Notes under the pieces: model-generated
Seen by the model: only the letters and a program-made list of their open reading frames with translations
Databases searched by the model: none
What the model was told of the DNA's origin: nothing
In this document: piece by piece, positions 1 through 64,000 of the stretch
Layout: each line of letters opens with the position of its first letter
Position numbering within the stretch: position 1 is the stretch's first letter
Program-made: the position numbers and the translations under genes
From: Flavobacteriales bacterium
Lineage (GTDB): Bacteria > Bacteroidota > Bacteroidia > UBA10329
Direction of reading: 5' to 3'
Assembly (NCBI GenBank): GCA_021739625.1
Contig: JAIPBJ010000001.1
Coordinates: 1 to 64,000 of the forward strand
Length of the DNA: 64,000 bases

Positions 1-1
1 C

Positions 2-184
2 CGCAGAGAGGCGCAGTTGCTCACCATCATGGACGACCTCTTCCTAAAGGCGGTCCTCCTGCGCGACAAGGCCATGCGCAAGCGGTTGGACGACTTCCGG
101 TCTTCGGCCACCATCGAGCAGCAGGATGCCGAGCTTGTCAATTACAACCGGTGGTTGGAGCAGAAAACGGCTGTAGAAGGTTGA
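2..184 (+). CDS. C-terminal end of a CDS entering from outside the window (hypothetical)
   Basis: Open frame from the window edge to TGA at 182-184: ...RREAQLLTIMDDLFLKAVLLRDKAMRKRLDDFRSSATIEQQDAELVNYNRWLEQKTAVEG*. Confidence 0.6.
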   Translation, partial: RREAQLLTIMDDLFLKAVLLRDKAMRKRLDDFRSSATIEQQDAELVNYNRWLEQKTAVEG

Positions 185-215
185 ATTGCGTAAATGTTTC
201 ATATTCAGACTGAAA

Positions 216-470
216 GGTGCCCCGCCAGACGCGGTGACGTGCCCTTCAGTTCCGCAGGGTGCCCCGCCAGACGTGGTGACGTGCCTTTCAGCTCCGCAGG
301 GGGCCCCGCCAGACGTGGTGATGTGCCTTTCAGCTTCGCAGGGTGCCCCGCCAGACGTGGTGACGTGCCCTTCAGCTCCGCAGGGTGCCCCGCCAGACGT
401 GGTAACGTGCCTTTCAACTCTGCAAGGTGCCCCGCCAGACGTGGTAACATGCCTTTTCCCTCGGCAAGGT
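216..470 (+). repeat. Array A: 42-bp tandem repeat, 6 full units plus a stub
   Basis: Units start at 216, 258, 300, 342, 384 and 426; consensus GGTGCCCCGCCAGACGTGGTGACGTGCCTTTCAGCTCCGCAG. 42 nt = 14 codons with no stop explains the overlapping 102/96/81-aa ORF calls here. Confidence 0.95.
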
Positions 471-563
471 CGATGGCCGGATGAAGGAAAGTAATGCAGG
501 GCTGTGGCGAGCAGGGGTTCTTTCCTCCATCAGAAGATGACCCGCGCCTTGGTCACACTGCCG

Positions 564-2756
564 CTATGCCGCTGTTGCCTGGCCGTCAACGAAATACATG
601 CTCACATGTCCCTTGCCCTTCGTCTCTATCTCTCCCCGGAAGGTGCAGTTGAAATGGTCTTTCACCTGTAGATAGGTGCTCTCTGAGATATTGACGCGGC
701 CCACTTCGCCCGCGCTCTCCATCCGCGATGCGGTGTTCACAGTGTCGCCCCAGATGTCATACTGGAATTTCCTGATGCCCACGATACCTGCCACCACCGG
801 CCCGGTGTGGATACCGATACGGATCTCGAAATAGGGAATGCCCTTGGCCTTCTTCGTGGCACCCAACTGTTCCATATAATGTTGGATGTCGAGTGCCGCA
901 CGCACCACGTCAATGGCATGGGTGGCATTCTCGGTGGGCAGTCCGCCTGCGGCCATGTAGCTGTCACCAATGGTCTTTATCTTCTCCACCCCATGAAGCT
1001 CCATGACGCGGTCAAATGCCGAGAAGCATTCGTTGATCTCTTCCACCAGCAGTTGCGGGCTCAGTTGTTCGCTGATGGTGGTGAAGCCTTTGAAATCGGT
1101 GAAGATGACCGTGACCGAATCGAAATGGCGCGCCTTGGCCGATCCGCTGCGCTTGAGTTCTTCGGCCGTCTCGCGCGGAAGGATGTTGAGCAGCAGCCCA
1201 TCGCTCCGCTTCTTACCGAAGAAGATGGCCATGGCCAGCACCAGCAGCAGTAGGATCACCACTCCCGTGGAGAGCAATGCCACGCGCTGCCGTTGGATGT
1301 CGGCCTCCTTGCGGGCCACTTCCAGCGCAATGGTCTCCGACCTGCGCACGTATTGCAGGCTGTCGGCAAGGGTCTTCATCGCATAGTCGTTCTCCAACTG
1401 GTTCTTCACCGTCAGGCTGCGGGTGGTCTCGTTGCGCACACTGTCCAACATGTGCTGAAAGAGCTGACGGGTCGAGAATGCCTGCACCCACTCGCCCTGT
1501 TTGGGAGATTCGGCCTCCGCCTGGCCGGGCGTTGCCATCGGGTCGAAGGTCTTGAGCCCAGGCATTGTTTTCTTGTCGCTGTCGCGCAGGGTCAAAAAGA
1601 GCTGATTCATTCTGAAAGATTCCTCCCAGCGGCCCTGTTTGCCATAGATGCCGCTCAGCACTTGTGCTGCCTTACGGATGCCCTCCGGCCATTTGATTTC
1701 GCGGTTAAGGGCAAGTGCGCGCTCGGCATGGCGCGCGGCAATGGTCAGCTCATTCAGCTCCAAGGCGATCTCGGCACAGGTTTGCAGGACCATCGCCTCG
1801 TTCTTGCGGTCGCCCAGCTCGCGAAACTTGTCGAGGCTCCGCGTGAGGTAGGATAGCGCATCGCTCATGCGGCCCATCTTCTTCAGCAGTTCACCGATAT
1901 GTCGCAACGTGTAGGCCGTGCCCAGGCGGTCCGATATCCGTTCGCGTATCTCCAGTGCCTTGTCGAAATTTTCGAGGGCATCCTTGTAAGCGCCCTGATC
2001 GTCCAGCACCTTCCCAATGTTGTTGTACGCTCCCGCAAGGCCATATTGGTCGTTCATCTGCTGACGGATGTGCAGCTCTTTTTGATGATGCTCCAGTGCC
2101 AGCGCCAGTTTGTCCTGTTTCTGATAGACGCCTGCGATGTTGTGCAGAGCCGTGCCCACACCCTCCTGATCGCCCACTTCCTGATAGATGACCAAGCTGC
2201 GCTGGTAATGGTCCATCGCCTCCGTGTATTTTTCTTTTTGGAAATACAGCAGGCCAAGATTATTGAGAGATGATGCGATACCGCCCCTGTCACCGATCTC
2301 TTCCTTCAGCTTCAGGCTCAGTTCATGATGGTCGAAGGCATCTGATGTGCGGCCCATATCGGCATACATCGCCCCGATATTGTTGAGGCAGGTGGCCATC
2401 TGCTTCTTGTCGCCCAACTGCTCGAACAGGGCGAGGCTCTTCTGGTTCAGGGTCAGTGCCTCGTCAATGTTGCCCTTCTGCTCGTGCAGATAGGCCAACC
2501 ATCCGTAGGCCGTGGATCTGCCTACGGTGTAGTCGATACGTTCTGAGATGGTGCGCACCTCTTCGCAATACTCCATGGCCTTGTCCGGGTCGGCCAGATA
2601 GACGTTTTCGGCCAAGGCGATGAGGGCCTTCACCTTCAGGGTATCGTGCTTGGCGGTGCGGTACGTTGTGACCAACGAGTCGGTGACTGACTCCTGCGCA
2701 AGACATGGAGACTCCGACACGACCAGCAAAAAGACCAATGTCCACGCTATTCTCAT
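564..2756 (-). CDS. TPR-repeat protein with TM segment and C-terminal class III adenylate/guanylate cyclase domain
   Basis: TPR repeats (LNNIGAMYADMGRTSDAFDHHELSLKLKEE...), TM (VALLSTGVVILLLLVLAMAIFF), cyclase domain (VTVIFTDFKGFTTISEQLSP... IRIGIHTGPVVAGIVGIRKFQYDIWGDTVNTASRMES). Start at 2756 gives a signal peptide MRIAWTLVFLLVVSESPCLAQ. Confidence 0.9.
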   Translation of the reverse strand: MRIAWTLVFLLVVSESPCLAQESVTDSLVTTYRTAKHDTLKVKALIALAENVYLADPDKAMEYCEEVRTISERIDYTVGRSTAYGWLAYLHEQKGNIDEALTLNQKSLALFEQLGDKKQMATCLNNIGAMYADMGRTSDAFDHHELSLKLKEEIGDRGGIASSLNNLGLLYFQKEKYTEAMDHYQRSLVIYQEVGDQEGVGTALHNIAGVYQKQDKLALALEHHQKELHIRQQMNDQYGLAGAYNNIGKVLDDQGAYKDALENFDKALEIRERISDRLGTAYTLRHIGELLKKMGRMSDALSYLTRSLDKFRELGDRKNEAMVLQTCAEIALELNELTIAARHAERALALNREIKWPEGIRKAAQVLSGIYGKQGRWEESFRMNQLFLTLRDSDKKTMPGLKTFDPMATPGQAEAESPKQGEWVQAFSTRQLFQHMLDSVRNETTRSLTVKNQLENDYAMKTLADSLQYVRRSETIALEVARKEADIQRQRVALLSTGVVILLLLVLAMAIFFGKKRSDGLLLNILPRETAEELKRSGSAKARHFDSVTVIFTDFKGFTTISEQLSPQLLVEEINECFSAFDRVMELHGVEKIKTIGDSYMAAGGLPTENATHAIDVVRAALDIQHYMEQLGATKKAKGIPYFEIRIGIHTGPVVAGIVGIRKFQYDIWGDTVNTASRMESAGEVGRVNISESTYLQVKDHFNCTFRGEIETKGKGHVSMYFVDGQATAA

Positions 2757-2908
2757 GGCCGGAGGAATGGAGTGCAAGATGCGAAATTGAATGTGAAGAA
2801 GCACGGGCCAAGTTTGGTCTGACCGGTAACCGCAGAGGATGGTCTTCATCGGGCCTGTCCTACTTTTAGCGCAATGCTCTGCCTCCAGTTCCAATATCAC
2901 ATCCAAGC

Positions 2909-3352
2909 ATGAAGTCGGCATTGTTGAACCATTGCATCAGCGTGGCACGCCAGAAGGTGCAATCGCTGGAAACCGAGCTCACTTCCACGCAGCAATCGAC
3001 CGCTTCAGAAGGCAAGAGCACCGCTGGCGACAAGCACGAGACCGCCCGCGCCATGATGCATCTGGAACAGGAGAAACTCCACAGACAGATCGCAGAAGCC
3101 CAGATGCTGTTGGCCGAACTGGAACGGATTGATGCCAAGGTGAATCACACCAGGGTCGGACTGGGATCGCTCATCACCACCGACAGGGGCATGTTCTTCA
3201 TTGCCGCTGGTCTGGGCAAGGTTGAGTTTGAGGGAACACCCTATTTCGTGGTGTCAGTACAGGCCCCTCTCTCAGCGCAGCTTCTGGGGAAAGCTGTTGG
3301 AGAGAAGGTCGGAATGAATGGGGTGGTGTATGAGATCCGTGCGGTGGAGTAG
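2909..3352 (+). CDS. GreA/GreB-like transcription elongation factor family protein
   Basis: 147 aa; N-terminal coiled-coil with KSTAGDKHETARAMMHLEQEKL followed by a GreA-C-like domain. Confidence 0.65.
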   Translation: MKSALLNHCISVARQKVQSLETELTSTQQSTASEGKSTAGDKHETARAMMHLEQEKLHRQIAEAQMLLAELERIDAKVNHTRVGLGSLITTDRGMFFIAAGLGKVEFEGTPYFVVSVQAPLSAQLLGKAVGEKVGMNGVVYEIRAVE

Positions 3353-3385
3353 GTGTTTCACAATACCCCGCGAATTCAAATCCAC

Positions 3386-6300
3386 TCAGAAAAACGCCCT
3401 CACCTGCACATTCCCAGTATGAATGGCATCATTCTCACCGCTCTTGCGGCCGTTGTACTGGAGGTTGAGCTGCATGTTCTTGCCCAATTTGGTCTGGAAA
3501 AGCACGGCCCAGGTGAAGTTGGCCCCGTTCTTCAGGCCGTCCAGCATCTCGAATTCCACCGTGGTTCCTTCCGGCCCATTGTAGCTGATGCTGATGAAAT
3601 TGAAGCTGGCATTCACGCTGCCCCGTTGCAGTATGTTGTATTTGGCCTCGATGCCCGCATCCCGCAGATAGGCCCCTTGTCCCGGTCCCTCGGCCAAACT
3701 GTTGAGGCGCTCGGTGTAGCGGAATGAGCCTCGCACCCTGAACTTGGTCCCAAGCTGATAGACCAATTGTGGTTCAAGGAAGTAGTAGTCTATCTCATAG
3801 TTGTTGCTGTTGATGAAATCAGAAATGGCGGTCTTTTTTCCAGGCTCATACTCCATGTTGAAAGTGAAGCTCTTGGTGATGTTCCACCGCGACTTGAGGT
3901 TGTGCGAGGTGCGCGTGCGGGTCTCGAATCCGTTGGCCAGCGAGGTCTTGGTGCGGGTGTCCTGAAAGGTGTAGTCGCCTCCTACCTTCGAGCTGCTTCG
4001 GTTGAAGAAGAACGTGTTCCGGAAACTGCTCGTCAATGTCACCAGCGATGTGTCGGCCACCTGGGTGAAGAACGGGTCGAAGGCCTGAAGCAGGTCTGTA
4101 CGCTGTATCCTGCGGTCCATGCTATAGACGAACTGGTCGCTCAGGCGCGATAGGAACTTGAGCATCCCTTTCTTGTTTGCCCACAGCACACGCGGGTTGA
4201 TGTTGATGGCCTCGCTGAACTGCGTGGTATAGACCTTTATATATTCATCAGTGGGAATGAACACCCTGATGTATTTGGCCGTATCGATGAAGGTCGCTTC
4301 AACAAATTCAGTGATCTCCTTCACTCCATTGCCGTTCTGGTCTATCCAGTTCCATGCGCCCTGGCCTGATACGACCTCCACGAATGTGTAGTCCTTCTTG
4401 CTCTCCAGCCCCGAGCCCACCTCATAGAAAGTATTGCTGGTAATGGCCCCCTTGAGCACCGACAGATAGTATTCCAAGCGGTTGATCAGCGTGTTGTCCG
4501 GTGGCTGATCGCTCAGCTCGCTGTCCTTTATCTGCAACCTGCGATAGGTGATGGTGCCTTTGAGGACGCTGTTCGGATTCTTGCCCAGCACACCGCTCAG
4601 ACCGAAACTCTCGCCCACGCTGCTGTAGGCCAGCTCATTCAGTTTGGGCAGCATATCGTCCCTCCGTTGGTAGAAGAGGGAATAGGAATTCTTCCAAGTG
4701 GCCGGACTCTTGACGTAGATCTTGGCATCGTTCCACATGTAGCTGGTCGCCAGCAACGAATCGGTGCCACTGGCACGGAACCGGTTGTCCTCAAACTGGT
4801 TCTGCCCCCCGATGACGAACCACTTGAACTTCTGCTCCAGATCGAGAATGAAACGCCCGAAGCGGTTGTCGGTCACCTCGCCATCGGAGGTGATGTAACT
4901 GCCGTTGAACTGCATGTTGAAGCCCTTATGCGTCACCTTCGACTCAACGGCATGTTGGTTGGCGTTGAACACTCCCTGATTGATGAACGAACGGAAGGTG
5001 TAGGCCAGTTCGCCCACCTCTCTGCGCACCACGCCCACTGTTCCGGACGATATGTATTGCGCCACGGGTTTGGCAAGCGGCTGAAGGTTCCAGTCGCGCT
5101 CAAATTCCACGGTCCGGTAGCGTTCGATGGGGCGGAAGGTCTCGCTCACGTGCTCAAAGTCCACCGATGTCTTCAACGCCCATTTGGCCGAATCGCCCTT
5201 GCCATCGAGCGGTATGCGGTGGTCGTATCGCACCTTCATGCCATAGCCGAGATTGTCCTCATTGTCCACACTCGAAAAGCGGTTGAGGTCGGTGTTCGAC
5301 AGCGCACCTTCCATGGTGGCCTTGCCGTTCTTGCCCACCAGATACTCGGCACCAAGGGTGAAAAGTTGGCTCTGTTTCGGAGTAATGAGTTTCTGGATGG
5401 GCAGATAACGGCCCTGTCTTGCACCGGTCAGCGAGTCGGGCGGCACCCATTGATAGACACGTCCATTGGCCGAGCTTGGCACCTGCTCATAGTCGCCATT
5501 GCCAAGGCCGACATCTGAGAACACCACCTGATAATAGGCCGTTGCCGGGTCGAAGCTTTGAACGAAGATCTCCTGAAAGATTGCAGGAACGCCCATCACC
5601 GTCACCGTGGTGTCTGTTCTGCGATAACGCACCTGATCGTTCGTGTAGCCCACCGAATCTGATGCCGGCAGTATGGCAAGGTCGAGGTTGTCGCCTATGG
5701 AATCGAGCAATCGGTACTGGTCTTCGTTGATATTGATGTTCGACACCGGATTCTTGCTGTCCTGCTCTGAATACAGATTGAACCGCACCTTCACCTTGTG
5801 CTTCTCATAGTTGAGCCCCGCGTGGAACAGCGACCGCGAGTAATTCCTTTCGGAATACTGGAATTCGACCACAATGCGCGAGTCCTTGCTGATCATGCGC
5901 TTGGAGGTGAAAGTGATCTCGGCCGTGTTATAGTTGATGATATAGTCGTTCTCCTGCCCGCGCGTCAGCAGTTTTCCATCGATATAGACCATCTCGGTGC
6001 CTGCGATAATGATGATGAACGGCTCGTTCTCTGCCCCGCGCAGCAGATACGGCCCCTGAACGCCCTCCTTGCCCGGAAAGATCTGCCTGCTGAATTTTCC
6101 CTTCGACAATGCACCGCTGCCGTCCACCTCAAAGAATCCGGGATGAGGGTCTGTGACGCGCTGCTTCCTTATGTCGAACCGATGCTTGATGCGAAGGCCC
6201 TGCGCGCGTTTCAGAAAATTCATGAAATAGCTGGGCGGTCTGTCTATGCGGAAATCGCCAGCGGTAAGCTCCGTCCTGTCCGTGAAAAGCTGAATGTAGA

Positions 6301-6898
6301 TCTGGTCGAAATCCTGCAACTGCTGAGTGTTGCCCTCAGGCTGGAATGGGATGTTGTTGTCGGTGATCACCGCTCTGATGCCTATCTGCGGGGTGATCTG
6401 CCCCGTCAGGTTCAGGTTGAGGCTCGATGTGACACCGAGATCCTGATTGTTGCCCACCTGAATGCCGCGTGATATGGATCCGCTCTTGGTCAGTGTGCCG
6501 AGGTCGAACAGCTCATCCATGCTCCGTTTCTTCACCGTGTAGGTGAACGGGTTGATGGGTTCGTTCACCTTGGTCTGTATGAGGCTGGGATCTTTGTTGA
6601 ATGTCCTTTGGGAGAAAAGAATGGAGAACACGCGGTAGTTGGCGGTGAGCGTCTGTCCCACAAGTCCCTGCTTCGCGATAAGCATCCCTGAGAACCATTC
6701 GAGGGAATAGAGGCTGTCCGGCACTGCGCTACCGTCCGCTGCCAACAGGTGGAAGCTGTCGGGAATGATGCTGAGCGTGTCGAGGGCAATGGTGTCCGAA
6801 TCGACCTTCACGGAGCGCGATCGCAGGTTGCCGCCATCCTGCGCGGTCGCAGCCATGGTGAAGCACAGCAGCATGAGCAGGATGTGGAGCTGACGCAT
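3386..6898 (-). CDS. Large outer-membrane protein, SprA-like in part
   Basis: 1170 aa; signal peptide MRQLHILLMLLCFTMAATAQ; SprA-type phrase GSISRGIQVGNNQDLGVTSSLNLNLTGQI; aromatic-rich alternating beta-barrel C-terminus. Confidence 0.6.
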   Translation of the reverse strand: MRQLHILLMLLCFTMAATAQDGGNLRSRSVKVDSDTIALDTLSIIPDSFHLLAADGSAVPDSLYSLEWFSGMLIAKQGLVGQTLTANYRVFSILFSQRTFNKDPSLIQTKVNEPINPFTYTVKKRSMDELFDLGTLTKSGSISRGIQVGNNQDLGVTSSLNLNLTGQITPQIGIRAVITDNNIPFQPEGNTQQLQDFDQIYIQLFTDRTELTAGDFRIDRPPSYFMNFLKRAQGLRIKHRFDIRKQRVTDPHPGFFEVDGSGALSKGKFSRQIFPGKEGVQGPYLLRGAENEPFIIIIAGTEMVYIDGKLLTRGQENDYIINYNTAEITFTSKRMISKDSRIVVEFQYSERNYSRSLFHAGLNYEKHKVKVRFNLYSEQDSKNPVSNININEDQYRLLDSIGDNLDLAILPASDSVGYTNDQVRYRRTDTTVTVMGVPAIFQEIFVQSFDPATAYYQVVFSDVGLGNGDYEQVPSSANGRVYQWVPPDSLTGARQGRYLPIQKLITPKQSQLFTLGAEYLVGKNGKATMEGALSNTDLNRFSSVDNEDNLGYGMKVRYDHRIPLDGKGDSAKWALKTSVDFEHVSETFRPIERYRTVEFERDWNLQPLAKPVAQYISSGTVGVVRREVGELAYTFRSFINQGVFNANQHAVESKVTHKGFNMQFNGSYITSDGEVTDNRFGRFILDLEQKFKWFVIGGQNQFEDNRFRASGTDSLLATSYMWNDAKIYVKSPATWKNSYSLFYQRRDDMLPKLNELAYSSVGESFGLSGVLGKNPNSVLKGTITYRRLQIKDSELSDQPPDNTLINRLEYYLSVLKGAITSNTFYEVGSGLESKKDYTFVEVVSGQGAWNWIDQNGNGVKEITEFVEATFIDTAKYIRVFIPTDEYIKVYTTQFSEAININPRVLWANKKGMLKFLSRLSDQFVYSMDRRIQRTDLLQAFDPFFTQVADTSLVTLTSSFRNTFFFNRSSSKVGGDYTFQDTRTKTSLANGFETRTRTSHNLKSRWNITKSFTFNMEYEPGKKTAISDFINSNNYEIDYYFLEPQLVYQLGTKFRVRGSFRYTERLNSLAEGPGQGAYLRDAGIEAKYNILQRGSVNASFNFISISYNGPEGTTVEFEMLDGLKNGANFTWAVLFQTKLGKNMQLNLQYNGRKSGENDAIHTGNVQVRAFF

Positions 6899-7006
6899 CA
6901 GGCAGGGCGGGTCACGGGGTCAACAAGTATAGCGTTTCCAAATGCGACATCTGCGCAGCGGGAAACCAACGGTAACGCGAAAACAGGAAGTATGTGCAGA
7001 CGCGAA

Positions 7007-9526
7007 CTACTGCACTATGAATCGCCCAAGAACGCTTCCATCCGCAAGAGAACGCAGATAATAGATGCCGGCCGGCATAGATGTCAGGCTGACAATGTGC
7101 TGATGACCGCTGGCGATGAACGTGGTCACCTGACGGCCAAAAGCGTCCAGCACCTCAACGTTCTCACCGGCAGTCAGGCGGTCGGAGACCATGGTGATGG
7201 CATCTGTTGCAGGCACCGGGAAGATGCGGACCTCCCGTTGCACGGTCTCCCTGATGCCGATGTTCAGGGCATTCATCAGAGGAGATTCCCACATGCCGCG
7301 TCCGTAGGTGGCGATACGCAACAGTTCCTCACCATCATGGATGTGAATATCGGTGACGATCACATTGGGAAGACCGCTCATGAATGGCTCCCATGCATCC
7401 ATTCCCTCTTCCCAGTAATAGACCCCGGCATCTGTGCCCACATACACCCCGTTCACCGCACTCTTTTCCATGGCAATGCAATTGGCAGGCAGATTGGGCA
7501 GTCCGGTGCTCATGTTCTGCCATGAGTTGCCCGAATCCCTACTGCGGAAGACCTTCCGTCCGTCCGTGTATCCCGAAACTGTGATCCATACCTCCTCCTT
7601 GTTGTAGGGATGAACGGCTATGCCGGTCAACGTGATGCCGCCCGGCAGGCCGGACGAGACCATGTCCCACTGGCTGCCTAGATCTGTGCTACGATAGACT
7701 CTGCTCCCGGTCGTCACATACATCCATTCATTGTCCTGTGGTGAAATGGCTATGGCGGTCACAGAGCCCCCGACCAGATCGGGTGAGAATTCATACCATC
7801 CACTTCCGAGGTCATCGCTCCGATAGACCTTGTTGTTCCAACCACCGTACATGACGGTCCCGCCCTGCGGCTCAATGACAAAAGGCACCACCCATTGTCC
7901 TTCCATCCCATCCGGACTCAGATTGGATGTAAAATTGAACCCAGCATCGTTGGAGCGGTACAGCGAGCCGTTCTGTGTGGTGCAGAACATGATATTGCCA
8001 TCCTCAGGATGAATGAGGGTCTGCATTCCATCACCTCCGAAAACAATGGTCCAAAGCCCATTGCGTAATCGCATGGTGCCGTTGTCCTGAGCCCCAGCGA
8101 GAAGGAGATTCGGATCCTGCGTCCCCTGTGCCATCTTATAGAACTGGGTGATGCTCATCCCCTCGCTGAGAAGGTTGAAGCCGTTGAAATTCCACGCCTT
8201 TCTGAAGACCCCGCCATCATTGGCCGTGAAGAACCGATTGGTCACGGGATGGAAAGCAAGGCGGTGATGGTCGGCATGGGAATAGGGTGCGCTTGCACCG
8301 TTCCAGTGGGAGAACGGCACGAAACTCTCGCCTCCATTGGTGCTATGCCAAAGGCTTACACTGCCTGCCACAATATGGTCCGGGTCCGTGTTGCTTACAG
8401 CGATGTCCATCGCATACCAGGAGGCCCCATCGTTCTCATCACCAGAAAGCGACCAGTCGAAAATGTTCGGGGCCGATGCCATGGGCTCGAAATTCATGCC
8501 TCCGTCCTCGCTTCGCCAAAGGCCCTTGAAACCAGACTGCATGTTGCTGCAAAGCGCATAGACCCTGCGCGGTGCGGCCGGACTGCTCCTGACCTTGATG
8601 CGCTCCACATCGTTGGGCGGAAGCCCTTGCGACATCTGCCAGATGATACCCCCGTCAGTGCTGAACATCACATGGGCACCCCCTGTCCAACTGAAGGTCG
8701 ATGCGACCACAGTATCGCTCTGACCATGCTGCCACTGGATGTCGGTGAAATGTCCCAGCGCCACGGATTCGAATGTCTCACCCGCATCCACCGACCGTTT
8801 CAAGCCGTCATTCGTAGCGGCCAGTAGGATATGTGGACGCAAGGGGTCGAGTGCCACTTTGCGAAAATTGATGCCGTCAGGGATATTAAGGGTCAGCCCG
8901 GTGGCCTCCCAACTCACTCCCCCGTCCGCGCTACGCAGCAGGCCATAGCTGTACGTGTCGCTCACGCTGCCGTCACCGCTTGCCAGATACATGGTGTCGG
9001 GATGATGCGGATGAATGACCAGATCGCCCACTCCGAGATTGGGCATGTCCGGGGTCATGTTCTCCCAGTTGTCACCATTGTCGGTGGTGCGCCACAGCCC
9101 CCCGGATGGCGCACCCGCCCAGATGATGTTCGTGTCAAGCGGGTGAAATGCCAATGCCGTGATGCGGCCGATGCCATCGGCAGGATAGCCGATGACAGCA
9201 TAAGGGCCACGCTGAGGCCCGATGACATGCCAGTCACCACTGCTTCTGTAACTCCTTTGCATCTTCACGCGGTCAATCTCGCGGAGCAAAAATTCCCCGT
9301 TGGGCATCATCCCGCTCTCACCAGTCCGCTGACCCGCGAACCACTCCCAGCGTTTGAAATGCTTCCATCCACCTCCACGTTGACGATGGCCATCTGCGTA
9401 GTAGGCGGCAAGCCTATCGTGGAGTTCATGATATGACGTGCCGGGAATGGCATCCGGGCGGGAAGGCTGCGCCCGTACCCACATGAAGGACAGAAACAGT
9501 GGCGTAAGGCTTATGATTCTTAGCAT
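7007..9526 (-). CDS. BNR/sortilin-like beta-propeller exoprotein with T9SS type A sorting domain
   Basis: Repeated (S/T)xDxGxxW motifs (RTTDNGDNWEN, RSADGGVSWEA, RSRDSGNSWQN); C-term RIFPVPATDAITM...GIYYLRSLADGSVLGRFIVQ. Start at 9526 fits a TACATTTG element 6 nt upstream. Confidence 0.88.
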   Translation of the reverse strand: MLRIISLTPLFLSFMWVRAQPSRPDAIPGTSYHELHDRLAAYYADGHRQRGGGWKHFKRWEWFAGQRTGESGMMPNGEFLLREIDRVKMQRSYRSSGDWHVIGPQRGPYAVIGYPADGIGRITALAFHPLDTNIIWAGAPSGGLWRTTDNGDNWENMTPDMPNLGVGDLVIHPHHPDTMYLASGDGSVSDTYSYGLLRSADGGVSWEATGLTLNIPDGINFRKVALDPLRPHILLAATNDGLKRSVDAGETFESVALGHFTDIQWQHGQSDTVVASTFSWTGGAHVMFSTDGGIIWQMSQGLPPNDVERIKVRSSPAAPRRVYALCSNMQSGFKGLWRSEDGGMNFEPMASAPNIFDWSLSGDENDGASWYAMDIAVSNTDPDHIVAGSVSLWHSTNGGESFVPFSHWNGASAPYSHADHHRLAFHPVTNRFFTANDGGVFRKAWNFNGFNLLSEGMSITQFYKMAQGTQDPNLLLAGAQDNGTMRLRNGLWTIVFGGDGMQTLIHPEDGNIMFCTTQNGSLYRSNDAGFNFTSNLSPDGMEGQWVVPFVIEPQGGTVMYGGWNNKVYRSDDLGSGWYEFSPDLVGGSVTAIAISPQDNEWMYVTTGSRVYRSTDLGSQWDMVSSGLPGGITLTGIAVHPYNKEEVWITVSGYTDGRKVFRSRDSGNSWQNMSTGLPNLPANCIAMEKSAVNGVYVGTDAGVYYWEEGMDAWEPFMSGLPNVIVTDIHIHDGEELLRIATYGRGMWESPLMNALNIGIRETVQREVRIFPVPATDAITMVSDRLTAGENVEVLDAFGRQVTTFIASGHQHIVSLTSMPAGIYYLRSLADGSVLGRFIVQ

Positions 9527-9594
9527 GATGGACAAATGTAAACAGATGACCGAACAGGCATGACCGAACATCGCCTCCGTGTGATATTTGTCCT

Positions 9595-9915
9595 ATGCCC
9601 ACACAACGCTCCCTGTTCCTATTGTCCGTTCAAACCCTCTTCGCTGGATTTTCAATGACCGTAGGCGGCTGGAAATAGGCGGCCAGGGTCTCGGCCATTG
9701 GCGGCATCGTGGTGCTGTGGCCCCACTTCTCAGTCCATTTCGGGAAGAATGGCACGCGGATGAAGGCATGCCATCAACATCTGTTCATCGTCTGTTTCAT
9801 CATCGTCCACCTGCTGCGCGGATTGGAAGTGGGCTTCGCCACAGCAGTGTTCATCATCGTTTTCGCGGCACTGCTGGCAAATGTTCTGGTGAGCGCAATA
9901 TCTTTTTCTCAATGA
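9595..9915 (+). pseudogene. Small membrane-protein ORF interrupted by an in-frame TAG
   Basis: ATG 9595 ... TAG 9676-9678 ... TGA 9913-9915 in one frame: MPTQRSLFLLSVQTLFAGFSMTVGGWK*AARVSAIGGIVVLWPHFSVHFGKNG...LFIVCFIIVHLLRGLEVGFATAVFIIVFAALLANVLVSAISFSQ*. Confidence 0.5.
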
Positions 9916-9947
9916 CTCGCCCTTAGTTTTGCGCGAAATAACCGAAC

Positions 9948-11087
9948 ATGAAATTCGCCACCAAGGCCATCCACGCGGGTGTGGAACCCGATCCAACGAC
10001 AGGGGCCATCATGACCCCCATTTACCAGACATCGACCTATGTGCAGGCCGCACCGGGCGACCACAAGGGCTATGAGTACTCACGCACCGGAAATCCCACC
10101 CGCAACGCACTGGAGAAAGCATTGGCCGCGCTGGAGAATGGAAAGTACGGGCTGTGCTTCGGCAGTGGCATGGCCGCCACCGACTGTGTCATCCACATGC
10201 TGAAGCCTGGTGACGAGGTCATCAGCACCAACGACCTCTATGGCGGCACCTATCGCCTCTTCACCAAGGTCTATGAACCGATGGGCATCAAGTTTCATTT
10301 TGTGCCGATGGGCGATGTGGAATCTGTGAAGTCCAAGGTGAATGCCAATACCCGTCTCATCTGGGTGGAAACGCCCACCAACCCGATGATGAACATCATC
10401 GATATCAAGGCCATGGCGGCCATTGCTAAAGAGTCCGGTGCATTGCTCGCAGTTGACAACACATTCGCAACGCCATATCTGCAACGCCCGCTCGAACTCG
10501 GTGCAGACATCGTGATGCACTCTGTGACCAAATTCCTCGGAGGCCACTCCGATGTAGTGATGGGTGCGCTCATCACTGCAAATGATGCGCTGGCCGAACG
10601 CCTCTACTTTTTGCAGAACAGCATCGGGGCGGTCACCGGTCCAATGGACAGTTTCCTTGTGCTTCGTGGCCTCAAGACGCTTCACCTGCGCGTGCAGCGT
10701 CACTGCGAGAACGGAAAGAAAGTGGCCCATTTCCTCCAAGCGCACCCGAAGGTGGACAGCGTGAACTGGCCCGGATTTGAAAGCCACCCCAATCACGCGG
10801 TAGCCAAGGAGCAGATGAGCGGTTTCGGGGGAATGGTGTCGTTCTCTCTGAAAGACAACACCAAGGAGGCTGCGGTGAAGGTGCTTTCGGCCACCAGACT
10901 GTTCTCGTTGGCAGAATCATTGGGCGGAGTGGAATCTCTGATCGGCCATCCCGCGACTATGACCCATGCGTCCATCCCGAAAGAGGAAAGAGAGAAGACA
11001 GGTGTGGTCGATTCGCTCATCCGTCTAAGTGTGGGCCTGGAGGACGCTGACGACCTTATTGCAGACCTCCGAACTGCTCTTGGGTGA
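9948..11087 (+). CDS. Cystathionine gamma-synthase / gamma-lyase family PLP enzyme
   Basis: 379 aa; YEYSRTGNPTRNALEKALAALE, FGSGMAATDCV, SVTKFLGGHSDVVMG (PLP lysine), DSFLVLRGLKTLHLR. Confidence 0.93.
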   Translation: MKFATKAIHAGVEPDPTTGAIMTPIYQTSTYVQAAPGDHKGYEYSRTGNPTRNALEKALAALENGKYGLCFGSGMAATDCVIHMLKPGDEVISTNDLYGGTYRLFTKVYEPMGIKFHFVPMGDVESVKSKVNANTRLIWVETPTNPMMNIIDIKAMAAIAKESGALLAVDNTFATPYLQRPLELGADIVMHSVTKFLGGHSDVVMGALITANDALAERLYFLQNSIGAVTGPMDSFLVLRGLKTLHLRVQRHCENGKKVAHFLQAHPKVDSVNWPGFESHPNHAVAKEQMSGFGGMVSFSLKDNTKEAAVKVLSATRLFSLAESLGGVESLIGHPATMTHASIPKEEREKTGVVDSLIRLSVGLEDADDLIADLRTALG

Positions 11088-11151
11088 GCAACGCGACATT
11101 CGCCCACACATTCGCACCCTACTTTTAGCGACCCACAAAACAGATCTTCAC

Positions 11152-13206
11152 ATGCGTGTTGCATTCATCGCTGCCTTTGTAACCCTCAGTCTTGGTTCGT
11201 TCGCCCAGTCCCATCATTGGTGCGGCACCGATCGCCATATTGAAGCCGCTGTTGAGCGGGACCCATCTCTCATTGGCGTTTACGGGGACCTGCTTCGGAT
11301 CACCGAGGAGGTGAAGGCCCAGGGCGAACGTGGAGGTGGTCCACGAATCATCCCTGTGGTGTTCCACGTCATTCACACTGGTGGCCCAGAGAACATCAGC
11401 AAGGCGCAGATAGAAGATCAGATTCGCATTTTGAATGAGGATTTCTCGCGCACGAATCCTGACACCGTGAATACTCGGGAAATTTTCAAACCCGTTGCGG
11501 CCAATCCCAATGTGGAGTTCCGTTTGGCCAAGCTCGACCCGCAGGGCAATTGCACCGAGGGCATCAACCGTGTCTATTCTGCATTGACCAACAATGCCGA
11601 TGATGCTGTGAAGGCTGTCAGCTATTGGAACAGCACCCGCTATTTCAATGTTTGGGTGGTAAATTCCATCGACAATGACGGTGAGGCTGGCCTTGTGCTC
11701 GGTTATGCTCAATTTCCGGGATTCGGGGGTGCCACCACCGATGGTGTGGTGGTTCGTGCAGACCGCGTGGGGAGCATTGAATTTGCCGTGGCTGGCGACA
11801 AGGGTCGCACCCTGACCCACGAGACAGGTCATTGGCTCGGGCTGATGCACACCTTCCAAGGAGGTTGCACCGGAGGATTTTTCGGTGAAGGGGTTGATGA
11901 CACTCCCCCAGTTGCGGAGGCCAACTTCAACTGCGGGTTCAATCTCAACAGCTGCACCAATGACAACCCCGACCTACCGGACATGGTGGAGAATTATATG
12001 GACTATGCGTCCGGTTCGTGCATGAACATGTTCACCCTTGGGCAGAATTCCAGGATGGACGGGGTGATGGTCGGAAGTCGCGCTCTCATTCATTCTGGTG
12101 AGAATCTCGCCTTCACCGGTGTCGGCAGCCCTTCGTCCACCCCATGTGCCCCCATAGCTGAATTCTACGCTGAGCAGACCTTCGTCTGCACAGGCGAGAC
12201 CGTCACCTACCGCGATGATTCTTACAATGGAGAAGTCGCCTCGCGCAGTTGGGAGTTCCCGGGTGGCACACCGGAGACATCTGGTGAGGCCGATCCACAG
12301 GTCACCTACAGTCAGCCAGGTCTTTACTCCGCAACACTGACTGCAATCAATGCACAGGGTCAGGCCACGGCCACACGCACGGAGTATGTGCGCGTGATTT
12401 CCGCAACGGCCGATGTCAGCAGCTTTTTCCTACAGGAGGATTTTGAAAGCGAGGAGGATGGCTACATCGCCCTCACAGATTTCGGTAATGGCTGGGAGCG
12501 TGCCAGCGTGGGTTTCACAGGCGCAAAGAGCATCTATGTCAACAATTTCAGCGGCAATCCTGTTGGTGCGCTTGACGAGTTCATTCTGCCTTCGGTGGAC
12601 ATGCGCAACATCGGCAATCCGAAACTGTACTTCAAGGTGGCCTACCGCACACGCAGTGGTCTGAGCGATCAACTGCGGATATTCGTGTCCACCAACTGCG
12701 GACAGAGCTGGTCCATGCGCTACAATAAATCTGGCAACAGCCTGGCCTCGGTCTCCGGCAATCAGGGCAGTCCGTTCACCCCGGCCGGTCAGAACGAATG
12801 GAAGGAGGAGGATATCTCACTCTCCAACTTCACCAATGCTGAGCATCTGTTGGTGAAATTTCAGAACCGCAGTGATGCCGGCAACAACATCTATGTGGAC
12901 GACATCCGTATCTCTGGCCCGCTTTCAGTGACCGATTCTCAACTGAATATGGAGTTGACCCTATCTCCAAATCCTGCCACAGAATCGACATGGCTACGGT
13001 TAGTTGCCCAGACCAATGAGCGTACAGAGATCACGGTGACTGACATCACGGGCCGTGAAGTGGCCCACCTGTATGACGGTACGCTTGCGCAGGGTGTCCA
13101 CAATTTCCCCATCAATGTGATGGCCTTGGGAAGTGGAGGCGTTTACCTCATTGCCGTGCAGACTGTCACTGCTCGCGAGGTGCTCAAACTGGTGGTGGCA
13201 AAGTAG
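11152..13206 (+). CDS. Pappalysin/M43-like zinc metalloprotease with PKD-like domain and T9SS type A sorting domain
   Basis: HETGHWLGLMHTF zinc motif; PKD (TVTYRDDSYNGEVASRSWEFPGGTPETS...); C-term LSPNPATESTWLRL...LKLVVAK; signal peptide when started at 11152. Confidence 0.9.
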   Translation: MRVAFIAAFVTLSLGSFAQSHHWCGTDRHIEAAVERDPSLIGVYGDLLRITEEVKAQGERGGGPRIIPVVFHVIHTGGPENISKAQIEDQIRILNEDFSRTNPDTVNTREIFKPVAANPNVEFRLAKLDPQGNCTEGINRVYSALTNNADDAVKAVSYWNSTRYFNVWVVNSIDNDGEAGLVLGYAQFPGFGGATTDGVVVRADRVGSIEFAVAGDKGRTLTHETGHWLGLMHTFQGGCTGGFFGEGVDDTPPVAEANFNCGFNLNSCTNDNPDLPDMVENYMDYASGSCMNMFTLGQNSRMDGVMVGSRALIHSGENLAFTGVGSPSSTPCAPIAEFYAEQTFVCTGETVTYRDDSYNGEVASRSWEFPGGTPETSGEADPQVTYSQPGLYSATLTAINAQGQATATRTEYVRVISATADVSSFFLQEDFESEEDGYIALTDFGNGWERASVGFTGAKSIYVNNFSGNPVGALDEFILPSVDMRNIGNPKLYFKVAYRTRSGLSDQLRIFVSTNCGQSWSMRYNKSGNSLASVSGNQGSPFTPAGQNEWKEEDISLSNFTNAEHLLVKFQNRSDAGNNIYVDDIRISGPLSVTDSQLNMELTLSPNPATESTWLRLVAQTNERTEITVTDITGREVAHLYDGTLAQGVHNFPINVMALGSGGVYLIAVQTVTAREVLKLVVAK

Positions 13207-13305
13207 GTGTCCATTCCTGCGAAAAGTCATTTTCAGGGCTGATGCAGATCTGCTCGCGGCAACTATGATTCTTGGTGCTTTGTGGCGTTGAGAGAAGGCA
13301 GCGAC

Positions 13306-13725
13306 ATGAAGAAGAGAGAGCCAGTGAGCCACATCATGACCGCGCAGGTGGTCACGCTCAATCTTTCGCATACACTCAAGGATGCCGAGGCGCTTTTCAA
13401 GAAGCATCACATCCGCCATATACCCGTGGTCAGTGGCGGGAGTCTTATCGGCATGTTGAGCCTTACCGACCTGTTGCGCATCAGTTTTGTGGACAACTAC
13501 AGTGATGAAGAAGGACGGGTGGACACGGCCATTTATGACATGCTGAGCATCGATCAGGTGATGGTGAGCAATCCGGTATGTGTGCAGTCTGGGCTTTCCA
13601 TCAAAGAAGTGGCCGAGATCCTCGCATCCAAGGAGTTTCATGCGCTACCTGTTGTGGACGGGGAGAAGCTCGTAGGTATCGTCACCACCACAGACCTTAT
13701 CAAGTACATGTTGACGCAATACTGA
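13306..13725 (+). CDS. CBS-domain pair protein
   Basis: Two CBS repeats: VSHIMTAQVVTLNLSHTLKDAEALF...IRHIPVVSGGSLIGMLSLTDLLR and MVSNPVCVQSGLSIKEVAEIL...FHALPVVDGEKLVGIVTTTDLIKYML. Confidence 0.9.
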   Translation: MKKREPVSHIMTAQVVTLNLSHTLKDAEALFKKHHIRHIPVVSGGSLIGMLSLTDLLRISFVDNYSDEEGRVDTAIYDMLSIDQVMVSNPVCVQSGLSIKEVAEILASKEFHALPVVDGEKLVGIVTTTDLIKYMLTQY

Positions 13726-13768
13726 TCATCCGTACTGCCTTGCGCTTTTGGGGGTTTAAGCGTGAAGG

Positions 13769-13812
13769 ACAAGCGCCAGTGATCCGGACAATTCCGGCAC
13801 TGGCGCATTTGT
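13769..13812 (+). terminator. Intrinsic-type hairpin downstream of the CBS gene
   Basis: GCGCCAGTGatCCGG-acaatt-CCGGCACTGGCGC followed by ATTTGTTTT. Confidence 0.7.
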
Positions 13813-13831
13813 TTTCATGAATATGAAGCCA

Positions 13832-13867
13832 AAATAAAGGGCCGCCCGATGGGGCAGCCCTTTATTC
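13832..13867. terminator. Bidirectional hairpin between convergent genes
   Basis: AATAAAGGGCcGCCC-gat-GGGGCAGCCCTTTATT stem with A/T flanks. Confidence 0.7.
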
Positions 13868-13885
13868 ATGCGTGGTCAGTGGTAA

Positions 13886-14713
13886 TCACTTCATCAGGCG
13901 GATGACCACTCCCTCATCCGTGCGGAGGAAATAATGGCCTTCGCGCTTCGAAGAAAGGTCGATCAGGTTGGTCGATCTCAATGAAAGCACCTGCTGACCA
14001 AGGATGTCATAAACTCCACCTGTCACGTTGGTCGAAAGTTGAAAACGCCCCGTAGCACTTGGGTTGGGGTATGCCGTGAGGGTAGAGATGATGTTGTCAT
14101 CTATGCCCACTGCCACACATTCAGAATTGACTGCGCTCGGTGTGGCGAAAATCTCGATTCCGTTTACAGTCACACCTGTCGAGGTAGTGGATGCGATCCA
14201 GCTTTCAGGCAGTGTTCCATCAGAGGTTGGGTCGCAGCGTTCCAGAGACGCTCCACCGCCATCTGCACTGACAGGCCAAGCGACAGTGTCATCGAAATAC
14301 ACGGTATCGACCAGATTTCCCTGTGCATCACGGATGCTCAGTCCTTCACCGTTGTTGGAAAGGGCTCCGGTAGTCCAGGAGGTGGCATAACCGAGATTGA
14401 AGGTGTTCACAAGCGCGGTGTCGTTTATGCCGATCACACTGTGCTCTCCTGCCGGCAGGATGGGTGGATTACCCTCTATCATGGTGGGAATCACAAAATC
14501 GATGCCCGTGAATGTGAAGCCTCCAAGATTCACACCTGCACTTCCATAGTTGTATATCTCGATGTACTCCAGCGAGTCGTTTCCCGCCTCAGGTGGATTG
14601 TACATGATCTCGGTGATGGCAATGGTCGCATTTTGAGCGGCCAACTGTGCTGTCAGCGAAACTGCCACCGCAATAAGGGACAGTGAACGCAATGCCGGGT
14701 AATGTTTTTTCAT
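13886..14713 (-). CDS. Lamin-tail-domain exoprotein with T9SS type A sorting domain
   Basis: IAITEIMYNPPEAGNDSLEYIEIYNYGSAGVNLGGF (LTD); C-term TLTAYPNPSATGRFQLS...REGHYFLRTDEGVVIRLMK. Confidence 0.87.
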   Translation of the reverse strand: MKKHYPALRSLSLIAVAVSLTAQLAAQNATIAITEIMYNPPEAGNDSLEYIEIYNYGSAGVNLGGFTFTGIDFVIPTMIEGNPPILPAGEHSVIGINDTALVNTFNLGYATSWTTGALSNNGEGLSIRDAQGNLVDTVYFDDTVAWPVSADGGGASLERCDPTSDGTLPESWIASTTSTGVTVNGIEIFATPSAVNSECVAVGIDDNIISTLTAYPNPSATGRFQLSTNVTGGVYDILGQQVLSLRSTNLIDLSSKREGHYFLRTDEGVVIRLMK

Positions 14714-14766
14714 GTTGTGGTTTTATGAACTGGTCAAAGGTAAGGATCGGGCAGGTTAACTCACGG

Positions 14767-16461
14767 CTAAGAAATCTGTGATTCGGATTTCAAGTTCATC
14801 GTTTCCGGGCCAAGAATGGCCGCACTGTTCAGCGTCTGTTCATTGATCTTGAAATTCAACCAATAGTCCAATGCCGACCGGTATCCGTCTTTCCGGTTGG
14901 AGGCGATGAATTCGGCCCATAGCAATGCGATGGTCAGCTCTGCGATGTAGAATGCCATATCGCGGGCGCTTGCTTCCTTTTCCATTGGAGTTGCCAATTT
15001 GCCGAGGAAGGTCATCAGCGTGGTGTATCTGCCCTGAATGATGCGCCATTGCTCGGGCGTGGCACCATGCTGTTCTTGGAGTCGGGGTTCTGCAAAGTCG
15101 CGGAATCCCTCCAGACCGTTTTCCTTTGCCATGGCCCGGAGCATGTCCAACGACAGCACGTTGGTCGTGCCCTCCCAGATGCTGAGGGTCTGGGCATCGC
15201 GCAGCATCACAGGGATTCCGCTGTCTTCCAGATAGCCCAGTCCACCGAACATCTCAATGTGCTCCGATGCTGAGGCAATGGCCTGCTTGGCCGTGTAGAG
15301 CTTCCCCACCGGGGTAAGCAGGCGCAAAAGGGCACTTTCCGGTGCTGTGGCCACGTTGCATTCCTCTTTGCCCAACAGACGGGTGAGGAACAGGGCAAGC
15401 AATGCGTTGCTCTGGTAGGCAATCTCCAGCTCGCGCAACGTCCTCCGGTAGAGCACGTGCTCGCCCACAGGCTTTCCGAATGCCGATCGCTCTTTCCCGT
15501 ATGCCGCGCTCAGCGCGAATGCCCTGCGCATGTATGACACCGCACTCACCGTGTTGTAGATGCGGGTGATGTTGAACAGCGTTGCTATTGTGGGCACTCC
15601 TCGGCCTTTTTGGCCTACCATCCGTGCCTTCGACCCCAGAAGCTTCAACTGCGCGGTGGGCAGGGCCCTTGTTCCGAGCTTGTCCTTCAAGGCCTCCACT
15701 TCTATGTGGTTGAGGCTTCCATCATCATTGCGTATGGGAAGGTGGAACAGCGAGAGCGGTGCGCGTCCGCCATTCTCCGGCTGGTCGGTGGATGCCAGTG
15801 TGAAGGCCATGTTGGCCGTGATGGCCGATGTGAACCATTTGTGGCCGTGCAGCGCAAAATGCTCCCCCGCAGGAACTGCGATGGTCATGGAGCGCGACAC
15901 GTCCGAGCCTCCCGTGCGTTCGGTCATCCACTGGCCACTGGTGAGGAATTCGGCCGGGTTGCGTGAGGTGAGGCCGGGATAGGCCCCCTTGCGAAGGAAA
16001 TCATCGCCATGAAGTTCAATCAGCCGCGCAGCACCGTCAGTCATCGCCAACGGAGACGTGTAGATGGCGGAGGAGGCCGTGTAGAGATAGAGTGTGGCGA
16101 ACTGATAGAGCCGCGAATGCGCTCCATACTTCCGTTCATAGCCTATGGCGACCAGACCCTCTTCGGCTGCCACGCGTTCGAGACCGAGCCATCCCTGCGA
16201 GACTTTTATCTCATCCACCCGCTTGCCCCACGCATCGAACTGGGTGAGTTGCGGAGGATTCGTTTCTGCTTCGCGCGCCCAAGCGATGCAGTCTGTGGTG
16301 ACCAATTTTCCGAACCTTTCAAGGTCGGGGGCTATTTCTTTGAACACATCTTCAGGAAGATTTGCTGCGAGATAATCTCTTAGAAATTGGTCGTCCAAGA
16401 ACTCGTTGCCGAGCTGCGGTGCTTTTTGGAGAAAATCCGAGTGGGGAGTAGCGTTTGACAT
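14767..16461 (-). CDS. Acyl-CoA dehydrogenase family protein
   Basis: TSGQWMTERTGGSDVSRS, GHKWFTSAITANMAFTLAST, EHIEMFGGLGYLEDSGIPVMLRDAQTLSIWEGTTNVLSLD. Confidence 0.9.
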   Translation of the reverse strand: MSNATPHSDFLQKAPQLGNEFLDDQFLRDYLAANLPEDVFKEIAPDLERFGKLVTTDCIAWAREAETNPPQLTQFDAWGKRVDEIKVSQGWLGLERVAAEEGLVAIGYERKYGAHSRLYQFATLYLYTASSAIYTSPLAMTDGAARLIELHGDDFLRKGAYPGLTSRNPAEFLTSGQWMTERTGGSDVSRSMTIAVPAGEHFALHGHKWFTSAITANMAFTLASTDQPENGGRAPLSLFHLPIRNDDGSLNHIEVEALKDKLGTRALPTAQLKLLGSKARMVGQKGRGVPTIATLFNITRIYNTVSAVSYMRRAFALSAAYGKERSAFGKPVGEHVLYRRTLRELEIAYQSNALLALFLTRLLGKEECNVATAPESALLRLLTPVGKLYTAKQAIASASEHIEMFGGLGYLEDSGIPVMLRDAQTLSIWEGTTNVLSLDMLRAMAKENGLEGFRDFAEPRLQEQHGATPEQWRIIQGRYTTLMTFLGKLATPMEKEASARDMAFYIAELTIALLWAEFIASNRKDGYRSALDYWLNFKINEQTLNSAAILGPETMNLKSESQIS

Positions 16462-16517
16462 GATGATGTTTGCTTTAGACCTGACAGGTTCCAAAATCCC
16501 GTTGGGGTCTGTGTCGG

Positions 16518-17990
16518 TCAATTGGAAACTTTCAGATAAGCACTCAACCCTTGAAGACCTCCTTCCCTGCCGAATCCACTCTCCTTGTAGCCACCGAAGG
16601 GCGAGGTCGGGTCGAACTTGTTGTAGGTGTTGGCCCAGACCACGCCCGCCCGCAGCCTTTGGGTGAGGTTGAAGATGCGGCTGCCCTTGTCAGTCCACAC
16701 GCCCGCGCTGAGGCCGAACGGGGTGTTGTTGGCCTTCTCTATCACCTCGTCCACCGTGCGGAAGGTCTGTACCGCCAGCACAGGCCCGAAAATCTCCTCC
16801 TGCACGATGCGGTGGCTCTGCGATGCGTGGAGGAACAGCGTGGGGCGGCACCAGTTGCCCTTCTGCGGCAGGGCGCACTCGGGCTGCCACATTTCCGCGC
16901 CCTCTTCCGCGCCCAGTTTCAGGTATTTCTCGATGGTAGCGAGCTGCTCTTTGGAGTTGATGGCCCCGATGTCGGTGTTCTTGTCCAGCGGGTCGCCCAC
17001 GCGCAGGGTGGCGATGCGGTCTTTCAGCTTGCGGACGACCGTCTCATAGACATTCTCCTGCACGAACAGCCGCGACCCCGCGCAGCACACGTGCCCCTGG
17101 TTGAAGAAGATGCCGTTGATGATGCCCTCCACGGCCTGATCGAGCGGGGCATCGTCAAAGATGATGTTGGCCGCCTTGCCGCCCAGTTCGAGGGTCACTT
17201 TCTTGTGCGTTCCCGCCACGGCCTTCTGGATGAGCTTGCCTACGCCCGTGCTGCCCGTGAAGGCGATCTTGTCCACATCGGGGTGGTTGACCAGTGCCGC
17301 ACCCGTGGCCCCTGCGCCTGTGATGATGTTGACCACTCCGGCAGGAAGCCCAGCATCGTGGATAAGCTCGGCCAGTTTGATGGCCGTGAGCGGGGTGGTC
17401 TCGGCAGGTTTCAGCACCACGGTATTGCCGCAGGCCAGTGCGGGCGCAATCTTCCAAGCGGCCATCAGCAGCGGGAAATTCCAAGGGATGATCTGCCCCG
17501 CCACCCCCAACGGCTGCACTTTCTTCCCTGGGAAAGCGTACTCCAGCTTGTCGGCCCAGCCTGCGTAGTAGAAGAAATGGTTGGCCGCCAGCGGAATGTC
17601 GATGTCGCGGCTCTCGCGGATGGGCTTGCCCCCGTCCATGCTCTCGCAGATGGCAAACTCCCGCGCCCGCTCCTGAATGAGCCGTGCGATGCGGAAGATG
17701 TACTTTGTCCGTTCCTTGGCGGGCAGTTTGCTCCATACATCTGTGTATGCCTTGCGGGCGGCCTTCACAGCCTTGTCCACATCCTTGTCGCTGGCCTCTG
17801 CAAAGAGCGCGATGTGCTCCCCGTTGGCGGGGTTCTCCGAGGCGAAGGTCTTCCCGCCCTCGGCCTTCTGCCATTTGCCGTTGATGTAAAGGCCATACTC
17901 CTTTTGGATGGAGACGTTGGCCGTGCTCTCAGGGGCGGGGGAGTAGTCCCAAGCGGTGCCGAAGGTGAGGGTGTGCGCGGTGGAGGTCAT
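16518..17990 (-). CDS. Aldehyde dehydrogenase family protein
   Basis: IIPWNFPLLMAAWKIAPALACGNTVVLKPAETTPLTA, FTGSTGVGKLI, LELGGKAANIIF, FFNQGHVCCAGSRLFV. Confidence 0.93.
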   Translation of the reverse strand: MTSTAHTLTFGTAWDYSPAPESTANVSIQKEYGLYINGKWQKAEGGKTFASENPANGEHIALFAEASDKDVDKAVKAARKAYTDVWSKLPAKERTKYIFRIARLIQERAREFAICESMDGGKPIRESRDIDIPLAANHFFYYAGWADKLEYAFPGKKVQPLGVAGQIIPWNFPLLMAAWKIAPALACGNTVVLKPAETTPLTAIKLAELIHDAGLPAGVVNIITGAGATGAALVNHPDVDKIAFTGSTGVGKLIQKAVAGTHKKVTLELGGKAANIIFDDAPLDQAVEGIINGIFFNQGHVCCAGSRLFVQENVYETVVRKLKDRIATLRVGDPLDKNTDIGAINSKEQLATIEKYLKLGAEEGAEMWQPECALPQKGNWCRPTLFLHASQSHRIVQEEIFGPVLAVQTFRTVDEVIEKANNTPFGLSAGVWTDKGSRIFNLTQRLRAGVVWANTYNKFDPTSPFGGYKESGFGREGGLQGLSAYLKVSN

Positions 17991-18183
17991 TCGGTAAGTT
18001 ATAGTGTGAATTGCGGCCTGTCGGGCAGCTGTGATCAATCGGGTTGAGGTTGAGCAAAAGTAACCCACCGAGCAACTCCCGGATGCCCAAAGGAGGTATT
18101 GGTATTGAAAGTCCGGTTGACACATCCGTCACATTCCTCTCCACCTTTAACCCCTATTTTCGCCACCTCAAAAATCAGAGCAG

Positions 18184-19395
18184 ATGAACATTCATGAATA
18201 TCAGGCGAAGGCCATTCTGAGCAGCTTCGGGGTGACCGTGCAACAGGGCAAAGTGGTTGACAGGGTGGAGGATGCTGTGGCTGCGGCCAAGCAACTGACC
18301 GAAGAGACCGGCACAGGCTGGTACGTGGTGAAGGCACAGATCCACGCAGGTGGACGCGGCAAGGGCATTGTGACCGAGACCGGTTCGCATGGGGTGGTAC
18401 TGGCCAAGGGCATCGATCATGTGGAGGAGAAGGTGAAGGGCGTTCTGGGCGGCCATCTGGTCACCAAGCAGACCAGTGCCGGTGGCAAGAAGGTGAACAA
18501 GGTGCTCATTGCGCAGGATGTCTATTATCCCGGCCCAAGCGAGACATCGGAGTTCTATATGAGTGTGCTGCTGAACCGTGCCACGGGCCGCAACATGATC
18601 ATGTACAGCACCGAGGGCGGCATGGACATCGAGGCGGTCGCAGAGCATACGCCACATCTCATCTTCACTGAGGAGATCGACCCATCAGTGGGTCTGCAAG
18701 CATTTCAGACCAGGAAGATCGCCTTCAACCTCGGTCTTTCGGGTCAGGCGTTCAAGGAGATGGCCAAATTCGTGGAGGCACTATACCGTGCCTACGTGGA
18801 AACCGACAGCAGCATGTTCGAGATCAACCCCGTTCTAAAGACATCTGATGACAGGATATTGGCCGTGGACGCCAAAGTTACCCTCGATGGCAACGGGCTT
18901 TTCCGCCACAAGGACTATGCAGCACTGCGCGACACGAGCGAAGAGGATCCCACAGAAGTGGAGGCCGACAGCCATGGCCTCAACTATGTGAAGCTCGATG
19001 GCAACGTGGGCTGCATGGTGAACGGTGCCGGACTGGCAATGGCCACCATGGACATGATAAAACTTGCAGGATACGAGCCTGCCAACTTCCTCGATGTGGG
19101 CGGCACTGCCGATGCGGCACGTGTGGAGAAGGCGTTCCGCATCATACTCAAGGACCCGAACGTGAAGGCCATCCTCGTCAACATCTTCGGAGGCATTGTG
19201 CGCTGCGACCGTGTGGCGCAGGGCGTTGTGGATGCCTACAAGAGCATTGGCGAGATCAATGTGCCCATCATCGTGCGCCTGCAGGGCACCAATGCGGTGG
19301 AGGCCAAGACCATCATCGACAACAGCGGCCTCAAAGTCCTTTCGGCCATTGCGCTGAAGGAGGCTGCCCAGAAGGTGCAGGAGGCGTTGGCCTGA
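18184..19395 (+). CDS. sucC: Succinate-CoA ligase (ADP-forming) subunit beta
   Basis: [75 protein letters not shown]. Confidence 0.97.
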
Positions 19396-19398
19396 ATT

Positions 19399-19526
19399 GT
19401 AGAGACGCAGTTGACCGCGTCTCAACCGGAAAACAGAAACCCCGCTGCGCGAGATGCGTGGCGGGGTTTTCTGTTGGTAGAGACGCTGATTCCATTAGGT
19501 ACAGACGTGATTGATCGCGTCTCTAC
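19399..19526. repeat. Composite palindromic repeat, copy F1 (hairpin plus GTAGAGACG...CGTCTCTAC module)
   Basis: CGGAAAACAGAAACCCCGCTGCGCGAGATGCGTGGCGGGG...GGTAGAGACG...TGATTGATCGCGTCTCTAC, preceded by GTAGAGACGCAGTTGACCGCGTCTCAAC; strong AACAGAAACCCCGC/GCGGGGTTTTCTGTT stem. Confidence 0.85.
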
Positions 19527-20230
19527 CCTGCGACCGGGGCGTTCTTCCCGTCCATGACCTTGGTCTTGGCCCTATAGCGCTGATACTGTGCCCTCCGTTC
19601 GGCATCTTTCGCCCAGACCACACTGGCGCAGATGCTCAGGGTGGACATGCGTTCCCAGACCATGTTGAACAACGCCACGCGGTCGTGCCGCTTCACCTTT
19701 CTGTCAGCCTTGGCGGCCTCCAGCAACTTATTGCGCTCATAGAGCTCGGTGACCAGCGCGTCCAACTGGTCTATGGCCTCCTGCCTGTAGCCCTTGTCCA
19801 ACAGCTGTGGCTTGAAGTCCGCTGACTGCGCGGTGGCATGCGCCAGTTCGAGCATCTCGGCAAGCAACAGCGTGTTGGGGCGTGCTTCCGGCCATCGGTC
19901 CTGCCCGAAGGCGCGCTGCCGCGACAGATCTGTGGGCCATGCCAATGTGGCGTAGCCCGCCAGGGCCTGCAGTGCGGCATAGCCCCTTTCCATGGCCGCA
20001 CGGAGGTCGCTACTCAGCACTCCTATATCGAGCAGCAGACTGAGGTCGGAGGGGAAGGCATCTGCGGCCTTGGTCTCCGCCTCGAAGGCCGAGGCCCATG
20101 CGGAGTCCATCCATGGGAATTTCACTGTGAAGTCGGCCAGCTCTGCGTTCAGGCAGGAGGAGAACACCTCTGCACGCTCCAACATCACATTGTCGGGCAT
20201 CGTGTAGGCCCTTGCTGCTGTCTGTGCCAT
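19523..20230 (-). CDS. Hypothetical protein, 235 aa, predicted helical
   Basis: Long Ala/Leu/Glu-rich ORF with no recognised family motif. Confidence 0.6.
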   Translation of the reverse strand: MAQTAARAYTMPDNVMLERAEVFSSCLNAELADFTVKFPWMDSAWASAFEAETKAADAFPSDLSLLLDIGVLSSDLRAAMERGYAALQALAGYATLAWPTDLSRQRAFGQDRWPEARPNTLLLAEMLELAHATAQSADFKPQLLDKGYRQEAIDQLDALVTELYERNKLLEAAKADRKVKRHDRVALFNMVWERMSTLSICASVVWAKDAERRAQYQRYRAKTKVMDGKNAPVAG

Positions 20231-20278
20231 TGTGGGGTAAGGGAATGCGTCAATCTGTTCACAAAGCTAATTATTCGT

Positions 20279-20686
20279 TTCATATAATGCTTGTATGCAT
20301 TCAAATGTATGATTAAAACATTCATACTCAAGAATGCACTCATCATATACTTGATCTATTTATTCAAACGAAGAACTAAAATTTTCAGATAAATATGAAA
20401 ATCATTATGATGATGAATCTGTGAATTCAAATGAATAAATAAATCATTCAAATGATGAATGAAACATGTTGAACTTATCATGTGAATGGATAAAAATATC
20501 AAATGAATAAACAAAAGAGATATATGAAAAGGTAAATTGATCATCTGAATAATTAACAAGTTCATTTGAATAAATGGTATCATCATAGGAATAGATATAT
20601 TGATCATAAGAATGAATATATTTATCAATAGAAACAATGAAATTTCCATTTGAATGAAAAGATTAATTATCTTAATGAAAAATTTC
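20279..20686. repeat. Array D: AT-rich degenerate 21-bp tandem repeat, about 19 units in two phase blocks
   Basis: TTCAnnTGAAT/ATCATnTGAAT-type units at 20279, 300, 321, 342, 363, 384, 405, 426, 447, then a 9-nt phase shift and 20477, 498, 519, 540, 561, 582, 603, 624, 645, 666. The 97-aa minus ORF here shows a 7-residue period. Confidence 0.85.
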
Positions 20687-20801
20687 TTGGAAGTGGGCCA
20701 AAGCCTTCGATTCCATTTCCCGAACTCGGCTCTGTTTCGGTAAAACGTGGGAAACTCGCCTCAAGCTGGTGTATGCACGAAGCGTGAATCACTCCCAAGT
20801 G

Positions 20802-20880
20802 CGGAAAAAGAAAGCCCCGCTGTGCGGGATGCGTGGCGGGGGCTGTTGCTGGTAGAACCGTGATGCATCGCGGCTCTACA
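20802..20880. repeat. Composite palindromic repeat, copy F2
   Basis: CGGAAAAAGAAAGCCCCGCTGTGCGGGATGCGTGGCGGGG...GGTAGAACCGTGATGCATCGCGGCTCTAC, matching F1 at 19427-19526 in order and orientation. Confidence 0.8.
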
Positions 20881-20887
20881 TAGCGCA

Positions 20888-21520
20888 TCACCCCAACATC
20901 ACGAACATGCCGGTAAAGACCAGTTCGTCCTCACCAGCGAATTTCACGCGGATGTGGTAGAGGAAGGTGCCTGTGCCGATCCACTGCCCGTCATCTCTTC
21001 CGTTCCATCCATCCTCCAGACTGTGGGTCTCGAAAAGCAGGGTTCCGTCAAGGGAGCGCACCTGCCAGTGGAGAAATTCAAGCTCCGGGCCGAGAAGGCC
21101 AGGGTTGATCACGGGTTTCCACCCAGTAGAATAGGAATACCAACGGTCAAAGGCTGTCGGCACCATCACGAATCGATAGCAGGTGTAGAAATGTGCGGTG
21201 CGAATGATAGTGTCGCCTTGCCAATGGATCAGGCATCGCACCGAACCGACCCCTTGCGATGTCGGTAAATGGAGCGCAGTATCAGTTCCCAGCGGCTCCC
21301 ACTCACCACCACCGACCGGCCTTGACCACTCTACAGAATCGACCCAGAAAGGGGCTTGCAGCTCGTAATTGTCGAACTCGTTCTCAAGGGCCTGGCATAC
21401 CTCCACCACTTCGGCATCCAACAGAATGGTCTGCTGTCCGGGAATAGAAGGCACCGATGGCGGCTCCTTGAGGCAGCCCGTCATTGCAAAACAGAACATG
21501 GTGACCAGAAGTAGCCTCAT
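20888..21520 (-). CDS. Putative lipoprotein with gliding-motility/T9SS type B-like C-terminus
   Basis: MRLLLVTMFCFAMTGC lipobox-like; C-term GWNGRDDGQWIGTGTFLYHIRVKFAGEDELVFTGMFVMLG resembles GWDGSYKGAQVESGVYVYRIDWTDINGDEGQRTGQVILVR of the 55.6-59.3 kb adhesin. Confidence 0.65.
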   Translation of the reverse strand: MRLLLVTMFCFAMTGCLKEPPSVPSIPGQQTILLDAEVVEVCQALENEFDNYELQAPFWVDSVEWSRPVGGGEWEPLGTDTALHLPTSQGVGSVRCLIHWQGDTIIRTAHFYTCYRFVMVPTAFDRWYSYSTGWKPVINPGLLGPELEFLHWQVRSLDGTLLFETHSLEDGWNGRDDGQWIGTGTFLYHIRVKFAGEDELVFTGMFVMLG

Positions 21521-22518
21521 CCTTTTTTCCTTTTGAAGTAATCCCAGTGGAACCAGAGCCGCACCTCCACAGTGGCGGCACCTGCTATCTCTGCCATCAC
21601 AGGGTCGGTGTATATGGACGAGCCCGCCTGAAGGGTGACCCAGCTCTTTATCTGCCCACCAAGGGCGAAGGTCATCCGGTTATGATCGGCCAGTCCGAGT
21701 TGGAAGTAGGCCGCATCGCGATAAGTGATGGACAGGAAACCGGAGGCGAACCACCGCTCCAACTCATTGTTGTGAACCATGATCTCAGGGGACAGTGTGA
21801 AGTCATCATCCACTTTGAAGTGATAGGCGGTCACAAAGTGGTGGAACCACAGCGTGGTGGGCATTCCGGCAAAGGCGAACGGGTCATCGGGGCCATATCT
21901 GAAATCGTAGTCGAATCGCAGTCTTTGCCAGTAATAACGCGTGCCCAGCTTGAAACCGATGCGATTCAAATCAGAGTGGTAGCGGCCATGGGTACTCTGA
22001 TAGATGGCTCCATATCGCGGATCTATCATTTCCGGCCATAGCAGGTTGTCCTGGTCGAACTCGCCCAAATTCCATTGCAAACCGCCACCGAGTATGATGT
22101 GATGCTGGCCCATGTCGATCCTCCCCGAATGGGCGAAATACACCTGTTGGAGGATGTGCCTCCCCTCCTGCCTGCGCACATAGGCCAAGCCCGTCCCCCA
22201 GCGGTCTGAACGGATGCCGAAAGGCCCATCTATCGCCACGCGGTGCTCTTGGAATGCGTGTCTGTAGGTGCCGTCAGAGGCGTAGTAGCCCAGCGAGAGC
22301 TTCTCGGCCATGAAACCATAGCGCACATTCAACCGCCTATCGAACCCTGCCAGCGCTGGATTGCTCTCGAAAAAATGATGGATGCGGTTGTAGATGCGGC
22401 CCTCCTGACCGTAATTGATCGGTCTCCAAGATGAGGACGTCCAGACTCCGGTGGAATCCTGCGCCACGGCCAAGCTGTGTGCAAGGATCATCAGGAGGAT
22501 GCAAAGTGCCTTTTGCAT
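21517..22518 (-). CDS. PorP/SprF family type IX secretion-associated membrane protein
   Basis: 333 aa; signal peptide; FFESNPALAGFDRRLNVRYGF; beta-strand-rich; 4-nt overlap with the downstream lipoprotein ORF. Confidence 0.8.
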   Translation of the reverse strand: MQKALCILLMILAHSLAVAQDSTGVWTSSSWRPINYGQEGRIYNRIHHFFESNPALAGFDRRLNVRYGFMAEKLSLGYYASDGTYRHAFQEHRVAIDGPFGIRSDRWGTGLAYVRRQEGRHILQQVYFAHSGRIDMGQHHIILGGGLQWNLGEFDQDNLLWPEMIDPRYGAIYQSTHGRYHSDLNRIGFKLGTRYYWQRLRFDYDFRYGPDDPFAFAGMPTTLWFHHFVTAYHFKVDDDFTLSPEIMVHNNELERWFASGFLSITYRDAAYFQLGLADHNRMTFALGGQIKSWVTLQAGSSIYTDPVMAEIAGAATVEVRLWFHWDYFKRKKG

Positions 22519-22539
22519 CCGTCCAAAGTAGCAAAATGG

Positions 22540-23019
22540 CTACTTGCTCAGCTGCACCGGATTTGTGCTGCCCGTGCGGTCCACCGGTTCCCCATTCAAC
22601 ACGAATGTCTTGGTCGTGTTGTGATAGCAGCAGCAGCAGTCGGTGGGGTAGATGCCTTTGGTGGTGATGTCGGTGATGATGAATGCATTCTCGCGGCTGT
22701 TGTCGTAGATGCCATAGATGTGCGACAACGCCCCGGTCGTGAGATCGTTTGAAGTCAGCGGAATGAAGAACGTCAGGTCATTCTCAGAGAGCACATCCTT
22801 GAGATATATGGTATCGATCGGCTGTTCGAAATTTCCGGGATGGAATCTGAGCACCGTGGCATTGCTCACCTCCTCAAATGTGAAGCTGCTGCGGTCGAAT
22901 TCGAACTGAAGCCCGTTGATGAAAGCGACATCCGGTTCATTGCAGGCCACATTGTAGCATTGGTCGCAACTTGAAAGGGCAATGGCCACAGTCACCAGAC
23001 AGATCCATAATGCTTTCAT
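22540..23019 (-). CDS. Hypothetical lipoprotein
   Basis: 159 aa; MKALWICLVTVAIALSSCDQC signal/lipobox. Confidence 0.65.
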   Translation of the reverse strand: MKALWICLVTVAIALSSCDQCYNVACNEPDVAFINGLQFEFDRSSFTFEEVSNATVLRFHPGNFEQPIDTIYLKDVLSENDLTFFIPLTSNDLTTGALSHIYGIYDNSRENAFIITDITTKGIYPTDCCCCYHNTTKTFVLNGEPVDRTGSTNPVQLSK

Positions 23020-23117
23020 ACCGTGTAATTTATGCAGGGTTAATGTGCAATTGACAGGTCAAAGGTAGCCTATGCGTGAATCACGCACCGTGATGCGGTC
23101 AACCGTTGTCTCGCTGA

Positions 23118-23432
23118 TTATTCGTAAGGTGTGGCCGAAATCACCTCTGCATCCTGTTCCAGTTTCAGCAGATGGCCGTCCAGTTCCTGGGCTGTGCAGG
23201 GCAGTATGAATAGGACGGTAAGCGGTTCGCGGCTCAGCTCTCTTACCATTTCAATGCGCAGCGCAGCATACTTGTAGGGCACGCGTTTGAGGCCCTCCAT
23301 GCCTTTGAACGTGATGGCGATCTTGAATTGCTGCACTTCCTGCGCACGTTGTTCGATGACTGTGGGCGGGGCAGTTCTGCAGCCCGCGACCGATATGAGC
23401 AACAGCGGAATGAGCAAATGGACCTTCACGGT
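23118..23432 (-). CDS. Hypothetical lipoprotein (GTG start likely)
   Basis: VKVHLLIPLLLISVAGCRTAPP lipobox after a GTG codon; the ATG called at 23480 lies upstream of the signal peptide. Confidence 0.55.
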   Translation of the reverse strand, partial: TVKVHLLIPLLLISVAGCRTAPPTVIEQRAQEVQQFKIAITFKGMEGLKRVPYKYAALRIEMVRELSREPLTVLFILPCTAQELDGHLLKLEQDAEVISATPYE

Positions 23433-23506
23433 GCAAAGGTGTAAAAGTGCAGGGGGCCGAAGGTGGATTTCGCCTGACACTTGTCGGTCACCGTAGATTT
23501 GTCATC

Positions 23507-24268
23507 ATGACCATTCAACTCACATCAGAAGGCAGGGACTATCAGGTTGACCTTTCCAAAGGCATAGACCTCAGCATTGCCGTAACAGAAGGGCCGCAGG
23601 TGAATGCCTACTGGGCCAGCCCGACCGACATGGAACCCTTCCGCATGGGCGATTGGGTGGGCGAGGTGAGGCAAGGCGGCAGTGTCAATTATCGCAACAT
23701 ACGGTTCAACCCGCATGGCAATGGCACGCATACCGAGTGCGTGGGCCATATCAGCCCGGAGATCCATAGCATCAACAGACATTTCAAACAGTTCCATTGC
23801 ATCGCACAGCTGGCGAGCGTCCGACCGGAAGAACTTGCGAATGGCGACCGTGTCATCACAGCGGCCCTGTTGCATGGCGTTGGCCTACAGCGGGCCGAAG
23901 CGTTCATCATCCGCACGCTGCCCAATCCCGTCAGCAAGCGCACGCACAACTATTCGGGCACCAACCCGCCCTATTTCACTGTGGATGCCATTGAGGCATT
24001 GATGCAGAACGGCTGTCGCCATCTGCTCACAGACCTTCCAAGTCTCGACCGCGAGCAGGACGAAGGCAAGTTGCTGTGTCACCGGGCATTTTGGAAGTAT
24101 CCCGAGAATCCGCGCATGGACTGCACTATTACCGAGCTCATCTTCGTGCCCGATGAGGCGGAGGACGGTCTGATTCTGTTGAATCTTCAGGTGGCTGCCT
24201 TCGAGAATGATGCGGCACCGAGCAGGCCTGTAATTTTTGAATTGATGGAGGGAAAACGTAGCTCCTGA
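23507..24268 (+). CDS. Cyclase family (kynurenine formamidase-like) protein
   Basis: DLSIAVTEGP...NIRFNPHGNGTHTECVGHI metal-site motif; NYSGTNPPYFTVDAIEAL; TDLPSLDREQDEGKLLCHRAFW. Confidence 0.82.
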   Translation: MTIQLTSEGRDYQVDLSKGIDLSIAVTEGPQVNAYWASPTDMEPFRMGDWVGEVRQGGSVNYRNIRFNPHGNGTHTECVGHISPEIHSINRHFKQFHCIAQLASVRPEELANGDRVITAALLHGVGLQRAEAFIIRTLPNPVSKRTHNYSGTNPPYFTVDAIEALMQNGCRHLLTDLPSLDREQDEGKLLCHRAFWKYPENPRMDCTITELIFVPDEAEDGLILLNLQVAAFENDAAPSRPVIFELMEGKRSS

Positions 24269-24277
24269 CCGCCCGTT

Positions 24278-26362
24278 TCAGTACATCCCGCTCCGTTTCC
24301 GGACGAACCATTCCACCGCCAACAGCAGCAGAATGACCGCGAACAGCCAGCGCAGGTGAATGGCCTCTTTGAACCAGGTCTGCTCATAGATCACATTGCG
24401 CACATCGTCACGCGCAGCGATCACTTCGGCCAGCTGTTCCATTTCCGATGGGGTGAAGACCTCTCCGCCCGTCTGCGATGCAAGGCGATGCAGCAGCCCG
24501 TGGTCGGCAGTGGTGTTCACACTTTCCAAAGTGAGGGCCGCCACCATGAAACGTCCTTTGGCCTCGTGAACCTTGCCAGCATGGTTGACCGATGCCGCAT
24601 AGCTGTAGCTGCCGGCCTTGAAGCTGCCCACGTTGAGGCGGTAGGCCGTTTCGGTGCGATTGAAGGTGTAAGCGTATTCCTTGCCTGCCTCATCGCGGAT
24701 GGACAGGATCACATCCGGGCCATTGAGCGGTTCGTAGGTCTCGTCATAAAGCTCGCAGCCGAAGATGACCTGCTCGTCCTCTGTGTAGCGGTTGCGCGTG
24801 CTGACGCGGAAAAGACTCTTGTCGGTCTTCACGGCCAGATACTGCACCACTTTCGACATCAGCCCATCGAACACTTCATGAGATGCATTGTCCTGAAAAT
24901 CCTTGATGCGCCAACGCCAGATGCCATCACCGGCAATGATGCCCAGCTTGCGGCCCGAAAGGTCGTTGAACAGCAGCAGCGGGTGCTCGGTCTCCACATT
25001 GCCTATGCGCTGCAGGAACAGCGATTGGGCCGAACCTGATGCGCTGAACTCACCGAACGGAACATTGAGCGGTGGAAACCGGTTGAGCATCCTGCGCAGG
25101 TCGGCATCCACAGCAAAAAGTGAGAACCCTTTCGCCATCACCGGTTGCACCTGATTCTGTGCTCTTCGTCCAGCCGTCACCTTCAGCCCGAGGTTGAGGG
25201 CGTTGAATGCGGTGAGGTCTGTGGCCGGACCGACAATGGCGAGCAACGGAACATCATCGGCCATGATACGTGCCAGTTCGGCACGGCCCTCCGCTCCGCT
25301 GCTCGGCAATTGGTGCAGAATGATGAGGTCGTATTTCTCTGGAACCACATCGCCCTGTCCGGCAATCACGACCTCCACACCATAGTTGCGGTTGCTGGAA
25401 ATGGAGCGTCTCAGCACGGCTATGTCAGGGTGGGGCGATGCTGCAAGAACAAGCACCTGCTGCCGTCCGTCCAATACTTCCACGAACACATCCTGCGTGT
25501 TGTTCGCGTATGAAAGTTCGTCAGGAAGTGATTGTACGGTCACCCGCAGGCGGTTGAGACCCGGTGAGTCAGCTTTCAATTTTGCACCCAATGTTTTGCG
25601 GAATGACGCAGTTCCGATGGAGACCCGCTCTTCCCAAAGCAGACCATGCTCACCATTTATCTGTACCGATACATTCTGCCCCTTGAATTGCTCCGCCTCC
25701 ACGGTCACTTCCACGGGATATTCATTGCCGAGATAGGCATATCGGTTGTGATCCACCTTAGAGAGAACGATGTCCTTCTTCACCGAAGTATCACCCAAGG
25801 CAATGGCATAGAGCGGTGCATTGAGCCTCAACGGACTGTAAACAGGGTCGGCTCCACGGTTGAAAATGCCGTCAGATGCGAGGATGACAGCCCCAACATT
25901 CCGGTTAGCGAAGCGGTTGTCCAGCTCAGCGAACAGCTGTGAATAATCGGTGCGGCCCTCCGAAAAAATCACGTCACCGTCCGGCTCGACCTTTGACCCG
26001 AAACTGAACTGCCGGACATCGAAATCCTTTGACAGCGATGCGCGCAATGCTTCCAACTGCTCCAGATAGGTGGTGCGATAGAATGTTGAATCGGCATTCA
26101 ATGGAACGGATCCTGAGTTGTCCTGTGCGATGATGATGATGGGCTTCTCGGTGCGTTTCTGTGTGGTGCGCAGCAAAGGCCCGAGCAGCAGAAGTGCGAT
26201 GATGAACACCGCCATGCCACGCAGAACCGCCAGAGTCCGCAGCGTCCATTCGGGCAACTCGGCAGCGCGCTGTTCGCGGAAATACATGCCCACAGCGTAG
26301 CCAGCACCTGCAATGATGCACGGAATGATGAGCCAGACGGGGTATTGAAAGATGATATCCAC
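24278..26362 (-). CDS. VWA-like membrane protein (BatA/CoxE-type architecture)
   Basis: N-terminal TMs, IIIIAQDNSGSVPLNADS / VGAVILASDGIFNRGADP (VWA-like), C-terminal TM WLFAVILLLLAVEWFVRKR. Confidence 0.7.
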   Translation of the reverse strand: MDIIFQYPVWLIIPCIIAGAGYAVGMYFREQRAAELPEWTLRTLAVLRGMAVFIIALLLLGPLLRTTQKRTEKPIIIIAQDNSGSVPLNADSTFYRTTYLEQLEALRASLSKDFDVRQFSFGSKVEPDGDVIFSEGRTDYSQLFAELDNRFANRNVGAVILASDGIFNRGADPVYSPLRLNAPLYAIALGDTSVKKDIVLSKVDHNRYAYLGNEYPVEVTVEAEQFKGQNVSVQINGEHGLLWEERVSIGTASFRKTLGAKLKADSPGLNRLRVTVQSLPDELSYANNTQDVFVEVLDGRQQVLVLAASPHPDIAVLRRSISSNRNYGVEVVIAGQGDVVPEKYDLIILHQLPSSGAEGRAELARIMADDVPLLAIVGPATDLTAFNALNLGLKVTAGRRAQNQVQPVMAKGFSLFAVDADLRRMLNRFPPLNVPFGEFSASGSAQSLFLQRIGNVETEHPLLLFNDLSGRKLGIIAGDGIWRWRIKDFQDNASHEVFDGLMSKVVQYLAVKTDKSLFRVSTRNRYTEDEQVIFGCELYDETYEPLNGPDVILSIRDEAGKEYAYTFNRTETAYRLNVGSFKAGSYSYAASVNHAGKVHEAKGRFMVAALTLESVNTTADHGLLHRLASQTGGEVFTPSEMEQLAEVIAARDDVRNVIYEQTWFKEAIHLRWLFAVILLLLAVEWFVRKRSGMY

Positions 26363-26495
26363 CAGAGAGTACGGTTCCCACGCGCTAAAGTCAGAACCTG
26401 TGCGCAGGGGGCCGCAAACTTACGTGACTTGCAGACGCCTTCGGGCGACAGTGTCCCAAACTTCAATAGGCGGCTTCAGCGCAACGCTCCCGGAC

Positions 26496-27143
26496 CTACT
26501 TGAAGGTGAACCCGAGATTGATGATCAATCGGTGCTGCTTGTCACTGGTGGTGACGTCCTGCCACAGGAGGGAGGCATTGACGACCTCGCGCTGGTCTGT
26601 GCGAAGGAACTGATAGGCCAGCCCGATATTGAAAAGGGCCTTTTCCCCGACCTTGAATGCCATGCCCAATGAGGGTTCTGCAAAAATGCCATCCCATTTG
26701 TAGTAATCAGTGGAAAGGAGATCGTTCGTGTTCTGATTGAGGGTGTAGTTATATCCCAATCGGAGGTCTGTAAATGGCCTGAAACGTCCTTTGGCAAAGT
26801 GCAGTCGCAACTGGCCAAAGCCCATCACGTTGTGCTGATAGGGCAGCGGGTCCTCATTGGCCTGAAACTGATAGCCTGCACCTGCACCGACAAAGATCAG
26901 GTCGAAAAGCATCACCCCAAATGAGGTCATCAGCCTTGGAGCTGGTATCTTGTAGGTCTCGGGATTGCTGGTGGCCGACTGTTCGTTCCCGAGTATGTCT
27001 GTGTAAGTGAGCTCGCGGGTGGTATTTCCAACCTGAAATCCTGCTCCGAGTTCGGTGATGTTGGAGAAACGCACATTGCCCTGTCCAAGCACGGTGGAAA
27101 TGGAGAGCACCAGTATGATACTGAGGATGGATGTGATTTTCAT
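26496..27143 (-). CDS. Outer-membrane beta-barrel protein
   Basis: Signal peptide MKITSILSIILVLSISTVLGQ; short amphipathic strands to ...HRLIINLGFTFK. The 325-aa call extends upstream of the signal peptide. Confidence 0.7.
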   Translation of the reverse strand: MKITSILSIILVLSISTVLGQGNVRFSNITELGAGFQVGNTTRELTYTDILGNEQSATSNPETYKIPAPRLMTSFGVMLFDLIFVGAGAGYQFQANEDPLPYQHNVMGFGQLRLHFAKGRFRPFTDLRLGYNYTLNQNTNDLLSTDYYKWDGIFAEPSLGMAFKVGEKALFNIGLAYQFLRTDQREVVNASLLWQDVTTSDKQHRLIINLGFTFK

Positions 27144-27309
27144 GTCCTTTGAGATAAGGTTGCCATGGGGGATGGACCGAATGATCCGGTTCGGGGCAAA
27201 GCACGGAAAATTGATTGTCATCTGCCTTGATGTAATCGAGTGGTAATTCTTAGAACATGATGGTAGGCCATGAAAGCCATAGGTTTGCAGCCCATCAGAA
27301 GAAAGGCAA

Positions 27310-28341
27310 ATGCTCGAAGGCAACGGACGTACTGAACTTGAAAAATTGGGCGAATTCGGCCTCATAGACCACATCGCGGCAAGTGTGACACTGCAGAACC
27401 CTTCATCGCTCATTGGTATTGGCGATGATGCTGCTGTGATCGGAGAGGGTGACAGGCGCACTCTGGTAAGCACAGATATGCTGGTGGAAGGTGTTCATTT
27501 CGACCTTGGCTATGTGCCGCTGAAACATCTGGGATACAAGGCCATAGTGGTGAATCTGAGCGACATCTGCGCGATGAACGGAAGACCCGAACAGGTCACC
27601 GTGAGCATCGCCCTGAGCAACCGCTTCCCTTTGGAGGCCATTGAGGAACTGTACAGCGGTATTCTGATGGCCTGCGAGAAATACAAGGTGGACCTTGTGG
27701 GTGGCGATACCACCAGTTCCACCTCTGGCCTGGTCATCAGCGTCACCGTCATTGGCACTGTGGCTCCTCAGGACATGGTGCTTCGAAGCGGTGCAAGGCC
27801 CACCGACCTCATCTGTGTCTCTGGCGATCTGGGTGCAGCATATCTGGGTCTTCAGATATTGGAGCGTGAAAAGCGTATTTTCGTTGAGAATCCGTCCATT
27901 CAGCCAGACCTTACGGGCCATGATTATATCCTCGAACGCCAACTGAAGCCAGAGGCCCGCACCGACATCATTGATATGCTGCGACAGGAGGGTGTGATCC
28001 CCACCTCAATGATCGACATCTCTGACGGGCTGAGTTCGGAGCTGATGCACATCTGCAAGCAGAGCAACGTGGGCTGTAGGGTCTATACGGAGCGCATTCC
28101 GATCGATGCTGCGACAGGACTTGCCGCAGAGGAACTACACCTTGATGTGCTTACCTGTGCGCTCAACGGGGGTGAGGATTATGAACTGCTTTTCACCGCA
28201 AGCATCAGGGCGCACGACCGCATCAAGGACAATCCCGCCATGCACATCATCGGCCATGTGACCGAATCTTCTGACGGAGTGAATCTGGTGAGCGGTGGCA
28301 GTCTCATCCCCTTGAAAGCGCAGGGGTGGAGGCATCTATGA
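27310..28341 (+). CDS. thiL: Thiamine-phosphate kinase
   Basis: IGIGDDAAVI, STDMLVEGVHFD, LGYKAIVVNLSDICAMNG, VGGDTTSS, MIDISDGLSSEL, LNGGEDYELLFT. Confidence 0.95.
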   Translation: MLEGNGRTELEKLGEFGLIDHIAASVTLQNPSSLIGIGDDAAVIGEGDRRTLVSTDMLVEGVHFDLGYVPLKHLGYKAIVVNLSDICAMNGRPEQVTVSIALSNRFPLEAIEELYSGILMACEKYKVDLVGGDTTSSTSGLVISVTVIGTVAPQDMVLRSGARPTDLICVSGDLGAAYLGLQILEREKRIFVENPSIQPDLTGHDYILERQLKPEARTDIIDMLRQEGVIPTSMIDISDGLSSELMHICKQSNVGCRVYTERIPIDAATGLAAEELHLDVLTCALNGGEDYELLFTASIRAHDRIKDNPAMHIIGHVTESSDGVNLVSGGSLIPLKAQGWRHL

Positions 28342-28480
28342 TGCATGCCTTATCCAGCTTTGTCTGATGAGGCGGAAGTAAGTGAGCATGTTCAGTCCAA
28401 GGCCAAGATCGGCAATTATGGCCAACCCTGTCAAATTTACTAATATCGGATAATGTGAATAAAGAACCAAAACGATTGAT

Positions 28481-28488
28481 TACCTTTG
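28481..28488 (+). promoter_or_regulatory. Bacteroidota -7 element TACCTTTG, 7 nt before the Fic ATG
   Basis: TACCTTTG-tggggtc-ATG. Confidence 0.6.
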
Positions 28489-28495
28489 TGGGGTC

Positions 28496-29449
28496 ATGTG
28501 GAAAGTTGACCTGTCCGATATTATTGAACTGCAAGCGAACATCGATCGCCTTGAGGAGAAGAAAAAGCTCCTTGATGCGAAGCGCCCTTTGGCGCAGGTG
28601 GCCCTCGAAAGGCTGCGTGAGGCCATCAATGTGGAGTGGACCTATAATTCCAACAGCATTGAAGGCAATACGCTTACCCTGAATGAGACCAGAATAGTGC
28701 TTGAAGATGGCATGACTGTGAAGGGCAAATCCATGCGCGAGCATTTTGAGGTGACGAACCACCATGATGCTATCGCGCATCTTGAAAAGTTGGTAATATC
28801 GGATTCGCCCATTTTGGAGCAGGAAGTATTGCATCTTCATTCGCTGGTGATGTTGCGCATTGAAAAGGACTTTGCAGGGCGGCTTCGTAATGCTGGCGTA
28901 CGCATAGTCGGGGCGAATTTCACTCCGCCCAATGCGCTGAAAGTTCCTGATCTGCTGTCTGAACTCATTGATTTTGTGAATGCGAATGAGATGGGGCTGA
29001 GTCCTATTGTGTTGGCCTCAGTGTTCCATCATAGGTTCGTTTGGATACATCCCTTCTTTGATGGGAATGGCCGCACTGTGCGTTTGGTTATGAATCTTCT
29101 GTTGATGCGGAAGGGTTATCCGCCTGCCATCATTCTCAAGAATGACCGCAAGAAGTACTATGATGCGCTCAATAGGGCCAATGGCGGTTCATATGCCAAG
29201 CTGGTTCTGCTGATGGTGCAGGCCATGGAACGCTCATTGGACATCTATCTCAGCCTTTATCCGGAGATGGAGGAGTATCGCCCGATTTCCAACATTGTGG
29301 CTGAAAGCCCTAAGCGTTATGGGCAGGAGTATGTGAGCCTGTTAGCGCGACAGGGCAAGATAGATGCCTACAAGGAGGGGCGAAATTGGTTCACCACGGA
29401 AGCGGCCATCAGGGAATATGTGGTGAATAGGAAGCGGAAAAGGAAATGA
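28496..29449 (+). CDS. Fic/DOC family protein (predicted AMPylase) with N-terminal inhibitory motif and C-terminal winged-helix-like region
   Basis: HPFFDGNGRTVR active-site motif; SNSIEGN inhibitory motif; C-term NIVAESPKRYGQEYVSLLARQGKIDAYKEGRNWFTT. Confidence 0.92.
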   Translation: MWKVDLSDIIELQANIDRLEEKKKLLDAKRPLAQVALERLREAINVEWTYNSNSIEGNTLTLNETRIVLEDGMTVKGKSMREHFEVTNHHDAIAHLEKLVISDSPILEQEVLHLHSLVMLRIEKDFAGRLRNAGVRIVGANFTPPNALKVPDLLSELIDFVNANEMGLSPIVLASVFHHRFVWIHPFFDGNGRTVRLVMNLLLMRKGYPPAIILKNDRKKYYDALNRANGGSYAKLVLLMVQAMERSLDIYLSLYPEMEEYRPISNIVAESPKRYGQEYVSLLARQGKIDAYKEGRNWFTTEAAIREYVVNRKRKRK

Positions 29450-29452
29450 GAT

Positions 29453-30826
29453 TCAAATAATCTCAAAATACCTTTTCGTCTCCCAATCTGTCACGGCCTT
29501 GGAGAACTCGCGCCACTCCCATTCGCGGGTGGCTGTGAAGTGGGCCACGAAGTCGGCACCGAACAGCTCGTTGGCAATGTCGGAATTCTTCATGGCCTGC
29601 GTGGCGTCCCATAGGTTACGGGGCAGAAGTCCGGCACCTTTGTCGCGGTAGCCGCTGCCGATGGTCTCGGTGGTGGAGAGTTTCAGGTTGTGTTTGATGC
29701 CATAGAGCCCGGCAGCGAGGCAGGCGGCCATGGCGAGATATGGGTTGGTGTCAGATCCAACGACCCGCGTTTCCAACCGACAGCTCTTCTCACCTTCGGG
29801 CAGGGCGCGCAGGGCCACGGTGCGGTTGTCCGTTGCCCAAGTGAGTGTGGTGGGCGCCCATGCGCCTTCCACCAAGCGCTTGTAGCTGTTGATGGTGGGC
29901 GCGATCATCGGCAGTATGTGCGGCAGGCAATGCAGTTGGCCCGCCATGTAGCTCTCCATCACCTTGCTCATTTTCTTGCGGCCTTTAGCATCGAAAAAGA
30001 GGTTCTTCTTGGCCTTGATGTCCCATAGGCTCTGATGGACGTGGCCGCTACAACCAGGCAGGGCGGGACTGATCTTGGCCATGAAGGTGGGCATGATGCC
30101 ATGCAGGTGAGCGATCTCCTTGACGCCCGTTTTGAACAGCACGGCACGGTCGGCAGCGGTGAGGATGTCCGAATAGAGAATGGCGGCCTCATACACGCCT
30201 GGGCCGGTTTCGGTGTGGAGGCCTTCTATCGGCACATCGAAGTCTTCCAACAGGTCGAACAGATCGGTGAAGAACTCGCTGTTCTGCGAGCTGCGCACGA
30301 TGGAATAGCCGAACATGCCGGGCGTCAGTGGCTGCAAGTTGGCGAAGCCTTTCTCCTTGAGGCTGTCGGCATCTTCGCGGAAATTGAACCACTCGAACTC
30401 TTGCGAGAAGAAAGGCTTGTAGCCCATCTGCTCGGCTCGGTCGCGGACGGTCTTGAGCAGGCTGCGCGGACACACCTGCAACGGCCCGCCCTTGGCATCG
30501 CGGAAATCGGCCAGGAAGAAAGGGATGCCGCTCTGCCATGGCACCTTGCGGAAGGTGGCAAGGTCGATCTGGGCCTGCGCATCGGGATAGCCGGTGTGCC
30601 AGCCGGTGTAGGTGACGTTGTCGTAGGCGACATCGCCACTGTCCCACCCGAAGACCACATCGCAGAAGCCGAAACCGCTTTCCGCCACAGAGAGGAACTT
30701 GTCCTTACGCATCACCTTGCCGCGCAGCACACCATCAATGTCTACCACCGCCACCTTCACCTTGAGGTGCGGGGAGTTGCGGATCTCGTTCAGGATCTGT
30801 TCTTGGGAGAGGGTTGCTTCTTTCAT
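29453..30826 (-). CDS. Glutamine synthetase family protein
   Basis: VVDIDGVLRGKVMRKDKF; GLHTETGPGVYEAAI; GCSGHVHQSLWD; GAWAPTTLTWATDNRTVALRA; RLETRVVGSDTNPYLAMAACLAAGLYG. Confidence 0.9.
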   Translation of the reverse strand: MKEATLSQEQILNEIRNSPHLKVKVAVVDIDGVLRGKVMRKDKFLSVAESGFGFCDVVFGWDSGDVAYDNVTYTGWHTGYPDAQAQIDLATFRKVPWQSGIPFFLADFRDAKGGPLQVCPRSLLKTVRDRAEQMGYKPFFSQEFEWFNFREDADSLKEKGFANLQPLTPGMFGYSIVRSSQNSEFFTDLFDLLEDFDVPIEGLHTETGPGVYEAAILYSDILTAADRAVLFKTGVKEIAHLHGIMPTFMAKISPALPGCSGHVHQSLWDIKAKKNLFFDAKGRKKMSKVMESYMAGQLHCLPHILPMIAPTINSYKRLVEGAWAPTTLTWATDNRTVALRALPEGEKSCRLETRVVGSDTNPYLAMAACLAAGLYGIKHNLKLSTTETIGSGYRDKGAGLLPRNLWDATQAMKNSDIANELFGADFVAHFTATREWEWREFSKAVTDWETKRYFEII

Positions 30827-30842
30827 GGGTAGTGTGTCAACG

Positions 30843-30897
30843 CATTACGGATGCTGCGAATGTACGAATGGGAGTGAAGGAAGACCTTCGGGGGTCT
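30843..30897 (-). promoter_or_regulatory. Promoter/upstream element E1 (duplicate of E2)
   Basis: Ungapped match (44/55) to 32134-32188; minus strand contains TACATTCG -7-like element. Confidence 0.75.
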
Positions 30898-30934
30898 TAG
30901 CAGAACAGATTTGGTCGGCCCGACCATACATCCA

Positions 30935-32116
30935 TCAATCCTTTATACAACGCACGGAAAACCCACGAAATTTGGCAGCACTCTCTTTCATCGGATACGT
31001 TGAATAGCTGATAGTTCCGTAATACCATGCTTCCTTCTTGTCACGTTCAGAGGAACTCCACCAAAGGCCTTTGACCGCGATATCTTCAAAGGTGCCTTTA
31101 TGGCCCACCTGACCGCCCGGAAGCGCTGAGAACCCACTTTCATTCGTTGCCCCCAGATTGGGGCTTTCCCAATGACGAGTGCCTTGGGTCTTCATCTTGC
31201 TACCTGCATTCCATCCTATGAAACTGAAGGCGGTCGGGTTGTCAACAGTGGCATCTATTGAATTCAACAAGGCGAACCATTCCTGCTGCTTCGGCACATG
31301 CCAGCCCTTTGGGCATAGCCCTCGGGCAGCACCCACCGCATACCAATTGTAGAGCTTGCCATAGGTGACCCCTTTGGCACCGTCATTCCCATAGTGCGCC
31401 CATGCCCCTGTGGCGAGGGTCTTCCAAGCGGTATTGTCGCTAACGTGGGGAATCGAATCGCCATTGGCATAGAGGGCCGTGGTGAGGTTCTCTGCGAACC
31501 AGCATTGGTCGCCTATGCCCACAAGGGCGTAGGTATGGCCGTTGTGCTCCAATCTTGCCGGGTCACCGCAAAGGCACTTGGTGATCAGTCGGTGTGCCGC
31601 CTTTTTCGGGAAAGCACCTTTGTTGCTTCCGGCCTCGACCGCGAACCTGATGGAGTCGGGGATGACCTTGCCGATGGACTTTTGAAGGTTGTCCTTGTGC
31701 CGTTCGAAAGCGGTGTTCCAGCCAACGAGATGATCGGTCATGCTGTCCATGGCTGCGGCAGAAATGCCCATATCCTTATAGTGGCCCTTGTGCTTCTTCA
31801 GATGGGCCAGCATCTCGGTGTTGAGGCCGTGCAGCGCGGATGCGTCCCGGAAAGTTTTGCCATTTTTCGCATACGACCGATAGGTCTTCTCGCTCTCCAT
31901 CACTAGCCCGATGAACCTGCCGCAGACCGTTGTCGTGTCGTGTGTTTCGGCAAGGATAGCTGGCCTTGCAGGTCCCGCACTGCATTGAACATGAGAGCTG
32001 CACAGCACGAGAAGGCTCAGGAATGCTGGGACGAGAAGAAGAGTTGACGCGTATCTCTTTCCGTCTTCATGGCTTGAAGTTTCCGTCCATGAAGGCATTG
32101 TGAATAGTCTCTCCAT
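30935..32116 (-). CDS. FISUMP-domain (Fibrobacter major paralogous-like) lipoprotein/exoprotein
   Basis: GRTYALVGIGDQCWFAENL-type start (EHNGHTYALVGIGDQCWFAENLTTALYANGD), YNWYAVGAARGLCPKGWHVPKQQEWFALL, WWSSSERDKKEAWYYG, GFSVRCIKD. Confidence 0.85.
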   Translation of the reverse strand: MERLFTMPSWTETSSHEDGKRYASTLLLVPAFLSLLVLCSSHVQCSAGPARPAILAETHDTTTVCGRFIGLVMESEKTYRSYAKNGKTFRDASALHGLNTEMLAHLKKHKGHYKDMGISAAAMDSMTDHLVGWNTAFERHKDNLQKSIGKVIPDSIRFAVEAGSNKGAFPKKAAHRLITKCLCGDPARLEHNGHTYALVGIGDQCWFAENLTTALYANGDSIPHVSDNTAWKTLATGAWAHYGNDGAKGVTYGKLYNWYAVGAARGLCPKGWHVPKQQEWFALLNSIDATVDNPTAFSFIGWNAGSKMKTQGTRHWESPNLGATNESGFSALPGGQVGHKGTFEDIAVKGLWWSSSERDKKEAWYYGTISYSTYPMKESAAKFRGFSVRCIKD

Positions 32117-32133
32117 CTTCCCGCAGCTCTGCC

Positions 32134-32188
32134 CATTACGCATGCCGCGAAGGTACGAAGGCGGGTGAAGGAAGTCTTGGTGGGGTTT
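32134..32188 (-). promoter_or_regulatory. Promoter/upstream element E2 (duplicate of E1)
   Basis: Ungapped 44/55 match to E1; minus strand contains TACCTTCG; 17 nt lie between it and the ATG at 32116, against 16 nt for E1 and its gene. Confidence 0.75.
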
Positions 32189-32209
32189 ATTGGGGGTTGG
32201 AAAGAAGAA

Positions 32210-32302
32210 GTTCCACCGATGGTAGCGGAAGGTTCCGCTGTCATAGCGAAAGTTCCACCGATGGTGGCGGAAGGTTCCGCTGTCGTAGCGGAAGTTCCAC
32301 GG
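32210..32302 (-). repeat. Array B: 42-bp (2x21) tandem repeat, about 2.2 units
   Basis: GTTCCACCGATGGTRGCGGAA / GGTTCCGCTGTCRTAGCGRAA at 32210, 32252, 32294. Confidence 0.9.
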
Positions 32303-32327
32303 ACCATGAAAATCCTCTTCCCGCGAC

Positions 32328-32464
32328 CTACCCTCTTGTCTGGAGCAAGGCATACCCAAGGTAGCTCACCCCCATTATCCCCGCGAACACAGCCGCCAGC
32401 CCCGGATTGTACCACGCCATGGCGATGATGCTGAACGTGGCGATGCCCAGGGCCAGCGCGGGGA
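32328..32464 (-). pseudogene. C-terminal remnant of an APC-superfamily permease (partial duplicate of the 33.9-35.3 kb gene)
   Basis: Minus-strand translation IIPALALGIATFSIIAMAWYNPGLAAVFAGIMGVSYLGYALLQTRG*; 32352-32445 matches 33977-34070 with 2 mismatches. Confidence 0.9.
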
Positions 32465-32500
32465 TGATTTAACAGTTAACATTTTTCGCACTAAAAACGT

Positions 32501-33634
32501 TTAATCATGGGAACCTTTGAAAATACCGTCTTCAATGTCTTCCTTTTTGCCGGTTGCGCCTCTTAGATTTGCATGTTTGAAATCTGCTCCTGTCCAAATC
32601 GCTCCTGTGAGGTCTGTATCCATCAGGTATGCACTTCTGAGATTTGCTTCCGTGAAATTGGCTCCTTCGACATTAGCATGGCACATGTTGGAATTTTGGA
32701 GGTTTGCTCTTTGAAATTTTGCTCTGCGGAGGTCTGCTCTGTGAAGGTCTGCTCTCTCGAGATCTGCTCCTTGAAAGGTTGCTCCTTGGAGGTTTGCTCC
32801 TTCGAAGCTTACATATCTTAGGTTTGCCCCTTCAAGGTTTTGTCTTTCGATGTTTACTCGTTTGAGAGTTGCTCCATTGAGGTGTGCCTCTCTTAGGTCT
32901 GTACCTTTAAGGTTTGCCATATTGAGGTTCGCACACACGAAGCTTCCGCCTTCGAGGTTTGCGCCTTCGAGGTTTGCACCTTCGAGGTTTGCACCTTCGA
33001 GGTTTGCATTTTTGAGATTTGCGCCTTTTAGGTTTGCATTTTTGAGATTCGCTCCTTTGAGGTTCGCATCCCTCAGATTTGCATTTTCGAGATTTGCATC
33101 CCTGAGATTTGCATTTTCAAGATTTGTCCCTTGAAGGGTTGCCCGTTCAAGATTTGCATTTCTGAGAGTTGATGCCTTGAGTTCTGCCCGACTTAGGTCA
33201 ACGCTTTTGAGAAGTGTCCCGTTCAGCATTGCACTATTGAGATTTGTGTCCCTGAGAATTGACCGTTCAAGATTTGCCTCGTTCAATTCAGCAAATTCAA
33301 GATTCGCTCCCCCAAGGTCAGCATCACAAAGCCTCGCCCCACATAAATCAGCTCGATATAGGTTTGCTTTTGAGAGATCAACTCGGTTGAGCCATGCTTT
33401 AGTGAGAGTTGCAAAACTGAGGTCTGTACCAATGAGCTTGGCTCCCCTGAGATCTGCCTCTATAAGGTTTGCGGAACCTAAATTTAGACCAGAAAGATTT
33501 GCTTGTTGTAAGTCTTTTTTCATCAAATCCACCTTTGCTTTCCCGCCAGTGCTATTTATTAATTCAACTACCAGCTCCCTTGTTATGCTCTCCATTTTGA
33601 TCAACTTGAATTTGATGTAACCCCCGTCCCCCAC
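32501..33634 (-). CDS. Pentapeptide-repeat protein
   Basis: 377 aa of A(N/D)LXX repeats ([50 protein letters not shown]...). Confidence 0.95.
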   Translation of the reverse strand: [377 protein letters not shown]

Positions 33635-33910
33635 TTGTTTAGGTCATAGACTGCAATAATGAACGCGTCTTCGATTTAAGTAGTTGAATTGCGTTCGTTG
33701 GTCTTATCGTGCTCTTCCTATGCGTTTTGAAGTTCAATTTCCAGATGCACCAACTATGCTTCGCCCAAGATAGAAAGAAACACTTCTTGTTAGAGGGCAA
33801 TCGAACTTAATTTCAGTCGCAACGAGGCGAGGATACGATTAGATCCTAAGTACCATTTTAATGATTCGTCCTATTGGCATCCAGTGTCACTGAGATTGCG
33901 ACAACGCTTC

Positions 33911-35302
33911 CTACAAATCTGCCGAAATGTTATCGGTTCCTTTTTCCTCCAACCATTTCCCTCTGAAAAAGAACAGATACCCAAGGTAGCTCACCCCCAT
34001 TATCCCCGCGAACACAGCCGCCAGCCCGGGATTGTACCACGCCATGGCGATGATGCTGAAGGTGGCGATGATCAGCGCCAAGGCCGGAAACACGGGATAG
34101 AACGGCACCTTGAACGGCCTTGGCATGTCGGGCTCCTTTTTGCGCAGCACAAAAAAGGACACCATGCTGATGATGTAGAGCGCGAGCGCCCCGAAGCAGG
34201 CAATGGTGATGATCTGGCCCGTTTTGCCCGTCATCAGTGCGATGATGCCGATGCCCATGTTGAAGATGAGCGCGTTGGCGGGCGTCCGGAATTTGGAATG
34301 CACCTGCCCCAATCCCCTTGGCGCAAGGCCATTGCGGCCAAACTCGTAGGTGGCGCGCCCCGCAGCGAGAATGATGCCGTGGAAGGAGGCCACCAGCCCC
34401 AGCAGCCCGATGGTGAGCAGCAGGTGGTACATCGCACCGCTGTCGCCCACCACATGCGCCAAGGCCAATGGCAGTGGACTGTCCGAAGCGTTGCCCTGCG
34501 CATCATAGACCACCGCCTCCCAGCCCGCAACCCCTACAGACGACACGAAGGTGAGGATGCATAGAATGACCAGCGTGAGGATGGCCGACCCGAAACCGAG
34601 CAGCACATTGCGCTGCGGGTTCACGGTCTCCTCCGCCACATTGGCCACGCCCTCTATGGCGAGGAAGAACCAGATGGCGAACGGGATGGCCGCGAATATG
34701 CCCGGTATGCCGTTGGGCAGGGCGTTGGTGGTGAGATGCACCATTTCGAACGATGGCAGCGTTACGCCTGCGAAAATGAGCAGTTCGGCCACGGCAAGGA
34801 TGGTGATCACCAGTTCGAACATAGCGGCCGCCTTCACCCCCGCAATGTTCAAGGCCGTGAAGGCGAAGTAGGCGAGGATGGCCAGCCAGGGGAGTTCAAA
34901 GTTGAAGGTTCCAAGTTCAATGAGAACAGGCTCAGTCTTGAGAAAGAGTTGGAAGTATGCCCCGATGGCGGCAGCGATGGCGGGCGGTGCGAACACGAAC
35001 TCGATGATCTGCGCCATGCCGCCCACAAAGCCCCATTTGCGGCCCAAGGCGCGGTCGGCATAGTCGAATGCCCCGCCCGCCTTCGGGATGGCGCAGGCCA
35101 GTTCGGTGTAGCTGAATGTGAAGGTCACATACATCACGATGATGAACAGCGTGGCGATGCCCAGTCCAAGCGTGCCGCCCTCGGCCAGCCCGAGATTCCA
35201 CCCGAAATACATGCCGCTGATGACGTAGCCCACGCCCAGCCCCCAGAGCATCACAGGGCCAAGGGTGCGTTCGAGTTTGGGGGAGTTTGGCCGGATTTCC
35301 AT
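33911..35302 (-). CDS. APC-superfamily amino acid permease, ethanolamine-permease-like
   Basis: LWGLGVGYVISGMYFGWNLGLAEGGTLGLGIAT; AIPKAGGAFDYADRALG; 12-TM pattern. Confidence 0.87.
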   Translation of the reverse strand: MEIRPNSPKLERTLGPVMLWGLGVGYVISGMYFGWNLGLAEGGTLGLGIATLFIIVMYVTFTFSYTELACAIPKAGGAFDYADRALGRKWGFVGGMAQIIEFVFAPPAIAAAIGAYFQLFLKTEPVLIELGTFNFELPWLAILAYFAFTALNIAGVKAAAMFELVITILAVAELLIFAGVTLPSFEMVHLTTNALPNGIPGIFAAIPFAIWFFLAIEGVANVAEETVNPQRNVLLGFGSAILTLVILCILTFVSSVGVAGWEAVVYDAQGNASDSPLPLALAHVVGDSGAMYHLLLTIGLLGLVASFHGIILAAGRATYEFGRNGLAPRGLGQVHSKFRTPANALIFNMGIGIIALMTGKTGQIITIACFGALALYIISMVSFFVLRKKEPDMPRPFKVPFYPVFPALALIIATFSIIAMAWYNPGLAAVFAGIMGVSYLGYLFFFRGKWLEEKGTDNISADL

Positions 35303-35361
35303 CACGAGCGCAAGTTCAAAAACTATGGTCAACTTGCAACCTTCATCCAATGGAATTGAAC

Positions 35362-36414
35362 ATGGCCGACATCATCATTTACGGAGCTTACGGATACACA
35401 GGCGAACTCATTGTGAAAGAGGCGTTGCAACGCGGCCTTGCGCCCCTATTGAGCGGTCGCGATGCGCAGAAACTGGAGGCCGTGGCCAAGCGGTTCGGCC
35501 TGCCCTTCAAGACCTGCAACTTGAGCAGCACAGCCGAACTCGATAGTCTGTTGGCGGGTGCCAAGGTGGTGATCCATGCCGCTGGGCCGTTCCTACACAC
35601 GGCACGGCCTATGATGGAGGCATGCATCCGCAACGGGGTGCATTACACCGACATCACGGGCGAGATAGCCGTGTTCCAGATGGCGCACAGCCTCGATGCG
35701 AAAGCGAGGGAGAAGGGCGTGATGCTGATGTCGGGCACGGGGTTCGACATCGTGCCGAGCGACTGCCTCGCGGCCCATCTCAAGTCACGGATGCCCGATG
35801 CGGAGAGTCTGGTGATGGCGTTCCACAGTGGCGGAAAGGCATCGCGTGGCACCAGCCTCACCGTGGTCGAAGGCATGGGCATGGGCGGAGCCATCCGCGA
35901 GAACGGGAAGCTGAAGGCCGTGCCCGATGCGTTCGACATCCAGCGTTTCGACTTCGGGGAAAAGAACCTGACGGCCGTCACCATCCCGTGGGGCGATGTG
36001 TTCACGGCCTATTTCAGCACGGGCATCCCCAACACACGGGTCTATATGTCGATGCCCGAGAAGATGGCGAAGGGGCTGCGCTGGGGCCGATGGTTCGGTT
36101 GGCTCACGCGCTCGGAATGGTTCAAAGACCGGCTGCGCAACAAGATAAAGGCGGGAATACCGGGGCCAACGGATGCTGAGCGGGCCAAGGGCCGGATGGA
36201 CCTCACAGGGTTCGTCACCAATGCCAAAGGCGAAAAAGTCACCTCCTCCATCCGCACGCCCGAAGGATATACGCTTACTGCGCTCACGGCCGTGCACATC
36301 GCCAACGAGGTGGCACAGGGCAATCTCCGCGCGGGATTCCAGACACCGAGCATGGTGTATGGGAAAGACCTCGTCACGAAGTTCTCGGAGAAGGGGTTCG
36401 AGGACCGGGATTGA
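35362..36414 (+). CDS. Saccharopine dehydrogenase-like / trans-acting enoyl reductase family protein
   Basis: MADIIIYGAYGYTGELIVKEALQRGL Rossmann motif; MSGTGFDIVPSDCLAAHL; RGTSLTVVEGMGMGGAIRENG. Confidence 0.85.
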   Translation: MADIIIYGAYGYTGELIVKEALQRGLAPLLSGRDAQKLEAVAKRFGLPFKTCNLSSTAELDSLLAGAKVVIHAAGPFLHTARPMMEACIRNGVHYTDITGEIAVFQMAHSLDAKAREKGVMLMSGTGFDIVPSDCLAAHLKSRMPDAESLVMAFHSGGKASRGTSLTVVEGMGMGGAIRENGKLKAVPDAFDIQRFDFGEKNLTAVTIPWGDVFTAYFSTGIPNTRVYMSMPEKMAKGLRWGRWFGWLTRSEWFKDRLRNKIKAGIPGPTDAERAKGRMDLTGFVTNAKGEKVTSSIRTPEGYTLTALTAVHIANEVAQGNLRAGFQTPSMVYGKDLVTKFSEKGFEDRD

Positions 36415-36447
36415 ACGGATGCTGATGGGCTGCCGTAGCAGCATGGA

Positions 36448-37437
36448 TCATCCGTAATTCTCCTTGAACCATTGGAGGGTGACGGCCATGCCTTCCTTCA
36501 GTTTCACATTGGGCTCATAACCCAGATAGGCGCGGGCCTTGCTGATGTCGGCCAATGAGTCACGCACATCTCCCTTACGCTCCTCGCGGTAGGTGGGCTG
36601 CACATCGCTTCCTACCAATTCGCGTATCGTGTGGAACAGCTCATTGACCGTAAAGCGTTCCCCACAGGCGATATTGTAAACCTGTCCCGTGGCTCCCCGG
36701 ACATCTGTGAGCAGGGCACGGATGTTGGCCTGAATGGCATTGTCCACGTAGGTGAAATCGCGCGACTGCTCGCCATCGCCATTGATGTAGGGCGACCTGC
36801 CTTTGAGCAGGGCATCCATGAAGAGTGGGATCACCGCTGCATAAGGGCCGTCTGGCTTCTGGTTGGGTCCGAAGATGTTGAAGTAGCGCAGTCCGATGAC
36901 CTCCATTCCATAGTTGAGCGCATAGACACCGGCATACACCTCGTTCACAAACTTGGAAGCTGCATAAGGTGACAGCGGGCTACCGATGTGCTCCTCCACT
37001 TTGGGCAGGCGGATGCTGTCGCCATACACACTCGATGAGCTGGCATAGACGAACCGTTTCACGCCACTGTCTTTGGCAGCAGTGAGCATATTGAGGAAGC
37101 CGGTGACGTTCGCGGCATTGGTCTTCAAAGGGGTGTCAATGGACCTGGGAACCGACCCGAGGGCGGCCTGATGAGACACGTAATGTACTCCCCGACAGGC
37201 CTTCATACAGGTCTCCGTATCGGTGATGTCGCCTTCAACGAACTCGAAATTGGGCAAACGGAGGAATGGCTGGATGTTCTGGATCCTGCCCTCACTCAGA
37301 TTGTCGAGTACACGGACTTTCCCAACGCCATTCCTGATCAGGTACCCGACAATGTTCGAGCCTATGAATCCGGCCCCACCGGTCACCAGAAAGGCGAGAT
37401 CGCTGATGTCGTTCTTATGGTGTCTGGTCGCTTGCAT
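36448..37437 (-). CDS. WbpP-like UDP-hexose(NAc) 4-epimerase (extended SDR)
   Basis: VTGGAGFIGSNIV; HQAALGSVPRSIDTPL; SPYAASKFVNEVY; YFNIFGPNQ; SRDFTYVDNAIQANI. Confidence 0.85.
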   Translation of the reverse strand: MQATRHHKNDISDLAFLVTGGAGFIGSNIVGYLIRNGVGKVRVLDNLSEGRIQNIQPFLRLPNFEFVEGDITDTETCMKACRGVHYVSHQAALGSVPRSIDTPLKTNAANVTGFLNMLTAAKDSGVKRFVYASSSSVYGDSIRLPKVEEHIGSPLSPYAASKFVNEVYAGVYALNYGMEVIGLRYFNIFGPNQKPDGPYAAVIPLFMDALLKGRSPYINGDGEQSRDFTYVDNAIQANIRALLTDVRGATGQVYNIACGERFTVNELFHTIRELVGSDVQPTYREERKGDVRDSLADISKARAYLGYEPNVKLKEGMAVTLQWFKENYG

Positions 37438-37503
37438 TGAAGGGGTTCGATGTTCACAGTTCAGGTGTTCATGGTTGGCAGAGTATGGCCATCGGCCCGA
37501 TGC

Positions 37504-38556
37504 TCATCTTTCCTGATACTGTTTCGTGTAATAATGTTGATAGCTGCCGCTGGTGACATTGTTCAGCCAGCGTTCATTGGCAAGATACCAGTCCACGGTC
37601 TTGGGCAGTCCTTCCTCGAAGGTGAGGCTCGGTTGCCAGCCCAACTCCCGTTTCAGTTTCGATGAATCGATGGCATAGCGCAGATCGTGGCCCGCACGGT
37701 CCTGCACGTAGGTGATAAGTTGGGCCGAGGTGCCCGGTTCGCGGCCAAGTTTCTCATCCATCACCTTGCACAGCAGGTGGATAAGGTCAATGTTCGTCCA
37801 CTCGTTGTTGCCTCCTATGTTGTAGGTCTCACCCGCCCCGCCCTTGTGAAAGATCACATCGATTGCCGAAGCATGGTCTTCCACATAGAGCCAGTCGCGC
37901 ACATTCTCGCCCTTGCCGTAGATGGGAATCGGGCGGTTGTTCACAATGTTGTTGATGGCCAATGGAATCAGTTTCTCTGGGAAATGATTCGGGCCGTAGT
38001 TGTTGCTGCAGTTGCTGATGACCACTGGCAGTCCGTAGGTGTGGAAATAGGCCCGCACCAAGTGGTCGCTGCTGGCTTTGGAAGCTGAATAGGGGCTGCG
38101 GGGGTCATAGGAGGTCTCTTCGGTGAAAAGGCCTTCTTCGCCCAGCGAACCATATACCTCATCGGTGCTGATGTGATAGAAGCGCTTGCCTTCGAAATTG
38201 TCCTTCCATGCGATGCGTGTGGCATTCAGCAGGTTTACCGTTCCTTCGATGTTGGTGCGGATGAAGGCCATTGGATCGGCAATGGAACGGTCCACGTGCG
38301 ACTCTGCGGCCAGATGGATCACACCATCGGGACAGTGTTTGGCAAACACTGCGTTCACAGCGGCAGCATCGGTAATATCGACCTTCTCGAACATATAGTT
38401 CGAGGCGTTCTCCACATCTGCAAGGTTCTCAAGGTTGCCCGCGTAGGTAAGTGCATCAAGATTGATGATGCGGATGTGAGGATAGCGGTTCACGAATCTG
38501 CGCACAACGTGCGAGCCGATGAAACCTGCACCTCCGGTAATGACGATTGTTCTCAT
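37504..38556 (-). CDS. rfbB: dTDP-glucose 4,6-dehydratase
   Basis: MRTIVITGGAGFIGSHVVRRFV; VDRSI; YHISTDEVYGSLGEEGLFTEET; SPYSASKASSDHLVRAYFHTYGLP; NCSNNYGPNHFPEKLIPL. Confidence 0.95.
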   Translation of the reverse strand: MRTIVITGGAGFIGSHVVRRFVNRYPHIRIINLDALTYAGNLENLADVENASNYMFEKVDITDAAAVNAVFAKHCPDGVIHLAAESHVDRSIADPMAFIRTNIEGTVNLLNATRIAWKDNFEGKRFYHISTDEVYGSLGEEGLFTEETSYDPRSPYSASKASSDHLVRAYFHTYGLPVVISNCSNNYGPNHFPEKLIPLAINNIVNNRPIPIYGKGENVRDWLYVEDHASAIDVIFHKGGAGETYNIGGNNEWTNIDLIHLLCKVMDEKLGREPGTSAQLITYVQDRAGHDLRYAIDSSKLKRELGWQPSLTFEEGLPKTVDWYLANERWLNNVTSGSYQHYYTKQYQER

Positions 38557-39593
38557 AGTCCCAAGGTTTGGCAATGTTGTTCCCATGCCCATGCCGATCG
38601 CAATGCCTCTTCAAGGCCCAGTCCGGCCTTCCAGCCAAGCTCAGCATTTGAATAGACGGTATCTGCATAGACCTGTGTGATATCGCCCGCTCTTCTTGGG
38701 CCGATGCGATAATTCAATGACCTGCCGCTCACCTTTTCAAAGGTCCGGATCACCTCAAGAACAGTTGAACCACTTCCGGTCCCGATGTTGAACACTTCAT
38801 AGGTGGCCTTCTGCTGTCGGTCGAGCAACCTGCCGAGGGCCCGGATATGCGCCTTGGCAAGATCTACCACATGAATGTAATCGCGTATGCAAGTACCGTC
38901 AGGAGTGGGATAGTCGTTGCCATGAACGGTAAGCTGCTCGCGTTTTCCTATACCCGTCTGGGTGATGTAGGGCACAAGGTTGTTGGGTGTGCCGAGGGGC
39001 AGTTCACCGATGAGTGCGGACGCGTGTGCCCCGATGGGATTGAAATACCTCAGCGCAACCACCATCAATGAAGAACTGGCCGAGGCATCGCGCAGCACAT
39101 CCTCACATATCCTCTTCGTGTTGCCGTAGGGCGACTCGGCATCTTTGCGCGGGGCCGATTCGTTCACGGGAATCACATCGGGCTGACCATAAACGGTACA
39201 CGAGGAGGAGAATACGATGCTTTCCACCCCATGCCCGGCCATGCACTCCAGCAGGTTCACCGTCCCACCAACATTCACCCGATAGTACATCAGTGGAAAT
39301 TGGACAGACTCTCCAACGGCCTTCTTTGCAGCGAAGTGGATGACCCCTTCAATCTGTCCGTGAAACTTCTTGAAAACCCCGTCCAACGCCTCGCGGTCAG
39401 TGATGTCCACCTGCTCGAACAGTGGTCGTTTGCCACTGATCTGGGCAATGGCATCCAGCACCTCGATGCGGGAATTGCTCAGGTCATCGACCACCAGCAC
39501 CTCGTGGCCCGCCTGTAGCAGTTCCACGACCGTGTGTGAACCTATGAAACCTGTGCCGCCTGTTACGAGAATCAACTTGGGTTCAATTATCAA
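38553..39593 (-). CDS. galE: UDP-glucose 4-epimerase
   Basis: LVTGGTGFIGSHTVVELLQAGHEVLVVDDLSNS; VIHFAAKKAVGESV; FSSSCTVYGQP; RYFNPIGAHASALIGE; DGTCIRDYIHVVDLAKAHI. Confidence 0.95.
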   Translation of the reverse strand: MIIEPKLILVTGGTGFIGSHTVVELLQAGHEVLVVDDLSNSRIEVLDAIAQISGKRPLFEQVDITDREALDGVFKKFHGQIEGVIHFAAKKAVGESVQFPLMYYRVNVGGTVNLLECMAGHGVESIVFSSSCTVYGQPDVIPVNESAPRKDAESPYGNTKRICEDVLRDASASSSLMVVALRYFNPIGAHASALIGELPLGTPNNLVPYITQTGIGKREQLTVHGNDYPTPDGTCIRDYIHVVDLAKAHIRALGRLLDRQQKATYEVFNIGTGSGSTVLEVIRTFEKVSGRSLNYRIGPRRAGDITQVYADTVYSNAELGWKAGLGLEEALRSAWAWEQHCQTLGL

Positions 39594-39697
39594 TTAATAA
39601 TGAGATATTATCAGTTGGGGCCTGTGATGAGGAGGTTCGGCCCGTTTCCCCCAATTGCAGATCGACAGTTGCAGATTGTCCATCGCAAATTGAATCC

Positions 39698-40993
39698 TCA
39701 AAGGCTCCAGTATCCCAACCGGCTGATCTTTCCTTTGTAAACGCCTTTCACGTCCACCACCAGGCCCTTATCTGAAGAGATGTTCTCAAAATAGGATTCT
39801 GGAAGATCGAGATACTCCTTATGGTTCACTGCCACAACAATGGCATCGTAACCGGTGGAAGGCTCATCGCGCAGCGTGAATCCATATTCGTGCTCCACGT
39901 CCTTGGATGATGCATGAGGATCGATGACATGCACTTTCACCCCGAACGATTCCAGTTCGCGCAGAACGTCCACCACCTTCGAATTCCGGATATCTGAAAC
40001 ATTCTCTTTGAAGGTGCCGCCCATCAACAGGACTTTGCTTTTGCTGATGTTCTTGCCATTGGCGATGATGCGCTTCACCGTCTCCTGCGCCACATAGGCA
40101 CCCACCGCATCGTTGGTCGAACGGCCAGAGATGATGACCTTGCTATGGAAACCCAGTTTGCGGGCCTTGTGCGTCAGGTAGTATGGATCGACCCCTATGC
40201 AGTGACCGCCCACAAGACCGGGAAAGAACTTGAGGAAATTCCATTTGGTGCCAGCTGCTTCCAACACATCGAAGGTGTTGATGCCCATGCGGTTGAAGAT
40301 CATCGACAGCTCGTTCATCAGGGCGATGTTCACATCGCGCTGGGTGTTCTCGATGATCTTGGCAGCTTCGGCCACTTTGATGGAAGGAGCGCGGTGAACC
40401 CCCGCATCCACCACCAGCTCGTAGGTCTTCGCGATATTGTCCAACGACTCGGCATCGCAGCCGCTCACCACCTTGGTGATCTTTGAGAGCGTGTGTTCCT
40501 TGTCACCCGGATTTATCCGCTCAGGGGAGTAGCCCACTTTGAAGTCGATATTGAATTTCAACCCTGATTCGGCCTCCAGCACAGGGATGCAATCCTCTTC
40601 TGTGCAGCCGGGATATACCGTGGATTCATAGACCACATAATCACCCTTTTTCAGCGCTTTTCCCACAGTGCGCGATGCAGAGATCACAGGGCGCAGGTCG
40701 GGCAGGTTGTGCTCATCTATCGGGGTTGGAACGGCCACAATGAAGAACTTGACATCGGCCAGGTCCTTGGGGTCGGCAGTGAAAAGGATGTCCGCGCCTT
40801 CGAAGTCCTTCGCTTCCAACTCCTCGCTGGGGTCGATGTTGTTCCGCATCAGATCTACACGCTGCGCGTTGATATCGAAGCCGACCACTTTGATCTTCTT
40901 GGCGAAGGCCAACGCAATGGGAAGTCCCACATATCCAAGCCCTATGAGGGCAAGTTTGTCCTGTTTCTTAACGAGTTGCTGGTAGATGCTCAT
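39698..40993 (-). CDS. Nucleotide sugar dehydrogenase (TviB/WbpA-like)
   Basis: LALIGLGYVGLPIALAFAK; AVPTPIDEHNLPDL; YSPERINPGDKEHTLSKITKVVSG; GGHCIGVDPYYLTHKA; MGGTFKENVSDIRNSK. Confidence 0.92.
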   Translation of the reverse strand: MSIYQQLVKKQDKLALIGLGYVGLPIALAFAKKIKVVGFDINAQRVDLMRNNIDPSEELEAKDFEGADILFTADPKDLADVKFFIVAVPTPIDEHNLPDLRPVISASRTVGKALKKGDYVVYESTVYPGCTEEDCIPVLEAESGLKFNIDFKVGYSPERINPGDKEHTLSKITKVVSGCDAESLDNIAKTYELVVDAGVHRAPSIKVAEAAKIIENTQRDVNIALMNELSMIFNRMGINTFDVLEAAGTKWNFLKFFPGLVGGHCIGVDPYYLTHKARKLGFHSKVIISGRSTNDAVGAYVAQETVKRIIANGKNISKSKVLLMGGTFKENVSDIRNSKVVDVLRELESFGVKVHVIDPHASSKDVEHEYGFTLRDEPSTGYDAIVVAVNHKEYLDLPESYFENISSDKGLVVDVKGVYKGKISRLGYWSL

Positions 40994-41056
40994 CGGTGAA
41001 AGGGTGAAAGGGTGAAAAGGTGTAAAAGTGTTAAGGGATAAGATGTGATAGAGTGC

Positions 41057-41641
41057 TCAGTTTTTGCTCACCCGTCCATTTTTAAGTTGGTAGATCTCTT
41101 TGCTCTCCGGACAGGTCGCAAGCCCATTCGTATCAAAGCTGAGACGATGTCCGTACTCGCTCATCCAGCCTATCTGGCGTGATGGATTGCCAACCACCAG
41201 AGCGAATGCAGGAACCTCTTTGGTCACCACGGCCCCCGCTCCGATAAAAGCGAATTCACCGATGTTGTGACCGCAGACGATGGTCGCATTTGCACCAATG
41301 GACGCGCCACGGCCTACGCGGGTCTCCATATACTGATCCCTGCGGTTCACCGCACTTCGCGGGTTGATGACGTTCGTGAACACCATGCTCGGGCCCAAGA
41401 ATACGTCATCCTCGCATATCACCCCTGTGTAGATGGAGACGTTGTTCTGAACCTTGACGTTGTTGCCAAGCACCACGCCTGGAGACACCACCACATTCTG
41501 CCCCAGATTGCAGTTCGCTCCGATGGTGCAGTTTGGCATCACATGGCTGAAATGCCAGATGCGCGTTCCCTTACCGATGGTGCAACCCTCGTCAATCACA
41601 GCAGTCTCATGGGCGATGTAGTTCGTATCCATTGTTTCCAT
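41057..41641 (-). CDS. Left-handed beta-helix acyltransferase (WbpD-like)
   Basis: Hexapeptide repeats: IGKGTRIWHFSHVMPNCTIGANCNLGQNVVVSPGVVLGNNVKVQNNVSIYTGVICEDDVFLGPSMVFTNVINPRSAV. Confidence 0.9.
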   Translation of the reverse strand: METMDTNYIAHETAVIDEGCTIGKGTRIWHFSHVMPNCTIGANCNLGQNVVVSPGVVLGNNVKVQNNVSIYTGVICEDDVFLGPSMVFTNVINPRSAVNRRDQYMETRVGRGASIGANATIVCGHNIGEFAFIGAGAVVTKEVPAFALVVGNPSRQIGWMSEYGHRLSFDTNGLATCPESKEIYQLKNGRVSKN

Positions 41642-41676
41642 CAGATTTCCTCCGCTCAGGGGAGGTCAGGAGGGGT

Positions 41677-42678
41677 CTATTTCCGAATGTACCCCTCGAA
41701 GGTGTTGTGCTCTTTCTTATGAAGTTCATCAGATGAGAGGCTCTTGAAATACTCGTAGGTGATCTTCAGTCCTTGGGCACGGCCCACTTTCGGCTCCCAA
41801 CCGAGAATGCTGCGAGCTTTGGTGATGTCTGGTTGCCGCTGCATCGGGTCGTCCACTGGAAGCGGTCTGTAAATCACCTTTTGCTTCGTTCCTGTAAGTG
41901 CAATGATTTCCTCCGCGAACTGCGAAATGGTGATCTCATCGGGGTTGCCGATGTTCACCGGTTCGGCATAGTCCGACAGCAGCAGGCGATGGATTCCTTC
42001 AACAAGGTCGTCCACGTAGCAGAACGAGCGGGTCTGCGAGCCGTCACCGAAAACCGTGAGGTCCTCACCACGCAGTGCCTGCCCGATGAATGCCGGCAAC
42101 ACCCTTCCGTCATTCAGCCGCATCCTTGGGCCATAAGTGTTGAAGATGCGGATGATGCGCGTCTCCAGCCCGTGATAGCGGTGATAGGCCATGGTGATGG
42201 CCTCCTGAAAACGCTTGGCCTCGTCATACACCCCCCGTGGGCCGATGGTGTTCACGTTGCCGTGATACTCCTCGGTCTGCGGATGAACGGTCGGGTCGCC
42301 ATAGACCTCTGAGGTCGATGCGACCAGTATGCGCGCTCCTTTTGCCTTGGCAAGTCCGAGGAGGTTGTGTGTTCCCAATGATCCGACCTTCAGTGTCTGA
42401 ATCGGAATCTTGAGATAGTCGATCGGGCTGGCTGGCGAGGCGAAGTGGAGGATGTAGTCAAGGTCTCCGGCCACATGCACGAACTTGCTCACATCGTGGT
42501 GATAGAACTCGAACTCTTTCAGCTTGAAAAGGTGCTCGATGTTGCGCAGGTCGCCCGTGATGAGGTTGTCCATCGCCACCACCTGATACCCTTCGGCAAT
42601 GAACCGGTCGCAGAGGTGCGAACCGAGGAAGCCTGCGGCACCGGTGATCAGGATTCTCTTATTCGAGCTGTTAGCCAT
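41677..42678 (-). CDS. UDP-glucuronate decarboxylase (UXS-like extended SDR)
   Basis: [97 protein letters not shown]. Confidence 0.92.
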
Positions 42679-42745
42679 TAGCTGTTCGCCTTAAGTAGCG
42701 GTGAATCCCGCTGCGGGTCGGGACCATTTTCAATCTTCCAATTTC

Positions 42746-44068
42746 TCATTTTCCTGCTGGAACAACCGTTCTGCGCCCGATGCTGTTGTAGTAGAACCCA
42801 AGTTCGGCCATGTGAGGAAGGTCGTAGAGGTTGCGGCCATCAAAGATGACCTTCTCTTTCAGCAGATCGGTGAGTTTGTCAAAATCAGGGGAGCGGAACA
42901 CAGACCATTCCGTAGCGATGATGAGTGCATCAGCATCTCTCAAAGCTTCATATTGGTCTGATGCGAAGGAGATCTTATCGCCCAGCAGTCTTTTCACATT
43001 GCCCATCGCCTCAGGGTCGAATGCCGTGATGGTGGCTCCTGCCTCCAACAGTTTGGCAATGACATAAAGGGCAGGCGCTTCGCGAATGTCGTCCGTATCG
43101 GGCTTGAAGGCAAGGCCCCAAAGCGCAAAATGCCTGCCTTTGAGCTCGCCTCCGAAGAAGTCAAGGATCTTGGGCACGATGATGGTCTTCTGCTGCTCGT
43201 TCACTTTCATCACGCTGGCGAGCAGTGGGAATTCATAGCCTGCATCGTTAGCGGACTTGGCCAACGCCTGCACATCTTTGGGGAAGCAGCTTCCACCATA
43301 GCCGATGCCTGGGAAAAGGAACCGCTTGCCGATACGGGTGTCAGTGCCGATGCCAATGCGCACCTTGTCCACGTCTGCGTCCAAACGCTCACAGAGATTA
43401 GCGATCTCGTTCATGAAGGTGATCTTGGTGGCGAGGAAGGCGTTGGCAGCGTACTTCGTCAGCTCGGCACTCTTCTCATCCATGAAAATGATGGGATTGC
43501 CCTGCCGCACATACGGCTTGTACAGTTCTTCCATGATGGCCTCTGCCCGCTTGCTGCTGGTGCCCACCACCACTCGGTCGGGCTTAAGGAAGTCGTCCAC
43601 CGCAAAGCCTTCGCGCAAGAACTCAGGATTGGAGACAACGTCAAAGTCCACTTTGGCGTGTTTCGCCACCGCTGCGGTCACTTTGTCGGCAGTGCCCACT
43701 GGGACAGTGCTCTTGTCCACGATCACCTTGTAGTCGGTGATGATCTTACCCAATTCTTCAGCAACACCCAGAACGTAGGAGAGGTCTGCACTGCCATCTT
43801 CGCCCGGAGGGGTTGGCAATGCAAGGAATATCACCTTGGCATCCTTGATGGCCGAGGCCAGGTCGGTAGTGAAACTAAGGCGGTCCTGCTTGATGTTCCT
43901 GTGAAAAAGCACGTCAAGGTGCGGCTCATAGATGGGCACTTCACCATTGCGCATCCGTTCGACCTTCGATGAGTCGATGTCCACGCAGGTAACGGTATTG
44001 CCCGTCTCGGCAAGGCAAGTGCCTGTGACGAGTCCCACATATCCCGTACCTACAACCGCTATTTTCAT
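42746..44068 (-). CDS. UDP-glucose 6-dehydrogenase
   Basis: MKIAVVGTGYVGLVTGTCLAETGNTVTCVDID; VSNPEFLREGFAVDDFLKPDRVVVG; FPGIGYGGSCFPKDVQAL; LWGLAFKPDTDDIREAPAL. Confidence 0.95.
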   Translation of the reverse strand: MKIAVVGTGYVGLVTGTCLAETGNTVTCVDIDSSKVERMRNGEVPIYEPHLDVLFHRNIKQDRLSFTTDLASAIKDAKVIFLALPTPPGEDGSADLSYVLGVAEELGKIITDYKVIVDKSTVPVGTADKVTAAVAKHAKVDFDVVSNPEFLREGFAVDDFLKPDRVVVGTSSKRAEAIMEELYKPYVRQGNPIIFMDEKSAELTKYAANAFLATKITFMNEIANLCERLDADVDKVRIGIGTDTRIGKRFLFPGIGYGGSCFPKDVQALAKSANDAGYEFPLLASVMKVNEQQKTIIVPKILDFFGGELKGRHFALWGLAFKPDTDDIREAPALYVIAKLLEAGATITAFDPEAMGNVKRLLGDKISFASDQYEALRDADALIIATEWSVFRSPDFDKLTDLLKEKVIFDGRNLYDLPHMAELGFYYNSIGRRTVVPAGK

Positions 44069-44114
44069 TGTCTATTTAAAATGATTCGTGATGATTGGGC
44101 CGGATGCCTGATGG

Positions 44115-45248
44115 TCATTGTGCGGCAACGCCCTCCAACACCTTTTGAATGATGTATTCCAGTTGGTCCGCATCCATTTCTGTGTGGATCGGGAGGGAAA
44201 GAACATTGTCGCAAAGCATATCGGTGACAGGGAAAGCCGCATCATCGTAACGCGTGTCCTGAAATGCTTTCTGCTTGTGCAGTGGAATCGGGTAATAGAT
44301 CATGCTCGGAACCCCGTTCTGCGCAAGGAAATTACGGAGCCTGTCACGGTCAATGCCGTTGAGCACCACCGTGTATTGATGGAAAACGTGGGTGGATCTG
44401 GGATGCTGGTTTGGGATCCTGATGCGCGGATGCTTCTCAAAGGCATCACCATAGGCATCGGCCACAGCCTGCCTGTTGGCGATGTACTCGTCCAGATACC
44501 TCAGCTTCACACGGAGAATGGCCGCCTGCAATGCATCGAGCCGCGAGTTGCAGCCCACCACGTCATGCACATACTGTTTTGACTGTCCGTGCGAGGCGAT
44601 CATCTTTGCGATGCGTGCCATCTCATCGTCATTGGTCATGATGGCACCTCCGTCACCGTAACAGCCCAGATTCTTGGACGGGAAGAACGAGGTGCAACCG
44701 AAGATGCCCATGGTTCCTGCCATCACAACTTTGCCACTGGAGAACAGGTAATCGGCACCTATGGCCTGAGCATTGTCCTCAATGATGTGAATCCCATGTC
44801 TCTCGCCCAATGCCAGCAACCGTTCCATGTCGGCACATTGGCCGTAGAGATGAACGGGCACGATGACCTTGGTTCTTGGTGTGATGGCAGCTTCCACCTG
44901 TGCAATGTCGATGGTATAGGTGTCGGCATCCACATCCACCAGCACAGGTGTCAGGCCAAGCAGGGCAATGACCTCGGCAGTGGCTATGTAGGTGAATGTT
45001 GGGGTGATGACCTCGTCACCGGGCTTCAGCCCAAGGGCCATCATGGCAATTTGCAAAGCATCGGTGCCATTGGCGCACGGAATCACATGCTTCACGCCAA
45101 GGTAAGCCTCCAGTTCTGCTTTGAATCCGTCAACTTCGGGGCCTCCTATGAACTTGGTGGAGCGAATGGTGCCCAGCACCGCATCGTCAATCTCCTTTTG
45201 AATGCGTTCATACTGCGCCCCGAGATCTACCATCTGAATTTCACGCAA
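44115..45248 (-). CDS. DegT/DnrJ/EryC1/StrS aminotransferase (WbpE-like)
   Basis: MVDLGAQYERIQKEIDDAV; ANGTDALQIAMMALGLKPGDEVITPTFTYIATAE; VHLYGQCADM; EDNAQAIGA; FFPSKNLGCYGDGGAIMT. Confidence 0.93.
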   Translation of the reverse strand: MREIQMVDLGAQYERIQKEIDDAVLGTIRSTKFIGGPEVDGFKAELEAYLGVKHVIPCANGTDALQIAMMALGLKPGDEVITPTFTYIATAEVIALLGLTPVLVDVDADTYTIDIAQVEAAITPRTKVIVPVHLYGQCADMERLLALGERHGIHIIEDNAQAIGADYLFSSGKVVMAGTMGIFGCTSFFPSKNLGCYGDGGAIMTNDDEMARIAKMIASHGQSKQYVHDVVGCNSRLDALQAAILRVKLRYLDEYIANRQAVADAYGDAFEKHPRIRIPNQHPRSTHVFHQYTVVLNGIDRDRLRNFLAQNGVPSMIYYPIPLHKQKAFQDTRYDDAAFPVTDMLCDNVLSLPIHTEMDADQLEYIIQKVLEGVAAQ

Positions 45249-45358
45249 AGCCTCTGATTTAAGATTTCTACTCTCTTAAGGGCGGCAAATATAGCCATGG
45301 GGATGAGGGTGGGTGGGCAAAATCCAAGTTTGTGAGGATTTTGGATGCCCTGCCTTGA

Positions 45359-46486
45359 TCACCAATGCAAGAGCTCTTTCGCAAACCTGCTCCAACTGAA
45401 TTTCTCCCTCTCCTTGGGCAGGTTGTCCCGGAATGTCTGTTCGTCATTCCCAGAGAAGAAATCATTGAGGTGCCGTGCAATGGACGAGGGTTGCGGAGGG
45501 CACACATGGCCGACCGTTCTGTGCGGTACCATCTCGGGCAGGCCGCCCACATCTGTCACCAGCATGGGTGTTCCGAAATGATAGGCTATCTGCGTCACCC
45601 CGCTTTGGGTGGCACTGCGGTACGGCTGTGCCATGATGTTGGCCGCACAGAAATAGTATTTCACTTCATTCTCCGGGATGAAGTTGTCATGCAGAATGAC
45701 ATGCTTTTCAAGACCGTTCTTCCTTATGATTTCGAGGCATTCCTCCTTGCCTTCGTAAAACTCTCCTGCAACGACAACTTTGAGACCGGTGCGGTCGGGC
45801 ATCTGCGCCACGGCTTCCAATAGCAGGTCGAGGCCCTTGTAGTGCCGCACAATGCCGAAGAAAAGAATGACGCGGTCGTTTTCGGAAAGCCCAAGTCGCT
45901 TCCTTGCCTCGGCCATGGGCACCGACTCACCGAAGTGGTCATAAACCGGATGATACAGGAGCTTGCGGGCCTTTGTGCGGTCGTAGGAACTGAGGTCGGC
46001 CATCACACTTGACGACATCACAGCGAAGTGGTCGCAGGAGTTCAGGAACATCTTGGTCAGACTGCGGTCGCCAATGCGGTGCTCGTGCGGGATCACGTTG
46101 TCCAGCAGACCCACGATCCGAACATCGGAGCGTTTCTTCACATAGCGGCAAATGGCCGAAAGTGCAGGGGCCATGAACGGGATCCAGAAGCGGACAATGA
46201 TGATGTCCGGCTTTTCCTCAAGGATTTTCCTTGCGGTCGAAAGCCAGGTCCATGGGGCAATCGAGTTGATGGTGGTGCGGATGCGCATCGTCCCAAGGTC
46301 GTGGGCACCCTCTTCCATCTGTGTTTTTCCAGGAAAAAGGAAATCGGGATATTGAAGCGAGAAAGAATAGATCACGTTCTCTACGCCCATCTTGGTGAGT
46401 TGCCGGCTCAGCGACTCATTGAGCTGAGCAATGCCGCCCCTGAGCGGATAGGCGGGTCCGATGATGACACATTTCTCAGGCAGCAT
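45359..46486 (-). CDS. GT4-like glycosyltransferase
   Basis: VIIGPAYPLRGGIAQLNESLSRQL; ILFFGIVRHYKGLDLLLEAV; AQPYRSATQSGVTQIAYHFGTPMLVTDVGGLPEMV. Confidence 0.88.
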   Translation of the reverse strand: MLPEKCVIIGPAYPLRGGIAQLNESLSRQLTKMGVENVIYSFSLQYPDFLFPGKTQMEEGAHDLGTMRIRTTINSIAPWTWLSTARKILEEKPDIIIVRFWIPFMAPALSAICRYVKKRSDVRIVGLLDNVIPHEHRIGDRSLTKMFLNSCDHFAVMSSSVMADLSSYDRTKARKLLYHPVYDHFGESVPMAEARKRLGLSENDRVILFFGIVRHYKGLDLLLEAVAQMPDRTGLKVVVAGEFYEGKEECLEIIRKNGLEKHVILHDNFIPENEVKYYFCAANIMAQPYRSATQSGVTQIAYHFGTPMLVTDVGGLPEMVPHRTVGHVCPPQPSSIARHLNDFFSGNDEQTFRDNLPKEREKFSWSRFAKELLHW

Positions 46487-46559
46487 ATCAGGTTCTCAGC
46501 GTATCAGGCACTCAGGACATCAGCAATCGGCAGGTTCGGTCAACCTTGAACATGAAACG

Positions 46560-47528
46560 TCAAACCTTGGACCCTTCTCCCTCTATCGTCTCCGAGATGT
46601 GATAATGATTCCGCTCGCTGGACGAACGTGCGATCATCTCTGCAAGAAAACCCGCGAGGAACAATTGTGTTCCGAGCACCATCGCCAAAAGTCCGAGATA
46701 GAACAGCGGCTGGTCGGTCACCTCGCGAAAAATCGCCCCGTTTGTTATTGCGAGCACTTTCTGCGTCAGCAGGTAGAGACTCACAGCGCCTCCCATCATG
46801 AACATCAACATGCCCACGCTGCCGAAAAAGTGCATCGGACGCTTACCGAAGCGGCTCACGAAGGTGATGACCATCAGGTCGAGCGGGCCGTTGATGAACC
46901 GCTCCATCCCAAACTTGGTGACCCCGAATTTCCGTTCCTGGTGCTGCACCACCTTTTCCCCGATCTTTCTGAAACCGGCCCATTTGGCGATGACCGGGAT
47001 GTAGCGGTGCATCTCGCCATAGACCTCTATGCTCTTCACCACATCCCTGCGATAGGCCTTCAGCCCACAGTTGAAATCGTGGAGCTGGATACCCGACATG
47101 CGCCTTGCGGCCCAATTGTAGAGCTTGGTGGGGATGGTCTTGCTGAGTGGGTCAAAACGTTTCTGTTTCCAGCCCGACACTATGTCCAGTCCCTGCTCGG
47201 TGATCATGCGATACAGCTCCGGGATCTCCTCCGGGCTGTCCTGAAGGTCGGCATCCATTGTGATGATCACATCGCCCTGCGCCTTGGCGAAACCGCAGTT
47301 CAACCCGGCCGATTTGCCATAGTTGCGTCTGAATCTCAGCGCGATGATGTTCGGATTCTCTTGCCTCAGTTGGCGGATGATCTGCCACGAATTGTCGGTG
47401 CTGCCATCGTCCACGAACACGATCTCGTAGCTGAATCCGTGCGCTGTCATCACACGCTCGATCCAAGCTGTGAGCTCGGGCAGCGATTCGGCCTCATTGA
47501 AAAGCGGGATGACGAGGGAAAGCTGCAA
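46560..47528 (-). CDS. GT2 family glycosyltransferase (DPM1/GtrB-like) with two C-terminal TMs
   Basis: LSLVIPLFNEAESLPEL; VFVDDGSTDNSWQII; DADLQDSPEEIPELYRM; C-terminal TMs. Confidence 0.9.
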   Translation of the reverse strand: MQLSLVIPLFNEAESLPELTAWIERVMTAHGFSYEIVFVDDGSTDNSWQIIRQLRQENPNIIALRFRRNYGKSAGLNCGFAKAQGDVIITMDADLQDSPEEIPELYRMITEQGLDIVSGWKQKRFDPLSKTIPTKLYNWAARRMSGIQLHDFNCGLKAYRRDVVKSIEVYGEMHRYIPVIAKWAGFRKIGEKVVQHQERKFGVTKFGMERFINGPLDLMVITFVSRFGKRPMHFFGSVGMLMFMMGGAVSLYLLTQKVLAITNGAIFREVTDQPLFYLGLLAMVLGTQLFLAGFLAEMIARSSSERNHYHISETIEGEGSKV

Positions 47529-47638
47529 GGGATTGATTATTGTCGATTGATTATTGTTGATCGGTGCTTCGGCTTGGAGAACATTGGTTGAAGCTCTGTT
47601 TGCTTGAAGCTTGTGGCATAAGGCCTGCAGCTATTTTC

Positions 47639-48142
47639 TCACTTGAAATTCGCCTCAAACGACTCGTCATTCTTTTTGAAAACGGCTGCGGCAATCAACG
47701 AGATGATGAAACCGGTGAATGCACTGCTGATGATGGTCATGAAGAACATCGGAACAGGCTTGAAGATCTTCTCATAGATGCCCATCATCATGTCAACCTG
47801 CGAAGTGGGCAGGCCCTGCTCAAAAAGCTGGTCCTCCATCTTCACAAGCAGTCGGGCAAGTTGCTCGGTGTCAATAAAACTCATGTGGATGAACGCATAG
47901 AAGGCCGAGATGATACCCCCGAAGAAGGCGATGGCAGTGCCGGTAGCCAACCCCTCGCCATAGGTGATGAAGCCTTCCTGATGCTTCCTGCGCTGAACAA
48001 TCCCGTAGCAGATCACCCCGATCATGAGGCCATAGGTGAGTCCCACAGCATTCGATTCGCTCATTCCCAACAGGTAGAGTGTCACCGAGAACATGATGAG
48101 CAGCAGGCCCAGCACCGCGCCCCAATTCATTGCGTGTCTCAT
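47639..48142 (-). CDS. DUF4199 domain membrane protein
   Basis: 167 aa, 4 TM; GLATGTAIAFFGGIISAFYAFIHMSFIDTEQLARLL. Confidence 0.75.
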   Translation of the reverse strand: MRHAMNWGAVLGLLLIMFSVTLYLLGMSESNAVGLTYGLMIGVICYGIVQRRKHQEGFITYGEGLATGTAIAFFGGIISAFYAFIHMSFIDTEQLARLLVKMEDQLFEQGLPTSQVDMMMGIYEKIFKPVPMFFMTIISSAFTGFIISLIAAAVFKKNDESFEANFK

Positions 48143-48200
48143 GCAGTCTGTGTTTTGAACATCGGCAAATATAGGAACCTGCCATGTGCGGAATGGGCGG

Positions 48201-48229
48201 TTGTTCTGCTCACAATAGTTCTACCTTTG
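48201..48229 (+). promoter_or_regulatory. Bacteroidota-type promoter (TTG - 18 nt - TACCTTTG) for SRP RNA
   Basis: TTG 48201-48203, TACCTTTG 48222-48229, 4 nt before the RNA 5' end. Confidence 0.7.
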
Positions 48230-48233
48230 CAGC

Positions 48234-48331
48234 GGGGTAAGTCCTGTGCGACCAGCTCCCATCTAATCCCCCAGAGCAGGAATGCAGCAAGGGTCGGTGG
48301 TTGTAGCGGTGCGACACAGTCAGCTTACCCC
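48234..48331 (+). ncRNA. ffs: Bacterial small signal recognition particle RNA (4.5S-type)
   Basis: GGGGTAAGTCCTGTGCGACCAGCTCCCATCTAATCCCCCAGAGCAGGAATGCAGCAAGGGTCGGTGGTTGTAGCGGTGCGACACAGTCAGCTTACCCC: complementary ends, apical CAGAGCAGGAATGCAGCAAGGG with GGAA loop, then T-tract. Confidence 0.9.
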
Positions 48332-48440
48332 ATTTTTTGTGCCCTGAAGTGAACCATGGGGCCAGAACCAGAATCCTCATTGACCCTCCAGATTTGAGAC
48401 GATCACTCAAAATTGCAGGGTCAGTCCTTTCGTAGTTCGG

Positions 48441-49685
48441 TTACTCCTTGTACCCCAACCGCCCGAAAATCTCCTTCCACGCAGCGAAAACCTCTTGCTT
48501 ACGCTGTTCGGGATAATCATACTTGTTGGTCTGATACGCAATGTATGATTTCACTTCACTGGCGATGTGCGGGCGGGCCGCATCAAAATTGTCCAACCCA
48601 CAGTCGCTGTACGCTTTTTCCACCACCTCCAGCTCATTGCCGATGAGGTCTTCATAGCGTATCTCTGCCAGATGCCCTTCGGGAATGAGTTCGCGCTCCC
48701 GCAGGTACTTCTCCATCATTTCCCGGTAGGAGAAAAGGATGTAGTCCTCGATCATCTTGCCCTCACAGTGCTGGAAACTCACCATCGGCAGTGTGATGGA
48801 ATAGAGCCGCTCTGTTGAGAAATAGACCGAGTATGGATTGCGGCTGATGTGAATGAACCGCGCGTCTGGAAAGACCTCCAAGATCTCGAGCACCCGTGCA
48901 GTGTTCTCAGGGCTCTTTATCAGGAGCTGTTTCCCATGGTGAGTGAAGGTCAGTTTCTGCAAGAAATAGCGCAGCGTGTCCTGCCATTCGCGTTTTGCTT
49001 TGCCATCCTCAAAGAGCACATTCTTGGAAAAGATTTCTTGCATCCTTCTTGGGAAGTAATAACCGGGAGCCATGGAAGAAGGTGTCATGTTGCCCAAGGA
49101 ATATTCGGGTTCCGTGGGCAGGTCGAGGCCCATGCGCAGGTTATCCATGGGCCTTGTCTCCGGCAGTGCCCTGCGATAGATGCGCTTCAGAATGTCCTCA
49201 GAAGTGAGATAGACCCAGGGCATGAAACTCTCCTTGACGGTGAGATTTCCGAACCGCCCGTCTCTTCCCAACAGATAATGCAGATAAGTGGTGCCGCTGC
49301 GCTGATGTCCCAGGATGAACACTGGTGATCTTACTTCTGCGGCACGGATGCGCTTGTCATATCTCCACCGTTCCCACAGGATCACTGGCCACATCAGACA
49401 AGTGACGATGCCAACGATCACAGCCTTGGGCCAGAATTGCCAGTCCACATCGCGCCAATGCTTGCGCAGGATGCCGAACCACGTAATGGGGTCAGCCCCT
49501 ATGGCAGTGGTAGCCCCGAAGTTCAGGTATTGCTTGCGGCCTATTTCGAGTTTCAAATCAAGAAGGGAAATGGAAGATGGAAATTGGTCAACTACCTGCT
49601 CCGTAGCAGGTCTGTATCCTTGTTGCTCGAATGAGCGGCAAAGTTCGTAAGCATCCCTGCCACAGCGACAATTTTCAGTTTTCAA
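48441..49685 (-). CDS. Sulfotransferase family protein
   Basis: PVFILGHQRSGTTYLHYLLGRD (5' PAPS-binding motif); FIHISRNPYSVYFSTERLY (3' phosphate-binding region). Confidence 0.88.
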   Translation of the reverse strand: MKTENCRCGRDAYELCRSFEQQGYRPATEQVVDQFPSSISLLDLKLEIGRKQYLNFGATTAIGADPITWFGILRKHWRDVDWQFWPKAVIVGIVTCLMWPVILWERWRYDKRIRAAEVRSPVFILGHQRSGTTYLHYLLGRDGRFGNLTVKESFMPWVYLTSEDILKRIYRRALPETRPMDNLRMGLDLPTEPEYSLGNMTPSSMAPGYYFPRRMQEIFSKNVLFEDGKAKREWQDTLRYFLQKLTFTHHGKQLLIKSPENTARVLEILEVFPDARFIHISRNPYSVYFSTERLYSITLPMVSFQHCEGKMIEDYILFSYREMMEKYLRERELIPEGHLAEIRYEDLIGNELEVVEKAYSDCGLDNFDAARPHIASEVKSYIAYQTNKYDYPEQRKQEVFAAWKEIFGRLGYKE

Positions 49686-49745
49686 TTTCCCATGTTCCCA
49701 ACAGTCGCCAATAGGTCGTATCGGCTCGCCCTACCTTTGGCACGC

Positions 49746-50777
49746 ATGGCGGGTTTCAGGGCACGGGCTTTCGATCTGTTGGGGGGAATGGCGCAGTTGC
49801 TGCCGATCGGCCTGCTGCGCTCCATCAGTCGGCAAGGTCTGGTGATGCCCGTCTATCATCTCGTGTCAGACGTTCCTGTGGACCATGTGCGCCACCTGTA
49901 TCCCATAAGGACCACAAGTGAATTCGGGGCCGACCTCGATTTCCTACTGCGTCATTTCACGCCTGTCGATTTGCATCAGATCATTGCATCTGCCACGGAT
50001 GGAAGACCATTGCCCAAGAATGCTTTCTTCCTCTCGTTCGATGACGGCCTGCGCGAGTTCCATGATGTGATTGCTCCCATACTTCTGCGGAAAGGCGTGC
50101 CCGCCACCTGTTTCCTCAACAGCGATTTCATTGACAACCGTGGTCTGATGTTCCGCTACAAGGTGAGTCTTGCACTCAACGCTCTCGGCAGCGACCCCGC
50201 GCTGTCCCGGGCAACAGCAGTTGCAGAATGGTCGGAGACCCACGGCCACAGTGGTGTGTTGGCCCAGGCGCTGCCCACTTTGCGGCACGGGGCCGATGCT
50301 GCATTGGACGAACTGATGCCGCTGTTGGGAATCGACATTGCCGCGTTCCTTAGCGGGCAACGGCCCTATCTCACATCGCAGCAGATAAGTTCACTGATCC
50401 ATCGGGGATTCCATTTCGGGGCGCACAGCATCGACCATCCCGAATACCGTTTCCTGAGTATGGACGAACAGCTGCACCAGACCCTCGGCAGCATGGACGC
50501 CATCCGGCAGCAGTTCGGGCTGGATTATCGGGCCTTCGCGTTCCCCTTCACCGATTTCGGAGTGACTGACGCTTTCTTCCAAAAGGTCTTTTCGGGAGAT
50601 GATGCGATGGATGTGACCTTCGGCTGTGCGGGGCTGAAGCGTGAACCGGTGGCCCGCCATTTCCAGCGCATCCCCATCGAGCAGGAGGGCCAGAGTGCCG
50701 AGCGCACCATCCGCACCGAATATCTTTACCATCTGCTGAAGGCTCCGTTGGGCCGTCACATCACACGCAGAAGCTGA
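49746..50777 (+). CDS. Polysaccharide deacetylase (NodB-like) family protein
   Basis: NAFFLSFDDGLREFHDVIAPILLRKGVPATCFLNSDFIDN; HFGAHSIDHPEY. Start placed at 49746 because TACCTTTG lies at 49732-49739. Confidence 0.85.
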   Translation: MAGFRARAFDLLGGMAQLLPIGLLRSISRQGLVMPVYHLVSDVPVDHVRHLYPIRTTSEFGADLDFLLRHFTPVDLHQIIASATDGRPLPKNAFFLSFDDGLREFHDVIAPILLRKGVPATCFLNSDFIDNRGLMFRYKVSLALNALGSDPALSRATAVAEWSETHGHSGVLAQALPTLRHGADAALDELMPLLGIDIAAFLSGQRPYLTSQQISSLIHRGFHFGAHSIDHPEYRFLSMDEQLHQTLGSMDAIRQQFGLDYRAFAFPFTDFGVTDAFFQKVFSGDDAMDVTFGCAGLKREPVARHFQRIPIEQEGQSAERTIRTEYLYHLLKAPLGRHITRRS

Positions 50778-51871
50778 TGGAGATCCGCACCCTGAATAGG
50801 CAACAGTTGGAGGCATTCGTCCACGGCCCTGCCTTTGAGCGGCTGCCGTTCATCCCCATCAGCCGCCACAGGGCGCTGTCGCACATTGCCAATCCGCGCG
50901 CAACTGACGGGGACGTACTCCTGCTGTTGGCCTACGATGGCGATACGATGGTGGGTTATCTCGGTGTGCTGCCCGATCGGCTGCATCGCGATGGTCGCAT
51001 CCAACGCTGCGGCTGGCTCAGCTGCATGTGGGTCGATGATGCGCAGCGTGGAAAAGGAATAGCAAAGAAGCTGCTCCAACGTGCTTTCGAGGCGTGGGAC
51101 GACCGCATCCTCGTCACCGAATTCACCCCGGCCGCCAAGGTGCTTTACGACCGTTCGGGCATCTTCCGCGCATTGGCCGACCCGGCCGGGCTTAGGCTTT
51201 ACATACGCTCCGACCTTGCCACACTTCTGCCGCCTAAGCGGGAGTTCTTCAAGAGGAACATTCCGATACTGAACGCGATTGACCGCATCGCCAATGCTGC
51301 GCTGGACCTTAGGCTTCCAAAACCTCGAATGCCAGAAGGTATCACGTTGGAAAGGGTTGAGGACGTTGATAACGAGGCGATAACCTTCATCGAGAGCCAT
51401 CGAACAGATGAATTGCTGAACCGGGGCCGGGCCGAAATCAACTGGATGCTGCGCAACCCTTGGCTCATCTCGGCTCCTGTGGTGGACGCACTCAATGCCC
51501 GCTATCACTTCTCGGCCGTGGCGCGGTGTTTCGCCTACCACACCATCAAAGTGCGCGATGCGGAGGGCCGACTGCGTGCGCTCCTGATACTTTCCCAACG
51601 CGACAATTCGTTGAAGCTGCCCTATCTCTATCACGATGGCGACCTCGCTCTGGTCTGGGCCGTGGTGCGCCACGAGCTGCTGCGGCTCCGCTCCGCCACG
51701 TTCACCGTTTTTCATGCCGACCTGCGCGCGTTCATCCGTCAGCACGATGACCTGTCACTGAGACAACGGCCATTGCAGCGGCACTACATCGTCTCAAAGG
51801 TGTTCAACAATTTTCTGGGAGACAGCACATTCACCATTCAGGACGGGGATGCCGACTGTGCGTTCACTTGA
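50777..51871 (+). CDS. GNAT family N-acetyltransferase
   Basis: 364 aa; MVGYLGVLPDRLHRDGRIQRCGWLSCMWVDDAQRGKGIAKKLLQRAFE; TGATG overlap with the preceding stop. Confidence 0.8.
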   Translation: MEIRTLNRQQLEAFVHGPAFERLPFIPISRHRALSHIANPRATDGDVLLLLAYDGDTMVGYLGVLPDRLHRDGRIQRCGWLSCMWVDDAQRGKGIAKKLLQRAFEAWDDRILVTEFTPAAKVLYDRSGIFRALADPAGLRLYIRSDLATLLPPKREFFKRNIPILNAIDRIANAALDLRLPKPRMPEGITLERVEDVDNEAITFIESHRTDELLNRGRAEINWMLRNPWLISAPVVDALNARYHFSAVARCFAYHTIKVRDAEGRLRALLILSQRDNSLKLPYLYHDGDLALVWAVVRHELLRLRSATFTVFHADLRAFIRQHDDLSLRQRPLQRHYIVSKVFNNFLGDSTFTIQDGDADCAFT

Positions 51872-51887
51872 ACCTCTCTTACAGCGG

Positions 51888-54380
51888 ATGACACGCAAGG
51901 CCCTTATCCTGCTTGTGACGGTGCTGTCAATTGGCACGGGTCACGATGCGTTCGCACAGCGCACCCGCATCCTCGGCTCGGTGGCCAATGCGGTCACGGG
52001 CCGGCCGCTGCCTTTCGCCAATGTGAGTTTCAGCAGCAGCAGCTTGGGCACTGTCACCGATTCGCTCGGCAACTTTGTGCTGGAGACCAACCGCAGGTTC
52101 GATTCCCTGCGGGTGTCATCCATCGGCTATCGCACCGAGGTGGTGCCCGTGGTGCATGGCGTCACCGAGGAGATCGACTTCCTGCTCCAACCATTGTTCT
52201 ATGAGTTGAGCGAGGTTATCGTGCTGCCGGGCGAGAACCCCGCCTTCCGGATCCTACGCAAGGTCATCGCCAACAAGCCCATCAATACCCCCGAACGGCT
52301 CGATGCCTACGAGTATGGCGTGTATCACCGCGTGCGCTTCGACCTCAACAACTTCACTGAGAAGGCGAAAAAGAACTTCATCCTCCGCCCGTTCGACTAC
52401 ATCTGGGACCATGCCGACACCACCGAAGCTGGCGTGGCCTATCTGCCTATCCTCATGACCGAGACCAGCCGCGAGGTCTTTTACCGCAAGGACCCGCAGG
52501 CCCGCATGGAGGTCATCCGTGGCCGCAGGGACTACAAGTTCTTCCGCGCACCACGCATCATGGAGTTCGTGCAGGACATGTACATCGACCCCAACATCTA
52601 CGACAACCATGTGGTCATCCTCGACAAGAGTTTCCCCAGTCCCATCAACGATTTCTACAGACGCAACTACCGCTTTGTGCTGATGGACAGCCTCGTGCAG
52701 GTCGATGGCCGCTCGTGCTATCACATCGCATTCCGCCCAAAGGGCAAGAGCGATGTGGCCTTCACGGGCGGAATGTTCATTGACGACAGCACATTCGCGG
52801 TGGTGCAGGTGGATGTCGAGTTCAGCATCGAGGCCAACATCAACTTCGTGCGCAATTATTGGATCCGGCAGAACTATTCACTTGTTGAGGGAAAACAGTG
52901 GTTCCTCACACGCAGTCAGGTCTTGGGCGATTTCACCGTGGTGGAGAACTCCAAAGAGATGACGGGCTTCTTCGGGCGCAAGACCACCGAGCTGCGCGAC
53001 ATCAGGATGAACCGGCCCCGCGAGGACGGATTCTATTCCACCCTCGACCCCGTGGTGGAGCAGGACAGCGCCTACACCCGTACCGATGGTTTCTGGGAAA
53101 TGGAGCGGCCCGACACCCTTTCGCAGAAGGAGCAGGAACTCATCGGCATGGTCGAGCGCCTCAACAGCGACCCGAAGTGGAAGCGCACCGAGGCCATCAT
53201 ACGTCTTGTGGCGGAAGGCTATCTTGAGCTTGGCCCCATCGACCTCGGCAACGTGTTCACCTTCTACAGTTGGAACACCGTGGAGGGCCACCGCGCAAAG
53301 CTCGGATTCCGCACCAACAGGCGGTTCAGCGAGACCGTGCAACTGAGCGGCCATGCGGCCTACGGCTTCGGTGACCAACGATGGAAAGGAGGCGGCACCA
53401 TCGACTTCTTCTTTCCCGAAAAACTGAACAGACGCATGGAATTCGGGGCCAGCTACCGCAACGACCTGATGCAGCAGGGCAGGGGAGAGGGCCAGCTTCC
53501 GCTCGACCATGTGCTCACCTCGTTCGTGCGCATCAGCGGGGCATTCAAACGGATGATGGCCGAGCAGACCGAGGCCCATGCCGAGCGGCAGTGGTTCACG
53601 GGGTTCAGCACGCGGGTCGGGATGTTCCGTGAACGATACAGCCCGCTGGAGCGCGATTTCAGTGTGATGGCTGCTGACGGCAGCACTGTGCCCGCAGCGC
53701 ATTTCACCGCATCGGGTCTGCGCGTGGGCCTGCGTTTCGGTTGGGGGCAGAAACTGTTGCCTGCGGCCTACAACGCTGTGGACAGCGGGCTTTTCGCCCA
53801 GCGGTTGCCAGTGGTGGCGTTTGAGGTGGCGGCAGGGTTCCGTGGGCTTTATGGCGGGCAGTTCGACTACCAGCACCTGCGGCTCAAAGTGCAGCACCGC
53901 CAGCGCGCCAACAAGCTCGGCTATCTGCAGATACTGGCCGAGGGCGGCATCATCAACGGCACCGTGCCCTTCCCGCTCTTGCACGCCCCCGCAGCCAACC
54001 CGCTCGTGTTCAATGACGACCGTTCGTTCAACCTCATGAACTATATGGAGTTCGCTGCCGACCGCTATGTGTCGCTGCAGGTGGAGCACCACTTCGAGGG
54101 GTTCTTCTTCAACAGGATACCCGGTGTGCGGCTGCTCAAGCTACGCGAGTTCGTCTTTGCCAAGGCGTTCTACGGCACGCTGACAGACCAGAATGCCAAT
54201 GGCCCGTTCGTGCTGGCCGATGGCATCGACCCGATGACACATCCGTACGTGGAGGTCGGTTTCGGCATAGAGAACATCCTCAAGATCGCCCGCATCGACT
54301 TCACTTGGCGGCTCACCCACCTCGATAGGCCGAATGTGCTGCCTTTCGTGGTGAAGCCGAGTTTTTACTTTCGGTTCTGA
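51888..54380 (+). CDS. DUF5686 / carboxypeptidase-like regulatory domain outer-membrane protein
   Basis: Signal peptide; RILGSVANAVTGRPLPFANVSFSSSSLGTVTDSLGNFVLE; RILRKVIANKPINTPERLDAYEYGVYHRV; long C-terminal barrel ending ...FVVKPSFYFRF. Confidence 0.87.
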   Translation: MTRKALILLVTVLSIGTGHDAFAQRTRILGSVANAVTGRPLPFANVSFSSSSLGTVTDSLGNFVLETNRRFDSLRVSSIGYRTEVVPVVHGVTEEIDFLLQPLFYELSEVIVLPGENPAFRILRKVIANKPINTPERLDAYEYGVYHRVRFDLNNFTEKAKKNFILRPFDYIWDHADTTEAGVAYLPILMTETSREVFYRKDPQARMEVIRGRRDYKFFRAPRIMEFVQDMYIDPNIYDNHVVILDKSFPSPINDFYRRNYRFVLMDSLVQVDGRSCYHIAFRPKGKSDVAFTGGMFIDDSTFAVVQVDVEFSIEANINFVRNYWIRQNYSLVEGKQWFLTRSQVLGDFTVVENSKEMTGFFGRKTTELRDIRMNRPREDGFYSTLDPVVEQDSAYTRTDGFWEMERPDTLSQKEQELIGMVERLNSDPKWKRTEAIIRLVAEGYLELGPIDLGNVFTFYSWNTVEGHRAKLGFRTNRRFSETVQLSGHAAYGFGDQRWKGGGTIDFFFPEKLNRRMEFGASYRNDLMQQGRGEGQLPLDHVLTSFVRISGAFKRMMAEQTEAHAERQWFTGFSTRVGMFRERYSPLERDFSVMAADGSTVPAAHFTASGLRVGLRFGWGQKLLPAAYNAVDSGLFAQRLPVVAFEVAAGFRGLYGGQFDYQHLRLKVQHRQRANKLGYLQILAEGGIINGTVPFPLLHAPAANPLVFNDDRSFNLMNYMEFAADRYVSLQVEHHFEGFFFNRIPGVRLLKLREFVFAKAFYGTLTDQNANGPFVLADGIDPMTHPYVEVGFGIENILKIARIDFTWRLTHLDRPNVLPFVVKPSFYFRF

Positions 54381-54390
54381 ACTTCATGGT

Positions 54391-54842
54391 CCTGTCGGAA
54401 GGAAGGCTGACACAGCGGAGCAACTGCTTTGCCCCGATGGGAGAACTCCGATCACAGCGGAGCAACTGCTTTGCCCCGATGGGAGAACTCCGATCACAAC
54501 GGAGCAACTGCTTTGCCACGATGGGAGAACTCCGATCACAGCGGAGCAACTGCTTTGCCCCGATGGGAGAACTCCGATCACAGCGGAGCAACTGCTTTGC
54601 CCCGATGGGAGAACTCCGATCACAACGGAGCAACTGCTTTGCCCCGATGGGAGAACTCCGATCACAACGGAGCAACTGCTTTGCCCCGATGGGAGAACTC
54701 CGATCGCAACGGAGCAACTGTTTTGCCCCGATGGGAGAACTCCGAACGCAACGGAGCAACTGCTTTGCCCCGATGGGAGAACTCCGATCACAACGGAGCA
54801 ACTGCTTTGCCCTGTCGGAGGCCCGTCCGACACAGCGGAGCA
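54391..54842 (+). repeat. Array C: 42-bp tandem repeat, 10 units plus edge variants
   Basis: ACARCGGAGCAACTGCTTTGCCCCGATGGGAGAACTCCGATC units every 42 bp from 54412 to 54832; stop-free in several frames, generating the 176/207/155/169-aa ORF calls. Confidence 0.97.
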
Positions 54843-55005
54843 TATTTTTTTAGGTTCGCCCGCATCTGTTGCACATTGCAATTCAGTGACAGTGTAGCGT
54901 TCTTCGGGCTGAAACCGAGTGTTTACTTCAAGTGCTGACGCTTGCTCGGCCGGTGAGAAAGGAAGGGGCCGTGGCGTGAATGCGCATCCATTACCTTCGC
55001 CCGCC

Positions 55006-55644
55006 ATGCACGTGATTCTGCCCTCGGCCTATTTTCCGCCCGTCAGCTATTTCGCCTATCTGCTCTCGCCTGCCGTGACCAAGGTGACCATGGAGGCGAA
55101 GGAGCATTTCGTGAAACAGAGCATCCGCAGCCGTTGCATAGTGGCCGATCCGCATGGGAAGCTCACGCTCTTCGTACCGAAGGAGAAGACGGGGAACCGC
55201 TCGGTGATGGACGAGGTGCGCACCGTGGAGGAGGCCCATTGGCGCAGGACGCATTGGCGCAGCATTGCAGATTCCTATCGCAGTTCGCCCTATTTCGAGT
55301 ATTATGAGGACGACTTCGAACCGTTCTTCAGGGAGCACGAGGACCGCATCCTCAACATCGGTCAGCGAAGCATTGCCAAGGTCTGCGAACTCCTTCGGAT
55401 TCCTTTGCAGGTAGAATTGACCACCGGTTTCTGGGAAGGTGATGATGCACTCGACCTGCGAAGTGCGTGGAACAACAAGGACTATCGGGAGCGCCCGCCC
55501 GTGGTGCATTTCCCGGAATACACGCAAGTGTTCTCCGACCGCAACGGGTTTCTGCCCGACCTGAGCATCCTCGATCTCCTGTTCTGCAACGGCCCTAAAA
55601 GTCTGGACTACCTCAAAGCACTGGAATTGCGGGGCATGGAATGA
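55006..55644 (+). CDS. WbqC-like family protein
   Basis: MHVILPSAYFPPVSYFAYLLSPAVTKVTMEAKEHFVKQSIRSRCIVADPHGKLTLFVP; C-term FSDRNGFLPDLSILDLLFCNGPKSLDYL. Confidence 0.85.
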   Translation: MHVILPSAYFPPVSYFAYLLSPAVTKVTMEAKEHFVKQSIRSRCIVADPHGKLTLFVPKEKTGNRSVMDEVRTVEEAHWRRTHWRSIADSYRSSPYFEYYEDDFEPFFREHEDRILNIGQRSIAKVCELLRIPLQVELTTGFWEGDDALDLRSAWNNKDYRERPPVVHFPEYTQVFSDRNGFLPDLSILDLLFCNGPKSLDYLKALELRGME

Positions 55645-55647
55645 CCG

Positions 55648-58600
55648 CTATCTCACCAGGATCACCTGTCCGGTGCGCTGCCCTTCGTCTCCATTGATGT
55701 CGGTCCAGTCGATACGATAGACATAGACCCCGCTCTCGACCTGTGCGCCCTTGTAGCTTCCGTCCCAACCCTCGTCCATGTCGGCCGTCTGGAAGATCTG
55801 TTCGCCCCATCGGTCGAAAATGAGCATCCCGAACGCAACGATGTTCTCACCGTAGGCGGTGAAGCGCTCATTGTGGGCGTTGTTGTCGGGCGTGAAGGCA
55901 TTGGGAATATAGATGCTCACGTGCGGGGTGATGATGACCTCGTAACTGATGGTGTCCGTGCAGCCGAACTCATTGACCACCATCAGCCTCACGGTGTAGG
56001 TGCCTGTGTCGATGGCGCTCGGATACGTATAGGTGGGCGAAGGGGTCTGTGTGCCCAACGTGGCCCCGTCACCGAAGGCCCAATGCCATTCCACTGCTCC
56101 GGTGGACATGTCGGTGAACTCGAATCTGGGGTTGAGCGCACTGGCCGTGGTAGGATTCACTCCAAAGAAGGCCGTAGGCAACGGATGCACAGTGATGAGG
56201 TCGGGCATCACGAGTTCGGCCACACAGCCCTGATTGGAAGTGGCGGTCAGCCCGATGGTATAGACCCCTTCGTCAGGATAACAGTGCGAGGGCGAATGTG
56301 CAGTGATGATATTCCCGTCTCCCATATCCCATGAATAGGAATTCATGCTTCCCGATGCGATGGTGGTAAGGTTGTTCATCTGCACACAATGGGTGCGGCA
56401 GCCTTCCACGGGCCCGGCAACGAAATCGACCACAGGGTTGGGATGGACGGTCACAGTGGCCACGGCATCGTCCGTGCAGCCCAGCGTGGTGCCAACGACC
56501 GTGTAAACGGTTGTCGTGGTCGGGTTGGCCGTTACGGATGTCCCTGTCGGGCTGCTCAGGTCGGTGGCAGGTGTCCAAGCGTAGGTGTCGGCACCACTTG
56601 CAACCAGTGTGGTTGAATCGCCATCGCAATAGCTTGTGGCCGAAGGTGTCACATTGACGGTCGGGGTCTGGTTCACCGTCACTGTCACATCTTCCGAAGA
56701 TGAGCAGTTGAGGCTTGTGCCAGTCACGGTGTAAGTGACGGTGGTCATGGGCGATACGAGCACGGCCGCACCCGTGGTGGCACTGAGTCCGGTGGCCGGA
56801 GACCAGACATAGCTGTTGGCACCGTTGGCTGTGAGCGGAGCCGAGGTGCCGCTACAGATAGTGGTGTCGTTGCTCAGAATGACAACCGGAATCGGGTTGA
56901 CCGTCAGTACCAGTGTGGCAGTGTCGTTGCATCCGAGGCTGCTGCCCACCACCTCGTAGGTGGTGCTGACGACAGGGTCGGCAATCACCGTGGCATCTGT
57001 GGTGGTGCTAATGCCCAATGCTGGCGACCACACATAGCTGTCGGCCCCGCTGGCAGTGAAATCCTTGTTCTCGCCCACGCACATGGTGAACGAGGCGGGC
57101 GAGATGCTCACGCTCGGATAAGGGTTTACGGTGATGGTGACCGTGCGCGTGGTGGTGCATCCCAACCCTGTGCCCACCACGGTGTAGGTGGTGGTGGAAG
57201 CTGGTGTGGCGACAACAGAGGCGGTGTTGGTGGCGCTCAGGCCCGTTCCAGGACTCCACGCGTAGGTGTCGGCCCCGCCCGTGGTCAGCGTCACGGGATT
57301 GCCCTCACACACGGTGGTGTCGTTGCTCATGGGCATGGTGGGCGATGGATTCACGGTGATGTCGAAAGTGGCATCGCTGCTGCATCCGAGCGAAGTGCCC
57401 GTGACCGTGTAGGTGGTGCTTGCAAGCGGTGCCGCATCCACGGTGGTGCCGGTGGTGGCGCTCAGCCCTGTGGCTGGCGACCATGCATAGGTGGTGGCCC
57501 CTCCGGCCGTGAATGTGGTGGCTGTTCCAGCGCACACAGTGGCCGTGGTCGGACTCACGGTGACCACAGGGAACGGGTTGACCGTCACCGTCACATCATC
57601 GGTGCCGGTGCATCCTGCCGATGTTCCGGTGACCGTATAGGTCGTGGTCGCTGCCGGAGTAGCCGTGACGGATGCTCCCGTGGTGGCACTCAGTCCGGTG
57701 GGTGGGTCCCAGCTGTAGGTCGTTGCGCCCGATGCGCTCAGCGGGGTGCTTCCCCCTTCACAGACGGCCACATCTGTTCCCGCATCGATCACCGGTAGGG
57801 CATTGACCACCACCGATGTGGTGGTGACTGAGGAAACGCAGGAGCCCAGGGCCACTTCCAGTGTGATGTTCTTGGTGCCCGGAGTGGCCCAGTCGATCTC
57901 GTAAGGCCCTTGACCGGATCCCGACACCACGGTTCCTCCGTCAAAATCCCAAGTGTAATTCGAATTGGCCGGAGCGTTGCCAGTATAGGTGACTGTCGAG
58001 GTCTGGTTCAGACAGATGGGAGATGTGGTGGTGAAAGGCGATGTAGGCACCGAGAGGACGGTCACATCTATGGTCGTGTCGGCCAGACAGGGAGGCCATG
58101 CCACCCCGAGCCGAACCGGATAGGTGCCAGTTGCAGGGAAGGTGTAGGATGGATTCTGCGTCATGTCATCGGGCGTGCCATTGTTGTCGAAGTCCCATGC
58201 CCAATTGGTGATCTGACCAGCAGGTGAGGATGCATCGGTGAACACGATCGGGTCTCCGGCACAGGCGGGCGTATAGGTGAAATTGGCGGTAGGATTGCTG
58301 GGGCTGGGCGGGATCACCGTGTCGAGAGAGAAAGTGCAGGGCGTGACACCGAAGGTGGTCATGGTCACTGTGTAGGGGCCGGGCGCGTTGATGGTCACCT
58401 GCTCAGCGTTTCCGCCCGACACGACTCCCGGACCTGCCCAACTGTAGGTGGCAGCACCGGTCGGTGCGTTCAACGTGATGTTCTGCCCTCCGCACACGTT
58501 GGGTGCCGATGAGATGATCTGCAAAGGTTGGCAGGACGCATCGATATAAGCGTAGGCGAAGTGACTTCCGCCTCCGGCATCGCAGTCGCGGGTGATGAAT

Positions 58601-59304
58601 TCGATGCGCACCGTCTGGCCGATATAGTTGTTAAGTGGAATGAAAACAGGAGTCCAAGGATTGTAAAGAATACCTCCGACAGCCACAAAACCACCTATAC
58701 CAGCGGCAGTCGAGGCATCTACATCGAACGAGGCGCAGTTGATGACGTTGTTGCTGCCGTCATACATCCTTATCTGGAAAAAAGGCTGTTCACCGGACGG
58801 ATGCCCACCATCGTTCAGAACGGCCGCATAGTGATAGGTGAAGTTGCTATTGGCGTTTGTGACCGTGAAGGTGGTGCTGATGGTCTCTCCACCGTCCTCG
58901 GCCTGTGCATTTCCAAGTCTGAGGGAATACGCTCCACCACCGGGATACACCACTGGCAGTGTGGTGCCGCCCACGATAGGGTCGAATCCTCCGGTCATGA
59001 TGAAGTGATTCATTTCGGGCCCTGCATTGGCGGCCTGATTGTTGGCACCCTGATTCAGACCATTGTACTGGTAGGGGTCGGGTGCAGTGACACCCACGCA
59101 CAGCCCGAACAGCGTGCCCCCGTTGCACACACCGTCACCCCAGGTGCCGGTCCATCCTGTGAGCGTGCCTGTCTCCAGATCGACATTGCCGCAGCTCTGT
59201 GCGCGGGTCTCGGAAGCAAGTATCGTCAGCAGTGCCATAAGGGACAGGGCCGTCAGTGCGCTCATCGCCCGCTCACGTCCGGCTCTCAAAATGATATTGA
59301 TCAT
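55648..59304 (-). CDS. Large PKD/Ig-like repeat adhesin with T9SS type B (gliding-motility C-terminal) domain
   Basis: About 1218 aa; PKD domains (NWAWDFDNNGTPDDMTQNPSYTFPATGTYPV), six about 78-aa repeats, C-term IPNAFTPDNNAHNERFTAYGENIVAFGMLIFDRWGEQIFQTADMDEGWDGSYKG. Confidence 0.93.
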   Translation of the reverse strand: MINIILRAGRERAMSALTALSLMALLTILASETRAQSCGNVDLETGTLTGWTGTWGDGVCNGGTLFGLCVGVTAPDPYQYNGLNQGANNQAANAGPEMNHFIMTGGFDPIVGGTTLPVVYPGGGAYSLRLGNAQAEDGGETISTTFTVTNANSNFTYHYAAVLNDGGHPSGEQPFFQIRMYDGSNNVINCASFDVDASTAAGIGGFVAVGGILYNPWTPVFIPLNNYIGQTVRIEFITRDCDAGGGSHFAYAYIDASCQPLQIISSAPNVCGGQNITLNAPTGAATYSWAGPGVVSGGNAEQVTINAPGPYTVTMTTFGVTPCTFSLDTVIPPSPSNPTANFTYTPACAGDPIVFTDASSPAGQITNWAWDFDNNGTPDDMTQNPSYTFPATGTYPVRLGVAWPPCLADTTIDVTVLSVPTSPFTTTSPICLNQTSTVTYTGNAPANSNYTWDFDGGTVVSGSGQGPYEIDWATPGTKNITLEVALGSCVSSVTTTSVVVNALPVIDAGTDVAVCEGGSTPLSASGATTYSWDPPTGLSATTGASVTATPAATTTYTVTGTSAGCTGTDDVTVTVNPFPVVTVSPTTATVCAGTATTFTAGGATTYAWSPATGLSATTGTTVDAAPLASTTYTVTGTSLGCSSDATFDITVNPSPTMPMSNDTTVCEGNPVTLTTGGADTYAWSPGTGLSATNTASVVATPASTTTYTVVGTGLGCTTTRTVTITVNPYPSVSISPASFTMCVGENKDFTASGADSYVWSPALGISTTTDATVIADPVVSTTYEVVGSSLGCNDTATLVLTVNPIPVVILSNDTTICSGTSAPLTANGANSYVWSPATGLSATTGAAVLVSPMTTVTYTVTGTSLNCSSSEDVTVTVNQTPTVNVTPSATSYCDGDSTTLVASGADTYAWTPATDLSSPTGTSVTANPTTTTVYTVVGTTLGCTDDAVATVTVHPNPVVDFVAGPVEGCRTHCVQMNNLTTIASGSMNSYSWDMGDGNIITAHSPSHCYPDEGVYTIGLTATSNQGCVAELVMPDLITVHPLPTAFFGVNPTTASALNPRFEFTDMSTGAVEWHWAFGDGATLGTQTPSPTYTYPSAIDTGTYTVRLMVVNEFGCTDTISYEVIITPHVSIYIPNAFTPDNNAHNERFTAYGENIVAFGMLIFDRWGEQIFQTADMDEGWDGSYKGAQVESGVYVYRIDWTDINGDEGQRTGQVILVR
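56440..57830 (-). repeat. Six in-gene repeats of about 234 nt (about 78 aa)
   Basis: Units of form (S/D)xTxCxGxxxxLxAxGAxxYxWxPATGLSATTGxxVxAxPxxTTTYTVxGTxLGCxxxxxVTVTVNPxP. Confidence 0.9.
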
Positions 59305-59450
59305 GTATGTCTGAAGTAAGGGTGCAAAGTAATCAGCCCACAAAGAAATCATTGCCGACAGTGACTAAGACTTGATCATGATGGGAAGTTGCCTTGACAC
59401 CGGTCCGATTCCGACCGATGTCATGCATCGCGCGGCCACATTGCTTCGGC

Positions 59451-59458
59451 TACCTTTG
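59451..59458 (+). promoter_or_regulatory. Candidate -7 element TACCTTTG upstream of ychF
   Basis: TACCTTTG, 20 nt before ATG 59479. Confidence 0.5.
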
Positions 59459-59478
59459 CGCTCCTCAAAAAAACAAGT

Positions 59479-60576
59479 ATGGCCCTTCAATGCGGAATCG
59501 TAGGACTGCCCAATGTCGGCAAGTCCACCCTTTTCAACTGCCTCTCCAACGCCAAGGCACAGGCCGCCAATTTCCCCTTCTGCACCATCGAGCCCAATGT
59601 GGGTGTCATCACTGTGCCTGATGAAAGATTGGAGAAGTTGGAAACGTTGGTAAAGCCCGATCGCGTGGTGCCCACCACCATCGAGATCGTGGACATAGCC
59701 GGTCTGGTGAAAGGTGCCAGCAAGGGCGAGGGCCTCGGCAACCAGTTTCTCGGCAACATCCGCGAAACGGATGCCATCATCCACGTGGTGCGCTGCTTCG
59801 ATGATGGGAACGTGGTACACGTGGACGGTTCGGTGGATCCCGTGCGCGACAAGGAGGTCATCGATACTGAGCTGCAACTCAAAGACCTTGACACGGTGGA
59901 CAAGCGGATTCAGAAGGTGCGCAAACAGGCCGATACCGGCAATAAGGACGCGAAGACCGAGTTCCAGGTGCTCTCCATTCTGAAGGGCACGTTGGAAAAA
60001 GGCATCTCTGCCCGCGCTGCCGTGCTTGACGACAATCAGGTCGAGATTGCCAGATCCTTCCAGTTGCTCACATTCAAACCTGTGCTCTACGTCTGCAATG
60101 TGGATGAGGCTTCTGTGGTGAGTGGAAATGCACACAGCCAGCGTTTGGCAGAGTCGGTGGCAAAGGAGAAGGCCGAGGTCATCCTCATCAGCGCGGCCAT
60201 GGAGGCCGACATAGCCGAACTGGAGAGCTATGAGGAGCGTATGGAGTTCCTAAACGATGCCGGCCTGAGCGAGGCGGGTGTGAACAAGCTCATCCGCTCG
60301 GCCTACCGTCTGCTGGAATTGCAGACCTACTTCACTGCCGGAGTGAAAGAGGTGCGTGCCTGGACCATCCGCAGGGGCATGACCGCCCCACAGGCCGCAG
60401 GCGTTATCCACACTGATTTTGAGAAAGGATTCATCCGTGCCGAGACCATCCATTACGATGATTTCATAAAGTACGGGTCGGAGACTGCGGTGAAGGAGGC
60501 CGGCAAGATGGGCGTGGAGGGCAAGGAGTATGTGGTGCAGGACGGTGATGTGATGCACTTCCGCTTCAACGTTTGA
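59479..60576 (+). CDS. ychF: Redox-regulated ATPase YchF
   Basis: [96 protein letters not shown]. Confidence 0.97.
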
Positions 60577-60799
60577 TCGGAACACTCCTCGAAGAGGCCC
60601 GGTTCACGATTTCTGACCGTTGTGTCATTCTGTTTCATCGTTGACCATCGGTCGCTTGTCGACAACGACTGCCAACTCGTCCGCGCGGTGTGTCGTAAAG
60701 CGTTCGGAATGCGTGTTACTGTTAATAAAAAGTAAAGGAAATGCGTAGCTAAGACGAACTTGAAAGGTTCTTATTACGTACTTCGCTGGGACGCACCAA

Positions 60800-62641
60800 A
60801 TGGTAGGAAGCGATATGGCCAGCAATCGGAATGGGAAATCTAATGGGTCGGAAGTCAGTGATAATGAGTCATATCAGGCTCCGGAAGCACGTTATTTCAA
60901 ATCGAAGGAGCAGTTTGACCAGGCGGTCGGACAGGATTTCATCCAATATGTGAACCAGGGCACGTTGCGTAGCGACAGCTATCTGGTGGGCCTGTCGCAC
61001 GGGCAGTCGCCTGCGGGTGCATACTCCTACATCATCGACCATTTCAACGAGGTCAAGAACCCCAGACAGCTGCGGTTCACGTTTGTCAATACGCCTCTTG
61101 TCCGTCAGCGGGGTCTGCATGGTGTGGTCGATGCCAAGGTGTTCCTCACGCGGCTCATCCGCGAAGGATTCATCCGCAAGGAGCAGATCATAGGGCGCAC
61201 TTCGAAACGGGAAAGTCCGGAACTGTATGTGAGCGAATTCAACCATGAGCTTCAAGGATTTCTGACCGCAGAGAACAAGACGGGATTGGACTATGTGTTC
61301 CTCGCCTCAGACCCAACGGGCAGAGTAGCAGGTATTGCGCGGCATTCGGAGGCCTTCTTGTCCAAGGATATCGCGGTGGTGGTGGACGACCGCAATGAGA
61401 AGGAGCTCACCGCCACGCCCTATTTCCTGAAGCAGTCCAAAAGAGTGGCCTTCCTCGCCACCAAGGCCGACAAGAGACGGCCGCTTGCATGGCTCTATTA
61501 TCGTTGGTCGTTGGAGGACGAGAGTCCAAGTTTCCTCCGTTTCATGGAGAATGTGAAGAAGCGCATGACCGTGTTCATTGACGACAAGGCCCTCACTTGG
61601 CCGCAGGTCACGCTGAAGCGAGAAACGCCTTATGGTGAGACCGTCATACGCATTGATACCGCCAAACCGTTCAACGAAAAGGCGAAGCGCAAACTGCCGG
61701 TGGTGCTACTTGTGCATGGGTTTCTGGGCCTCAATTCCTATGATGCACTCCTCACGGCCATCCCGTCACACAAGTACATCGCTGCGGCCATGCATTATGG
61801 GTCGGTGCCGACCGACCTGCCGCCAAAGGATTATTCCAAGCACGTTGAGAAGAACATCAATCACGTGGTGCGCTATTTCGGTGAACTGGGCCACCCGGTC
61901 TATCTTTTCGACCATTCTATGGGAAACATCTATTTCCTGATGTTGGACCGCGACTGGGATGAGATGGACGGTGTGCGCAATTATCTCTGCGGCCGCATCG
62001 GGGCCAATCCGTTCTTCGGTGAGGAGGCCCGCCATGCCATGCTGGGCTTTCTCGACAACGTGATATTGCCTTCGGGCCAGGGAATAGTTGCCCGTGCCCT
62101 GTTCGCGGCCGCAAGGAGTCTTGTGCCGTTGGATTCGAAAGTGGGTGTCCGCAACCGTGGCATCGCCCTGGCCGACTGGCTCATCAGCAAGGATTCCGAT
62201 TTCCGCGACCGTGTCTGGAAGGCCGCCAAGGAGCGCATCATGCACCTTATGGTCAACATGGGATCGCTTCCCCACGTCAATCGCATTCCATTGGAACAGG
62301 CGCTGAGCCGACTTCCGGCCAAACTCTTCGCCATTCAGACCCATTCGGCCCTCATCGATTCGAAGGCGTTCGACAGGCAGACCGGCCTTCTCAATATGAC
62401 CAAACACGATATTCCTGTGCTCATTCTCAAAAGTGAGCGGGACGGTGTGGCCAAATATGTTCACCGCATCTACCAGGGCGAGGAGGTGAAGGTGGTGGAT
62501 GTGACCGATCACGATGAGAGGGATGCTTTCAGAGAGCACCTCTTTCACATGATACAGCCTGTGAGGACGGCAAACATCATCGACAGCTTCATCACTGAGG
62601 CAGAGTTGAAGCGAGATGTTCCCCAAGCACTGATGGTGTAG
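60800..62641 (+). CDS. Two-domain protein: NagB/RpiA-like sugar-phosphate isomerase-type domain fused to an alpha/beta hydrolase
   Basis: SYLVGLSHGQSPAGAYSYIIDHF...RFTFVNTPLV (NagB-like); VVLLVHGFLGLNSYDALL...VYLFDHSMGNIYFLML (hydrolase oxyanion/nucleophile). Confidence 0.75.
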   Translation: MVGSDMASNRNGKSNGSEVSDNESYQAPEARYFKSKEQFDQAVGQDFIQYVNQGTLRSDSYLVGLSHGQSPAGAYSYIIDHFNEVKNPRQLRFTFVNTPLVRQRGLHGVVDAKVFLTRLIREGFIRKEQIIGRTSKRESPELYVSEFNHELQGFLTAENKTGLDYVFLASDPTGRVAGIARHSEAFLSKDIAVVVDDRNEKELTATPYFLKQSKRVAFLATKADKRRPLAWLYYRWSLEDESPSFLRFMENVKKRMTVFIDDKALTWPQVTLKRETPYGETVIRIDTAKPFNEKAKRKLPVVLLVHGFLGLNSYDALLTAIPSHKYIAAAMHYGSVPTDLPPKDYSKHVEKNINHVVRYFGELGHPVYLFDHSMGNIYFLMLDRDWDEMDGVRNYLCGRIGANPFFGEEARHAMLGFLDNVILPSGQGIVARALFAAARSLVPLDSKVGVRNRGIALADWLISKDSDFRDRVWKAAKERIMHLMVNMGSLPHVNRIPLEQALSRLPAKLFAIQTHSALIDSKAFDRQTGLLNMTKHDIPVLILKSERDGVAKYVHRIYQGEEVKVVDVTDHDERDAFREHLFHMIQPVRTANIIDSFITEAELKRDVPQALMV

Positions 62642-62652
62642 GGCAGCAAACG

Positions 62653-63999
62653 TTACTGCTTCACCACCCGCATCACTTCCACCGTATCATTGCCCTGCAC
62701 GCGCAGCACATAGGTTCCTGCGGCAAGTGAGCTGATGTCCAATGTGCTGATGTTCCCTGATGCTGTGGTTCGCATGACGACCCGCCCATCCGCAGCGATC
62801 ATTTCCAACGATACCGCACCCATTGATGCCGGTAGCACAATGTCGATGGCATCGCTTGCAGGGTTGGGCCAAACAGCAAAACGTTCTGATGCAAGGTCGC
62901 GGATGTTCACCGCAATGACCTCGTAGGGGTCTGAGGTGCTGACACATCCGTTGGCATCGGTCACGGTCACTGTGTAGATGCCGGGACCTTGGACGGGAAT
63001 AGTGGCAGAATTGCTATTGGAAATGGCATTTCCTTCCAAGAACCATTGGTAGCTGGTACCTGAAACAGTGGAACTGAGCGTTGACCCGTTGTCGATGATC
63101 ACAGGCTGCGTCACATTGTGCTGCGTCACGGTAAATGACGTGGAAGTGGCCCCGCATCCGAAAGCGTTGAAAACTGTCACTGCATGTTGCCCCGCTGTGC
63201 CGATGATGCCCACCGCTGTGGTCCCTCCATCTGTCCAGCTATAACTGTCATGTCCCGATGGTGCCGCAAGGCGCACGGTCTCGCCCGGACAGAAGGTGAG
63301 CGCACCTCCATTGAACTGTCCGATGACCGCACGTCCGTTGCCACCGCGCACCGCTCCGTTGATCTGCGTCCCCACTGCCTGTGCTACCATGAACACGGGA
63401 ATGGAGACACTCGCGCCATTGACTCCCGCTCCCATTTCGATGGGGGCATCGGCCACATTATTTACGATGATGACGGCCACTGCACCAGCATTCTGCGCAT
63501 TGAGCGCCTTATCTCCGAATTCGCAGATTCCCCTATAGACAACCGCAATCTTGCCTGCCACCTGCGCTGCGTTGAATGCGGCCGAGCAAAGTAGGCTGTC
63601 GTTGGCGGCAGAACGGGCGATTACCATGTCGGCCTCCACGCTGATGGTAGCAAAGTCCGGACTGCCCCAGCCAGCGGCCGGAAGGGTGTAGGCATACTGA
63701 CCTTGCACCGCAGGAGTGTTGAGCATCACGAAGCCGACATCATTGCCAGAGACCACCATGGGGGTGGCCGGTACCGGATTCACCGTCACCTGCACAGTGG
63801 CATTGTCAGTGCAGCCTGTTGTTGTGCCTGTGACCGTGTAGGTGATGTTGCCTGAGGGCGATGCGTTCACCGATGCTCCGGTTGTTCCGCTAAGGCCGGT
63901 CGCGGGACTCCACACATAGCTCTGTGCACCTGAGGCCGTAAGCGATGCAGAACTTCCGCTGCACAGGCTCACCGTAGCGTTGTTCACCTGCACATTCGG
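62653..63999 (-). CDS. PA-domain exoprotein with T9SS type A sorting domain; N-terminus beyond window
   Basis: Frame stays open to the edge (..PNVQVNNATVSLC..); PA-like KIAVVYRGICEFGDKALNAQNAGAVAVIIVNN; C-term FAVWPNPASDAIDIVLP...GTYVLRVQGNDTVEVMRVVKQ. Confidence 0.85.
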   Translation of the reverse strand, partial: PNVQVNNATVSLCSGSSASLTASGAQSYVWSPATGLSGTTGASVNASPSGNITYTVTGTTTGCTDNATVQVTVNPVPATPMVVSGNDVGFVMLNTPAVQGQYAYTLPAAGWGSPDFATISVEADMVIARSAANDSLLCSAAFNAAQVAGKIAVVYRGICEFGDKALNAQNAGAVAVIIVNNVADAPIEMGAGVNGASVSIPVFMVAQAVGTQINGAVRGGNGRAVIGQFNGGALTFCPGETVRLAAPSGHDSYSWTDGGTTAVGIIGTAGQHAVTVFNAFGCGATSTSFTVTQHNVTQPVIIDNGSTLSSTVSGTSYQWFLEGNAISNSNSATIPVQGPGIYTVTVTDANGCVSTSDPYEVIAVNIRDLASERFAVWPNPASDAIDIVLPASMGAVSLEMIAADGRVVMRTTASGNISTLDISSLAAGTYVLRVQGNDTVEVMRVVKQ

Positions 64000-64000
64000 G

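Follow-up and report, generated by a model that had tools for sequence, protein, structure and literature searches.

Arrays of fixed 21-bp spacing and mostly locus-private sequence upstream of two uncharacterised protein families suggest a control region of undescribed type

What purpose might be served by a 400-bp AT-rich island with a strict 21-bp rhythm, lying within otherwise GC-rich bacterial DNA? The island (here called D) occupies positions 20278-20684 of a 64,000-nt stretch of a Flavobacteriales genome (contig JAIPBJ010000001.1; hereafter the window). A sequence-only reading of the locus had described a strongly AT-rich segment in which a palindromic core recurs about 19 times in 21-bp phase, with a single 9-nt shift near 20468-20477, and these descriptive points hold. 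D contains 22-23% GC (0.23 for 20262-20690) against about 55% for the window. The palindromic core ATTCAnnTGAAT occurs 19 times: nine copies start at 13 mod 21 (20278 to 20446) and the remaining ten at 1 mod 21 (20476 to 20665), the step from 20446 to 20476 being 30 bp, or 21+9. Identity at lag 21 is 0.51, compared with 0.33 ± 0.02 in 500 dinucleotide shuffles (z 8), and it stays at 0.49, 0.54, 0.46 and 0.46 at lags 42, 63, 84 and 105; none of the 500 shuffles attains the observed values, and the top identity over lags 5-89 in 300 shuffles was 0.43. The original reading had named the lack of a 21-bp autocorrelation peak as its refutation, and the lag-21 peak does exceed that of composition-matched shuffles. 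The period does not have a heptanucleotide origin, identity at lag 7 being under the shuffle level.

The 9-nt jump turns out to be mainly a change in the orientation of the unit, since the two halves of D match better when one is reversed (reverse-complement correlation 0.78 vs 0.54 direct). D is thus best described as a pair of opposed half-arrays built of 21-bp units: a left half (20278-20465) with nine cores, the consensus ...ATTCAnATGA... and 49% mean pairwise identity, and a right half (20466-20684) with ten cores in the opposite orientation, ...TATCATnTGAATAAATA..., and 58% mean pairwise identity. The junction, with its phase jump and orientation flip, falls at 20446-20487. D is not a CRISPR array, because its units abut and there are no spacers between constant repeats, and no Rfam family matched at D.

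D lies directly upstream of a minus-strand gene (19523-20230) for a 235-aa uncharacterised protein, a member of what we call family 1. Between D and the start codon is TAGCTTTG (20262-20269, minus strand), which matches TAnnTTTG, the Bacteroidota -7 promoter motif; some 32 bp separate the start codon from this promoter-like motif, and some 50 bp from D. Beyond D, a terminator-like hairpin with a T-rich tail follows the minus-strand gene at 20888-21520 (hairpin at 20815-20829, minus strand; one found, 0.4 expected), and this predicted element is consistent with a place for D in the family-1 promoter region. The neighbours of D are sucC, the family-1 gene and hypothetical genes with no Pfam match; no replication initiator gene adjoins it, which argues against replication-origin iterons.

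D is one of a class. The window holds three further non-coding arrays with a 42-bp period (2 × 21) and unrelated sequence: at 210-488, between convergent genes and unlike D in sequence; at 32208-32302, where the perfect palindrome CGGAAGGTTCCG occurs twice; and at 54380-54849, where palindromes are spaced by 21 bp and a WbqC-like gene (54919-55644, plus strand) lies downstream. About 20 arrays of period 21 or 42 were found in 505 kb of the same genome (several contigs, window included), about 10 in 416 kb of the congener G008, one in four other congeners (340 kb) together with short pieces of a fifth, and two, both weak, in 1.38 Mb around sucC from 80 named Bacteroidota records. Comparison of array against array revealed no motif common to all and few pairs that are alike; among 30 arrays of D's own genome, sequence is common to only two pairs, and when D was searched against its own genome and 58 related ones, only short AT-rich chance matches came back. 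The 21-bp spacing is thus kept while the sequence is nearly always private to the locus. Arrays lie between genes of every orientation, several of them between convergent genes. In two further Bacteroidia genomes, strong 21-bp arrays stand by ordinary genes at about 20-30 per Mb: G182 (L319-L324) and G081 (L327, L329), and none was found in the 83 kb seen of G378, although a family-1 gene with an array is present in that genome. Intergenic tandem arrays of other periods occur in the Bacteroidia G009 (7 and 14; L086-L090) and G047 (11, 17 and 22-24; L076-L085); the period may be characteristic of the lineage.

Many such arrays are associated with two gene families. We called an upstream array when a score of at least 25 was reached at lag 21, 42 or 63 within 900 bp of the gene. 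By this measure an array stands upstream of 33 of the 45 family-1 members with enough upstream DNA to be testable and of 21 of 28 members of a second family, family 2; for roughly one family member in four no array was detected, and two of the 33 family-1 arrays (L230, L266) consist mostly of heptanucleotide repeat and are weaker evidence. Array-bearing members of both families come from many taxonomic families of the class. The background is low: 19 of 347 genes in D's own genome (5.5%), 11 of 279 in G008 (3.9%) and zero among 28 control-family loci of the genus. Within D's own genome, arrays precede 11 of 15 family genes vs 16 of 344 others (Fisher p 5e-11), many of these loci being kin by descent, so that counts are not independent and p-values overstate independence. 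Downstream of family members, no lag-21 score reaches 25. Family-1 kin have a 21-bp array of differing sequence in the same place (the paralogue on contig C118, the orthologue in G008, and homologues in G003, G011 and contig C58). Across 48 family-linked arrays, the median distance from array end to start codon is 85 bp, and TAnnTTTG lies between the two at eight loci vs 1.7 expected. A position at a gene promoter, as expected of an operator array, was accordingly found for both families and not for all arrays. Together these observations suggest that a kind of control region not described before lies upstream of the two gene families. No earlier description of such 21-bp arrays was found in the full-text literature searched, and subscription papers may hold one.

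Family 1 is uncharacterised and alpha-helical; profile searches recovered members from 27 of 390 genomes across the class and, within the genus, 14 matches in D's own genome. The window protein has no match in Pfam, NCBIfam or PHROG. Its paralogue L023 matches the NCBIfam model NF052641 (PQLLE) at E 1.3e-6 and 28.3 bits, below the cut-off of 80, and we do not assign family 1 to PQLLE, although the two are similar in length and weakly akin; upstream of L276, which does belong to PQLLE, there is no 21-bp array. Family 2, which was first met through array L034, combines an N-terminal, helical-looking part with an Fn3-like tail (a reading of the alignment) and has no match in Pfam, NCBIfam or the PADLOC defence-system models. 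The families show no detectable homology to each other (hhalign probability 1.7%) and neither resembles a known DNA-binding protein. No sequence or fold relatives were found in the PDB, and the sole structure model (pLDDT 48) is too poor to interpret. Both families are widespread and of no known function, and the arrays flag the DNA upstream of their genes.

The 48 family-linked arrays (11,853 bp) contain 3,592 departures from their own consensus, or about 30% of positions, and a phase tracker found only four phase shifts among them; the tracker is conservative and left D's own 9-nt step unflagged, so that there are at least four. Significant dyads (p<0.05) are present in 23 of the 48 arrays vs 2.4 expected, about half being without them. 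Along the unit, information peaks at the 10.5-bp harmonic (p<0.05 in nine of 48 arrays), as would be expected if one face of the helix were contacted.

Our favoured, though tentative, reading, to which we give a little less than an even chance, is that D acts in cis on the gene at 19523-20230 (minus strand) as a helically phased, operator-like array, and that it belongs to a class of such arrays with mostly locus-private sequences. Each unit would be a site, often a dyad, facing the same side of the helix; a DNA-binding protein would load cooperatively along 10-20 such units, and the bound array would control the promoter immediately downstream. The binder might be encoded by the adjacent gene itself, or a regulator might have been co-opted for the task. 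The linkage to genes and the anatomy of the arrays are observed; that a protein binds, that it does so cooperatively, that it regulates the gene and which protein it is are all inferred. An operator array accounts for why the spacing is fixed, why dyads occur, where the arrays lie and why one unit is occasionally common to several loci. An example of the last is found in G081, where two further arrays of one contig repeat the unit of the family-2 array there; they precede a methyltransferase-like gene and an oxidoreductase-like gene, respectively (names that reflect our reading of the sequences), and such recurrence is expected if one binder has several targets. The operator reading does not explain the arrays between convergent genes, a setting in which a promoter would not be expected, or those away from both families. 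Also counting against it are the lack of resemblance of either protein family to known DNA-binding proteins, the arrays that have no dyads, the family members with no detected array and the lack of a sequence relative of D elsewhere in its genome. There are precedents for the architecture in plasmid iterons and in centromere or operator arrays of the ParR/parC type, in which helically phased sites lie about 20 bp apart and the cooperative binder is often encoded next door. The repeated sites of D are likewise in helical phase, but no Rep or Par gene adjoins D, the locus looks chromosomal, and the sequences vary between loci of one genome. A separate observation concerns L028, where a small protein (14338-14682, minus strand) that is helix-turn-helix-like by eye and has no Pfam match is preceded by a 21-bp array (14882-15097); this protein is a candidate array-binding regulator.

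A stronger version of the operator reading would have each paralogue of the two unrelated families read its own 21-bp array, with unit sequence and protein specificity diversifying together and the period as the sole universal part. We regard this version as unlikely. If it were true, protein and array would form private pairs akin to matched-pair recognition systems. Conservation of spacing alone also has a practical consequence: regulatory DNA is usually known by its conserved sequence, and motif searches and family-based annotation would miss arrays of this kind.

The main rival to an operator array is a passive origin, in which lineage-specific slippage or recombination makes 21-bp intergenic duplications and the upstream regions of the two families are simply permissive. 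It keeps this place because the arrays are patchy between congeners and because most of those in the own-genome sample adjoin neither family. Conservation at orthologous sites fails for two sister arrays (window 54380 and L032 6841), which have no counterpart at 13 congener loci; the sole array at those congener sites (L228) precedes the gene, while in D's own genome the array is at the gene's 3' end. Minisatellites would also account for private sequences, for arrays beside unrelated genes and between convergent ones, and for the tandem arrays of other periods in other genomes, and whole-unit gain or loss is directly visible in the orthologous arrays L232 and L256, which differ by exactly one 21-bp unit. 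What they leave unexplained is a single exact period common to families of the class, the scarcity of phase shifts despite heavy divergence, and placement only upstream at the two families. On balance we consider passive minisatellites somewhat unlikely.

The same pair of orthologous arrays bears on another alternative, namely that the array acts as RNA, transcribed as a leader or a separate transcript that forms a series of hairpins. L232 and L256 carry a mirrored, complementary pair of substitutions around a central inverted repeat; these keep the pairing, and fit both selection on a symmetric site and template-switching inside the inverted repeat. The 48 arrays fold better as RNA than column-permuted versions of themselves (mean z -1.35), with family 2 at -2.35; D itself folds as RNA at z -2.55. 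However, many individual arrays do no better than their controls, the family-1 mean is only -0.69, and several arrays (L314, L255 and L306) show no RNA structure. Moreover, 21 nt corresponds to two turns of B-DNA and not of A-form RNA, and in D the promoter-like motif stands between the array and the gene. We consider an RNA-level element improbable.

Alternatively, the arrays might be spread by a mobile, MITE-like element or as a cassette of array plus family gene. The closest known element that we found is the BrickBuilt MITE of Porphyromonas gingivalis, a known array-type MITE of Bacteroidota with a 23-nt unit, one common sequence and leader and tail ends that form inverted repeats, for which promoter activity has been reported (PMC4596501). 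The arrays described here resemble BrickBuilt in being intergenic and spacer-less, with a period of about two helical turns and many sites per Bacteroidota genome, but differ in their 21-bp period, private sequence and position upstream of two protein families. D itself does not qualify as a BrickBuilt-type MITE, given a period of 21 and not 23, the lack of a relative in its genome and only two similar pairs among 30 arrays; terminal inverted repeats of the BrickBuilt type were not seen by eye at D or at three G081 arrays. Patchy presence between congeners would suit a mobile element, as would the small groups of like arrays within one genome (L031/L057, L271/L274 and the three in G081). Against this, the three related G081 arrays have no obvious common ends in their flanks (by eye), private sequences are unlike the copies of a MITE, and no phage homologue of the family protein was found. 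Mobility thus strikes us as quite improbable. Two cases of similarity deserve separate mention. In D's own genome, L031 832-1102 and L057 711-958 lie at different loci, adjoin neither family and have a common unit (78% over 184 bp). On a 20,536-bp contig of G008 (C14; L053), a short 21-bp array and its flank occur near both ends, at 849-974 and, as the reverse complement, at 19571-19690; either an element with terminal inverted repeats or an artefact of assembly would give this pattern. Outside the phylum, TAACTGA direct repeats of marine Beggiatoaceae are also intergenic and genome-wide and have been proposed to be regulatory (PMC4679880), but they consist of one 7-nt sequence and D has no 7-bp periodicity.

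The sequence-only reading had itself expected intrinsic curvature, a view under which D would be curved DNA or a site for a nucleoid or architectural protein. Its helical phasing stands, 21 bp being two turns of 10.5 bp and strictly kept, but the expected curvature is not supported. The mean bend of D per 105 bp is 53.2 degrees in a dinucleotide wedge model, compared with 52.0 ± 11.7 in shuffles (p 0.44), and 46.5 compared with 39.5 ± 9.2 in an AA-wedge model (p 0.21). Many sister arrays likewise show no excess; the predicted bend does rise above shuffles in some (54380-54849, L031, L057, L064 and L054), but 21-bp tandem repeats sum their bends in phase by construction. In the A/T content of D neither the 10.5-bp nor the 21-bp period has any power, and AT-richness does not define the class because sister arrays with the same period reach 66-70% GC. 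We consider intrinsic curvature or an architectural role very improbable.

Finally, that D encodes a translated heptad-repeat protein is barely credible: the 97-aa open reading frame within it (20356-20649, minus strand) does have a 7-residue period, but every frame of a 21-bp array must, there is no Pfam match, each frame of the left half-array contains at least one stop, and stops break the frames of many arrays, several sister arrays being stopped in most or all frames (e.g. L038). The frame is no gene, and its dismissal as a by-product in the original reading was correct; 21-bp arrays are in general non-coding. The window's one coding long tandem array is of a different kind, with 15-bp repeats at 32501-33634 (minus strand) that give a pentapeptide-repeat-like protein. 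The window also carries a Bacteroidales small SRP RNA at 48228-48334 on the plus strand (Rfam RF04183, 107 bits).
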